Part shown: piece by piece, positions 1-40,583 of the stretch
Numbering within the stretch: the first letter of the stretch is position 1
Layout of the letters: the number at the start of each line of letters is the position of its first letter
NCBI GenBank assembly: GCA_025964675.1
Contig: JAOPYI010000011.1
Coordinates: 1-40,583 of the forward strand
Source of the DNA: Sphaerisporangium sp.
GTDB lineage: Bacteria > Actinomycetota > Actinomycetes > Streptosporangiales > Streptosporangiaceae
Reading direction: 5' to 3'
DNA: 40,583 nt
Position numbers and translations under genes: made by a program
The notes under the pieces: generated by a model
What the model saw: the letters and a program-made list of their open reading frames with translations, nothing else
What the model was told of the DNA's origin: nothing
Databases searched by the model: none

Positions 1-20
1 GGCGCTTTCCGAGGTCGAGT

Positions 21-44
21 CGTAATGCCCAATAAGGCATTACG
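21..44. repeat. Perfect inverted repeat, 9-bp arms, 6-nt loop
   Basis: CGTAATGCC (21-29) and GGCATTACG (36-44) are exact reverse complements around the loop CAATAA. The arms are AT-richer than the surrounding DNA and no T-run follows. It could be the operator of a regulator acting on the adjacent gene, or the terminator of a gene left of the window. The sequence does not decide between these. Confidence 0.5.
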
Positions 45-164
45 TAGACGGATATATCGCTTCTGCGGGAGACTGTCGGGGTTGATCATTTGTTGAACGG
101 AGGACGCGATCACATGTCGTGATGGCGGGTTCTCGGTTCCTGACGCGCCGACGGGGGCATCCGC

Positions 165-1223
165 ATGAGCCCGAGTCTCATCACCGCGACGGATCCGGGG
201 CCGTTCCAGCTCCGCCGGAACACCCGTGACCTCCCGCAAGCCGTGGAGACTCTGGCCAAAGCACTGCCGGCGCGCGACCTGAAGACGGTCCTCGCCGACG
301 CCAACCGCACCGTCGCCCACAAGGGCGGCACGACGGTGTTCGGGTCGATGACCCCCAAGCCGGCCGACTGGTACTGCTTCGAGGCGGGCGACAACAACAC
401 CACCGACTGGTATCCGCAGGGGCTGGCCACCAGCTCCGAGGCGGGCCGCAAGGACGTCCAGGCGTTCGCCGTCAGCTGGTACTGGAAACCGGACGGCGCG
501 GCGGTCGAGCGCGGGATCCGCGTCTCGTTCCTCAGCACGACGACGAACAAGTACCGGCATGTCCTGCTCGTCGAACCCAAGGGCGCGTCGTACACGGCGA
601 TCAACAACCACGCGGGCGGTGTCGCGTGGTACGGCAACCTCATCTACGTCGCCGACACCTCGCATGGCATGCGGGTGTTCGACACGCGGCACATCTATGA
701 GGTCAAGGGTGACGACGACAAGATCGGACTGCGGAACGGGGGCTACCACGCCTTCGGCTACCGGTACGTGATGCCGCAGGTGGACGCCTGGAGCGTCACC
801 GGGTCCGCCCTGTTCTCCTTCGCCGCCGTCGACCGGAGCATGACCCCGCACATGCTGGTCTCCGGCGAGTACGTGGACCCGGCGCAGGCCCCGGGCAAGG
901 TGGGGCGGGTGGCGCGCTGGCCGCTCGCCGCTGACGGCACGCTCGTCGCCGGGACGGACGGCCTGGCCTCGGCGGCGGACGCCTTCACGCTTCCGGTGGC
1001 CAAGATCCAGGGCGCGGTCTCGTACAAGGGGCGGTGGTACCTCAGCCAGGCCGCGTCGGCCGCGAAGAACGGCTCGCTCGTCGTCGCCCCGGCGGGGAAG
1101 CCCGCCCAGGTCAGGAAGTTCCCGATCGGCCCTGAGGACCTCACCTGCTGGAGCGAGAGGAACCAGCTCTGGAGCCTCACCGAGTTCCCGGGACGCCGGG
1201 TGCTGTTCGCCGTCCCCGTCTGA
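165..1223 (+). CDS. Hypothetical propeller-like protein, possibly 5'-truncated
   Basis: A 352-aa protein of unknown function. It is rich in aromatic/Gly strands such as GVAWYGNLIYVADTSHGMRVFD and VSYKGRWYLSQAAS, spaced like beta-propeller blades and typical of secreted actinobacterial proteins. No signal peptide can be seen from the ATG at 165, and the codons back to the in-frame stop at 141-143 contain no better start. A good ribosome-binding site (GGAGG, 99-103) sits before ATG 114, but that frame stops after two codons; the ATG at 122 is in another frame and closes after about 36 codons. The natural N-terminus has therefore probably been lost or frameshifted, or the protein starts weakly at 165. 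Coding appears sound downstream to the stop at 1223. The propeller fold is an inference from strand pattern only. Confidence 0.6.
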   Translation: MSPSLITATDPGPFQLRRNTRDLPQAVETLAKALPARDLKTVLADANRTVAHKGGTTVFGSMTPKPADWYCFEAGDNNTTDWYPQGLATSSEAGRKDVQAFAVSWYWKPDGAAVERGIRVSFLSTTTNKYRHVLLVEPKGASYTAINNHAGGVAWYGNLIYVADTSHGMRVFDTRHIYEVKGDDDKIGLRNGGYHAFGYRYVMPQVDAWSVTGSALFSFAAVDRSMTPHMLVSGEYVDPAQAPGKVGRVARWPLAADGTLVAGTDGLASAADAFTLPVAKIQGAVSYKGRWYLSQAASAAKNGSLVVAPAGKPAQVRKFPIGPEDLTCWSERNQLWSLTEFPGRRVLFAVPV

Positions 1224-1353
1224 GCGAACATGCGGGACTTCGCTGAATGAACAGGCAGCGCCACCGTGATGGTGCGGGGATCCCGGCGCACGGCCTCCCG
1301 CTTGCGGGGCTTGAACTCCTTGCAGGTCCCTTGCAGGGGCTGACGTCAAGCGG

Positions 1354-1366
1354 CGTTCAATGAACG
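1354..1366. promoter_or_regulatory. Palindrome CGTTCA-A-TGAACG upstream of secreted protein
   Basis: A 13-bp perfect palindrome with one central base lies about 90 bp before the ATG at 1456. It is placed where a repressor or activator site would be expected. No regulator can be assigned. Confidence 0.3.
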
Positions 1367-1455
1367 TGCAGGTGGGCGCCGCTATCAATGAGTGTGTAAA
1401 GACCCCCCGGGGCCAGACGACAGGACCGGGAAGCACTCACACTCAGGAGACAAAG

Positions 1456-2169
1456 ATGAAGCGCACCCTGCTTGGTCTCGCCGTCGCCGCCGTGGCCGGC
1501 CTGTCCATCATCGTCCCCGCCACGTCCGCCTCCGCGGCCACCGGCGACTTCGGCCCCGACACCTGCCAGGAGAGCTACGTCTGGCGCGAGGCCCGTCCCG
1601 CTGACCATGTCTGCGTCAGCCCGGCCACCCGCAGCCAGACGTGGGCCGACAACGGCGCCGCCGCCGGCCGCTGGACCTCCGGCGCGTTCGGCTCCCACAC
1701 CTGCGTCACCGGCTACGTCTGGCGCGAGGCCTTCAGCGGCGACGACGTCTGCGTCGTCCCCTCGGTCCGCTCCCAGGCCGCCGCCGACAACGCCCAGGCG
1801 GCGAACCGCAAGGTCTCCGCCCGCCTGTGGATCAACCGGTACACCGTTCCCCCGACCGACAACGGCGACGGCACCTCGACGTCGACCTCGGTGGACGACA
1901 TCCCCCGGATCAAGATCAGCGGTGACCACTACAACTTCGGCCAGGTCAGGCTCTACCTCCGCTACAACACCGGCCGCCTGCTGTGGAGCGGCACCGTGAA
2001 CGCCACCGCGCACAGCGGGTACGCGGGCGGCAGCTTCGGCAAGAAGACCGGCGTCTTCGACTGCTCCGGCACCGGCAAGCCCGCCAACGGCTACGCCCGG
2101 GCCTACGACGTGCTCTCCGGCCGCTGGTCCGCCAGGGTCCCGGTCCGGATCGGCTGCGCCGTCCTGTGA
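1456..2169 (+). CDS. Secreted protein with two VWREA repeats
   Basis: A 237-aa exported protein of unknown function. The start at 1456 is chosen because AGGAGA (1445-1450) precedes it at good spacing and it opens a clean Sec signal peptide: Lys-Arg, a hydrophobic core, then ATSASA as the cleavage site. An in-frame ATG at 1360 would add a non-signal tail. The mature part carries two tandem repeats of about 43 residues, each built as T-C-x(3-4)-Y-V-W-R-E-A-x(4)-D-x-V-C-V-x-P-x(2)-R. The paired Cys suggest one disulfide per repeat. The C-terminal half is a Ser/Thr/Gly-rich beta-like domain with two more Cys. The repeat type recurs in secreted proteins of actinomycetes and cyanobacteria without known function. 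A strong hairpin terminator follows directly. Confidence 0.85.
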   Translation: MKRTLLGLAVAAVAGLSIIVPATSASAATGDFGPDTCQESYVWREARPADHVCVSPATRSQTWADNGAAAGRWTSGAFGSHTCVTGYVWREAFSGDDVCVVPSVRSQAAADNAQAANRKVSARLWINRYTVPPTDNGDGTSTSTSVDDIPRIKISGDHYNFGQVRLYLRYNTGRLLWSGTVNATAHSGYAGGSFGKKTGVFDCSGTGKPANGYARAYDVLSGRWSARVPVRIGCAVL

Positions 2170-2177
2170 AGCACGAC

Positions 2178-2217
2178 CGGCTGAGGCCGGCCCCGACGCC
2201 GGGGCCGGCCTCAGCCG
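2178..2217. terminator. 17-bp perfect hairpin terminator
   Basis: The arms 2178-2194 and 2201-2217 pair without mismatch around a 6-nt loop (GACGCC), nine bases after the stop of the secreted-protein gene. There is no U-tract, which is usual for intrinsic terminators of high-GC actinomycetes. Confidence 0.85.
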
Positions 2218-2357
2218 TGTCGGGCGGTGTGCGGGAGGGGCTGGTACAGGGGCGCCGGGGTCTGACCCCCGCCCGACCCTGAGTGCCGACCCTGGCTCGT
2301 CCCTGAACTAGATCTCCACGGCTGTCGCCGGGCGGGGCGGCGCCCTAGCGTGAAGGC

Positions 2358-2525
2358 ATGGGACGCATTCTTCTTCTCGTCGTAGCCGTCATCGCCGGTT
2401 TCCTCCTACTCGGCACCCTGCTGAGCCTCGTGGCCGGCGTCGTCAAGTGGGCCCTGATCATCGGGGTGGTCATCCTCGCCGTCACGGCCCTTTCCAAGAT
2501 CTTCCGCTCCCGGGACGCCGGGTGA
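2358..2525 (+). CDS. Small membrane protein, 55 aa
   Basis: ATG at 2358 (with a weak GAAGG just upstream) opens a 55-codon frame ending in TGA at 2523-2525. The product begins MGRILLLVVAVIAG and is almost wholly hydrophobic: one segment at about residues 4-28, a Lys-Trp break, a second at about 32-45, then the basic tail KIFRSRDAG. This fits a one- or two-pass membrane peptide with a cytoplasmic C-terminus. Good third-position GC and the following gene on the same strand support real coding. The function is unknown. Short hydrophobic proteins of this kind are common and poorly studied in actinomycetes. Confidence 0.65.
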   Translation: MGRILLLVVAVIAGFLLLGTLLSLVAGVVKWALIIGVVILAVTALSKIFRSRDAG

Positions 2526-2638
2526 CGCGAGACCAAATGATCAACGCTTCTGCCCGCACGAACGGACGTATGCGCTGGTAGGCGCCGTGGCTGGTGGGGT
2601 ATGGGTCGGGTGACCGGCCGCCTCGAACGGGAGCAACC

Positions 2639-3109
2639 ATGCGGTTTCTCGCACGTCCCCATCAGCTTCCTCTGCGGATCGCCACCGGAGCGTACATCCT
2701 CGACTCCGGGCTCATGAAGTTCGACGCGGACGAGGAGACGGCGGCGAGGGTGCACGGCATGGCCGCCGGCACCTACCCCTTCCTCAAGCGGCTGGACCCC
2801 GAGCGGTTCACGCGCGCGCTGTCGGTGGCGGAGATGTCCCTCGGGACGGCGTTGCTCCTCCCGGTGGTCCCCTCGGCCGTCGCCGGCGCGGCGCTCACCG
2901 CGTTCGGCGCCGGCCTGGTCGGGCTCTACCTGAAGACGCCCGGTATGAGGCAGCCGGGCGGCATCCGCCCGACCCAGCAAGGTGCGGGCCTCGCCAAGGA
3001 CGTGTGGATGGTCGGCATCGGCCTCAGCCTGCTCATAGAGGAATGCCGCTGCGGCGTCAGCGCCTACCGGCCCAGGAGGTCTGCGGCACGCCGTCGCAGG
3101 CGGTCGTGA
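2639..3109 (+). CDS. DoxX-like integral membrane protein
   Basis: A 156-aa membrane protein. The first helix region contains LPLRIATGAYILDSGLMKF, the usual opening of DoxX-like proteins. Further helices cover about residues 62-100 (EMSLGTALLLPVVPSAVAGAALTAFGAGLVGLYL) and 120-134 (DVWMVGIGLSLLIE). The tail is strongly basic (RPRRSAARRRRRS). The start at 2639 follows GGGAGC at 9-10 nt; an in-frame ATG at 2594 would only add a polar, Pro-rich tail. DoxX relatives are linked to redox and thiol homeostasis in some bacteria, but no role can be given here. It stands alone, converging on the MurR/RpiR gene nine bases away. Confidence 0.8.
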   Translation: MRFLARPHQLPLRIATGAYILDSGLMKFDADEETAARVHGMAAGTYPFLKRLDPERFTRALSVAEMSLGTALLLPVVPSAVAGAALTAFGAGLVGLYLKTPGMRQPGGIRPTQQGAGLAKDVWMVGIGLSLLIEECRCGVSAYRPRRSAARRRRRS

Positions 3110-3117
3110 ACCACGGG

Positions 3118-4023
3118 TTACGACGGCTTCCTGGCTCGGGGGCGGGATTCGGAGACGAAGTTTTCGAGGGCGTCGCGCGTCGCGCGCAGGGCCTCGTTGG
3201 ACACCTCGGACGTCCGCTGGGCGACGCCGACGAAGACGTAGTCGACGATCAGGAGCTGGCTGATCCTGCTGGCCAGCGCGCCGGGGCGGAAGGCGGTCTC
3301 CCTGCCGGCCGAGATCAGCACGTGGTCGCACACCTCGGCGAGCGCCGAGCGGGGGTTGTTGGTGATCGCCACGGTCGTCGCCCCGGCCTTGTGCGCGTGG
3401 CGCACCGGCTCAAGGACGTCGGGGGTCTCGCCCGTACAGCTCACGCCGACCGCGACGTCGCCGGGCCGGAGCAGCACGGCGCTGGTCATCGCCAGGTGCG
3501 CGTCCGTGAAGGCGTGGGCGGACAGGCCGATACGCAGGAGCTTCTGTGACATGTCCGTCGCCACGAGCCCGGAGGCTGCGACCCCGTAGACGTCGACCCT
3601 CCGGGCCCCGGTGATGGCGTCAACCACGTGGCCGAGGCGTTCGGGCGAGAGCTGCGCCGCGGTGTCCTCGAGGGCCTCGGACTCGGCCCGCGTCACCTTG
3701 GCGATCAGGTCCGACAGCGGGTCGTCGGGGGCGAGGTCGCCGGGGACGAGCCGGTCGGGCCCCTGGCGGGTGGCGGCGGCCGCCGCGAGCGCGAGCCGGA
3801 GCTGGGCGTACCCGGAGAAGCCGAGCACCCGCGCGGTGCGCACGATGGTCGCCTCGCTCGTCGCGGAGGCGGCGCTGAGCTCGGTGATGGTGCTGCGGGC
3901 CACGGTGGCCGGATCGTCGAGGATGAGCCGGGCGATCATCTGCGCGGAAGGTGTGAGCGAGGGAAGCACGGCCCGCACCCGGGCGACCAGGTTCTCGGGG
4001 GTCGAGCGTTGCGGGTCGATCAT
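3118..4023 (-). CDS. MurR/RpiR-family transcriptional regulator with SIS domain
   Basis: A 301-aa regulator. The N-terminal RpiR-type helix-turn-helix spans about residues 1-78: LTPSAQMIARLILDDPATVARSTITELSAASATSEATIVRTARVLGFSGYAQLRLAL. A SIS sugar-phosphate-binding domain follows at about 125-260, with RRVDVYGVAASGLVATDMSQKLLRIG and the VGVSCTGETPDVLEPVRHAHKAGA motif that binds phosphorylated sugars. Family members sense MurNAc-6-P, GlcNAc-6-P or related compounds. It lies beside a NagZ-type hexosaminidase, a GHL10 glycan hydrolase and a BadF-type sugar kinase, so control of cell-wall amino-sugar salvage is the likely job (inference). The start is ATG 4023. Its stop is nine bases from the convergent DoxX gene. 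Confidence 0.92.
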   Translation of the reverse strand: MIDPQRSTPENLVARVRAVLPSLTPSAQMIARLILDDPATVARSTITELSAASATSEATIVRTARVLGFSGYAQLRLALAAAAATRQGPDRLVPGDLAPDDPLSDLIAKVTRAESEALEDTAAQLSPERLGHVVDAITGARRVDVYGVAASGLVATDMSQKLLRIGLSAHAFTDAHLAMTSAVLLRPGDVAVGVSCTGETPDVLEPVRHAHKAGATTVAITNNPRSALAEVCDHVLISAGRETAFRPGALASRISQLLIVDYVFVGVAQRTSEVSNEALRATRDALENFVSESRPRARKPS

Positions 4024-4104
4024 TGGTTTCCTTTGCTGTTACCGACAGATTACTCAATCCTGGTCGTACGGAACCCGTTGATCTTCATCGACCGTATCCA
4101 GGGC

Positions 4105-5604
4105 TCAGCGTCCTGTGAGCCACTCGGCCGTGGCGAGTGCCGAGACCCGGGAGTTGCCGTTGGTCGCCAGGTAGACCGCGCCCAAGGGACGGCCCGGCAG
4201 GCCCATCTCGACCACGATGGCGTCCGGGCGGCGGCGGACGATCTCGGTCAGAAGCCGCCCCATCCACCCGTGCCGGTGAGCGTCGTGCGTCACCACCACC
4301 AGCGGCGACTGACCCAGCTCGGGCAGATCGTGCCGGTCGGGCGTCAGGGTCGTCACGACGGTGCCGGGAAGCCGCTCCGCCAGGGCCTGGCCGGGCCCGT
4401 ACGGCACCGCGCCGCCGATCGCCTGGTGGGGCCGGACCGTCATCTCGATCACCTGTGGCGGGCTGGTGAGCACCGGGCGCCCGGCGGTGTCGTCGCCCAG
4501 GGTGACGCGGAGCGCCAGGCGGGCGGTGTCCAGCCCGAGCCGGGAGACGCCGTACTCCGTGTCGAGCTCGATCGCCCGAGGCCCGGCCACACCCGCGTGC
4601 CCTGTACGGGCGCGTTCCCGCCAGGCCGCCAGCGCGCGCACCCGGCCCGCCGCCTCCACCAGCCGCGTCTCCTCCAGGGCGCCCTCGTGTACGGCCCGCA
4701 CGATGGCGTCGCGCAGCTCGGTGACGTTCTCCCCGCCGGGGGAGGAGGCGCCCACGCAGATCGCGTCGGCCCCCGCCGCCAGCGCCCGTACGGCGATCTC
4801 GGGCTGTGGGAGCAGCGCCGCGACGGCCTTCATCTCGATCGCGTCGGTCACGAGCAGGCCGCCGAAGCCCAGCTCCTCGCGGAGCAGCCCGGTGAGCACG
4901 CGGCGGCTGAGGGTGGCGGGCAGCCCGGGATCGAGGGACGGCACCATCAGGTGGCCGCACATGATCACCTGGACCCCCGCCGCGACGGCCGCGTGGAACG
5001 GCGGCAGGTCGCGCCGTTCCAGCAGTTCGCGTGACGCGTGCACGGCAGGCAGGGCGAGGTGGGAGTCGGTCACGGTGTCCCCGTGGCCGGGGAAGTGCTT
5101 GGCGCAGGCGGCGACGCCCGCGCCCTGCAGCCCGGAGATCCAGGCGGCCGTGTGCCTGGCGACCAGCTCTGGGTCGGCGCCGAAGGAGCGTATTCCGATC
5201 ACCGGGTTGTCGGGGTCGGAGTTGACGTCCGCGTCCGGGGCGTAGTCGAGCGTGATGCCCGTCGAGCCGAGGAGATGGCCGATCTCCCCGCCGGTGCGCT
5301 CGGTCCTGCCGACGTCGTCCACGACGCCGAGCGCCGCGTTGCCCGGCCACGAGCTGCCCGTCGCCGCCTCCAGGCGGGTGACGGTGCCGCCCTCCTCGTC
5401 CACGGCGACGACGACCCGCGGGTTCTCCTGCCGGAGCCGCCGTACGAGCCCGGCGGTGTCCTCGGAGATGTTGCGGGCGAAGAGCACCACGCCGCCGAGG
5501 CCCTCGGAGAGCTGCCTCAGCAGCCAGCCGGGCGGGGTGGTTCCGTCGAACCCCGGCTGGAGCACTGTGGCGGCGAGGCGGTCGAGATCGGGATTGTGCG
5601 GCAT
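4105..5604 (-). CDS. nagZ: GH3 beta-N-acetylhexosaminidase, NagZ type
   Basis: A 499-aa enzyme expected to remove non-reducing GlcNAc from peptidoglycan fragments (GlcNAc-anhydroMurNAc or GlcNAc-MurNAc). Visible motifs are AVDEEGG near residue 88, the NagZ signature KHFPGHGDTVTDSHLALP near 190, whose His/Asp serve as general acid/base, and VTDAIEMKAV near 275, whose Asp is the nucleophile. A C-terminal domain of about 150 residues follows, as in Gram-positive NagZ. No signal peptide is seen, so the enzyme probably acts in the cytoplasm. Start 5604 (MPHNPDLDRL) is chosen over the ATG at 5664 because GGAAG precedes it and family homology begins there. It is transcribed with the RpiR-type regulator downstream and divergently from the GHL10 gene. 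Confidence 0.93.
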   Translation of the reverse strand: MPHNPDLDRLAATVLQPGFDGTTPPGWLLRQLSEGLGGVVLFARNISEDTAGLVRRLRQENPRVVVAVDEEGGTVTRLEAATGSSWPGNAALGVVDDVGRTERTGGEIGHLLGSTGITLDYAPDADVNSDPDNPVIGIRSFGADPELVARHTAAWISGLQGAGVAACAKHFPGHGDTVTDSHLALPAVHASRELLERRDLPPFHAAVAAGVQVIMCGHLMVPSLDPGLPATLSRRVLTGLLREELGFGGLLVTDAIEMKAVAALLPQPEIAVRALAAGADAICVGASSPGGENVTELRDAIVRAVHEGALEETRLVEAAGRVRALAAWRERARTGHAGVAGPRAIELDTEYGVSRLGLDTARLALRVTLGDDTAGRPVLTSPPQVIEMTVRPHQAIGGAVPYGPGQALAERLPGTVVTTLTPDRHDLPELGQSPLVVVTHDAHRHGWMGRLLTEIVRRRPDAIVVEMGLPGRPLGAVYLATNGNSRVSALATAEWLTGR

Positions 5605-5711
5605 CGGGACTTCCGGTCGTGTCGGTGTCGGCCCCTTCGATCTTTCGAGGCCGTCTGGATACAAGCGATCTTTACGCTGATGTGGCGTTCTGCGTCATTG
5701 CGCATATCTTT

Positions 5712-5730
5712 TATGGAGATTTCCTTCATA
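5712..5730. promoter_or_regulatory. Imperfect palindrome, candidate RpiR-family operator
   Basis: TATGGAGATTTCCTTCATA pairs at six of nine symmetric positions, with half-sites TATGgAG and CTtCATA. It is AT-rich and lies between the divergent salvage genes whose neighbour encodes a MurR/RpiR regulator. Assignment to that regulator is inference. I found no second copy before the regulator gene or the kinase gene. Confidence 0.35.
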
Positions 5731-5812
5731 CGCTCTCGGTTAGGTCACGGACAGATGACAATATTCTTCAGAGTCATTGATCCTATGAAAATTATCTGTC
5801 ATCTTCGCGCCG

Positions 5813-5856
5813 GAGGCCGCAGCCGACACCTAGGCCATGGTCGGCGCCGCGGCCTC
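5813..5856 (+). promoter_or_regulatory. 5'-leader hairpin before GHL10 gene
   Basis: GAGGCCGC (5813-5820) pairs with GCGGCCTC (5849-5856), and GCCGAC (5822-5827) pairs with GTCGGC (5840-5845), separated by small bulges around a 12-nt loop. The structure ends 50 bases before the GTG start. It may shape the leader or act as an attenuator. There is no direct evidence for either role. Confidence 0.3.
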
Positions 5857-5906
5857 ACCGCCGGAGCCGCCGAGGGATCGATGTCGCCAGGCCGTCTGCA
5901 GCCGGC

Positions 5907-7490
5907 GTGAACGGCCCCCCGCTCACCCGCAGGGCCGTACTGGGCGGCCTGGCCGCGGCCGCGCTCGCCACGCTCGCACGTGGGCAGGCGCAGGACGCGG
6001 CGGGCGTCCGGTCCCACGGTGGTCCCGGCGCCGTCCGCTCCGCGTCGCGGCAGATGCGTGGCATGTGGATCGCCTCCGTGAACAACACCAACTGGCCGTC
6101 GGCGGCCGGCCTGTCCGTCGAGCGGCAGAAGAGCGAGTTCGTCTCCTGGCTCGATCTTGCCACCTCACGTCGGCTCAATGCGGTGTTCGTGCAGGTCAGG
6201 CCGACGGCGGACGCCTTCTGGCCCTCGCCGCACGAGCCGTGGTCGCAGTACCTCACGGGCGTCCAGGGGCGGGATCCGGGGTACGACCCGCTCGCCTTCA
6301 TGGTCGAGGCCGCCCACCGGCGCGGGCTCGCCTTCCACGCGTGGTTCAACCCGTATCGCGTCTCCCTGCAGCCCGATCCCGCCAAGCTCGTCCCCGGCCA
6401 CCCGGTACGCCGCAACCCGGGCTGGGGCGTGACCTACGGGGGCGGCCTGTACTACAACCCGGGGCTGCCGGAGGTCCGCGCCTTCGTGCAGGACGCCATC
6501 ATGGACGCGGTCACCCGGTACGACATCGACGGCGTGCACTTCGACGACTACTTCTACCCGTATCCCATCGACGGCCAGGAGTTCGACGACGCGGACGCCT
6601 ACGCCCGCCACGGCAAGGGGTTCGCCGATCGGGCGGCGTGGCGGCGCCACAACATCGACCTGCTGATCCACGAGATAGGGCGACGCGTCCGCGAGGAGAA
6701 GCCCGAGGCGCAGTGGGGGATCAGCCCCTTCGGCATCTGGCGCAACGCCACCACCGACCCGCTGGGCTCGGCCACGTCGGGCTCCCAGTCGTACGACGAC
6801 CAGCACGCCGACACCCGTGGCTGGGTAAGGAAGGGCTGGCTCGACTACGTCGTCCCGCAGCTCTACTGGAACATCGGCCTGCCGGTGGCCGACTACGCCG
6901 TGCTCGCCTCCTGGTGGGCGAAGGCCGTGGCCGGCACCGGCACCCAGCTCTGGATCGGGCAGTCCGTCTACAACGCGGGCGCCGCCGGACAGCCCGCCGC
7001 CTGGCAGGACCCCGCGGAGCTCTCCCGGCACCTCACGCTCAACCGCCACCATCCGGGCATCGGCGGCGACGTCTACTACAACTCGGGTGACGTGCGCGCC
7101 GACCGGCTCGGGGCCGTCACCCGGCTCCAGAAGGACCACTACGCGCGCCCGGCGCTCGGCCCGGTGCTGCCACGGCTGGCCGACGGCGCCTCGCCCCGGC
7201 AGCCCGTCGTCACCCGAGCCCGCCGCACGAACAAGGGCGCCGAGCTGACCTTCGCCTCAGAAGGCCGCATCGAGCCCCGGCTGTACGCGGTCTACCGGCA
7301 AGAACGCGCCGGCCCCTCCGGCGGCGCGCTCGGCGAGGCCGGCCGGAGCAAGGAGCACCTGGTGGCGGTGGTCCCCGGCGGGCGAGGAGGCCAGTTCACC
7401 GACCCGGCGGGAAGACCCGGCATGCGCTACCGCGTCACCGCCCTCGACCGGGCGAACCGCCAGAGCCGCCCGAGCCTCTGGGTGAGCTAG
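5907..7490 (+). CDS. Family 10-like glycosyl hydrolase (GHL10/DUF187, DigH-like), Tat-exported
   Basis: A 527-aa predicted exported hydrolase. The N-terminus LTRRAVLGGLAAAALATLARG is a twin-arginine signal (RR at residues 8-9). The GHL10 domain runs from about residue 48 (RQMRGMWIASVNNTNWP) to about 400, with NAVFVQVRPTADAFWPS, FHAWFNPYRV, YDIDGVHFDDYFYPYP, WGISPFGIWRN and YVVPQLYWNIG. These are typical of the PF02638 family. E. coli DigH (YddW) of this family cleaves glycan strands stripped of stem peptides. A fibronectin-III-like domain fills about 430-527. The start is GTG 5907, with a poor ribosome-binding site. Placed beside nagZ and a sugar kinase, it probably releases peptidoglycan saccharides outside the membrane for later cytoplasmic salvage (inference). 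Confidence 0.88.
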   Translation: MNGPPLTRRAVLGGLAAAALATLARGQAQDAAGVRSHGGPGAVRSASRQMRGMWIASVNNTNWPSAAGLSVERQKSEFVSWLDLATSRRLNAVFVQVRPTADAFWPSPHEPWSQYLTGVQGRDPGYDPLAFMVEAAHRRGLAFHAWFNPYRVSLQPDPAKLVPGHPVRRNPGWGVTYGGGLYYNPGLPEVRAFVQDAIMDAVTRYDIDGVHFDDYFYPYPIDGQEFDDADAYARHGKGFADRAAWRRHNIDLLIHEIGRRVREEKPEAQWGISPFGIWRNATTDPLGSATSGSQSYDDQHADTRGWVRKGWLDYVVPQLYWNIGLPVADYAVLASWWAKAVAGTGTQLWIGQSVYNAGAAGQPAAWQDPAELSRHLTLNRHHPGIGGDVYYNSGDVRADRLGAVTRLQKDHYARPALGPVLPRLADGASPRQPVVTRARRTNKGAELTFASEGRIEPRLYAVYRQERAGPSGGALGEAGRSKEHLVAVVPGGRGGQFTDPAGRPGMRYRVTALDRANRQSRPSLWVS

Positions 7491-7496
7491 ACGGCC

Positions 7497-8594
7497 TCAG
7501 GCGGCGAGGAGGCGGCGGTGGGCCGCCTCGATCTGGTCATCCGGGACGGGGTGGCCGCGCCGGGCCGACGTGGCGGCCGCGCGCAGGGCGAGGGCGGCCG
7601 CTCCGGCCGCGCCGTCCTGGGCCAGTACGACGGGACGGCCGAGCAGCGCCTCCCTGACCCGTTCGGCCACCAGGGTGGGCCTTGTCAGCAACGAGCCCGC
7701 GAGCACCACCGGCAGCTCCGCGCCACCGCGCCCGACGGCGTCGAGGGTGCGGACCAGCAGGCGGGCGGCGTCGTCGAGAATGGTGAGGGCCACCCGGTCA
7801 CCCTCTCGGGCGGCCGCCTCCACGACAGGGCTGAGCATTCCCAGCCGCGCGGGCTCCCGGTCGTACACCGCCGACACGATGGCCTGGGCGAGCGCCTCGC
7901 CTCCGGCCGGGGCGCGGCCGGCGGTGGGCTGGTCTCGCAGGGGGTCGAGCACGCGGTCCACGAGGACGGTCGGCGGGCCGCGCCCGTCTAGGACGGCCAG
8001 GGCCGACTGAACCGCCCGCCGCCCGATCCACACCCCCGAGCCCTCGTCCCCGAGCAGCCACCCGTAGCCGTCGCAGCGCCGTACGATCTCGCGATCCTCG
8101 ACGCGGGCCGCCACCGCCCCCGTGCCCGCGACCACCACGCTGCCCGCGGGGCCGGGGGTCGCGCCGGCGAAGGCCACCAGGATGTCCGGGACCACGACGG
8201 GGAGCCCGGGGAGCCCGGCGGCGTGCCAGGCGTCCTCAGCCAGCGCGCGCGCCTGCATCCCGCCCGCCTCGCCGGCGCCGGCGAGGCCCAACACGCCGCC
8301 CGCGACATCGGATGGACGGAAGCGGGGGCCGATCTGCAGGAGCGCCTCGGTGATGGCGCGGGCGAGGTTCGCGCCGGGGTCGCGGGCCGAGCGCGGATTG
8401 GCACCTCCCGCGCGGCCCCGGGCCACGATCTCACCGCCGAGCGTGGCCAGCAGGCATCGCGTGCTCGTGCCGCCCGCGTCCACGCCGACGACCAGTTGGG
8501 CCGCGCCGTTGTCGTCCCCTCCGGCGCCGGCGGTCTGGGGGCGCGCGGTCGTGCCGCTCCGCACGCCGGGGATCGGGGTTCCGGCGCTTCCCAT
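7497..8594 (-). CDS. BadF/BadG/BcrA/BcrD-family kinase, probable N-acetylglucosamine kinase
   Basis: A 365-aa ASKHA-fold sugar kinase. After a poorly conserved 30-residue leader comes the phosphate loop VGVDAGGTSTRCLL (about 36-49), followed by GGVLGLAGAGEAGG, VVAGTGAVAARV and the BadF signature YGWLLGDEGSGVWIGRRAV. Relatives phosphorylate GlcNAc; some accept MurNAc or glucosamine. It converges with the GHL10 gene, with six bases between the stops. AGGAGGG immediately before ATG 8594 fixes the start. In context it should make GlcNAc-6-P from sugar released by NagZ, a compound that SIS-domain regulators such as the nearby RpiR protein can sense. That link is inference. Confidence 0.88.
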   Translation of the reverse strand: MGSAGTPIPGVRSGTTARPQTAGAGGDDNGAAQLVVGVDAGGTSTRCLLATLGGEIVARGRAGGANPRSARDPGANLARAITEALLQIGPRFRPSDVAGGVLGLAGAGEAGGMQARALAEDAWHAAGLPGLPVVVPDILVAFAGATPGPAGSVVVAGTGAVAARVEDREIVRRCDGYGWLLGDEGSGVWIGRRAVQSALAVLDGRGPPTVLVDRVLDPLRDQPTAGRAPAGGEALAQAIVSAVYDREPARLGMLSPVVEAAAREGDRVALTILDDAARLLVRTLDAVGRGGAELPVVLAGSLLTRPTLVAERVREALLGRPVVLAQDGAAGAAALALRAAATSARRGHPVPDDQIEAAHRRLLAA

Positions 8595-8762
8595 GGCCCT
8601 CCTATGACGCTGGCCTTCTCAGAATTATAGGCAGGTGAAGGATTCCGCCGCCGGGCACGCGCCGCGGGTGGTACGGGCCCGCGGGTGCCGCGTCGTGGCC
8701 TCGCCCGGTCCGCCGGGTGTGGCAGTCTGCGTAGCTGCGGAAGTCTCGACGGGGGAGTGCCG

Positions 8763-9398
8763 ATGAGTGGCCGGCGTTTGGCGAGTGCCGAGGAAGGGGC
8801 CAAGGGGGCTTCCGGCGCCTCGCACCGGGTCGCCCGATGGGTCACCGAGATCTTCGCTCCGCAGGTGCTGGTCATCGGGATGCCGCCCGTGGTCGGCCTG
8901 GTCTCGGAGGGCTGGGCCGGGTTGCGCTGGGGCCTGGTGGCCTCGGCGCTGTGCGGGGGCGTCCCGGCGGTGGTCATCCTCATCGGTGTGCGCGCAGGAC
9001 GGCTCGATTCGCGTCACATCGTGGACCGGTCGAGCAGGACCGTACCACTGCTGGTCGCGGTCGCCGCCGTGCTGGCGGCGCTCATGCTGCTGGCGGGCCT
9101 CGGGGCTCCCCGGCTCCTGGTCGCCACGGTGGGCGCGATGCTGGCGGGGCTGGCCGTGACCGTCCCGGTCACCCTCAAGTGGAAGATCTCCTTCCACGCC
9201 GCCGTGTCGGCCGGCACCGTGCTGGTGCTCGCCCGCGTCCTCCCGGCGGTGCCGACGCTCGCGGCAGGAGCGGTGATCGTCGCGGTCGTCGGCTGGGCGC
9301 GCGTGCGGCTGGCGCATCACACGTTCGCCCAGGTCGCGGCGGGGGCGCTCGCAGGTGGAGGGTCGGCCTGGCTCATCCTGCTGCTTTCCGGTGTGTGA
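8763..9398 (+). CDS. PAP2-like integral membrane protein
   Basis: A 211-aa protein with about five hydrophobic segments (about 38-55, 60-76, 95-113, 116-132, 145-180). It resembles the PAP2 phosphatase superfamily: KWKISFHAAVSAG corresponds to the C2 motif with its His, and WARVRLAHHTFAQVAAG to the C3 motif. The final Asp of canonical C3 is replaced by Gln, a form I associate with actinobacterial membrane PAP2 relatives of unproven activity. ATG 8763 follows GGGGGAG at suitable spacing, so the longer frame from 8685 is not used. It is divergent from the kinase gene with 168 bp between. Confidence 0.75.
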   Translation: MSGRRLASAEEGAKGASGASHRVARWVTEIFAPQVLVIGMPPVVGLVSEGWAGLRWGLVASALCGGVPAVVILIGVRAGRLDSRHIVDRSSRTVPLLVAVAAVLAALMLLAGLGAPRLLVATVGAMLAGLAVTVPVTLKWKISFHAAVSAGTVLVLARVLPAVPTLAAGAVIVAVVGWARVRLAHHTFAQVAAGALAGGGSAWLILLLSGV

Positions 9399-9452
9399 CC
9401 TGGCCGGGCTGGGCCGAGGTGACGTCCGAGGCGGCCACATGGATGCCAGGTG

Positions 9453-10286
9453 TCACGTGTAGTCGCGCCAGGAGTGGTGCGGGGTGAAGCCGAGGGCTTC
9501 GCGGGCGCTGTCGATGGCGAGCAGCGTCTCGAACTCCCCGAGATCACGCCTGATCTCCACTCCGGGGAAGACCTCCTTCATCAGCTCGGCCGACGGGCGG
9601 TTCATCACGGTGTCGGCGGCGGCGATGATGAAGCTCCGGGCTCCCTGGACGGGCGCGTCCAGGGCCAGGCGGCAGGACGCGGCGGCGTCACGCACATCGA
9701 TGTACCCCCACAGGTTCCACTTGCGGAGGAGCGGGTCCTCCCAGTAGCCGGGGAACGCCTCGTAGTCGCCGGGGCCGAGGATGTTGGAGAACCGCAGGGC
9801 CACGAACGGGATGCCCGACCACTGGGTGATCTGCTCCGCCATGGTCTCCGTGACCACCTTGGACAGAGAGTAGGTCGAGGTCGGGACCGGATAGTGGCCC
9901 TCGTCGACCGGGGCGTAGCGCGGGGGGACGTCGAACGGCAGCCCCAGGGTCGTCTCGCTGGAGGCCCAGACCACCCGGCCGGTCCCGAGCTGCGCGGCGG
10001 CCAGGAAGACGTTGGAGTTCATCGCGGTGTTGCGGTTGAACGTCTCCGACGGGGTGTGGATCCCCGGCGCCGGGATGTTGGCCAGGTGGACCACCGCGTC
10101 GGCGCCGTGCAGCACCTCAACGGCCTGCCCGTACTGGGTGAGGTCGGCCAGCAGCACCTGCGCGCCGAGGTCGGGCGGCCCCGGTCTGACATCGGTGGCC
10201 ACGACGTCGTGACCGTGGTGCAGCAGGTCGGCCACGACGGCCCGCCCCAGCTTGCCCGCGGCCCCGGTGACACAGATCTTCGCCAT
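9453..10286 (-). CDS. NAD(P)-dependent epimerase/dehydratase (extended SDR)
   Basis: A 277-aa extended short-chain dehydrogenase. The N-terminal Rossmann motif is CVTGAAGKLGRAV (residues 5-17). VVHLANIPAPG follows, with catalytic Ser in VVWASSET and the catalytic Tyr-Lys pair in STYSLSKVVTE. The C-terminal substrate part has DVRDAAASCRLALD. The substrate cannot be named; sugar-nucleotide or uronate-type sugars are usual for the family. The start at 10286 is supported by GGGAGG upstream. It is divergent from the DeoR-led PTS operon and has no obvious partner on its own strand. Confidence 0.88.
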   Translation of the reverse strand: MAKICVTGAAGKLGRAVVADLLHHGHDVVATDVRPGPPDLGAQVLLADLTQYGQAVEVLHGADAVVHLANIPAPGIHTPSETFNRNTAMNSNVFLAAAQLGTGRVVWASSETTLGLPFDVPPRYAPVDEGHYPVPTSTYSLSKVVTETMAEQITQWSGIPFVALRFSNILGPGDYEAFPGYWEDPLLRKWNLWGYIDVRDAAASCRLALDAPVQGARSFIIAAADTVMNRPSAELMKEVFPGVEIRRDLGEFETLLAIDSAREALGFTPHHSWRDYT

Positions 10287-10434
10287 CGTTCCTCCCGTGG
10301 TGAGTCCACCGATTCATGGTGCTTCGGATACTTTCGCAGACCCCACCGCCCTCCTTGCCCACCACCTCCGGTGCGCGGCCGCCGGGCGCCGGCGTAAAAG
10401 TAACCGTCCGCTTGCGAATAATGCTCTGGAAACC

Positions 10435-10462
10435 TTGACGGCCAAACAAGAACAGGTATAAA
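10435..10462 (+). promoter_or_regulatory. Predicted sigma70-type promoter of the PTS operon
   Basis: The -35 TTGACG (10435-10440) and -10 TATAAA (10457-10462) are separated by 16 bp, close to the consensus for the principal sigma factor. They lie about 40 bp before the DeoR-family gene. This is the strongest promoter-like match I saw in the window. Confidence 0.6.
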
Positions 10463-10467
10463 CAAAG
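10444..10467. promoter_or_regulatory. AAACAA direct repeats over the -10, candidate DeoR operator
   Basis: AAACAAG (10444-10450) and AAACAAAG (10460-10467) repeat with a 16-bp period and sit in the promoter spacer and on the -10 box. DeoR/GlpR-family proteins often bind short A/T-rich repeats, so autoregulation by the next gene is plausible. No footprint evidence is available here. Confidence 0.4.
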
Positions 10468-10502
10468 ATGAAACCAACTTGAAACGGCGGTGAATCAACA
10501 CG

Positions 10503-11264
10503 ATGTACGCCGAGGAGCGGCAGCAGGAGATCCTGCGTCGCGCACGGGCCGTCGGCCGGGTGGACGTGGTGACGCTCGGCGAGGAGTTCTCCGTCACCAC
10601 CGAGACCATCCGCCGTGACCTGACCGTTCTTGAGCGTGCGGGCGTGTTGCGCCGTGTGCACGGCGGGGCCATCCCGGTGGAGCGGCTGGGATTCGAGCCC
10701 GCGCTGGCCACCCGCGACGAGGTCATGACGGCGGAGAAGGAGCGCATCGCCAAGGCCGCGATGGCGGAGCTGCCGGAGGACGGCGCGATCATCATCGACG
10801 CGGGGTCCACGACGGGCCGGCTGGTGCAGGTACTGCCCGCCGACCGCGAGCTCACGGTCATCGTCAACTCCCCGCCCCTCGCCACGGTGCTGGCGACCCG
10901 CGCCAACCTCAGCGTGATCATGCTCGGCGGCCGGGTACGGGGCCGCACGCTCGCCACCGTCGACGACTGGGCGCTGCGCCCGCTGTCGCGGCTGAACGTC
11001 GACGTCGCCTTCATGGCGACGAACGGCTGCTCGGTGGCCAAGGGCCTCACCACGCCGGACACCGCTGAGGCGGCGATCAAACGAGCCATGATCAAGGCGG
11101 CCAACCGCAGCGTGCTGCTGGCCGACCACACCAAATTCTCCGACACCTACCTCGCCCGCTTCGCCTCGATGTCGGAGATCGACGTGGTGATCACCGACAC
11201 CGGGATCGACCCAGCGACGGTGGCCGACGTGGCGGCGGCCGGCCCGGAGGTGGTACGCGCGTGA
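10503..11264 (+). CDS. DeoR/GlpR-family transcriptional regulator of the PTS operon
   Basis: A 253-aa repressor-type protein. The DeoR winged helix-turn-helix occupies residues 1-55 (MYAEERQQEILRRARAVG then TLGEEFSVTTETIRRDLTVLERAG, ending with the typical RRVHGGAI). The DeoR C-terminal sensor follows: IIIDAGSTTGRLVQ, VNSPPLATVL, VMLGGRVRG-type LGGRVRGRT, and the closing LADHTKF. Family members sense sugar phosphates. It is the first gene of an operon with a PfkB-type kinase and a complete PTS; its stop overlaps the kinase GTG start by four bases, giving translational coupling. Fructose-1-P, hexitol phosphate or a ketose phosphate is the likely effector (inference). Confidence 0.93.
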   Translation: MYAEERQQEILRRARAVGRVDVVTLGEEFSVTTETIRRDLTVLERAGVLRRVHGGAIPVERLGFEPALATRDEVMTAEKERIAKAAMAELPEDGAIIIDAGSTTGRLVQVLPADRELTVIVNSPPLATVLATRANLSVIMLGGRVRGRTLATVDDWALRPLSRLNVDVAFMATNGCSVAKGLTTPDTAEAAIKRAMIKAANRSVLLADHTKFSDTYLARFASMSEIDVVITDTGIDPATVADVAAAGPEVVRA

Positions 11265-12202
11265 TCCTCACTCTGACCCTCAACCCCAGCCTCGACCGCA
11301 CGATCGAGATCGCGACGCTGGCGCGGGGCACGGTCATCCGCGCCGCGACCGCCCACCTCGACCCGGGCGGCAAGGGGGTCAACGTCTGCCGCGCGCTGCT
11401 CGCCAACCAGGTCAGGTCGTGCGCGGTCGTCCCCTACGGAGGGGTCGAGGGAAGCCAGCTCGTCAGCCTCCTCTCCCAGGAGGGCATCCAGATGATCACC
11501 GTCCCGGTCGCGGGGCCCACGCGTTCCAACGTCGCGCTGGCCGAGCCCGACGGCAGCATCACCAAGATCAACGAGCCGGGCACCGCGCTCTCGCCCGCCG
11601 AGCTGGACGCCGTCGCCGACGCCGTGCTCAGCGCCGCCGAGTCGGCCGACTGGGTGGTCGCGTCAGGAAGCCTTCCGCCGGGTGTCCCGGTCGACATGTA
11701 CGCCCGCCTGTGCCGCCGCTTCACCCAGGCGGGCATCAACGTCGCGGTGGACACCAGCGGGCCCGCGCTGGTCTCAGCGGTCGCCTCGGCACCCGCGCTG
11801 GTCAAGCCCAACCGGGACGAGCTCGCCGAGGCCACCGGCGCGTCCATCACGTCGCTCGGGGACGCGATCGACGCGGCGGGCAAGCTCCGGGCCATGGGCG
11901 CCAGGTCCGTACTGGCGAGCCTCGGCCCCGACGGCGCCATCCTCGTCGAGGACGGCAGGGCCTGGTACGGCGAGTGCCCCGTACGCGACCCGCGCAGCAC
12001 CGTGGGCGCGGGCGACGCCATGCTCGCGGGGTTCCTGGCCGCCGGAGCCCGGGGTGAGGCGGCCCTCGTCGAGGCACTGGCCTGGGCGTCCGCCGCCGTG
12101 TCGCTGCCGGGCAGCCGGATGCCCTCACCCGCCGACATCCACCGCGGCAACGTCCGCATCCTCGATCCCGATCCGACCAAGCCGTTGACGTCCGGGGAAT
12201 GA
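11261..12202 (+). CDS. 1-phosphofructokinase family sugar-phosphate kinase (PfkB/FruK/LacC type)
   Basis: A 313-aa ribokinase-fold kinase. It starts [16 protein letters not shown], the standard opening of FruK/LacC proteins. The substrate motif [19 protein letters not shown] and the C-terminal anion hole/catalytic Asp motif [15 protein letters not shown] (Asp near 252) are intact. FruK phosphorylates fructose-1-P and LacC tagatose-6-P; both make bisphosphates that aldolase splits, and sequence alone does not separate them. Its GTG start overlaps the DeoR stop. In this operon, with a zinc polyol dehydrogenase and mannitol-type PTS, it probably acts on the ketose phosphate made by that dehydrogenase. 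Confidence 0.9.
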
Positions 12203-12264
12203 CCAGCGGCGCGTTTCCACCCCCACGCCGGCATCACGCCGGCAGCCCCGGAAGGAGCAACCAC

Positions 12265-13422
12265 ATGGCCGATGCCTACACCCCAACCGTCCATGGGACC
12301 GGCGTCAAGGCGACCATCCAGCGCTTCGGCGGTCACCTCGCCGGCATGATCATGCCCAACATCGGCGCGTTCATCGCGTGGGGCCTGATCACCGCCCTCT
12401 TCATCCCGACAGGCTGGCTGCCCAACAAGGTGCTGGGAGAGCTGGTCGGTCCGATCATCGGCACCCTGCTTCCCATCCTCATCGGGTACACCGGCGGGCG
12501 CATGGTGCACGGCCAGCGCGGCGCGGTCGTAGGCGCGGTCGCCACGATGGGCGTCGTCGTGGGAGCCGACGTCCCGATGTTCCTCGGCGCGATGATCATC
12601 GGGCCGCTCGCCGCCTTCGTCATCAAGCAGGTCGACAGGTTCACCGAGCAGCGCACCAGAGCCGGGTTCGAGATGCTGGTGGACAACTTCACCGCCGGCA
12701 TCGTGGGCGCGGCGATGGCCATCCTCGGCGTGTGGGGCATCGGTCCGATCGTCGAGGCGATCACCACTGCGGCCGGCCACGCCGTGTCATGGCTGATCGG
12801 CCACGGGCTGCTCCCGCTCGCCTCGGTGCTCATCGAGCCGGCCAAGGTGCTCTTCCTCAACAACGCGATCAACCACGGCGTCCTCGGCCCGCTCGGCGTC
12901 GCGGAGGCGGTCAAGTCCGGCAAGTCCATTCTGTTCATGCTGGAGTCGAACCCCGGCCCCGGGCTGGGCCTGCTCCTCGCCTACTTCTTCTTCGGCCCCC
13001 GCCTGCTCCGGCCGAGCACGCCGGCCGCCATCATCATCCACTTCCTCGGCGGCATCCACGAGATCTACTTCCCGTACGTGCTCATGAAGCCGCGGCTCAT
13101 CCTCGCGGTGATCGCGGGCGGCGCGTCCGGCATCCTCATCTTCATGATCACGGGGGCCGGGCTGGTCGCCACCCCCGCGCCGGGTAGCATCTTCGCCTAC
13201 ATGGCGGTAACCCCCAGGGGGGGCTACTTCGGCGTTCTCGCCGGCGTCCTCGTCGCCGCCGCGGTCTCCTTCGCCGTCGCCTCGGCGCTGCTCGGCTTCG
13301 GCCGCGCCAACGGCGACGAGCCCGCCACCGCGCCCGACGCCTCCACCGAGCAGCCGGACGCGGCCACCGCGCCCGGCACCGAGGACGACAAGCATGCCCA
13401 GCCCGTCATCAGAGAGGTCTGA
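12265..13422 (+). CDS. PTS mannitol-type EIIC membrane permease
   Basis: A 385-aa permease that moves the sugar alcohol through the membrane as EIIB phosphorylates it. About eight to ten hydrophobic segments run from residue 15 to 350. The mannitol family signatures are present: [45 protein letters not shown] and [17 protein letters not shown], including the conserved GGIHE motif. The C-terminal 45 residues are a Glu/Asp/Ala/Pro-rich linker ending without an attached EIIB domain, which is a separate gene. Start 12265 follows GAAGGAG; the ATG at 12199 overlaps the preceding stop but would add a polar tail not seen in the family. It is fourth-position transport machinery in a same-strand operon. 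Confidence 0.92.
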
Positions 13423-13426
13423 CCAG

Positions 13427-13735
13427 ATGCCGAGCATCGACAGCAAGGACGTCAAGAAGATCGTGGTCGCCTGCGACGCGGGCATGGGCAGCAGCGTGAT
13501 GCTCGCCTCCCAGCTCCGCAAGTCCCTGAAGGGGCTCCCGGTCGAGGTGGAGCACACGCCGGTCAACTCGATCCCCGCCGACGCCGACGTCATCGTCTGC
13601 CACGCGGGGCTGGCCGACCGGGCAAGGGCCTCCGCTCCCGGCACCCTGCTCGTGCCGTTCCAGCTTTTCATCGGCGACCCCGCCGTCACCAAGCTCGTCA
13701 GCACGATGAAGAACGGCGGCACAATCAATGCCTGA
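13427..13735 (+). CDS. PTS mannitol-type EIIB phosphocarrier
   Basis: A 102-aa stand-alone EIIB domain. The phosphorylated Cys lies in VVACDAGMGSSVMLAS (Cys about residue 14), the exact phosphate loop of mannitol EIIB. VEHTPVNSIPADADVIVCHAGLADRA and LLVPFQLFIGDPAV complete the fold. It accepts phosphate from EIIA and passes it to sugar in EIIC. ATG 13427 with AGAGAGG upstream is used; a longer frame begins at 13394 inside EIIC and is unlikely. The gap to the EIIC stop is four bases, and its stop overlaps the EIIA start by eight. Confidence 0.92.
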   Translation: MPSIDSKDVKKIVVACDAGMGSSVMLASQLRKSLKGLPVEVEHTPVNSIPADADVIVCHAGLADRARASAPGTLLVPFQLFIGDPAVTKLVSTMKNGGTINA

Positions 13736-14177
13736 CGCGGCGCCGCTGCCGCTGGACCCGAGGGCCATACGGCTCGACGCCGAGGCCGGATCGCGCGACG
13801 ACGCGATCCGGCAGTGCGGCGAGACGCTCCTCGCGGTCGGCGCCATCGACGAGGCGTACATCGCCACGATGATCGAGCGCGAGCGGTCCATCTCGACCTA
13901 CGTCGGCGAGGGGGTCGCGATCCCCCACGGCACGCTCGCGGGCAAGGACGCCGTCCACCACGACGCCATCAGCGTCCTGCGCTTTCCCGGCGGGGTCGAC
14001 TGGGACGGCGAGCCCGTGGTGCTGTGCGTCGGCATCGCCGCCCGCGACGACGGCCACGTGAGGCTCCTGTCCGAGCTGGCGCAGATCCTGCTCGACCCCG
14101 AGCGCGCGAAGGCCCTGCGTGAGACGGCCGACGCCGCCGAGGTGTTCCGGCTGCTGCAACCCGCCGCGGACGAATGA
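13728..14177 (+). CDS. PTS mannitol/fructose-type EIIA
   Basis: A 149-aa EIIA of the mannitol/fructose family. The phosphorylated His is in GVAIPHGTLAGKD (about residue 67), preceded by the typical MIERERSISTYVGEG stretch. VVLCVGIAARDDGHVRLLSELAQIL is the usual C-terminal core. It takes phosphate from HPr and hands it to EIIB. The start overlaps the end of the EIIB gene, consistent with coupled synthesis in fixed ratio. The next gene begins about 50 bases later. Confidence 0.93.
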   Translation: MPDAAPLPLDPRAIRLDAEAGSRDDAIRQCGETLLAVGAIDEAYIATMIERERSISTYVGEGVAIPHGTLAGKDAVHHDAISVLRFPGGVDWDGEPVVLCVGIAARDDGHVRLLSELAQILLDPERAKALRETADAAEVFRLLQPAADE

Positions 14178-14228
14178 CGCAGCACAACCGGTGAGAGAGA
14201 CAACCCCTACTAGAAAGGAAACGCCCGA

Positions 14229-15269
14229 GTGAAGGTCGCCCGCTTCCACGCCCCCGGTGACATCCGCGTGGAGGACGCGCCCGAGCCCTCGCCCGGACCG
14301 GGCGAGGTCAAGATCCGCGTTCGCAACTGCTCCACGTGCGGCACCGACGTCAAGATCTTCAAGCACGGCCACCACCACATCCGCCCGCCCCGCGTCATGG
14401 GGCACGAGATCGCCGGAGAGATCGCCGAGCTCGGTGAAGGCGTCTCTGGCTGGGCGGCGGGCGACCGGGTGCAGGTGATCGCCGCCATCCCCTGCGGCCG
14501 CTGCGACGACTGCCTGCGCGGCAGGATGACGGTCTGCCCCAACCAGGAGTCGATGGGCTACCACTTCGACGGCGGGTTCGCCGAGTACACCGTCGTGCCG
14601 GCCAAGGTGCTCGCCGTGGACGGTCTCAACCGCATTCCCGACGGCGTGGGGTTCGCCGAGGCCTCGGTCGCCGAGCCGCTCGCCTGCGTGCTGAACGGGC
14701 AGGAGCTGGCCCGCGTCGGCGACGGTGACGACGTGGTCATCCTCGGGGCCGGTCCGATCGGCTGCCTCCACGTGCGGCTCGCCAGGTCGCGCGGGGCCGG
14801 GCGGGTCTTCCTGGCCGACCTCAACCCGGAGAGGCTCGAGATGGCCGCCGAGCGCGTACGGCCGGACGCCGTGATCAGCGGCCGGAACGCGGACGTCGTC
14901 GACGAGGTGCTCAAGCTGACCGGCGGCAGGGGAGCCGACGTGGTGATCACGGCGGCGGCATCAGGAGCCGCCCAGGAACAGGCCCTGCAGATGGCCGCGC
15001 GTCAGGGAAGGGTCAGCTTCTTCGGCGGCCTGCCCAAGGACGACCCGATCATCGCCCTCGACTCCAACCTCGTGCACTACCGCGAGCTGACCATCGTCGG
15101 CGCCAACGGGTCGAGCCCCCGCCACAACGCGCGGGCGCTCGACCTGATCGCCACGGGAGCGGTGCCGGTCAGCGACCTCATCACCCACCGGATCCCGCTG
15201 GCCGAGGTCCTTGAAGGCATCGACATCGTCAGCCGAGGGACCGCGATCAAGGTCACAGTCGAACCCTGA
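14229..15269 (+). CDS. Zinc-dependent medium-chain polyol(-phosphate) dehydrogenase
   Basis: A 346-aa MDR-superfamily dehydrogenase. Catalytic zinc ligands are in NCSTCGTDVKIF (Cys) and MGHEIAGEI (His-Glu). The structural zinc has its four Cys in CGRCDDCLRGRMTVC. The nucleotide fold shows VVILGAGPIGCLHVRLARSRGAG. It resembles sorbitol, threonine and galactitol-1-P dehydrogenases. In this operon it most simply oxidises the phosphorylated hexitol delivered by the PTS to a ketose phosphate, which the PfkB-type kinase then phosphorylates. Galactitol pathways use that same pair of families. The start is GTG 14229, nine bases after AAAGGAAA. The substrate is inferred. Confidence 0.9.
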   Translation: MKVARFHAPGDIRVEDAPEPSPGPGEVKIRVRNCSTCGTDVKIFKHGHHHIRPPRVMGHEIAGEIAELGEGVSGWAAGDRVQVIAAIPCGRCDDCLRGRMTVCPNQESMGYHFDGGFAEYTVVPAKVLAVDGLNRIPDGVGFAEASVAEPLACVLNGQELARVGDGDDVVILGAGPIGCLHVRLARSRGAGRVFLADLNPERLEMAAERVRPDAVISGRNADVVDEVLKLTGGRGADVVITAAASGAAQEQALQMAARQGRVSFFGGLPKDDPIIALDSNLVHYRELTIVGANGSSPRHNARALDLIATGAVPVSDLITHRIPLAEVLEGIDIVSRGTAIKVTVEP

Positions 15270-15301
15270 GGGAAACCGCCGACTCCTAAGGAACCCGCGC
15301 C

Positions 15302-15586
15302 ATGCCAGAGAAGACCGTCACCATCGCCTCGCGCAGCGGTCTGCACGCGAGGCCCGCGAAGATGTTCGTCCAGGCCGCGGCCCGGCAGGGCGTGGCCGTG
15401 CGCGTCCGCGTCGGCGACCGGCCGTCCGTGCCGGCCACCAGCATGCTGGGCGTGCTGGCCCTCGGCGCCGAGCAGGGCACGGCCGTGATCCTCCAGGCCG
15501 ACGGCCCCGGCGCCGAGGAGGCGCTGGACGTCCTCGCCGAGCTGCTGTCGCGCGACCTGGACGCGGAGGAGGCGGCCGATGCCTGA
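15302..15586 (+). CDS. ptsH: HPr phosphocarrier protein
   Basis: A 94-aa HPr. The active His lies in SRSGLHARPAKMF (about residue 16). The regulatory Ser region reads VPATSMLGVLALG and keeps a Ser at the Ser46 position, although actinomycetes usually lack HPr kinase. It carries phosphate from enzyme I to the EIIA two genes upstream. AAGGA precedes the ATG. The last eight bases overlap the enzyme I start. A second, general HPr elsewhere in the genome is likely but cannot be seen here. Confidence 0.94.
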   Translation: MPEKTVTIASRSGLHARPAKMFVQAAARQGVAVRVRVGDRPSVPATSMLGVLALGAEQGTAVILQADGPGAEEALDVLAELLSRDLDAEEAADA

Positions 15587-17219
15587 GGTCGTGCGCGGCC
15601 TCGGCGTCAGCACGGGGCGCGCGGCGGGCCGGGCACACCGGATGGCGAGGCCGCCGGTGCTGCCGCCACCGGCGCCGGTCACCGACGCGGCCCATGAGAT
15701 CAGCGTCGCGACCGGCGCGCTGGCCGCCGTCGCGGAACACCTGGAGAGGTACGCCGCCAAGGCCTCGAACCGGGACGCGCGGGCGATCCTGGAGGCGCAG
15801 AGCCTCATGGCGGCCGACCCCGCCCTGCTCGAATCCGTCGAGGAGGGCGTCGGCTCCGGCCTGGGCGCCGCGCATGCCGTCGACGCCGCGTGCGCCCACC
15901 ACCGTGAGGCGCTCCTGGCGGCGGGAGGCTACTTCGCCGACCGGGCGGGAGATCTGGACGACATCCGCAACCGCGCCGTCGCGGCCGTGCTCGGCCTGCC
16001 GATGCCCGGTGTGCCCGACCCCGGCCACCCGTACGTGCTGATCGCCGACGATCTGGCGCCCGCTGACACCGCGAACCTCGACACCGGCACGGTCCTCGCG
16101 CTGGTCACCGAGAAGGGCGGCCCGACGAGCCACACCGCCATCCTGGCCCGCACCCTCGGCCTGCCGGCCGTGGTGGCGTGCCGGGGCGCCGCCGGCATCG
16201 GCGACGGGACTTGGGTATCCGTCGACGGAGGAAGCGGCGAGGTCGAGGTCGGCGTGGCCGAGGACGTCGCCGCGGGGATCCAGCGCGAGGCGGCGGCGCT
16301 CAGGGACCGGCGGGACATCGGCCAAGGGCCGGGGCGTACCGCGGACGGGCATCGCGTCCCGCTGCTGCTCAACATCGGCTCGGCGCTCGACGTCGGGCCC
16401 GGCGCCGCCGAGGGTGTGGGGCTGTTCCGCACGGAGTTCCTGTTCCTCGACCGCCGCGACGCCCCGTCCTTCGAGGAGCAGGTGGCCGCGTACGCGGCGG
16501 TGCTCCAGGCGCTGCCGGGCAGGCGCGTGGTGATCCGCACGCTGGACGCGGGCTCGGACAAGCCTCTGCCGTTCCTCCGCCTTCCCGGCGAGGACAACCC
16601 CGCTCTCGGCGTGCGAGGGCTGCGCACGAGCAGGACGCGGCCCGAGATCCTCGACACCCAGATCGACGCCATCGCCGAGGCGGCCCGCTCGAGCGACGCC
16701 GAGACCTGGGTGATGGCGCCCATGGTGAGCACCGTGGGGGAGGCGGCCGGCTTCGCGCGGCGCGCACGCGCGCGGGGGCTCTCCCACGTCGGGGTGATGG
16801 TGGAGGTGCCGGCCGCCGCGCTGCACGCCCGGCGCCTGCTGGAGGAGGTCGACTTCCTCAGCGTCGGCACCAACGACCTCGGCCAGTACGCCTTCGCCGC
16901 CGACAGGCAGCAGGGGGAGCTGGCGGATCTGCTCGACCCCTGGCAGCCCGGGCTGCTCCAGCTCATCGCCATGTGCGCGCAGGCCGGGCGGGAGGCGTCC
17001 AAGCCGGTCGGCGTGTGCGGGGAGGCCGCCGCCGACCCACTCCTCGCCACCGTGCTCGTGGGGCTCGGCATCGGGAGCCTCTCCATGGCCGCTCCGAGTG
17101 TCCCGGGCGTGCGCGAGGCGCTCGGCCGGTACTCGATGGCCCAGTGCGAGGAGCACGCCCGGCTCGCGCTGGCGGCCGGAGACCCCGACGAGGCCAGGGC
17201 GGCGATCACCGGAGCCTGA
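15579..17219 (+). CDS. ptsI: PTS enzyme I (phosphoenolpyruvate-protein phosphotransferase)
   Basis: A 546-aa enzyme I, close to the usual 550-575. The phosphorylated His is in EKGGPTSHTAILARTLGLPAVV. The PEP-binding barrel has GVGLFRTEFLFLDR, VIRTLDAGSDKPLPF, APMVSTVGEA, MVEVPAAAL and FLSVGTNDLGQY. The catalytic Cys is in PVGVCGEAAADPLL near 485. It draws phosphate from PEP and charges HPr. As last gene of the operon it makes the cluster self-sufficient for transport. There is no visible terminator before the convergent gene at 17286. Confidence 0.95.
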   Translation: MPEVVRGLGVSTGRAAGRAHRMARPPVLPPPAPVTDAAHEISVATGALAAVAEHLERYAAKASNRDARAILEAQSLMAADPALLESVEEGVGSGLGAAHAVDAACAHHREALLAAGGYFADRAGDLDDIRNRAVAAVLGLPMPGVPDPGHPYVLIADDLAPADTANLDTGTVLALVTEKGGPTSHTAILARTLGLPAVVACRGAAGIGDGTWVSVDGGSGEVEVGVAEDVAAGIQREAAALRDRRDIGQGPGRTADGHRVPLLLNIGSALDVGPGAAEGVGLFRTEFLFLDRRDAPSFEEQVAAYAAVLQALPGRRVVIRTLDAGSDKPLPFLRLPGEDNPALGVRGLRTSRTRPEILDTQIDAIAEAARSSDAETWVMAPMVSTVGEAAGFARRARARGLSHVGVMVEVPAAALHARRLLEEVDFLSVGTNDLGQYAFAADRQQGELADLLDPWQPGLLQLIAMCAQAGREASKPVGVCGEAAADPLLATVLVGLGIGSLSMAAPSVPGVREALGRYSMAQCEEHARLALAAGDPDEARAAITGA

Positions 17220-17285
17220 TCAGGGGCGCACACGGTGGTGGCGGCGACGCGGGTACCGGGATGAAGGCGGTGGAGGGTCCGGCGG

Positions 17286-17846
17286 TCACCGAGACGCCTG
17301 GACCACCCGCTGCCACTGGGGGTCGCGGTACAGCACCACAGAAGGCCCCCGAAGGAGCTCGTCCGGAGCCGAGATCATGACCAGCTCACCGGCGGCCTCC
17401 AGCTCGCGGAGCAGGTCGCGCACCCGGGGCCCGACCGGAAGGCGGCCGACCGGCAGGCCGAGGGCCATGCGGGTGGCGTCGGCCACCTCCGACAGCCTGA
17501 ACGGGCCGGTGTAGCCCTCGACCAGGCCTCGGACGAGCTCAAGGGTGATCACCTGTTCGGCCTCGCTGTGGGCGACGTCCCACACGAGCTGGACGTTGCG
17601 GCGGCCGGTGGCGGCGCAGGCGGGGCAGCGGCGTACGAACCCCGGCACGACCTCCTCGTCGGCGGACCCGAGGCAAGCCGTGCACTGGTTGGTCTCCGTC
17701 GCGTGCAACTCGGCGGCCACGCGGTTCGGAAGCGGAGCGCCGCACTCGCACCGGAACGTGCGGAACGCGCCTCCCTGGACCAGGGCGAGATCGTCGGCGT
17801 GCTCGGGGATCTCGTCCCACTGCGTGGTGATCGTGTGCGTGGCCAT
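17286..17846 (-). CDS. Hypothetical zinc-ribbon protein
   Basis: A 186-aa protein I do not recognise. The N-terminal half has three Cys pairs, CECG (about 34), CTAC (about 56) and CPAC (about 74), suggesting one or two zinc ribbons. The C-terminal half is predicted alpha-beta with LVRGLVEGYTGPFRLSEVADATRMALGLPVGRLPVGPRVRDLLRELEAAGEL, which reads like a winged helix-turn-helix. A nucleic-acid-binding role is possible. It is transcribed alone, convergent with the PTS operon and divergent from the isomerase gene. Confidence 0.7.
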   Translation of the reverse strand: MATHTITTQWDEIPEHADDLALVQGGAFRTFRCECGAPLPNRVAAELHATETNQCTACLGSADEEVVPGFVRRCPACAATGRRNVQLVWDVAHSEAEQVITLELVRGLVEGYTGPFRLSEVADATRMALGLPVGRLPVGPRVRDLLRELEAAGELVMISAPDELLRGPSVVLYRDPQWQRVVQASR

Positions 17847-17975
17847 CGCCTGTCACTCTACCGATCAGGTCACCCGCGAGCCCCCGGTAGCCCATCGGAT
17901 CGCCCCGGCCGGACGGCGTCGGATGTGTCATGACCCCATCGTCGCGGGCTCGTCTTGGAACCGGCTTGCCGTCCA

Positions 17976-18004
17976 TTGACAACGTCCGACCGGCGGGATT
18001 AGCG
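17976..18004 (+). promoter_or_regulatory. Predicted promoter of the sugar isomerase gene
   Basis: TTGACA (17976-17981), a perfect -35, is followed after 17 bp by TTAGCG (17999-18004), a weak -10. The LacI-type palindrome begins 15 bp further downstream, where a bound repressor would block initiation. Confidence 0.5.
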
Positions 18005-18019
18005 TCCGGGACAGCCTAG

Positions 18020-18031
18020 TAAAACGTTTTA
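18020..18031. promoter_or_regulatory. LacI/GalR-family operator palindrome
   Basis: TAAAACGTTTTA is a perfect 12-bp palindrome with the central CG step typical of LacI/GalR operators. It lies just downstream of the predicted promoter and 45 bp before the ATG of the isomerase gene. No LacI-family gene is in the window. Confidence 0.75.
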
Positions 18032-18075
18032 GCCGCCGTCGCTTTCCCGCGCCGCCCGCGCGAGAGGAGATCTCC

Positions 18076-19503
18076 ATGAGCATGGAGCAGACCCGCGTCG
18101 CGCCGCCCGGCACGAAGGTGGGGCTGGTGGCCGGGGGGCTCGGGGCCTACTGGCCGCAGTTCCCCGAGCTGCTTCCCCAGCTCACCCGCTCCGCCGAGCG
18201 GGTGTCGAAGCGCCTGCGGGCACTCGGCTGCGATGTGGTGGACGCCGGCTTCGTCTCCGACGCCCAGGAGTGCGCCGTCGCCGCCGAGCGGCTGCGCCAG
18301 GCCGGGTGCGACATCATCGTCGGCTTCCTTACCACCTACATGACCGCGACGATGCTCCTGCCGGTCGCGCAGCGCAGCGGGGCTCCCGTGCTGCTGATCA
18401 ACCTTCAGCCCACCGAGTCGATGGACCACGCCACCTTCGACACCGGCCAGTGGCTGGCCTACTGCGGGGCGTGCCCGCTGCCCGAGATGGCCAACACCTT
18501 CATCCGCGCCGGCATCCCGTTCCGCTCGGTCTCCGGCCACCTCGAGGACGAGCGGGCCTGGGACAAGATCGGGCGCTGGGTGCGGGCGGCAGGGGTGCGG
18601 GCGGCGCTCCGGCACGGCCGCCACGGCCTGATGGGCCATCTGTACCCTGGCATGCTCGACGTCGCCACCGACCTCACGCTGGTGCCGGTGAACCTCGGTG
18701 GCCACGTCGAGGTGCTGGAGTTCGACGACCTGCGCGTGCGGGTCGAGATGGTCGGCGAGTCCGAGGTCAAGGAGCGCATGGCCCTGGCGAGGGACATCTT
18801 CGAGCTGGACGACTCCGTAGACGAGGAGGACTTCGCCTGGGCCGCCAGGGTGTCCGTCGGGCTCGACCGGCTGACCGGCGACTTCGCCCTCGACAGCCTG
18901 GCGTACTACCACCGGGGCCTTGACGGCGAGGTCCACGAGCGGCTCGGCGCGGGCATGATCCTCGGAGCGTCGCTGCTCACCGCGCGGGGCATTCCGGCCG
19001 CGGGGGAGTACGAGCTGCGCACCTCCCTCGCCATGCTCATCATGGACCGGCTCGGCGGCGGCGGGTCGTTCACGGAGTTCCAGGCCCTCGACTTCGCGCG
19101 TGGCCACGTCGAGATGGGCCACGACGGCCCCGCCCACCTCTCCATCAGCTCCCACCGCCCGCTGCTGCGCGGCCTCGGCGTCTACCACGGCAAGCGGGGG
19201 TTCGGGGTGTCGGTGGAGTTCGACGTCGCACACGGCCCGGTCACCGCCTTCGGCCTCCGGCACGGGCGCGACGGGAGGTTCGCGTTCGTCGTCTCCGAGG
19301 GCGAGGTCGTCGACGGGCCGCGTCTGCGGATCGGCAACACCACCTCCCGGGTCGACTTCGGCTGCGACCCTGGCGAGTGGACCGACGCCTGGAGCGCCAC
19401 CGGCATCTCCCACCACTGGGCCCTCGGCACCGGCCACCGCACGGCCGACCTCCACGCCCTCGCCGACCTCATGGAGATCGAGCTCGTCGAGGTGAAGCCG
19501 TGA
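18076..19503 (+). CDS. L-fucose/L-arabinose isomerase-family protein
   Basis: A 475-aa cytosolic sugar isomerase-like protein. The start region KVGLVAGGLGAYWPQFPELLPQL is typical of the L-arabinose isomerase-like group. IIVGFLTTYMTATMLLPVAQRSGAPVLLINLQP forms the first Rossmann-like domain. Later motifs include GASLLTARGIPAAGEYELRTSLAMLIMDRL, with a Glu suited to metal binding, GHVEMGHDGPAHLS and SHHWALGTGH near the C-terminus. The reaction would be aldose-ketose isomerisation; the substrate is not clear. GAGGAG precedes ATG 18076. The gene stands alone behind a LacI-type operator, so a carbohydrate-induced, distantly encoded regulator is likely. Confidence 0.85.
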   Translation: MSMEQTRVAPPGTKVGLVAGGLGAYWPQFPELLPQLTRSAERVSKRLRALGCDVVDAGFVSDAQECAVAAERLRQAGCDIIVGFLTTYMTATMLLPVAQRSGAPVLLINLQPTESMDHATFDTGQWLAYCGACPLPEMANTFIRAGIPFRSVSGHLEDERAWDKIGRWVRAAGVRAALRHGRHGLMGHLYPGMLDVATDLTLVPVNLGGHVEVLEFDDLRVRVEMVGESEVKERMALARDIFELDDSVDEEDFAWAARVSVGLDRLTGDFALDSLAYYHRGLDGEVHERLGAGMILGASLLTARGIPAAGEYELRTSLAMLIMDRLGGGGSFTEFQALDFARGHVEMGHDGPAHLSISSHRPLLRGLGVYHGKRGFGVSVEFDVAHGPVTAFGLRHGRDGRFAFVVSEGEVVDGPRLRIGNTTSRVDFGCDPGEWTDAWSATGISHHWALGTGHRTADLHALADLMEIELVEVKP

Positions 19504-19560
19504 TACGGCCGGGTCTCTGGGCCGGATCCCTTTACCCGGGAGCATGCTTTCATTGAAGTC

Positions 19561-21219
19561 ATGGCTAACCCGGCGATTTTGACCGTTGACGACGACCCGG
19601 CCGTCTCCCGGTCGGTGGCCCGAGATGTCCGGCGCCGATACGGCGACCGTTACCGTGTCGTACGTGCCGACTCCGGCGAGGGCGCCCTAGAGGCGCTGCG
19701 CGAGATCAAGCTGCGCGGTCAACAGGTCGCCGTCCTGCTCGCGGACTACCGCATGCCCCAGATGAACGGCATCCAGTTCCTCGAGGCCGCGATGGACATC
19801 TTCCCGCGCGCCCGTCGCGTCCTTCTGACCGCGTACGCGGACACGAACGCGGCCATCGACGCGATCAACATCGTCGACCTCGACCACTACCTGCTGAAGC
19901 CGTGGAACCCGCCGGAGGAGAAGCTTTACCCGGTGGTCGACGCGATGCTCGACGCCTGGCTCGCGGCCCCCGACGAGACGATCACCGAGACCCGCGTCGT
20001 CGGGCACCGGTGGTCGGCGCCGTCGTTCGCGGTCCGTGACTTCCTCGCCCGCAACCTCGTGCCGTACCGCTGGATGCTGGCCGATGAGGCCGAAGGCGGG
20101 CGCCTCCTGTCGGCGGCGTGCCTGACCATCGACGACGTCCCCCTGGTCGTCACGCCGGACGGCACGTCGCTGGTCAAGCCCAGCGAGGCCGACCTCGCCG
20201 CGCACGTCGGGCTGACCACCACGCCCGCCCAGGACTTCTACGATCTGGTCGTCGTCGGCGCGGGCCCGGCGGGTCTGGGCGCGGCGGTGTACGGCGCGTC
20301 TGAGGGGCTGCGCACCGTGCTGCTGGAGCAGCGCGCGACCGGCGGGCAGGCCGGCCAGAGCAGCCGCATCGAGAACTACCTCGGCTTCCCCGAGGGGGTG
20401 TCGGGCGCGCAGCTCACCGATCGTGCCCGCAGGCAGGCGCTCCGGTTCGGCGCCGAGATCCTGACCACCCGCGAGGTCGTCGCCCTGGAGTCCGGAGGAT
20501 CGACGCGGTTGCTGCGCTTCGGAGACGGCAGCCTCATCGCCGCCCACACGGTCGTGCTGGCCACCGGAGTGTCCTACCGCATGCTGGAGGCGCCGGGACT
20601 GGCCGAGCTTACAGGCCGGGGCGTCTTCTACGGCTCGGCCGCGACCGAGGCCCCGAGCTGCGCCGGCCAGGAGATCTACATCGTGGGAGGCGCCAACTCC
20701 GCGGGGCAGGCGGCCGTGCACTTCTCCAGGTACGCCCGGCGCGTGCACATCCTCATCCGGGCCGGCGACCTGCGGCGGTCGATGTCGCAGTACCTCATCG
20801 ACCAGATAGAGGAGCACGACAACATCGAGATCCATCCCCACACCCAGGTGGTCGGCGGCGAGGGCGACGGCCACCTCGAGCGGCTGTCGCTGTGCGACCC
20901 CCGCTCCGGGCAGGTCCGCACGGTCGAGACCTCATGGCTGTTCGTCTTCATCGGCGCCGAGCCGCGCACCGACTGGCTCGACAAGGCGGTGGCCCGCGAC
21001 GATCGGGGCTTCGTGCTCACCGGCCCGGACCTGCTCGCCGACGGCCGGCGCCCGCCGGGGTGGTCGCTGCCCCGCGATCCCTACCACCTGGAGTCCAGCA
21101 TGCCGGGCGTCTTCGCGGCGGGCGACGTGCGGGCCGACTCGGTCAAACGTGTAGCGTCCGCCGTGGGCGAGGGCGCGATGGCGGTCTCGCTGATCCACCG
21201 TTATCTGGAGGCCCAATGA
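19561..21219 (+). CDS. Response regulator fused to thioredoxin-reductase-like FAD oxidoreductase lacking CxxC
   Basis: A 552-aa three-part protein. Residues 5-125 are a receiver domain: acidic pocket VDDDP, phosphoacceptor Asp62 in LLADYRMPQMNG, and Lys113 in LLKPWNPP. Residues about 145-225 look like a glutaredoxin-fold spacer (FAVRDFLARNLVPYRWML, VPLVVTPDGTSLVKPS) without a Cys pair. Residues 228-552 form a thioredoxin-reductase-like flavoprotein with FAD motif GAGPAGLG (233-240), TGGQAG, NADPH motif GGANSAGQAA and C-terminal FAAGDVRADSVKRVASAVGEGA. The redox CxxC of thioredoxin reductase is absent: the region reads YGSAATEAPSC. It should therefore not reduce thioredoxin in the normal way. 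Its stop overlaps the start of the kinase gene, its probable partner. Confidence 0.92.
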   Translation: MANPAILTVDDDPAVSRSVARDVRRRYGDRYRVVRADSGEGALEALREIKLRGQQVAVLLADYRMPQMNGIQFLEAAMDIFPRARRVLLTAYADTNAAIDAINIVDLDHYLLKPWNPPEEKLYPVVDAMLDAWLAAPDETITETRVVGHRWSAPSFAVRDFLARNLVPYRWMLADEAEGGRLLSAACLTIDDVPLVVTPDGTSLVKPSEADLAAHVGLTTTPAQDFYDLVVVGAGPAGLGAAVYGASEGLRTVLLEQRATGGQAGQSSRIENYLGFPEGVSGAQLTDRARRQALRFGAEILTTREVVALESGGSTRLLRFGDGSLIAAHTVVLATGVSYRMLEAPGLAELTGRGVFYGSAATEAPSCAGQEIYIVGGANSAGQAAVHFSRYARRVHILIRAGDLRRSMSQYLIDQIEEHDNIEIHPHTQVVGGEGDGHLERLSLCDPRSGQVRTVETSWLFVFIGAEPRTDWLDKAVARDDRGFVLTGPDLLADGRRPPGWSLPRDPYHLESSMPGVFAAGDVRADSVKRVASAVGEGAMAVSLIHRYLEAQ

Positions 21220-22673
21220 GCGAGCCGGCCGAGACCGCCCGGCGCGGTGACAGGGGCGGTGACCGCCTGACCACCGCCGAGCTGCGCACCCTGTTCCTGT
21301 TGGAGGCGCTCGACGACGCGCAGCTCGCCAGGTTCGTCGAGCACGGCCGTGTGGAGCGCTGGCGGGCGGGCACCACGATCTACCAGGAGGGCGAGCCGGC
21401 CACGTGCTTCTACCAGCTGCTCACCGGCACGATCGCGATGACCCGGCGCGTCCAGGGCGACGAGGTCGAGGTCACGCGCACCGAGCAGCGGGGCGTCTAC
21501 GCGGGCGCCATGCAGGCCTACCTGGCCGACGAGGTGGGCCAGAACTACTCCAGCAGCCTGCACGCGATCAGCGACGTCGAGCTGTTCACCCTGCCCGCGA
21601 CGGTCCTGTCCAAGTCGCTGCGCGAGTGGTTCCCGATGGCGACCCACCTGCTGGAGGGCATGTTCTTCGGCATGCGCGCCAACCAGACGATCGTCGGCGA
21701 GCGGGAGCGCCTGCTCGCCCTCGGCTCGCTGTCGGCCAGTCTGACCCACGAGCTGAACAACCCCGCCGCCGCGGCCGTACGGGCCACCGCCGTGCTGCGT
21801 GAGCGGGTCGCCGGCATGCGCCACAAGCTTGCCATGATCGCCGACGGGCGGCTCGACGGCAGCCGCCTGCACGACCTCGTCGAGCTGCAGGAGGACGCCG
21901 TCAAGCGGGCCGCGAGCGCCGCGCCCCTGTCGGCGCTGGCCACCGCGGACGCCGAGGACGAGCTCTGCGACTGGCTCGACGACCACGACGTCACGGGCGG
22001 GTGGGAGCTCGCGCCCACGCTGGTCGCCGGCGGCATCGACGTGCGCTGGCTGGAGCAGATCACCGGAGCCGTGGGCGGTGAGAACCTCGAGGCCGCCGTG
22101 CGATGGCTCACCTACACGATCGAGACCGAGCTGCTGATGGGCGAGATCGACGACGCCGTGACCCGCGTCTCCACGCTGGTCTCGGCCGCCAAGCAGTACT
22201 CCCAGCTCGACCGGGCCCCCTACCAGACCGTCGACGTGCACGACCTGCTCGACGCCACGCTGACGATGATGCAGGCGAAGACGCCCGGCGGGGTGCGCAC
22301 GGTCAGGGAGTACGACCGCACGGTGCCGCTGATCCCCGCGTACGCCGCCGAGCTCAACCAGGTGTGGACCAACCTCATCGACAACGCCTTCGGGGCCATG
22401 CGTCCCGGCGGCGGCACCCTCACCCTGCGCACGGGGCACGACGCCGACCGGATCTTCGTCGAGATCGCGGACACCGGGCCGGGCATCCCGCCCGAGATCC
22501 GGCCGCGGATCTTCGAGCCGTTCTTCACCACGAAGGCGGTCGGCGAGGGTACGGGCCTCGGTCTGGACATCTCCTACCGGATCATCGTGAACAAGCATCA
22601 CGGGGACATCCGGGTGGAGTCCGAGCCGGGGAACACCCGCTTCCGGGTGCTCCTGCCGATCGCGCCCGGCTAG
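21216..22673 (+). CDS. Sensor histidine kinase with cyclic-nucleotide-binding-like domain
   Basis: A 485-aa soluble kinase. Residues about 20-135 form a cNMP-binding beta-barrel ([47 protein letters not shown]). An H-box with His178 follows in [18 protein letters not shown]. The ATPase domain is at about 350-485 with N-box [18 protein letters not shown]1 DTGPGIPPE, the FFTTK switch and G2 GTGLGLDIS. The long dimerisation region between (about 180-350) may hold another sensor. No membrane helix is seen, so it senses a cytoplasmic signal. ATG 21216 overlaps the stop of the receiver-flavoprotein gene (ATGA), implying that it phosphorylates Asp62 of that protein (inference). It ends overlapping the convergent STAS gene by four bases. 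Confidence 0.93.
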
Positions 22674-23479
22674 GTCGCGTCCGGGTCGCCGAGCACCTCT
22701 GCCCCGAGCCCCGCGAAGACCGCGGCGCGCCGGCGGATCTGCTCGGCCTTCGCCTGGTGGGAGCGGCCGTCGCAGGAAGCGGCTCCCGCCGAGCCGACCG
22801 GCCGGGCTTCCAGCGCGAGATGGGAGTCGGCCAGGCGCTCGTGCACCTCGGCGAGGGTCGCACAGGTCACCTGGATCCGCGTGCGCAGTGTCTCCAGCCG
22901 CTCCTCGGCCTCCTTCCTCAGCCGCGCCGACCTCTCCAGCGCCGACCGCATGGCCTCCTTGGTCGCCGGATCGGCCGTGATCGGAGGGCGCGCCGTCGTG
23001 TCCGCGGGCGGGCTCACCGGCTCTCGGGTTTCCATACGTGGCAGGAGAACGCGGACGTCGGCCCGCGTCCGGTAGGTGCGCTGGGGCCCAAGGCGGCGGA
23101 ACACCGGGACATGCCGGGCCGGGGCCTGAGCGGTGCTCGTGACGCTCTGTACCCACTCGCGGGTGATGACCTGCGGGAACCCCGGATCGGTCGGCGGCCA
23201 GAGCAGGTCGAGCAGCCGTGCCACGGGCGGGGAGGCGGCGATGGCCAGCCTGCCCCCGGTGATCTGGAGGCTGTCGTGGGCTCGCGCCAGCACCCGTGCT
23301 CCGGCGACGTCGCAGAACCACAGCTCGCCGGCGTTCACGAGAATGTGACGGACTCCGCCCGTGACCAGGCGCTGCAACGCCGATTCGAGGCGGTCGCAGT
23401 TGGAGGCGTCCACCTCACCCGTCAACGTCACCAGAGCCGTGTCCGCATGACGATGAACTAGGTGGACGGACATATCCAT
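22670..23479 (-). CDS. STAS-domain protein with coiled-coil C-terminus
   Basis: A 269-aa protein. Residues 1-95 are a STAS (anti-sigma-antagonist-like) domain: TALVTLTGEVDASNCDRLESALQRLV, then HILVNAGELWFCDVAGARVLARA. At the place where SpoIIAA/RsbV-type proteins carry the phosphorylated Ser (normally D-S-S/T-G) this one has D-V-A-G, so phospho-switching by a kinase is unlikely. Residues about 170-235 are a charged helical/coiled-coil stretch (KEAMRSALERSARLRKEAEERLETLRTRI). The C-terminal region has an unassigned tail. Start 23479 or 23473 (Met3) are both possible after GAGG. It is divergent from the CheB gene with 96 bp between, and probably acts in the same signalling block. Confidence 0.82.
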   Translation of the reverse strand: MDMSVHLVHRHADTALVTLTGEVDASNCDRLESALQRLVTGGVRHILVNAGELWFCDVAGARVLARAHDSLQITGGRLAIAASPPVARLLDLLWPPTDPGFPQVITREWVQSVTSTAQAPARHVPVFRRLGPQRTYRTRADVRVLLPRMETREPVSPPADTTARPPITADPATKEAMRSALERSARLRKEAEERLETLRTRIQVTCATLAEVHERLADSHLALEARPVGSAGAASCDGRSHQAKAEQIRRRAAVFAGLGAEVLGDPDAT

Positions 23480-23575
23480 ATGACCTCAAATCCTCGAAAG
23501 GGATTTTGCTTGGTTCAGACCTTCAATGCTAGGTGCATCAGGCATGAACCGTCATCGATTGGATAAGGGCCCAAT

Positions 23576-24583
23576 GTGCCTGACCCAAACGCTCGTGATC
23601 TGGTGGTCATCGCGGCTTCGGCGGGCGGGGTCGAAGCCCTTCGCCACCTGCTGGCCGAGCTCCCCCCCGACCTTCCGGCCTCCGTTCTGATCGTGCTGCA
23701 CGTGCCCGCGCACGGGAGCAGCGCGCTGGCCGGCATCCTGGACCGCGCGGGACCGCTGAAGGCCGCCGCCGCGACCGACGCCGAGCTTCTGCGGCACGGC
23801 CGCGTCTACGTCGCTCCGCCCGACCGCCATCTGCTGGTCCAGGCCGGCGTCATACGGCTGTCACGCGGTCCCCGGCACAACGGCCATCGCCCGGCCGCCG
23901 ACCCCCTGTTCCTCAGCGCCGCGCTCGAAGGCGGTCCCCGTACGCTCGCCGTGGTGCTCAGCGGCACGCTCGACGACGGAGCCCGCGGCTGCGCCGCCGT
24001 GGAACGGCACCACGGCGCCGTCGCCGTACAGGACCCTGATCAGAGCGCGTTCGACGGGATGCCGCGGGCGGCCGTCGCCGCGACACGGAAAGCCGAGGTG
24101 CTCCCCGTGAAGGGGATCGCCCAGTGGATCGCACGGCAGAGCCGGAGCGCCGCCATGGAGGCGTCCGTGGACGACCCGGAGGCCGAGCGTGAAGTGACCC
24201 TGTTCCTGGCAAACGGTGCGGCTCAGACGCCCGAAGGCAACTTGACCGGATTCAGTTGTCCTGAGTGCGGTGGGCCGATATACGAGACGCAGGCCAGGTC
24301 CGGTCCGCGCTACGAGTGCCGGGTAGGCCACGGCTGGTCCTCTGAGAGCATGGTCGCCGGCCAGTCCGAGGCGGTCGAGCGGGCGCTGTGGGTGGCCATC
24401 CTCCGGCTGGAGGAGCGGTTGCGACTGCTGGAACGCATGATCAAGCGGGCGGAGGAGCAGGGCCGGACGTACTCCTCCCAGCACATGGCCGAGGAGGTCG
24501 AACAGACCAGAGACGCGCTGCGGACCATGCGTATATTGCAGTCACGCATCAGCGAAGCAGACCGTGGCGTTGTCTTCCCATAG
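23576..24583 (+). CDS. CheB-type methylesterase without receiver domain, with zinc-ribbon tail
   Basis: A 335-aa protein. The CheB methylesterase/deamidase fold fills residues 8-190. The catalytic triad is complete: Ser15 in IAASAGGVEAL, His42 in VLHVPAHGSSAL, and Asp134 in VLSGTLDDGARG. The N-terminal receiver domain of chemotaxis CheB is missing. Residues about 225-255 contain CPECGG and a following YECRVGHGW, suggesting a small zinc site. A helical C-terminus follows (about 265-330, heptad-like EERLRLLERMIKRAEEQ). The start is GTG 23576; an overlapping ATG at 23574 is in another frame. It pairs with the CheR-like gene 30 bp downstream. No methyl-accepting receptor is encoded nearby, so its substrate is unknown. 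Confidence 0.9.
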   Translation: MPDPNARDLVVIAASAGGVEALRHLLAELPPDLPASVLIVLHVPAHGSSALAGILDRAGPLKAAAATDAELLRHGRVYVAPPDRHLLVQAGVIRLSRGPRHNGHRPAADPLFLSAALEGGPRTLAVVLSGTLDDGARGCAAVERHHGAVAVQDPDQSAFDGMPRAAVAATRKAEVLPVKGIAQWIARQSRSAAMEASVDDPEAEREVTLFLANGAAQTPEGNLTGFSCPECGGPIYETQARSGPRYECRVGHGWSSESMVAGQSEAVERALWVAILRLEERLRLLERMIKRAEEQGRTYSSQHMAEEVEQTRDALRTMRILQSRISEADRGVVFP

Positions 24584-24616
24584 CGGTCCCCGGCAGGCAT
24601 AGGCTAGAAGACCGTG

Positions 24617-26494
24617 ATGGCCGGCGAGGACCGTGAATTCGAAGACCTCCTTCTGATGCTGAAGGAGACTCGAGGATTTGATTTTTCCGGATATAAGCGC
24701 ACAACTCTCATGCGCCGTATCGGACGGCGGCTCGAAGCGCTCAAACTCCACCACTACGGCGAGTATCGCGACTATCTCGAGTTGGAGCCGGAGGAGTTCA
24801 ACCGGCTCTTCGACAGCCTGCTGATCAACGTCACCGGCTTCTTCCGCGATCCCGTCGCCTGGCACACGCTGCGCTCGACCGTCATCCCGTCCTTGCTGGA
24901 CAGCAAGGGGGCGGGCGCGGCGATCCGCGTCTGGAGCGCCGGGTGCGCCACCGGTGAGGAGGCCTACAGCCTCGCGATCGCGCTGGCCGAGGAGCTCGGC
25001 ATGGACGGGTTCCGTGAGCGGGTCAAGATCTACGCCACCGACCTGGACGAGAAGGCGCTCCAGGTCGCCCGGTCGGCGGTCTACAGTGAGCGCGACCTGG
25101 AGGAGGTCCCGTCCGAGCTGCGCCCGGTCTACTTCGAGCCGGTGGAGCACGGCTTCGCCTTCCGGCGCGACCTGCGGCGCCAGCTCATCTTCGGGCGCAA
25201 CGATCTGACGCGGGACGCCCCGATCTCCCGCGTCGACCTGCTGCTGGCACGCAACACCCTGATGTACTTCAACTCCGGCACCCAGCGCAGCATCGTCCGC
25301 CGGTTCCACTTCGCCCTGTCCGACCCGGGCTACCTTTTCCTCGGCAAGGCCGAGATGCTGCTCAACCACAGCGACAAGTTCGAACCCGTGGATCTGCGCA
25401 TGCGCATATTCAGGAGGGTCGGAACGTCACCGATCGGTGCCCGGGCACCATGGGGGTCCGGCACGATGCCGCATCGGCAACCGCGTGACCTCGCGCTCCA
25501 CGCCGCGGCGCTCGCCTCGGGCCCGGTCGCGCAGATCGTGGTCGACCGCGCCGGCAAGGTGGCGCTGGTGAACTCCCGCGCCGAGATGCTGTTCAACCTC
25601 AACCCGCGCGACGTCGGCAAGCCGTTCCATGACCTGGAGGTCTCCTACCGGCCCGCCGAGCTGCGCTCGGTGATCGAGCAGGTGCGGACGGAGCTGCGGG
25701 CCGCCGATCTCCAGGACGTCACCTGGCACCGCGCGGGCACCCAGGAGGCCAGCGTCTTCGACATCTCCGTCGTCCCGCTGCTGGACCGGCCGGGCGGGGA
25801 GCTGGCGGGCATCGGCATCAACTTCCACGACGTGACGCGTTACCGCAGGCTCCGTGACGAGCTACAGCAGGCCAACAAGGAGCTGGGGCACGCCTACGAG
25901 GAGCTGCAGTCGCTCAACGAGGAGCTGGAGACCACCAACGAGGAGCTCCAGTCCACCAACGAGGAGCTGGAGACCACCAACGAAGAGCTCCAGTCCACCA
26001 ACGAGGAGCTGGAGACGATCAACGAGGAGCTCCAGTCGACCAACGACGAGCTCCAGCAGATCAACGACACGCTGAACGCCCGCAGCGAGCAGCTCGACCA
26101 GGCCAACACCTTCGTCTCCTCGGTGGTGCGCAGCCTCGGCGACGCCGTCGCGGTGGTGGACGCCGACCTGCGCGTGCTGGTCTGGAGCGCGGGGGCCGAG
26201 GAGCTGTGGGGGCTGCGCCCCGACGAGGCGATCGGCCGCGACCTGACCGACCTGGACATCGGCCTTCCCATCGCCGACTTCCTGCCTCAGCTGCGCCGCA
26301 CGCTGTCTGGGGACGCCCCCGAGTACGTGAAGGGACGTCCCACCGGCATCATGGTGAACGCCGTGAACCGGCGCGGGCGTCCCGCACGGCTCAAGGTCGA
26401 GCTCTCCCGGCTCCACGCCGAGGACGCCTCGCCGAGGGGCATGATCCTGGTGATGAACCTCCTCCCTGAGGACCGGGCCGAGCCGCCGGTCTAG
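24617..26494 (+). CDS. CheR methyltransferase-PAS-coiled coil-PAS fusion protein
   Basis: A 625-aa multi-domain protein. Residues about 5-265 are Che[29 protein letters not shown], the AdoMet loop [35 protein letters not shown] and [15 protein letters not shown] domain covers about 300-410, a heptad coiled coil about 415-485, and a second PAS about 495-615. The coiled coil is a run of [14 protein letters not shown] units, encoded by nearly identical 42-bp repeats. Unlike many CheB/CheR hybrid sensors it has no histidine kinase catalytic domain. The start is ATG 24617, with GTG 24614 directly before it as an alternative. It forms an operon with the CheB gene. Confidence 0.92.
25906..26055 (+). 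repeat. In-frame 42-bp repeats encoding a heptad coiled coil
   Basis: Three to four copies of a 42-bp unit (14 codons, [14 protein letters not shown]-like) lie in tandem inside the CheR-PAS gene. Copies differ by a few silent or conservative changes (gaggag/gaagag, accacc/acgatc), so length variation by slippage is possible. The encoded region is a parallel coiled coil. Confidence 0.85.
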
Positions 26495-26526
26495 AAGGGA
26501 TTGGTCATCCGGTCTACCCGGAGCCG

Positions 26527-26743
26527 TCAGCCTCGCGAGCGGCGCAGCCCGTGAGCCGCGGCCTCGATGCGGTCGCGGGCCTCAAGCAGGCAGGCGGCGA
26601 CGTCCTTCTCCCGCTCGGGGGTCAGCCGGGGGATGGGCACCGAGCAGCTGATGGCGTCCCTGTGCGGGTCGGTGATGCGGAGCGCGACACCTCGCCCCGG
26701 CCGCCGTCGCCAGTTCCACCGCTGCGTTCACGGTCTCAGCCAT
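26527..26743 (-). pseudogene. Remnant of an IclR-family regulator (C-terminal piece, frameshifted)
   Basis: The reverse strand gives VALRITDPHRDAISCSVPIP then [19 protein letters not shown], ending GLRRSRG and a stop at 26527-26529. This matches the last part of the IclR effector domain. The frame has no start of its own. An ATG at 26743, two bases after the uronate dehydrogenase stop, opens AETVNAAVELATAAG, which resembles an earlier IclR segment but is in a different frame. The DNA-binding domain and the middle of the effector domain are gone. It looks like a deleted and frameshifted former regulator of the neighbouring sugar-acid gene. Confidence 0.65.
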
Positions 26744-26745
26744 GG

Positions 26746-27549
26746 TCACCGCTTCCTTGCCGTGAGGTTGTCGACGTCGAGTTCCGGGCGGCAGAAGGCG
26801 CCGCCAAGCAGCGAGTGGGCGAGGTCCCCGGGGTCCGGCTCGCCGTGCCGGGCGATGAGCTCATCCGCGAACACCTCAGCGTCGTCCTTTGGCTCGTAGC
26901 CGATGGCGTGGCCCTCCTCCAGGGACCACCAGCGCCGGGTATTGGCGGAGATGCCCCAGACGACGTGGAATCCCTCGGCGGCCAGCGACGCCTCGACCAG
27001 CCGGGCGCAGTCGTCGGGGGACAGCCAGGTGGACAGCATGCGCGGCTCCTTCGGCCGCTGTAAGCACGAGCCGATGCGCAGGCATGTCACGGCCAGGCCG
27101 TACCGGTCGTGGTAGAGCGAGCCGAGCGCCTCAAGCGTGACCTTGCTGACGCCGTAGAAGGTGTCAGGTCGCGGGAACAGGTAGTCGGGGGCTTCGGCCG
27201 TCCGCCGGTGGAACCCGGCGGCGTGGTTGCTGCTCGCCAGCACGACGTGGCGGATCCCGCCCTTGCGTGCCGCCTCCAGCACCACGTAGGTGCCGTTGAT
27301 GTTGACCTCCAGCATGTCCGCCCACGGCTGTTCCTGGCTGTGGCCACCCAGGTGGAGCACGGCGTCGACGCCGTCCATGGCCCTGGCCATCGTGTCCGGG
27401 TCTGTGACGTCGGCCGTCATGGCCTCCTCGCCCCGCCCGGGTTCGACAGGGACGATGTCGAGCAGGCGCAGGACCCGTCCCTCCTGGGCCAGCCGTGGCC
27501 GCAGAAGTGTGCCGACGCCGCCCGCGGCGCCCGTCATGAGAATTCGCAT
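26746..27549 (-). CDS. udh: Uronate dehydrogenase (NAD-dependent SDR)
   Basis: A 267-aa extended SDR that oxidises D-galacturonate or D-glucuronate to the aldarolactone, first step of oxidative hexuronate breakdown. Evidence: ILMTGAAGGVGTLLRP (NAD site), VDAVLHLGGHSQEQPW, the family block VVLASSNHAAGFH, catalytic FYGVSKVTLEALG, and LRIGSCLQRPKEPRMLSTWLSPDD with HVVWGISANTRRWW, both closely resembling the characterised Agrobacterium enzyme. Start 27549 (MRILMTG) has AGGAGA upstream; an ATG six codons earlier is less well placed. Both flanks hold gene remnants, so it may be the survivor of a larger uronate operon. Confidence 0.9.
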   Translation of the reverse strand: MRILMTGAAGGVGTLLRPRLAQEGRVLRLLDIVPVEPGRGEEAMTADVTDPDTMARAMDGVDAVLHLGGHSQEQPWADMLEVNINGTYVVLEAARKGGIRHVVLASSNHAAGFHRRTAEAPDYLFPRPDTFYGVSKVTLEALGSLYHDRYGLAVTCLRIGSCLQRPKEPRMLSTWLSPDDCARLVEASLAAEGFHVVWGISANTRRWWSLEEGHAIGYEPKDDAEVFADELIARHGEPDPGDLAHSLLGGAFCRPELDVDNLTARKR

Positions 27550-27628
27550 GTGTCTCCTGTCAGGCATGTATCTCGGTCAGCTGTATTTTCGGTCATAGGT
27601 GTGTTTGGGGTCGGGCTCAGATCGCGCC

Positions 27629-27760
27629 ATGTGGAGGGGGTCGCCGCCTCGACTGACGCCAACATCGCCGCTGGACTGATGGTCCTGGTCGCCGCGACCG
27701 CCTGCGGCTCCTCGGGATCCTCTGCCGATGACTCCCTCCAGATCTGGGGCCACCGGACTT
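27629..27760 (+). pseudogene. Remnant N-terminus of a solute-binding lipoprotein
   Basis: ATG 27679 reads MVLVAATACGSSGSSADDSLQIWGH: the end of a lipoprotein signal peptide with lipobox VAATAC (Cys at 27703-27705), a Ser-rich linker, and the IWG-type start of a sugar-binding ABC protein. The expected first half of the signal (MWRGSPPRLTPTSPL, from 27629) is in another frame. The body is cut off near 27760, just before a terminator and the tRNA operon. It is probably a frameshifted and truncated uptake protein for the same sugar acid as udh. Confidence 0.5.
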
Positions 27761-27771
27761 CAGGAAAAGCG

Positions 27772-27800
27772 GAATCCCCAGGCCACAGGCCTGGGGATTC
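27772..27800 (-). terminator. 13-bp perfect hairpin terminator of the tRNA operon
   Basis: GAATCCCCAGGCC (27772-27784) and GGCCTGGGGATTC (27788-27800) pair fully around ACA. It lies five bases past the 3' end of tRNA-Val on the minus strand. On that strand a few T-containing bases follow (gcttttcc), consistent with intrinsic termination. Confidence 0.85.
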
Positions 27801-27805
27801 AGGGG

Positions 27806-27877
27806 TGGGCGATACTGGGATTGAACCAGTGGCCTCTACCGTGTCAAGGTAGCGCTCTCCCACTGAGCTAATCGCCC
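27806..27877 (-). tRNA. tRNA-Val (anticodon GAC)
   Basis: 72 nt. The acceptor stem GGGCGAT/ATCGCCC is perfect with discriminator A. The D-arm has GCTC AGTGGGA GAGC, the anticodon arm CTACC-TTGACAC-GGTAG puts GAC at 34-36, and the T-arm is CTGGTTCAATCCCAG. CCA is not encoded. It is the last gene of a Gly-Cys-Val operon. Confidence 0.97.
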
Positions 27878-27894
27878 GCGTACGCTAAAAACAG

Positions 27895-27965
27895 AGGTGG
27901 AGACGGGATTTGAACCCGTGTACGCGGCTTTGCAGGCCGCTGCCTCGCCTCTCGGCCACTCCACC
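27895..27965 (-). tRNA. tRNA-Cys (anticodon GCA)
   Basis: 71 nt. The acceptor stem is GGTGGAG/CTCCACC with discriminator U, the usual Cys identity base. The anticodon arm GCGGC-CTGCAAA-GCCGC places GCA, and the T-arm contains GGGTTCAAATCCC. CCA is not encoded. Confidence 0.97.
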
Positions 27966-27997
27966 GGGCTAGGCCTCGTCTCCACAAGGCCTCTCCG

Positions 27998-28070
27998 AGC
28001 GGACGACGGGATTCGAACCCGCGACCCTCACCTTGGCAAGGTGATGCTCTACCAGCTGAGCCACGTCCGC
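27998..28070 (-). tRNA. tRNA-Gly (anticodon GCC)
   Basis: 73 nt. The acceptor stem is GCGGACG/CGTCCGC with discriminator U. The anticodon arm TCACC-TTGCCAA-GGTGA gives GCC, and the T-arm is GCGGGTTCGAATCCCGC-like. It is first gene of the tRNA operon; its promoter should lie between 28071 and 28200. Confidence 0.97.
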
Positions 28071-28265
28071 ATGATCAGCCGGTGAACACCCGGCCTCACG
28101 CAGAGAACTCTAGCGAATCCCGGCCAACTCCCCAAACCGACGCCCACCGCCCCGCTCCGCGTACGAGGTGATCCACACGCCCGGACAGATCCGGGCCAGC
28201 CGCGATGTTCTCCTGTAAGGGGCTAACATCCAATACGCCAGTTACCTAAGCGAGAGAGTGACACC

Positions 28266-29813
28266 ATGCGCGACAACGAGGTCGTGAACGTCGGTCCGGA
28301 ACCGCTGAGCTTCGCCGACGTGGTGCAGGTCGCCCGCCACGGTGCCGCCGTACGCCTCACCGACGAGGCGCTCACGGCCATGGCCCGGGCCCGCGCCCGC
28401 GTGGACGAGCTCGCCGCGAGCCCCACTCCCGCCTACGGCGTCTCGACGGGGTTCGGCGCGCTCGCCACGCGGCACATCGACCCCGAGCTCCGCGCGCAGC
28501 TGCAGCGGTCCCTGGTCCGCTCCCACGCCGCCGGGTCCGGCCCGGAGGTCGAGGCCGAGGTCGTCCGCGCGATGATGCTCCTTCGCCTGCACACCCTGGC
28601 CACCGGACACACCGGCGTGCGGCCCTCCACCGCCCAGGTCCTCGCGGGCCTGATCAGCACCGGCATCACCCCGGTCGTCCACGAGTACGGAAGCCTCGGC
28701 TGCTCCGGCGACCTCGCGCCGCTCTCCCACGTCGCCCTCGCCCTCATGGGGGAGGGGCCGGTGCGTGACCGCGACGGCGAGCTGAAGACCGCCCGTGAGG
28801 CGATGAAGCCGGTGGGCCTCGAGCCGGTCGAGCTGGCAGCCAAGGAGGGCCTTGCCCTGATTAACGGCACCGACGGCATGCTAGGGATGCTCGTGCTCGC
28901 CCTGGACGACCTGTCGGCGCTCCTCAAGGTCGCCGACGTCAGCGCGGCCATGAGCGTGGAGGCGCTGCTCGGCACCGACCGCGTGTTCGCCCCCGAGCTC
29001 CAGGCCCTGCGCCCCCATCCGGGCCAGGCGGCCTCCGCCGCCAACCTCCGCGCGCTGCTGCGCGACTCGGGGATCATGGCCTCGCACCGCGACGACTCGT
29101 GCACCCGGGTCCAGGACGCCTACTCGCTGCGCTGCGCCCCGCAGGTCGCAGGGGCCGCCCGTGACACCGCAGACCACGCCGCCACCGTGGCGGGCAGGGA
29201 GCTGGCCTCGGCCGTCGACAACCCCGTGGTGCTGGACGACGGCCGGGTGGAGTCCAACGGCAACTTCCACGGCGCCCCGGTGGGCTACGTGCTCGACTTC
29301 CTGGCCATCGCCGTGGCCGACGTCGCCTCGATGGCCGAGCGGCGTACCGACCGCATGCTGGACATCGCCCGCAGCCACGGCCTGCCCGCGTTCCTCGCCG
29401 AGGACCCGGGCGTCGACTCCGGGCACATGATCGCGCAGTACACCCAGGCGGCGATCGTCTCGGAGCTGAAGCGCCTCGCCGTACCGGCCAGCGTCGACTC
29501 GATCCCCAGCTCGGCCATGCAGGAGGACCACGTCTCCATGGGCTGGTCGGCGGCGCGCAAGCTGCGCCGCTCGCTCGACGGGCTCACGCGCGTGCTCGCC
29601 ATCGAGATCCTGACCGCCGCCCGTGCCATAGACCTGCGCCACCCGCACCAGCCGGCCCCCGCCACCGGTGCCGTGGTCGCCGCCCTCCGCCAGGAGGTGC
29701 CGGGCCCGGGCCCCGACCGGTTCCTCGCTCCCGAGATCGAGTCGGTCACCCGGCTGGTCGCCGACGGCACCGTGCTCACCGCCGCCGAGTCGGTCACCGG
29801 CCCCCTCGCCTGA
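28266..29813 (+). CDS. hutH: Histidine ammonia-lyase
   Basis: A 515-aa enzyme that converts L-histidine to urocanate and ammonia, first step of histidine degradation. The fold is complete: AYGVSTGFGALATRHI near residue 57, the MIO cofactor site LGCSGDLAPLSHVALALMGEG near 144, ALINGTDGMLGML, the QDAYSLRCAPQVAG block, and SNGNFHGAPVGYVLDFLAIAVADVASM followed by the QEDHVSMGW motif. The MIO tripeptide is Cys-Ser-Gly rather than Ala-Ser-Gly; I recall Cys variants from actinobacterial enzymes. GAGAGAG precedes ATG 28266. No hutU, hutI or hut regulator is next to it, so the rest of the pathway must lie elsewhere. Confidence 0.96.
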   Translation: MRDNEVVNVGPEPLSFADVVQVARHGAAVRLTDEALTAMARARARVDELAASPTPAYGVSTGFGALATRHIDPELRAQLQRSLVRSHAAGSGPEVEAEVVRAMMLLRLHTLATGHTGVRPSTAQVLAGLISTGITPVVHEYGSLGCSGDLAPLSHVALALMGEGPVRDRDGELKTAREAMKPVGLEPVELAAKEGLALINGTDGMLGMLVLALDDLSALLKVADVSAAMSVEALLGTDRVFAPELQALRPHPGQAASAANLRALLRDSGIMASHRDDSCTRVQDAYSLRCAPQVAGAARDTADHAATVAGRELASAVDNPVVLDDGRVESNGNFHGAPVGYVLDFLAIAVADVASMAERRTDRMLDIARSHGLPAFLAEDPGVDSGHMIAQYTQAAIVSELKRLAVPASVDSIPSSAMQEDHVSMGWSAARKLRRSLDGLTRVLAIEILTAARAIDLRHPHQPAPATGAVVAALRQEVPGPGPDRFLAPEIESVTRLVADGTVLTAAESVTGPLA

Positions 29814-30082
29814 GCCGTACGGCTGAGCGCCTACCCGTGGTGCCTCATTGAGCTGCCACGGGCGGTTACACAGCGCTATCATCCATTACGGATGACTGGT
29901 CAGAGGTCAGCAACTCCGTTCCGCGCCGGTGCGCGAGGGCCAACCACGTCAGAATGTGCGCGGCGATCGTGAGCCGGCAGTTCGCTGCCATCGTCCCTCC
30001 TGCTGTAACAGCCTCTTTTACAGTCGAGGGGTCTCAACCGGGCGCCCATCCCGGGCGTTTCTGGAATACTGACAACAGCTCA

Positions 30083-30970
30083 TTAAGTGGTGGAGAGTGT
30101 GTCGCCGAGAAGGCCGGCGGTGGTCTCCCACAGTTCACGCTGAATCGCCGCGGAGCCTCCTGGTTCCGGGCAGGTGAGGGGCTTCGCGTCCTTGACGGAG
30201 AAATAGCCGCTGGTGGCGGTGGTCAATGCGGGGTCGGTCGCGAGCCGCACGATGATTCCGGCGCCACGCTGAGGATCGCCGATATTCAATCGTGTCAGGA
30301 TCTTTTCCAGGATCCCGGAGAAGGGCAGCTCGCGTCCAAGGCCGCTCGTATTGAAGCCCGGGTCGCAGCAGTTCGCGGTAACTCCGGTGCCTGCCAGCCG
30401 CCTGCCGAGCTCTTGGGTGAACATGATGTCCATCAGCTTCGACCGGCCGTAGAGCTTCGAGGATTCCCACCGGCTGTAGTCGTCGACGAGGGTGAGATCC
30501 CGCGCAAGGTCGATGCCGCCGGAATGCCGAGAAGCCTCGGAGGCGACGGTGACGACCCTGGCGGGCGCCGAAGCCACGAGCTTGTCGCGAAGAACGGCGG
30601 TGAGCACCCACGGGGCGAGGTAGTTCACCGCGATCATTTCGGCGAAGCCTTCATGCGTGATCCGCTGGGAGAACGCGTGCACCCCGGCGTTGTTGACCAG
30701 CACGTCGATCCGCTCGAATCGTGTGTCGATCTCCTGCCCGGCCCGGCGAACATCCTTCAAGGATGCCAGGTCGGCGAGGAACAGTTCGACCGGAGTGCCC
30801 GGAGCGATCTGATCGATATCCCGGCGCAGGGTTTCCGCCCTCGCCGGGTCGCGGGCGACGATGCCGAGGCGGGCACCGCGGCGGGCCAGCTCCAGGGTGG
30901 CGAGCTTGCCGAGGCCGCTGGTGGCCCCCGTCAAGACGATGACAGGTCGGTCGTCCATCTCCGGCTCCAT
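30083..30970 (-). CDS. Short-chain dehydrogenase/reductase (retinol-dehydrogenase-like)
   Basis: A 295-aa classical SDR. The cofactor site is VLTGATSGLGKLATLELARRG, with NNAGVHAFSQ for the core. The catalytic residues are Ser in VVTVASEASRHSGG and Tyr-Lys in KLYGRSKLMD. CDPGFNTSGLG closes the active site. The RxR-like residue after beta-2 (VARDPARAE) favours NADP. The substrate is unknown; hydrophobic ketones or aldehydes are usual in the group. Codon use looks less GC-rich than the neighbours. It is divergent from a MarR regulator with two palindromic operators between, so it is probably induced by a small molecule that the MarR protein binds. Start 30970 or 30958 are both possible. Confidence 0.9.
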   Translation of the reverse strand: MEPEMDDRPVIVLTGATSGLGKLATLELARRGARLGIVARDPARAETLRRDIDQIAPGTPVELFLADLASLKDVRRAGQEIDTRFERIDVLVNNAGVHAFSQRITHEGFAEMIAVNYLAPWVLTAVLRDKLVASAPARVVTVASEASRHSGGIDLARDLTLVDDYSRWESSKLYGRSKLMDIMFTQELGRRLAGTGVTANCCDPGFNTSGLGRELPFSGILEKILTRLNIGDPQRGAGIIVRLATDPALTTATSGYFSVKDAKPLTCPEPGGSAAIQRELWETTAGLLGDTLSTT

Positions 30971-30974
30971 ATCC

Positions 30975-30986
30975 TGAGGTACCTCA
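30975..30986. promoter_or_regulatory. MarR-type operator O1, palindrome TGAGGTACCTCA
   Basis: A perfect 12-bp palindrome five bases before the SDR start codon at 30970. An identical copy lies 27 bp away. Its place between divergent SDR and MarR genes marks it as the likely MarR-protein site. Confidence 0.8.
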
Positions 30987-31001
30987 TTAAAGTAGCATTA
31001 C

Positions 31002-31013
31002 TGAGGTACCTCA
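31002..31013. promoter_or_regulatory. MarR-type operator O2, palindrome TGAGGTACCTCA
   Basis: Second exact copy of the 12-bp palindrome, about 30 bp before the MarR start. The 27-bp period is about two and a half helical turns, so dimers on O1 and O2 would lie on different faces. The AT-rich spacer (ATTAAAGTAGCATTAC) probably holds the -10 elements of both divergent promoters. Confidence 0.8.
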
Positions 31014-31044
31014 CCGAATAGGCCCAGCCGGGGGAGTGATGACC

Positions 31045-31479
31045 ATGGACGATCGGCCCGAGGCGGAGCGCGTGGGACTGCGATACCTATCGACGGCCTA
31101 CCGAGTACGCAGGGTGGTCGACGAGCACATGATGGCGGGCGGGCTCTCCCTCGCACGCACCAAGGCCCTGCGGGTGCTCGATCGGAAGGGTCCGCTCCGT
31201 CAGGCGTCCCTGGCCGCGGAGCTGGGCATGGCAGCGCGTTCGGTGACCCAGGCGGTCGAGGCGCTGGAACGGGACGGGCTCATCAAACGAGGCTCGGATC
31301 CGGCGGACGGGCGCGCCAAGATGGTCGTCCTCACCGAGGAAGGTTCCAAGGCACTCGCCATGGGCACGGCCGCTGGAGAGCAGGTACTCCAGCGGATATT
31401 CGGTGCGCTCGGACAGAAGCAGCTGGACACCTTGGACACGTTGCTCACCGCCGTCGACGACGCCACTGCCGCGCTGTGA
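31045..31479 (+). CDS. MarR-family transcriptional regulator
   Basis: A 144-aa winged-helix regulator. It has the dimerisation helices at both ends, the recognition region LRQASLAAELGMAARSVTQAVEALERDGLI (about 52-81) and the wing RGSDPADGRAKMVVLTEEG. The start at 31045 is chosen because GGGGGAG ends eight bases before it; in-frame GTG 31036 and ATG 31039 lie too near that site. It is divergent from the SDR gene, with two identical palindromes in the shared promoter. It most likely represses both genes and releases on binding a phenolic or other lipophilic ligand (family knowledge; ligand unknown). Confidence 0.92.
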   Translation: MDDRPEAERVGLRYLSTAYRVRRVVDEHMMAGGLSLARTKALRVLDRKGPLRQASLAAELGMAARSVTQAVEALERDGLIKRGSDPADGRAKMVVLTEEGSKALAMGTAAGEQVLQRIFGALGQKQLDTLDTLLTAVDDATAAL

Positions 31480-31546
31480 GACGTCGCTGCATGAAAAGAG
31501 CCCCGAAGACCGGAAGAGCAGGCGTGGCAAGGCGGGGAGCGAGGAA

Positions 31547-31574
31547 TGGTGGCTCGGCCGGGGCCGAGCCACCA
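31547..31574 (+). terminator. 12-bp perfect hairpin terminator after marR
   Basis: TGGTGGCTCGGC (31547-31558) and GCCGAGCCACCA (31563-31574) pair without mismatch around CGGG, about 70 bp after the MarR stop. There is no U-tract. It separates the MarR gene from pabB. Confidence 0.8.
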
Positions 31575-31713
31575 GCACCTTGATGGCCGTGAGGTCACTG
31601 TCGGCGGGCAGGTACGGAGGTCAGGGAGCCGGGCGGGTGCAGGGGATCACCGAACCGGAGGCTCCCGGGATCGGTGGCGCGAGGAGGGGGTCGGGGCGCG
31701 GGAGAATGGAAGG

Positions 31714-32700
31714 GTGTATTTCGCCCATGTCGGAGGCCGGTTGGCCACCGGGCTGCGGGATGTGACCACCGATCTCGGGGCCCTCGACGGGACCGGCTGG
31801 TGGGCTGTCGTGGTGACCTACGAAGGCAAGGTCACCTGTGCCCGTTTCGACGAGGTGCGGCGGGCGCCCCTTCCGAGGCCTTCCGGCTCGTGGCCCGCCT
31901 CCCTGCGCTGGACCAGTTCGCTCGACCAGCGGGGGTACGAGGACGGCGTCCGGCGGATCCGCGACTACATCGAGCAGGGAGAGGTCTACCAGGCCAACCT
32001 GTGCCGCGTCCTCACGGCGGAACTGCCCCTCGACGCCGACCCGCTGGTGCTGGCCGCGCGGCTGGCCCTGGGCAACCCAGCGCCGTACGCCGCCACCGTC
32101 CACGTGCCGGGCCTGACCGTCGTCTCGGCCTCGCCGGAGCTCTACCTTTCCCGCGCCGGGAACGTCGTCGACTCCGGGCCGATCAAGGGTACAGGCGTGA
32201 CCGCGGACGACCTCCTCGACAAGGATTACGCTGAGAACGTGATGATCGTCGACCTGGTGAGAAACGATCTCGGCAGGGTGGCCGAGGTGGGCTCCGTCAC
32301 CGTTCCCGCCCTGTGCGCGGTGGAGGAGCACCCGGGCCTGGTGCACCTGGTCTCCACCGTACGCGCGAGGCTGGAGCGGGGGCGCGGGTGGCCCGAGCTG
32401 TTCTCCGCCACCTTCCCTCCCGGCTCGGTGACCGGTGCGCCGAAGTCCTCGGCGCTTCATATCATCAATGAACTCGAACCTGAGCCACGGGGGCCGTACT
32501 GTGGGGCAGTGGGCTGGGTCGACGCCGGCAGGCGCGAGGCCGCCCTGGCCGTGGGCATCCGCACGTTCTGGATCGAGCGTGACCTCATCCGCTTCGGCAC
32601 CGGAGCCGGCATCACCTGGGGCTCCGATCCGGGGCGCGAGTGGCGCGAGACCGAGTTGAAAGCGTCCCGGCTCATCGCGCTCGCCTCCGGGAGGGCCTGA
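31714..32700 (+). CDS. pabB: Aminodeoxychorismate synthase component I
   Basis: A 328-aa chorismate-using enzyme that makes 4-amino-4-deoxychorismate for folate p-aminobenzoate. The conserved catalytic half is present: YIEQGEVYQANLCRVL, SASPELYLSRAGNVVDSGPIKGT, ENVMIVDLVRNDLGRVAEVGSV, FPPGSVTGAPK and GPYCGAVGWVDAGRREAALAVGIRTFW. It is shorter than full-length PabB (about 450 aa), with a reduced N-terminal domain. The start is GTG 31714, after GGAAGG; a frame open to 31546 gives a non-homologous extension. The lyase gene pabC follows 47 bases later. No PabA glutaminase is adjacent, so TrpG/PabA must be supplied from elsewhere. Confidence 0.9.
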   Translation: MYFAHVGGRLATGLRDVTTDLGALDGTGWWAVVVTYEGKVTCARFDEVRRAPLPRPSGSWPASLRWTSSLDQRGYEDGVRRIRDYIEQGEVYQANLCRVLTAELPLDADPLVLAARLALGNPAPYAATVHVPGLTVVSASPELYLSRAGNVVDSGPIKGTGVTADDLLDKDYAENVMIVDLVRNDLGRVAEVGSVTVPALCAVEEHPGLVHLVSTVRARLERGRGWPELFSATFPPGSVTGAPKSSALHIINELEPEPRGPYCGAVGWVDAGRREAALAVGIRTFWIERDLIRFGTGAGITWGSDPGREWRETELKASRLIALASGRA

Positions 32701-32747
32701 CGGCCGGTGGGTTCCGGCGACACCTCGCAAGAATGGAGATTTCATAG

Positions 32748-33578
32748 ATGAACGTTCCGGTCTGGGTCAACGGGGAACTGCTCGATCCCACGCAGGCCAG
32801 CGTCTCCGTCTTCGACCATGGGCTGATGGTCGGGGACGGCGTGTTCGAGACGATCAAGTGCGTGGGCGGCGCGGCGTTCGCCCTCACCCGGCATCTGGAC
32901 CGGCTCAGGCTCTCCGCCGAGCGCCTCGGCCTGCCCGAGCCCGACGTGGACTCCATCGCCGATGGCGTGCGCGGGTGCCTGGCAGCGGCCCCGCCCTGGC
33001 CGCTCGGCCGGATCCGCGTCACCTACACCAGTGGCAACGGCCCGCTCGGCTCCGACCGGGGCAACCAGGGCGCCACCGCCGTCGTGATCGTGGGAGCGCA
33101 GGCGCCGTTCCCCGAGACCGCGAGCGTCACCGTGGTGCCGTGGCCGCGCAACGAGCGCGGGGCGCTCGCCGGGATCAAGAGCACCTCCTACGGTGACAAC
33201 GCCAAGGCGCTGGCGTACGCCAAGGAGCGCGGGGGCCAGGAGGCGATCTTCGAGAACCTCGCCGGCGACCTCTGCGAGGGCACGGGCAGCAACGTCTTCA
33301 TCGTCAGGGACGGCCACCTCGTCACCCCCACGCTCGCCTCAGGCTGCCTGGCCGGTGTGACGCGGGCGCTGGTGCTCGAGTGGCACGGTGGCGAGGAGAC
33401 CGACGTGCCCGTCTCCGCGCTGCGGGAGGCCGACGAGGCCTTCCTCACCTCCACGACCCGTGACATCCAGCCGATCCGGCTGGTCGACGACACGGTGCTC
33501 CCGGTGGCGCCCGGCCCCGTCACCGCAAAGGCGATGCGCGTCTTCGCGGAGCGGAGCGCGGCCGACGTCGACCCGTGA
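32748..33578 (+). CDS. pabC: Aminodeoxychorismate lyase (class IV PLP enzyme)
   Basis: A 276-aa fold-type IV PLP protein. The N-terminus VWVNGELLDPTQASVSVFDHGLMVGDGVFETIK is standard for the class. The Schiff-base Lys lies in GALAGIKSTSYGDNAKALAYAK (about residue 146). FENLAGDLCEGTGSNVFIV and TPTLASGCLAGVTRALVLEW bind the PLP phosphate. It cleaves aminodeoxychorismate to p-aminobenzoate and pyruvate; a D-amino-acid or branched-chain aminotransferase role cannot be ruled out by sequence, but the position right after pabB favours PabC. Its stop is directly followed by the convergent lipoprotein stop. Confidence 0.88.
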   Translation: MNVPVWVNGELLDPTQASVSVFDHGLMVGDGVFETIKCVGGAAFALTRHLDRLRLSAERLGLPEPDVDSIADGVRGCLAAAPPWPLGRIRVTYTSGNGPLGSDRGNQGATAVVIVGAQAPFPETASVTVVPWPRNERGALAGIKSTSYGDNAKALAYAKERGGQEAIFENLAGDLCEGTGSNVFIVRDGHLVTPTLASGCLAGVTRALVLEWHGGEETDVPVSALREADEAFLTSTTRDIQPIRLVDDTVLPVAPGPVTAKAMRVFAERSAADVDP

Positions 33579-34979
33579 TCACTCGGGGTACGACACCTGG
33601 GTCTGGGCGTTGAGCTCGTTCACCTTGACCTGCTTCGCCGGGTCGGTGAGCGGGTCGTCGATCGCGATGACGTCCAGGCCCTTGGTGATGTCGCTGGAGT
33701 AGATGTAGCCGTTGTAGTAGTACGCCGACCAGGAGCCGCCGAGCTTGGGCTGACCGGAGGTGTTGAGCGGCCCTCGGTCGACGTACGCGATCTCCTTGGG
33801 GTGGTCGGCGTCGGTGAAGTCGATCACCGAGACGCCCCCCTGGTACCACGACTGGACCATGATGGTCTTGCCGGGCACGGGAAGCAGCGAGCCGTTGTGC
33901 GCCACGCAGTTCTCGGTCGCCGACTGGTAGCGCGGGATCTTGAAGTAGCCCCTGCGCTGGAGCTTGCGGTCCGCGGTGATGTCGTACACCGCGTCGGCGC
34001 CCCGGGTCGGCCCGGTCTTGGCGTCACAGGCCGGGGCCACGCCGCCGCCGAGCTCGTCGGAGAAGATCACCTTGCTCGCGTCGTTGCTGAACGTCGCCGA
34101 GTGCCAGATGGAGAAGTTCTCGGTGTCGGTGATCTCCTGGAGGACCGTCGGCTTCAGCCTGTCTGAGATGTCCATCAGGATGCCGTTCCCGAGGCAGGCC
34201 CCCGCGGCCAGGTCCTTCTCGGGGTACACCGTGATGTCGTGGCATCCGCTTGTCGCGCCCGGCTTCGACTCGTCGTCGCCGTCGGTGAACAGCGTCGGCT
34301 GGGCGGCGATCCTGGCCTTGACGGGATCGGCCACCGGCACCTCGACGATCGCGATGGAGTCGTGGGGCGGCTTGCAGTTCTTGGCCTGAGAGTCCGGTCC
34401 GAACGACGAGACGTACACGTAGATCTTGGCCGGGTCCTTGCCGGGCACCAGCGTGTGGGTGTGCGAACCGCACTCCGTCGCGAGCGACTTGATGTAGCGG
34501 GGGTGGGTCTTGTCGGAGATGTCGAAGATCCGGATGCCCTCCCAGCCCGCGAACATGTCACCGTGCTTGCTGTCGCAGGTGTCGTTGTTCCGCGGCTCGT
34601 CGACGGACAGGAACAGCAGGTTCCCGCTGACCGAGACGTCGTTCTGGCCGCCGGGACAGACGACCCGGGTGACGACCTTTGGCTTCGCCGGGTCGCTGAT
34701 GTCGTGGATCGTGAAGCCCTCGTAGTTGCCGACGTAGGCGTAGTTCCCCTGGAAGGCGAGGTCGGTGCCCCATGCCTCCTCGCCGTCGAACGGCGCCGAC
34801 AGCGGGACGTTTGCCACCAGTCTGGCGTTGGCGCTGTGCTGGACGCCCTTCGCGGGCGTGGCGGCGGGTGAGCCCGTCGAGGCCGCGGGGGACGAGGGCG
34901 CTGGATCGCCGGCGCAGGCTCCCAGAAGGAGAACCGCGCCCGCTACGGACGCTGTTGCGCCCATACGCCACCTGCCCAC
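33579..34979 (-). CDS. LVIVD-repeat beta-propeller lipoprotein
   Basis: A 466-aa surface lipoprotein. The signal peptide ends in the lipobox LLLGACAG, followed by a Ser/Pro/Ala linker. The mature part has several LVIVD-type blades: LAFQGNYAYVGNYEGFTIHDISDPAKPKVV, DVSVSGNLLFLSVD, GIRIFDISDKTHPRYIKSL, GILMDISDRLKPTVLQEI and GGVSVIDFTDADHPKEIAYVD, forming a predicted beta-propeller. Nine or so Cys in the mature domain suggest disulfides. The start is GTG 34979, preceded by a G-rich site, since the lipoprotein signal begins there; the open frame running to 35447 is antisense to the next gene. It is divergent from a DUF305 lipoprotein, with about 50 bp between, a pairing that suggests a joint extracytoplasmic role. 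Function unknown. Confidence 0.87.
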   Translation of the reverse strand: MGRWRMGATASVAGAVLLLGACAGDPAPSSPAASTGSPAATPAKGVQHSANARLVANVPLSAPFDGEEAWGTDLAFQGNYAYVGNYEGFTIHDISDPAKPKVVTRVVCPGGQNDVSVSGNLLFLSVDEPRNNDTCDSKHGDMFAGWEGIRIFDISDKTHPRYIKSLATECGSHTHTLVPGKDPAKIYVYVSSFGPDSQAKNCKPPHDSIAIVEVPVADPVKARIAAQPTLFTDGDDESKPGATSGCHDITVYPEKDLAAGACLGNGILMDISDRLKPTVLQEITDTENFSIWHSATFSNDASKVIFSDELGGGVAPACDAKTGPTRGADAVYDITADRKLQRRGYFKIPRYQSATENCVAHNGSLLPVPGKTIMVQSWYQGGVSVIDFTDADHPKEIAYVDRGPLNTSGQPKLGGSWSAYYYNGYIYSSDITKGLDVIAIDDPLTDPAKQVKVNELNAQTQVSYPE

Positions 34980-35031
34980 AATGCCCCCTGTTGTCCGGCC
35001 GTTTTTGGGAATGTGCCCCAGTATGGAAGCT

Positions 35032-35694
35032 ATGTTGATCGGGCGCCGCACGTGTGGGGTTTTCGTAACGGTTGTGCTGGGATCCGCGCTGGCCGCTTGC
35101 ACGGCAGGGGAACCCGAGCACGGCTCACTCCTCGTGGTCGGCAGCGGCGCACCGGTGATCGTCCCCGGCGCGCCGGGCGACACGGGACGCACGGCCAGGC
35201 CCGGTGAGCGTCTCGGCCGTTCGGAGTCACGCCCGTCCGCCGCCGACGTGCTGTTCACCCAGCGGATGATCCCGCACCACCGGCAGGCGCTGGAGATGGC
35301 CGATCTGGCCCCCTCGCGCACCTCCGCACCCGGCATCCTGGCCATCTGCCGGCGCATCTCGTTCGGCCAGCGGCCTGAGGTCGACGTGATGTCGCGATGG
35401 CTGCGCGCGCTCGGCCGCGGCGTCGCCGACGACCACCCCCGGCACACCGCCTCGCCGGGTCAGGACGGGTACGGCATGGCGAGCCTGGCTGAGATGAACC
35501 GGTTGCGCTCCTCACGCGGCGGCGCCTTCGACACGCTGCTCCTGCGGTTGATGATCAGACATCATGAGGGAGCCGTGAAGATGGCGGGGGAGGAGCTGTC
35601 GAGCGGAACCGACCAGATCATGCGGAAGCTGGCCCAGGACGTCGCCTCCGGGCAGCGCGTGGAGATCGGCAGGATGCGGAAACTCCTGAAGTGA
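35032..35694 (+). CDS. DUF305 lipoprotein
   Basis: A 220-aa predicted lipoprotein. The N-terminus MLIGRRTCGVFVTVVLGSALAAC ends in the lipobox LAAC. The mature part has the two halves of DUF305, each with a His-His motif on a helix: FTQRMIPHHRQALEMADLA (about residue 82) and LLRLMIRHHEGAVKMAGEEL (about 175), with Met and His in a pattern fit for copper or another metal. Members are ferritin-like four-helix bundles of uncertain function. The start is uncertain: ATGs at 35011, 35023 and 35032 are in frame; 35032 gives the best signal peptide. It is divergent from the LVIVD lipoprotein gene. Confidence 0.88.
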   Translation: MLIGRRTCGVFVTVVLGSALAACTAGEPEHGSLLVVGSGAPVIVPGAPGDTGRTARPGERLGRSESRPSAADVLFTQRMIPHHRQALEMADLAPSRTSAPGILAICRRISFGQRPEVDVMSRWLRALGRGVADDHPRHTASPGQDGYGMASLAEMNRLRSSRGGAFDTLLLRLMIRHHEGAVKMAGEELSSGTDQIMRKLAQDVASGQRVEIGRMRKLLK

Positions 35695-35706
35695 CATCGA
35701 GCGCCC

Positions 35707-35724
35707 GACCCGGGTTCGCGGGTC
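35707..35724. terminator. Short hairpin between converging genes
   Basis: GACCCG (35707-35712) pairs with CGGGTC (35719-35724) around GGTTCG, between the DUF305 stop and the SsgB-like stop. It is a weak candidate for a two-way terminator. Confidence 0.4.
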
Positions 35725-36136
35725 AGGAGCTCCACAGCATGTTCGCCAGCTCTTCGTCCAGGTCCATGAAGTCGGTCTCGCGGCCGGCCGACACCAGATC
35801 GTACGTGCGGTGCAGGAACTCGGTCAGCGGCGGCAGCGGGACCTCGAAGAGCGCCTGCCCGAAGGGTGAGGTCAGGCTGATGTTGAGCGTGCGCTCGCCG
35901 TCGGCCCGCGCCGGCCACACCTGGACGTCGCCGTCGCCCACGCGCCTGACGATGCCCACGGTCAGCAGCTCGCGGGCGAAGATCCACTCGACCGGTTCGT
36001 CGTTCCCCACGTGGAAGGCCATCCTGATGGCGTACGGATCATCGGCCGTATAGCTCAGGCCGGCGAGCAGGGGGACGGTAGTACGGTCGGGGACCACAAG
36101 TCGAAGGCCCAGCTCGGCAGAGACGGTGGCATTCAT
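35723..36136 (-). CDS. SsgA/SsgB-family sporulation and cell-division regulator
   Basis: A 137-aa SALP-family protein. The pattern MNATVSAELGLRLVVPDRTTVPLLAGLSYTADDPYAIRMAFHVG, VEWIFARELLTVGIVRRVGDGDVQVWP and the end FMDLDEELANML follow SsgB closely. In Streptomyces, SsgB localises before FtsZ and recruits it for sporulation septa; other SALPs act in septal peptidoglycan or spore separation. The length fits SsgB, and this short form is the ancestral SALP of non-Streptomyces sporulating actinomycetes, so an SsgB role is likely but paralogs exist. The start ATG 36136 has GAAAGG upstream. A CRP-like site lies about 130 bp before it. Confidence 0.9.
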   Translation of the reverse strand: MNATVSAELGLRLVVPDRTTVPLLAGLSYTADDPYAIRMAFHVGNDEPVEWIFARELLTVGIVRRVGDGDVQVWPARADGERTLNISLTSPFGQALFEVPLPPLTEFLHRTYDLVSAGRETDFMDLDEELANMLWSS

Positions 36137-36583
36137 CGTCAGCCAAACCTTTCGTCGGTGGGTCCCCTGCGCGGGGCTTGGGTTGCGGTGCTCTGAAGGA
36201 CTTCGTTCGGAGCTGTGTCTGCGAAACGAAGGAACCTCCAGGAGAGATTCCGCTCCTGAGCCCTTCTGTAACGCATATCACAGCGCGACATTTGTGCCTC
36301 TACCTGGTCAAACATCGCTTAGAGGCGCCTGTTTGCAAGGGTTTTGCGTGTCGCTCCTGCCGTCCTACGGGGCATCTACGTGCGTCTCGGGTTAAAGATC
36401 ATAAGTGGTGCGATTCGGATGAGTATGGGGCATGACGATGCTATGACAACAGGGCACCACGCCGCCGGACTCCGGAGAACCTTTCGTGATCGAGTTGTCT
36501 TGCCGCTTCGCCAGCACGCCCCGGAGTGAGGTATGGTTTTCCCCGTCGGGCAACGTCCTCCGAGCGGGGATCCCGGCACTGGA
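36137..36583. other. Intergenic region between ssgB-like gene and tRNA-Val
   Basis: 447 bp with no supported gene. The short open frames here lack ribosome-binding sites and homology. It contains the promoter region of the SsgB-like gene on the minus strand, the CRP-like palindrome at 36268-36283, and near the right end TATGGT (36532-36537), a possible -10 for the tRNA. I could not find a matching -35 at normal spacing. Confidence 0.6.
36268..36283. promoter_or_regulatory. CRP-like site TGTAACGCATATCACA
   Basis: It matches the CRP/GlxR consensus TGTGA-N6-TCACA at nine of ten defined bases; the one miss is A for G at position four. It is centred about 140 bp before the SsgB-like start on the minus strand. 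CRP affects development in Streptomyces. Binding here is untested. Confidence 0.4.
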
Positions 36584-36655
36584 GGGCGATTAGCTCAGCG
36601 GGAGAGCGCTTCGTTCACACCGAAGAAGTCACTGGTTCGATCCCAGTATCGCCCA
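36584..36655 (+). tRNA. tRNA-Val (anticodon CAC)
   Basis: 72 nt. The acceptor stem GGGCGAT/ATCGCCC with discriminator A, D-arm and T-arm are almost identical to the GAC isoacceptor at 27806-27877. The anticodon arm TTCG-TTCACAC-CGAA gives CAC. CCA is not encoded (ACAC follows). A terminator lies 12 bases downstream. Confidence 0.97.
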
Positions 36656-36666
36656 CACAGGTCATA

Positions 36667-36698
36667 GGCCGCTCTCCTTCGGGGGAAGCGGCCTTTTT
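36667..36698 (+). terminator. Intrinsic terminator after tRNA-Val(CAC)
   Basis: GGCCGCT (36667-36673) pairs with AGCGGCC (36687-36693), extended inward with one mismatch and a wobble, and is followed by TTTTT (36694-36698). This is the only clear hairpin-plus-U-tract terminator in the window. Confidence 0.9.
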
Positions 36699-36795
36699 GA
36701 TCTTCCGAGTGACCAACTGGGTGACTACGCCCCGTCGCCGCCCTGCGGAAAGATGCGGTCCATTGCCTCGGCGCCCTCCAAGAGCATGGGCCGGA

Positions 36796-36981
36796 GCACC
36801 GGAGCAGACGACGGTCGCGCCGGGTGGCTCCACGACCGTAGCCGCCACCCTGACCAACACGTCGGCGATGGCCCTGACTGGTGCCTCCGTGGCTCTGGCC
36901 TCCCCGGACGGCTGGACTGTCGAGCGGCTCAGGGGCACGACTGGCTCGACCCTCACGCCCGGGTCTGACGTGCGGACCCCG
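36796..36981 (+). pseudogene. Fragment of a NEW3 (NPCBM-associated) carbohydrate-enzyme domain
   Basis: The forward frame reads APEQTTVAPGGSTTVAATLT, then NTSAMALTGASVALASPDGW and a TLTPGSDV-like ending. The series APG-STTV, N-T-S, L-A-S-P-D-G-W and L-T-P-G is characteristic of the NEW3 domain found in extracellular glycosidases. No catalytic domain, start or signal peptide remains. It is a leftover of a larger secreted hydrolase. Confidence 0.6.
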
Positions 36982-37095
36982 GCAGCAGAGTCAGCGAAAG
37001 TCAGCAGATCCGCTGATACAGAGTCATCTTGGCGATCAGTGGTATTGGCACGGCACAGGCCGTCGTCCTTGGCGTATGACCGTCATTTCGTGACA

Positions 37096-37221
37096 TCGAA
37101 CTCCAACACCGAGATCGCAGGCCACCTGCGCGTCAGCCAGGCCACCGTGAAGACCCACCTCAACCGCGCCATGACCAAACTCGGCCTGTCCAGTTCGAGG
37201 TTGTCGGCTCGGGTGGTGCTA
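37096..37221 (+). pseudogene. Fragment of a LuxR/NarL helix-turn-helix domain
   Basis: The frame gives SNTEIAGHLRVSQATVKTHL then NRAMTKLGLSS, which is the LuxR-type C-terminal recognition region (N-T-E-I-A-x-x-L-x-V-S-x-x-T-V-K-T-H). The receiver half and start are absent, and the end is disrupted (SSSRLSARVVL where RAQAVV is expected). It is a remnant of a response regulator. Confidence 0.65.
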
Positions 37222-37433
37222 TGGAGGAGTTCTGTGATGACGGCCAGTTCTGCGAATCGGTCGGCGGGATGACCGCAATAGTCGAGACGCCAGCGGGGGA
37301 GGAAGACCCGAGCCGGGTCTCTCGGATGCTCCTTGTGGAGCGCGGGAGACCCGGGCCGTGTCTCACGACCAGCGTGCCGCCTCCCTCACATGTCGGGCGT
37401 TACGCCTCGGTGGCCGCCGTTCAACTTGTCCGT

Positions 37434-40037
37434 CTACAGATTGGCGCACTGCCCTAACTTCGGGCCGGACGCGGTATTGGGTATGCCGTCGTTGCTTGGT
37501 GCCGGAGAGTTCCCAGCGCACGACAGCGGCCCGCCGATGCGGTTACCGGCGACGATCGGTGCCGCCGACACCTTGTTGTTGTGCAGGCTGACCGGGCCGG
37601 TCACTGTCGCGCCGTCGATCGTCACCTGACCCGTCGTGCCGGTGACCGTCACCGGACCGCTGACCGTGACCGGTGCACAGCCCCCGTTCCTGTTGCCCAG
37701 CCAGACCCGCAGCCCACGGGTAAGGGTGACTGGCCTGGACACCGTGGTGTCGCACAGCAGAACATCGACGGCCCCCGACGCCGTCAGCGGGCCGCTCACC
37801 CGGGAACCGGACGCGTACAGCCCAGCACCGGTCCTCACGGTCAAGGGTCCGGTGACCGTCGCGCCAACCAGGCAGGTGACACCCGAGGAAACGGTCAATG
37901 GGCCGGAGTGGGTCCCGGTGACCGTCGTCGTGCACGAGGGCACGCCGGTCGCCCTGATGTTGAAGCCGGCGATCACGGTGGTGTTGCCGCTCGACGCAGT
38001 TACCTTCGCCTCATACAGACCGGCCCCGCTGTATGTGTGACTGCCGCTGATCGTGTACAGGCCGTTGACAGTCTGGTTGGTGGCCTCTCTGCCGCTCAGC
38101 GTGCCAGCCGAGCTGGTGCCGTCGCCCCATTCGATGCTGGCGGAGAGAGCGCCGAGCGCCTTGCCGGGAGCGGCCAGGGTCGCCACCGGTCCGGCGATCT
38201 CGTTCTGGTCGCTCAGCGACTTGTCGCCGGCGACCAGATCGAGACCCCAGGGCACGTTGGCTGAGGCGTAGAAGTTCTGGTTCCGCGCCTGCCAGCGTCC
38301 ACCCTGCGCGGCGTCACGGATCTTGAAGGAGGCCAGTGTCCGGTCGGGGTGGTCGGGACCGGCCTTCGGGGACCACCCGATCTCCGCGATGGCAGTTAGC
38401 CGGGGGAAGGCCATGAACTCGATCTGGGCGAGGTTCTTGATGGTCTCCGTCCACAGCGGCGCCTCGACACCGATGATGTTGGCGTCCGTAACCGCGGGCA
38501 GTGTGCCGCCGGATACCGTACGCGCCGGGATGAGCGTGCTCGGCTCCCAGTTGTAGAAGACGTCGTTGTCACAGGTGCAGGCCCAGGTGGTACCGATCGG
38601 CGTGCTGGAGGTGTACTTCATGTCCAGGTAGGTCTTGTTGGCCGGGGACATGACGATCTTCATGCCCTTCTGCACCGCGGTCCGCGCCGAGTCGCCGCCG
38701 GATCCGATCGGAGAGGTGCCCCAGTACTGCACGACACCCTGCGGCATCTCCGGGTCAGACCCGAAGGGCGCCTCGCCGATCTCGTTCCAGCCCATCGCGA
38801 TCTTGCCCTGGGCTTTAACGATCTTTGACTCACGTGTTATGAAGTCCTGGTACTGGGTGGCGGCAAGAAGCGCCCTCGAGACCTCGTCACCGCCCATGTG
38901 GAAGTACGGCCCCGGGGTCAAGGCGGACAACTGCTCGATGATGTCCTTAGTGATCTGCCAGGTCAGCGGGCTGTCCGGACACAGCGCGCTGTAGTTCACC
39001 GCGTTGCTGAGGTTCCATACCGGCGGCTTCTTGTTGCTGCAGTTGATGCTCGGATCGTAGATCGAGCCGCCCTTGTAGGCCTGCGCCTCGGCGGAGGCAT
39101 ACGACATGATGGTCGCATTGTTGTGTCCTGGGCTGTCGATCTCCGGCACGACCGTGACGAAACGCGATGCGGCGTAGTTCACGACGTCAACGTAGTCCGC
39201 CTGGGTCCAGTAGCCACCCGGGTCCGCGTTGGTGGTTCCATCGGCCGCCTTGCTCGTGCCGCCGGAGTACTGGCCGCCGATGTCGGTGAGCTCAGGGCGG
39301 CCATTGATGGCGATCCGGAAGCCCTGGTCGTCGCTGAGATGCAGGTGCAGCGTGTTGACCTTGTACGCTGCTATCTCGTCGATGTAGGTCTTGACCACGG
39401 AGACCGGCTCGTAGTGTCGGCCGATGTCGAGCATCGCTCCGCGGTAGTCATAGCGTGGATAATCGGAGATCTGAACCCCGAGTACGGTCCAAGTGGCTGG
39501 CTGCGGCGTCTTGCTCTCGACCCAAACTGGGAACAACTGTCGAAGCGTCTGTACACCGTTGAACAGGCCGTGCCCGTTGGCTGCGATGATCTTGATTCCG
39601 CTGCGCGTGACGTCCAGTTTGTAGCCCTCGGCAGCAGGAACGCCCGGGTCGCCCAAGACCAAGGAAATGTCGCCGGTCGCGGTGGAAGCCTGCGAAACCG
39701 GCAGCGCATAGCCCGTGGAGGGGCGGAGGACAGCTGCCAGTTGGTCAGCGATCCCAACGGCAGAGGCGTTGTCCACCACGATTCGGGCACCGGAGCCGAG
39801 AGTGAAGCTGTCCTCAGCCGTGGTGCTCATCGAAACCGGGAGAGGGGCGATCTGGGGTGATGCCGGCGAGGTCGACGCTGTGTCGGCGTGGACGGCGCTG
39901 CTCGCCAAGGCGCCGGTGAGAGATGCGGCGAGGAGCGCACCGATGGTCAAGGCAGAGACCGCGCGGCCCCGAGGTCGTTGACTCCTGCCACGGTTCCTCC
40001 TCTGCTCGTGCTTTGCGGATAGGAACGAGATCTTCAC
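37434..40037 (-). CDS. Secreted GH20 beta-N-acetylhexosaminidase
   Basis: An 867-aa exported chitobiase/hexosaminidase that releases GlcNAc from chitooligosaccharides or glycans. A long basic n-region and a hydrophobic core end in VHA at residue 51 (Sec signal). The GH20b fold is at about 60-185 (GYKLDVTRSGIKIIAANGHGLFNGVQTLRQL). The catalytic barrel is at about 195-560, with the Asp384-Glu385 pair in FHMGGDEVSRA, and HLHLSDDQGFRI and VVPEIDSPGH. A PKD-like domain follows at about 625-700. The last 165 residues are Val/Thr/Gly-rich repeats (VTGPLTV type, four or more Cys), a probable beta-helix. GTG 40037 is chosen for its AAGGAG site. Three DasR-like operators lie upstream, predicting GlcNAc control. 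The region looks less GC-rich than the left part of the window. Confidence 0.93.
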   Translation of the reverse strand: MKISFLSAKHEQRRNRGRSQRPRGRAVSALTIGALLAASLTGALASSAVHADTASTSPASPQIAPLPVSMSTTAEDSFTLGSGARIVVDNASAVGIADQLAAVLRPSTGYALPVSQASTATGDISLVLGDPGVPAAEGYKLDVTRSGIKIIAANGHGLFNGVQTLRQLFPVWVESKTPQPATWTVLGVQISDYPRYDYRGAMLDIGRHYEPVSVVKTYIDEIAAYKVNTLHLHLSDDQGFRIAINGRPELTDIGGQYSGGTSKAADGTTNADPGGYWTQADYVDVVNYAASRFVTVVPEIDSPGHNNATIMSYASAEAQAYKGGSIYDPSINCSNKKPPVWNLSNAVNYSALCPDSPLTWQITKDIIEQLSALTPGPYFHMGGDEVSRALLAATQYQDFITRESKIVKAQGKIAMGWNEIGEAPFGSDPEMPQGVVQYWGTSPIGSGGDSARTAVQKGMKIVMSPANKTYLDMKYTSSTPIGTTWACTCDNDVFYNWEPSTLIPARTVSGGTLPAVTDANIIGVEAPLWTETIKNLAQIEFMAFPRLTAIAEIGWSPKAGPDHPDRTLASFKIRDAAQGGRWQARNQNFYASANVPWGLDLVAGDKSLSDQNEIAGPVATLAAPGKALGALSASIEWGDGTSSAGTLSGREATNQTVNGLYTISGSHTYSGAGLYEAKVTASSGNTTVIAGFNIRATGVPSCTTTVTGTHSGPLTVSSGVTCLVGATVTGPLTVRTGAGLYASGSRVSGPLTASGAVDVLLCDTTVSRPVTLTRGLRVWLGNRNGGCAPVTVSGPVTVTGTTGQVTIDGATVTGPVSLHNNKVSAAPIVAGNRIGGPLSCAGNSPAPSNDGIPNTASGPKLGQCANL

Positions 40038-40222
40038 GTCACTCCTTAAATCGGGGTACCGCATACCTCCAGCACCGGCCACATCCGGGCAATAGTCGAC
40101 ATGTCCGGCACACCCGCTCGATGCATGCACCATGCGTGCAGCTTCCTGATTGGTGTCGGGTAGTCGCGGCCACGAGGCAGACCGTCCCGGCGATCCTCTT
40201 GCTCGTCTCGATGGGGATGGCT

Positions 40223-40232
40223 GGTCTATACC
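40223..40232. promoter_or_regulatory. DasR-like site 1 (GGTCTATACC)
   Basis: The context CTGGTCTATACCGG resembles the DasR responsive element (TGGTCTAGACCA core), differing at the centre. DasR is the GntR-family GlcNAc regulator of actinomycetes. The site is nearest to the GH20 gene. Confidence 0.72.
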
Positions 40233-40308
40233 GGTTAGAGGCCTGGACAGCGGATAAATCCCTTTTGTAGGGGCCCCAGGCGCCAAGGTAAACAGATGGC
40301 AAAGTTTT

Positions 40309-40318
40309 GGTCTATACC
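40309..40318. promoter_or_regulatory. DasR-like site 2 (GGTCTATACC)
   Basis: The context TTTTGGTCTATACCGCC has the identical core to the other two sites. It is placed 86 bp from site 1 and 57 bp from site 3, start to start. Confidence 0.72.
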
Positions 40319-40365
40319 GCCAAGTATCAAATTCACAACGACGGCGGCTGGTGAGCTCCGCAACC

Positions 40366-40375
40366 GGTCTATACC
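40366..40375. promoter_or_regulatory. DasR-like site 3 (GGTCTATACC)
   Basis: The context CCGGTCTATACCGG has the best outer symmetry of the three (CCGGT...ACCGG). It lies about 65 bp before the GTG of the rightward gene, so it is well placed to control that gene. Confidence 0.72.
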
Positions 40376-40439
40376 GGGGCGAGGGTGGGACGACATTGAT
40401 GGCATCTTGTGAGCGGAAACGGGCAAGAGGAGGCGTCAG

Positions 40440-40583
40440 GTGACACACGTCCTGGGCGAGATCGGCGGCCGGCCCGCGTGCTGGCGCAGAGCGCTGGATC
40501 TCGGGGCAACAACCCCGCGAGAAGCGGCGGATGCGCACCACGCCGTCGGTGGAGGATACGGGCGGAGCCGTACAGGAGAGTTC
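40440..40583 (+). CDS. 5' part of a probable SIS-domain sugar isomerase/deaminase-like gene
   Basis: GTG 40440 follows GAGGAGG (40427-40433) at ideal spacing and stays open to the window end (48 codons). The first 20 residues, VTHVLGEIGGRPACWRRALD, resemble the start of actinobacterial SIS-domain proteins related to the isomerase half of glucosamine-6-P synthase and AgaS (M-x-H-V-x-x-E-I-x-x-Q-P-x-C-W-x-R-A). Residues 21-48 look less typical, so a frame disruption or a divergent family is possible. A dre-like site 65 bp upstream fits an amino-sugar role. It is cut off by the window edge. Confidence 0.5.
   Translation, partial: MTHVLGEIGGRPACWRRALDLGATTPREAADAHHAVGGGYGRSRTGEF

Follow-up and report, generated by a model that had tools for sequence, protein, structure and literature searches.

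A thioredoxin reductase-like flavoprotein lacking both CxxC motifs, fused to a response regulator receiver and encoded next to a histidine kinase

The window analysed here, a stretch of 40,583 nucleotides of Sphaerisporangium sp. DNA, encodes a putative two-component pair whose phosphorylation may control a thiol-free NADPH-FAD module that would derive from a mycoredoxin-thioredoxin reductase (TrxR) fusion and would act on a non-thiol acceptor, a reading to which we give an even chance. The first gene of the pair, an ORF from the ORF list of the window at 19561..21219, codes for a response regulator of 552 residues and a stop codon; all features described below lie on the forward (+) strand. 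The protein comprises a receiver domain (residues 6-118, 19576..19914), a glutaredoxin (Grx)/mycoredoxin-like spacer (residues 144-217, 19990..20211) and a TrxR-like FAD/NAD(P)H module (residues 224-552, 20230..21216), the latter delimited by profile and structure comparisons. The second gene (21216..22673) codes for a histidine kinase of 485 residues and a stop codon with a cNMP-binding-like domain, and its start overlaps the stop of the response regulator in the ATGA at 21216..21219, as the original prediction had described. In the aligned sequences the domains are recognizable, both cysteine pairs are lost, the nucleotide motifs are kept, and the gene pairing and the phospho-site are conserved.

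The receiver, originally described as intact with its Asp62 and Lys113, matches PF00072 with 49.1 bits against a cut-off of 30.2. In an alignment of the window protein with the best 80 loci, D10, D11, D62, T90 and K113 are invariant in 81/81 rows. Asp62 (19744..19746) is the predicted phospho-acceptor; 133 of the 134 rows whose locus includes a kinase gene have an Asp at this position, and the remaining row (L103) ends before the site. The complete D10-D11-D62-T90-K113 set is likewise found in 133 of these 134 rows, and Lys113 (19897..19899) in all of them. Outside the kinase-bearing clade, the set is complete in 0/18 receiver rows and D62 is missing in 11/18, a contrast that reflects mainly one sister clade rather than many independent events; the downstream flank is just 0.5-0.9 kb in three of these 18 rows (L177, L182 and L183). 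The kinase gene lies directly downstream in 79/80 best loci, with an in-frame ATGA or GTGA overlap in 63 of the best 80, and the same flavoprotein-kinase order occurs on plasmids of a Betaproteobacterium, a Deinococcus and two Cyanobacteria. One of the 22 receiver rows counted as having no kinase found (L110) does carry the start of one, truncated by the contig end. Kinase adjacency, the plasmid loci and the decay of the phospho-site outside the clade together provide good comparative support for the proposal that the window genes form a phosphotransfer pair.

The cNMP-binding-like domain proposed for the kinase was recovered by Pfam (cNMP_binding, residues 47-133, 21354..21614; 41.1 bits against a cut-off of 27.5). 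A HATPase_c domain was also identified (residues 378-483, 22347..22664; 89.8 bits), and HisKA had no Pfam match in the window kinase. H178, N386/N390, D419-G421, F433/F436 and G443-G449 are invariant in the 34 kinases of an alignment that leaves out rows L037, L049, L051, L052, L073, L074 and L079; we take these positions to be the phospho-His box and the N, G1, F and G2 boxes. His178, in the motif LTHELNNP (21747..21749), is the predicted phospho-donor. The canonical cAMP/cGMP phosphate cassette contains a Gly-Glu and an Arg. Both are absent from the cNMP domain of the window kinase, so that cAMP or cGMP binding, which had been put forward for this protein, becomes doubtful, and canonical cAMP sensing is unsupported with such a non-canonical cassette. 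Among 12 kinases compared, some distant ones keep part of the cassette, namely the Gly-Glu in L120 and an Arg in L111, L119 and L122. The structure model of the kinase is of moderate quality (pLDDT 71.8, pTM 0.36).

Scanned alone, the spacer sequence gave an empty Pfam result. It aligns with the CxxC-bearing Grx domains of three relatives (L157, L198 and L199), and its order of elements is predicted as β-α-β-α-β-β-α, which fits a thioredoxin fold, in the flavoprotein model. Like the original prediction, we take the spacer to be glutaredoxin-like, probably a degenerate domain of Grx/mycoredoxin type: the CPDC of Grx (in WCPDC) is replaced by S152-A-P-S155 (in WSAPS, 20014..20025), so that the CxxC nucleophile of mycoredoxins and glutaredoxins is lacking. 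An arsenate reductase was the best match among PDB sequences, with an E-value of 0.021 that is too weak to accept. The adjoining module shows the expected TrxR fold (Pyr_redox_2, PF07992, residues 227-538; 118.3 bits against a cut-off of 26.1). Here YGSAATEA, with S359-A-A-T362 at 20635..20646, replaces CATCDG, and no CxxC is present at residues 350-372 in the window protein or in the other receiver-headed rows. The FAD and NAD(P)H dinucleotide motifs are kept in both the 81-row and the wider family alignments, including the NAD(P)H motif GGANSAGQAA (residues 376-385, 20686..20715), and the nucleotide-site residues that were checked are invariant or nearly so across 177 CxxC-less rows. R400 is kept in 179/180 rows. 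Arg530 of the flavin motif (21148..21150) is Arg in 177/177 CxxC-less rows and Gln in the 3/3 rows that have CxxC. In the flavoprotein model, loops 259-281 and 528-533 fall below pLDDT 50. The VIA-align rows span residues 223-552 only and thus make no statement on the folds of the receiver and the spacer.

The loss extends to the family. CxxC occurs in 0/173 receiver-, cNMP- or otherwise-headed rows, and both CxxC places are empty in 134/134 kinase-linked receiver rows, 22/22 receiver rows without a kinase found, 16/16 cNMP rows, one other row and 4/7 short rows, one of these four (L155) being a C-terminal piece; L083, L156 and L158, which are short, and nine identical rows were dropped before counting. 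The nearest CxxC-bearing relatives found are the mycoredoxin-TrxR fusions L157, L198 and L199, with two CxxC motifs each. In its Grx part, L157 resembles mycoredoxin, with an E-value of 9.7e-15 to 2lqo and 80.3 bits for TIGR02200, below the cut-off of 89.5. A tree was built from 76 selected rows, among them 29 of the 134 linked to a kinase but not L155. Its 71 CxxC-less rows group in a single clade with an SH-aLRT of 100, trait columns included or excluded, and the three fusions fall outside it. The tree places the loss of both CxxC motifs (WCPDC to WSAPS, FCATCDG to YGSAATEA) at the root of this supported clade, and the absence of CxxC is, across the alignments, a trait of the family. Members are common, with matches in 94/396 sampled genomes of the phylum of the window (E<=1e-60). 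The head of their Grx-like and TrxR-like core is a receiver or a cNMP-like domain, or is absent, as in three complete short CxxC-less rows without a receiver (L126-L128). No kinase of the pair's family was found beside any of the 16 cNMP-headed rows. By reading of the alignment, these cNMP-headed flavoproteins mostly keep the Gly-Glu of the cassette, and the Arg is missing in many.

We propose that the kinase, with its cNMP-like sensor domain, phosphorylates Asp62 of the receiver, which would alter how the attached module dimerizes or how its domains are arranged, and thereby switch its NAD(P)H-FAD chemistry. The ancestor of this module would have been a mycoredoxin-TrxR fusion that passed electrons from NADPH to FAD, to the TrxR CxxC and on to the Grx CxxC; the whole thiol relay would have disappeared along a single branch, with FAD and NADPH binding under strong constraint. 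Since the relay is lost and nucleotide binding is constrained, the most likely activity would be a phospho-gated transfer of electrons from NADPH via FAD to a non-thiol acceptor. In this scheme, we infer the phosphotransfer, the gating, the preference for NADPH and the type of acceptor.

The loss of both thiol pairs with the nucleotide motifs kept would also suit a pseudo-enzyme acting as an NADPH or redox switch, in which bound FAD and NADPH set a conformation that is read by partners such as the kinase or a ZnF-UBP protein, without useful catalysis; signals may then pass in either direction between flavin and kinase. The exchangeable head (receiver, cNMP-like or none) is consistent with such a switch, as is the gene neighbourhood: 29 of the 137 listed flavoprotein places have a ZnF-UBP match within 10 kb, where about 0.7 would be expected, and ZnF-UBP and the flavoprotein are both present in 68/396 genomes. 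However, conservation of the nucleotide site cannot tell a switch from an enzyme, and no ZnF-UBP gene lies beside the window pair, the two zf-UBP matches of the window genome being on contigs C217 and C164. We consider this switch possible but rather unlikely. Slightly more doubtful still is a family-wide version, in which a mycoredoxin and TrxR stripped of both cysteine pairs became an NADPH-flavin switch that is controlled by signals, has interchangeable heads of phosphorylation or cNMP type and acts via a bacterial relative of the ubiquitin-binding ZnF-UBP domain.

Other neighbours were also compared. Besides the pair, clustering of the neighbours of 80 loci revealed lineage-bound genes only; misses are likely because of the crude GC3 gene caller, which recovered the kinase in just 39/80 loci. 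No acceptor partner was evident from the neighbours in this one clustering, in which only the pair itself recurred widely. NAD kinase genes adjoin the pair in 13/80 best loci, in two arrangements (checked by Pfam in two of the 13 loci and in L152), but by reading of gene places a NAD kinase lies beside the flavoprotein in one case in 80 genomes, these being 80 of the 94 flavoprotein genomes. NAD kinase was thus rejected as a general partner; its adjacency is lineage-bound and gives the proposed NADPH-FAD role no more than a hint. Chaperone, thioredoxin and UBP neighbours are found at some cNMP-headed relatives.

Returning to phosphorylation-controlled flavin chemistry, the receiver might instead be a phosphate sink or an adaptor, with the flavoprotein constitutive and its flavin module untouched by phosphorylation. 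The receiver is missing in L126-L128 and decayed in other relatives, so that the core can exist without it; yet a fused, phospho-competent receiver is conserved together with the kinase gene even outside Actinomycetota, and we regard a sink or adaptor as improbable. Least probable of all is a thiol reductase in which the lone Cys367 (20659..20661) or a neighbouring thioredoxin stands in for CxxC: Cys367 is invariant in the 81/81 closest rows and present in 11/16 cNMP rows, and a thioredoxin gene adjoins some cNMP-headed relatives (by annotation and, for L082, by reading of the locus), but Cys367 is missing in 5/134 kinase-linked receiver rows, 17/22 receiver rows without a kinase found and 5/16 cNMP rows and sits five residues past the position of the distal cysteine of CxxC, and the L082 thioredoxin used as a query had no match beside receiver-headed pairs. 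A single-cysteine mechanism, attractive in the first 81 sequences, was dropped for the family after wider sampling.

With the cysteine pairs lost and the flavin, NADPH and phosphate-receiving sites kept, "thioredoxin reductase" is probably the wrong name for these flavoproteins, some of which are named thioredoxin-disulfide reductases, yet lack the cysteines on which the thioredoxin reductase mechanism relies. If the proposed control is true, phosphorylation would act directly on redox chemistry and not on transcription. Matched natural variants in the family (a CxxC-bearing relative and forms with a receiver, a cNMP domain or no head) put the question within reach of a test. The adjacency of ZnF-UBP genes points to an unexplained partner from a domain best known in ubiquitin biology.

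The architecture is not new, and similar fusions exist in databases, as had been noted. The available parts of two-component censuses carry a "TrxB" class with the same architecture and give SCO7298/SCO7297 of Streptomyces coelicolor as a response regulator-histidine kinase pair (PMC9739842, PMC5847659, PMC2716373). The window protein shares with this class, which covers "Mycobacterium-like" receiver-thioredoxin reductase fusions, the acidic pair, phospho-Asp, Thr and Lys, the TrxR-fold output and the neighbouring kinase gene. SCO7298 itself is reported to be induced by polysulfide stress and by acid stress. Those parts of the censuses treat the output as a thioredoxin reductase and say nothing of the absence of the two cysteine pairs. 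A sulfur-stress study (PMC9952706) counts the S. coelicolor protein under the name trxB3. In the portions seen of the open-licence PMC literature, no description of CxxC loss in this family was found, and those of PMC4520597 and PMC8866557 hold nothing on these flavoproteins. Our analysis adds the family-wide CxxC loss, the origin, the exchange of heads, the phospho-site contrast and the ZnF-UBP adjacency.

Compared with low-Mr thioredoxin reductase (TIGR01292), the window protein has the same FAD and NAD(P)H dinucleotide motifs and scores 208.6 bits against a cut-off of 343.45, but it lacks CxxC and has added receiver and Grx-like domains. An FNR-like or YpdA identity is unsupported: TrxR-like FNR flavoproteins have a C-terminal extension, whereas the window chain ends as in TrxR, and the YpdA profile (TIGR04018) gives 52.8 bits against 339.9. 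AhpF (TIGR03140, 158.5 bits against a cut-off of 502.9) and the mycoredoxin-TrxR fusions L157, L198 and L199 also have a Trx/Grx-fold domain before the TrxR domain, and AhpF gave the best Foldseek E-value, with a poor whole-chain superposition (TM 0.37, rmsd 20.7). AhpF keeps both CxxC motifs, according to the available part of PMC8945050, as do the three fusions, whereas the window protein has neither and carries a receiver. Finally, the cNMP-domain "thioredoxin-disulfide reductases" (a RefSeq name; a paralogue of the window protein lies in L082) have the same Grx-like and CxxC-less TrxR-like core, with a cNMP-like head where the window protein has its receiver.

The response regulator flavoprotein of the window (552 residues) is encoded by an open reading frame at positions 19561-21219 of the + strand. 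It comprises a receiver domain (residues 6-118, PF00072) and a thioredoxin reductase (TrxR)-like domain (residues 227-538, PF07992), with a spacer of about 75 residues between them. The kinase gene (21216-22673), which encodes a cNMP-binding-like domain and a HATPase_c domain, starts within the flavoprotein stop codon through an ATGA overlap (21216-21219). Open reading frames and domain matches bear out the original prediction of a receiver-TrxR-like protein with an overlapping kinase. Among the matches listed, Sphaerisporangium is the nearest named genome for the window protein (93% identity). Directly 5' of the pair lies a gene for a weakly arabinose/fucose-isomerase-like protein (18076-19503, + strand), found at the same place only in loci L001 and L002 among the best 80 of at least 542 relatives. 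A STAS protein is encoded on the opposite strand (22670-23479), adjoining genes for a CheB-type methylesterase and then a CheR-PAS protein (23576-26494, + strand).

A scan of species genomes yielded these relatives, at least 542; the loci analysed are the best 80. A homologous kinase gene lies directly 3' on the same strand in 79 of the 80, and in 63 of those 79 its frame is opened by ATGA or GTGA overlapping the flavoprotein stop; in L056 the kinase is about 3.8 kb further on. Plasmids of Caballeronia, Deinococcus, Gloeothece and Nostoc sp. C052 keep the order flavoprotein to kinase; in Nostoc edaphicum the two genes are separated by a transposase and a channel gene. At E<=1e-60 the flavoprotein family is present in 94 of the 396 genomes sampled from the window's phylum. 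The window genome holds a second copy of the core (L082), with a cNMP-like head; translations of its neighbours read as a thioredoxin and, at the locus edge, a ClpB-type fragment. The annotation of L124 and L125 shows this gene order too: there a cNMP-headed flavoprotein lacking CxxC adjoins DnaJ, CbpM, ClpB, thioredoxin and UBP genes. The RefSeq name thioredoxin-disulfide reductase is doubtful for proteins of this type (L082, L124, L125).

The CxxC helix of TrxR has the sequence CATCDG; at the aligned place the window flavoprotein has S359-A-A-T362-E-A. No CxxC was found there in any of the 134 aligned receiver-headed sequences with a family kinase gene in the locus, the 22 receiver-headed sequences without a kinase found, the 16 cNMP-headed ones or the single one with another head, and it is absent from 4 of 7 short ones. 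The three exceptions (L157, L198, L199) come from genomes of the window's phylum, have about 400 residues and no input domain, with WCSDC or WCPDC in their glutaredoxin domain and HFCATCDG in their TrxR domain. For the glutaredoxin part of L157 the nearest match is mycoredoxin (PDB 2lqo, E 9.7e-15); against TIGR02200 this part scores 80.3 bits, below the cut-off of 89.5. In a column-by-column alignment, W151-S-A-P-S155 of the window protein occupies the WCPDC place. Because SAAT and SAPS align with the CxxC places, both redox pairs of a mycoredoxin-TrxR relay are gone in the window protein. L157 (1489-2688), L198 and L199 are fusions of mycoredoxin and thioredoxin reductase that retain both CxxC motifs, and are possible candidates for a single-chain enzyme passing electrons from NADPH to mycothiol disulfide.

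A quick-search tree was built from 76 chosen TrxR-domain rows, rooted on two ordinary TrxRs. Of the kinase-linked rows it includes 29 of 134 and of the short rows 6 of 7; the receiver rows for which no kinase was found (22), the cNMP rows (16) and the one other row are all in it. The 71 CxxC-less rows form one clade (SH-aLRT 100), and removing the columns of the active site and of two other changed motifs leaves this support at 100. The three CxxC-bearing rows fall outside it, their branching order unresolved. The tree indicates that the CxxC pairs were lost once, in one clade. Rows cluster by head for the most part, though imperfectly: all cNMP rows but L123 form one group (15 of 16, support 80), L123 falls among receiver rows, and five head changes are required. 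Two more substitutions accompany the CxxC loss: Gln to Arg at position 530 (Arg in 177/177 CxxC-less rows, Gln in 3/3 CxxC rows) and Glu to Gln at position 383 (Gln and Glu, respectively, in the same rows). In TrxR the stretches around both positions are close to the flavin or within the NADPH site, so the flavin's surroundings probably changed as well.

Among the 134 receiver rows whose locus has a kinase gene, 133 have the complete phospho-site set D10, D11, D62, T90 and K113; the remaining sequence (L103) is truncated short of D10, D11 and D62. In two of the 134 (L056, L118) the kinase is within the locus and not adjacent. Receiver rows for which no kinase was found number 22; four of them (L110, L148, L154, L169) lie inside the kinase clade with the full set. 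In L110 a kinase start is cut by the contig end, and for L148 and L154 the downstream flank covered is 1.5 kb. The other 18 lie outside the kinase clade, and 17 of these share one starred clade. None of the 18 has the complete set, D62 being lost in 11 and T90 in 16. A second search with ten kinase queries found none beside them, the downstream flank being only 0.5-0.9 kb in L177, L182 and L183. Rows L175-L188, L202 and L204-L206 carry pseudo-receivers on the same flavoprotein core: their phospho-sites are decayed, and a kinase was not found beside them. An adjacent kinase is present in 0/16 cNMP rows and a kinase for 2/10 short rows; these two are probably L155 and L156, C-terminal pieces with the receiver part adjoining as a separate match. 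The phospho-site contrast supports the view that the neighbouring kinase phosphorylates the receiver, though it reflects mainly one evolutionary event. Kinase H178 in LTHELNNP and the ATP-binding boxes are kept in 34/34 aligned kinases, and in a kinase model of moderate quality a helical insert separates two long helices.

Stand-alone ZnF-UBP proteins are strongly linked to CxxC-less TrxR-like flavoproteins in several phyla (including L121, L124-L126 and L129). In the 396-genome sample, 29 of the 137 flavoprotein places listed, some of which are fragments, have a ZnF-UBP (PF02148) match no more than 10 kb away; uniform placement in a 5-Mb genome would predict about 0.7. The flavoprotein occurs in 94 genomes, ZnF-UBP in 95 and both in 68 (odds ratio 27, Fisher p 1e-32, kinship ignored). 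The gene adjoins receiver-headed, cNMP-headed and headless forms, and also the flavoproteins of Paraburkholderia and Agrobacterium. The window genome has two UBP matches, on contigs C217 and C164, neither beside the pair. A NAD kinase gene adjoins the pair, in two arrangements, in 13 of the best 80 of at least 542 relatives (Pfam confirmed its identity for L014 and L063), and is a rare neighbour of the flavoprotein in the wider genome sample. The NAD kinase beside the pair in L063 (4494-5690) carries a small fused acetyltransferase domain of GNAT type (PF14542).

Judged from sequence, the anatomy is consistent with a genuine two-component pair; its output would be an NADPH-FAD module that lacks the thiols and descends from a mycoredoxin-TrxR fusion. 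We see an even chance that the pair performs phospho-gated electron transfer to a non-thiol acceptor. The flavoprotein may instead be a non-catalytic redox switch, which we consider rather unlikely, and other rival explanations share the remaining probability. REC-TrxR or TrxB response regulators appear in two-component censuses (PMC5847659, PMC9739842, PMC9953108, PMC2716373). The S. coelicolor class member SCO7298, paired with SCO7297 and named trxB3, is reported to be polysulfide-induced, also when AdpA is absent, and strongly upregulated under acid shock (PMC9952706, PMC2631018). SCO7298 is placed here by its census class. The CxxC-less set includes L071 from Streptomyces violaceoruber, a close relative of S. 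coelicolor. No mention of the family's missing cysteines was found in the passages cited here or elsewhere in the open-licence PMC literature searched. The receiver-TrxR architecture was already known. This analysis adds that both thiol pairs were lost in one clade, that phospho-site and kinase are linked, and that the flavoproteins are associated with ZnF-UBP.
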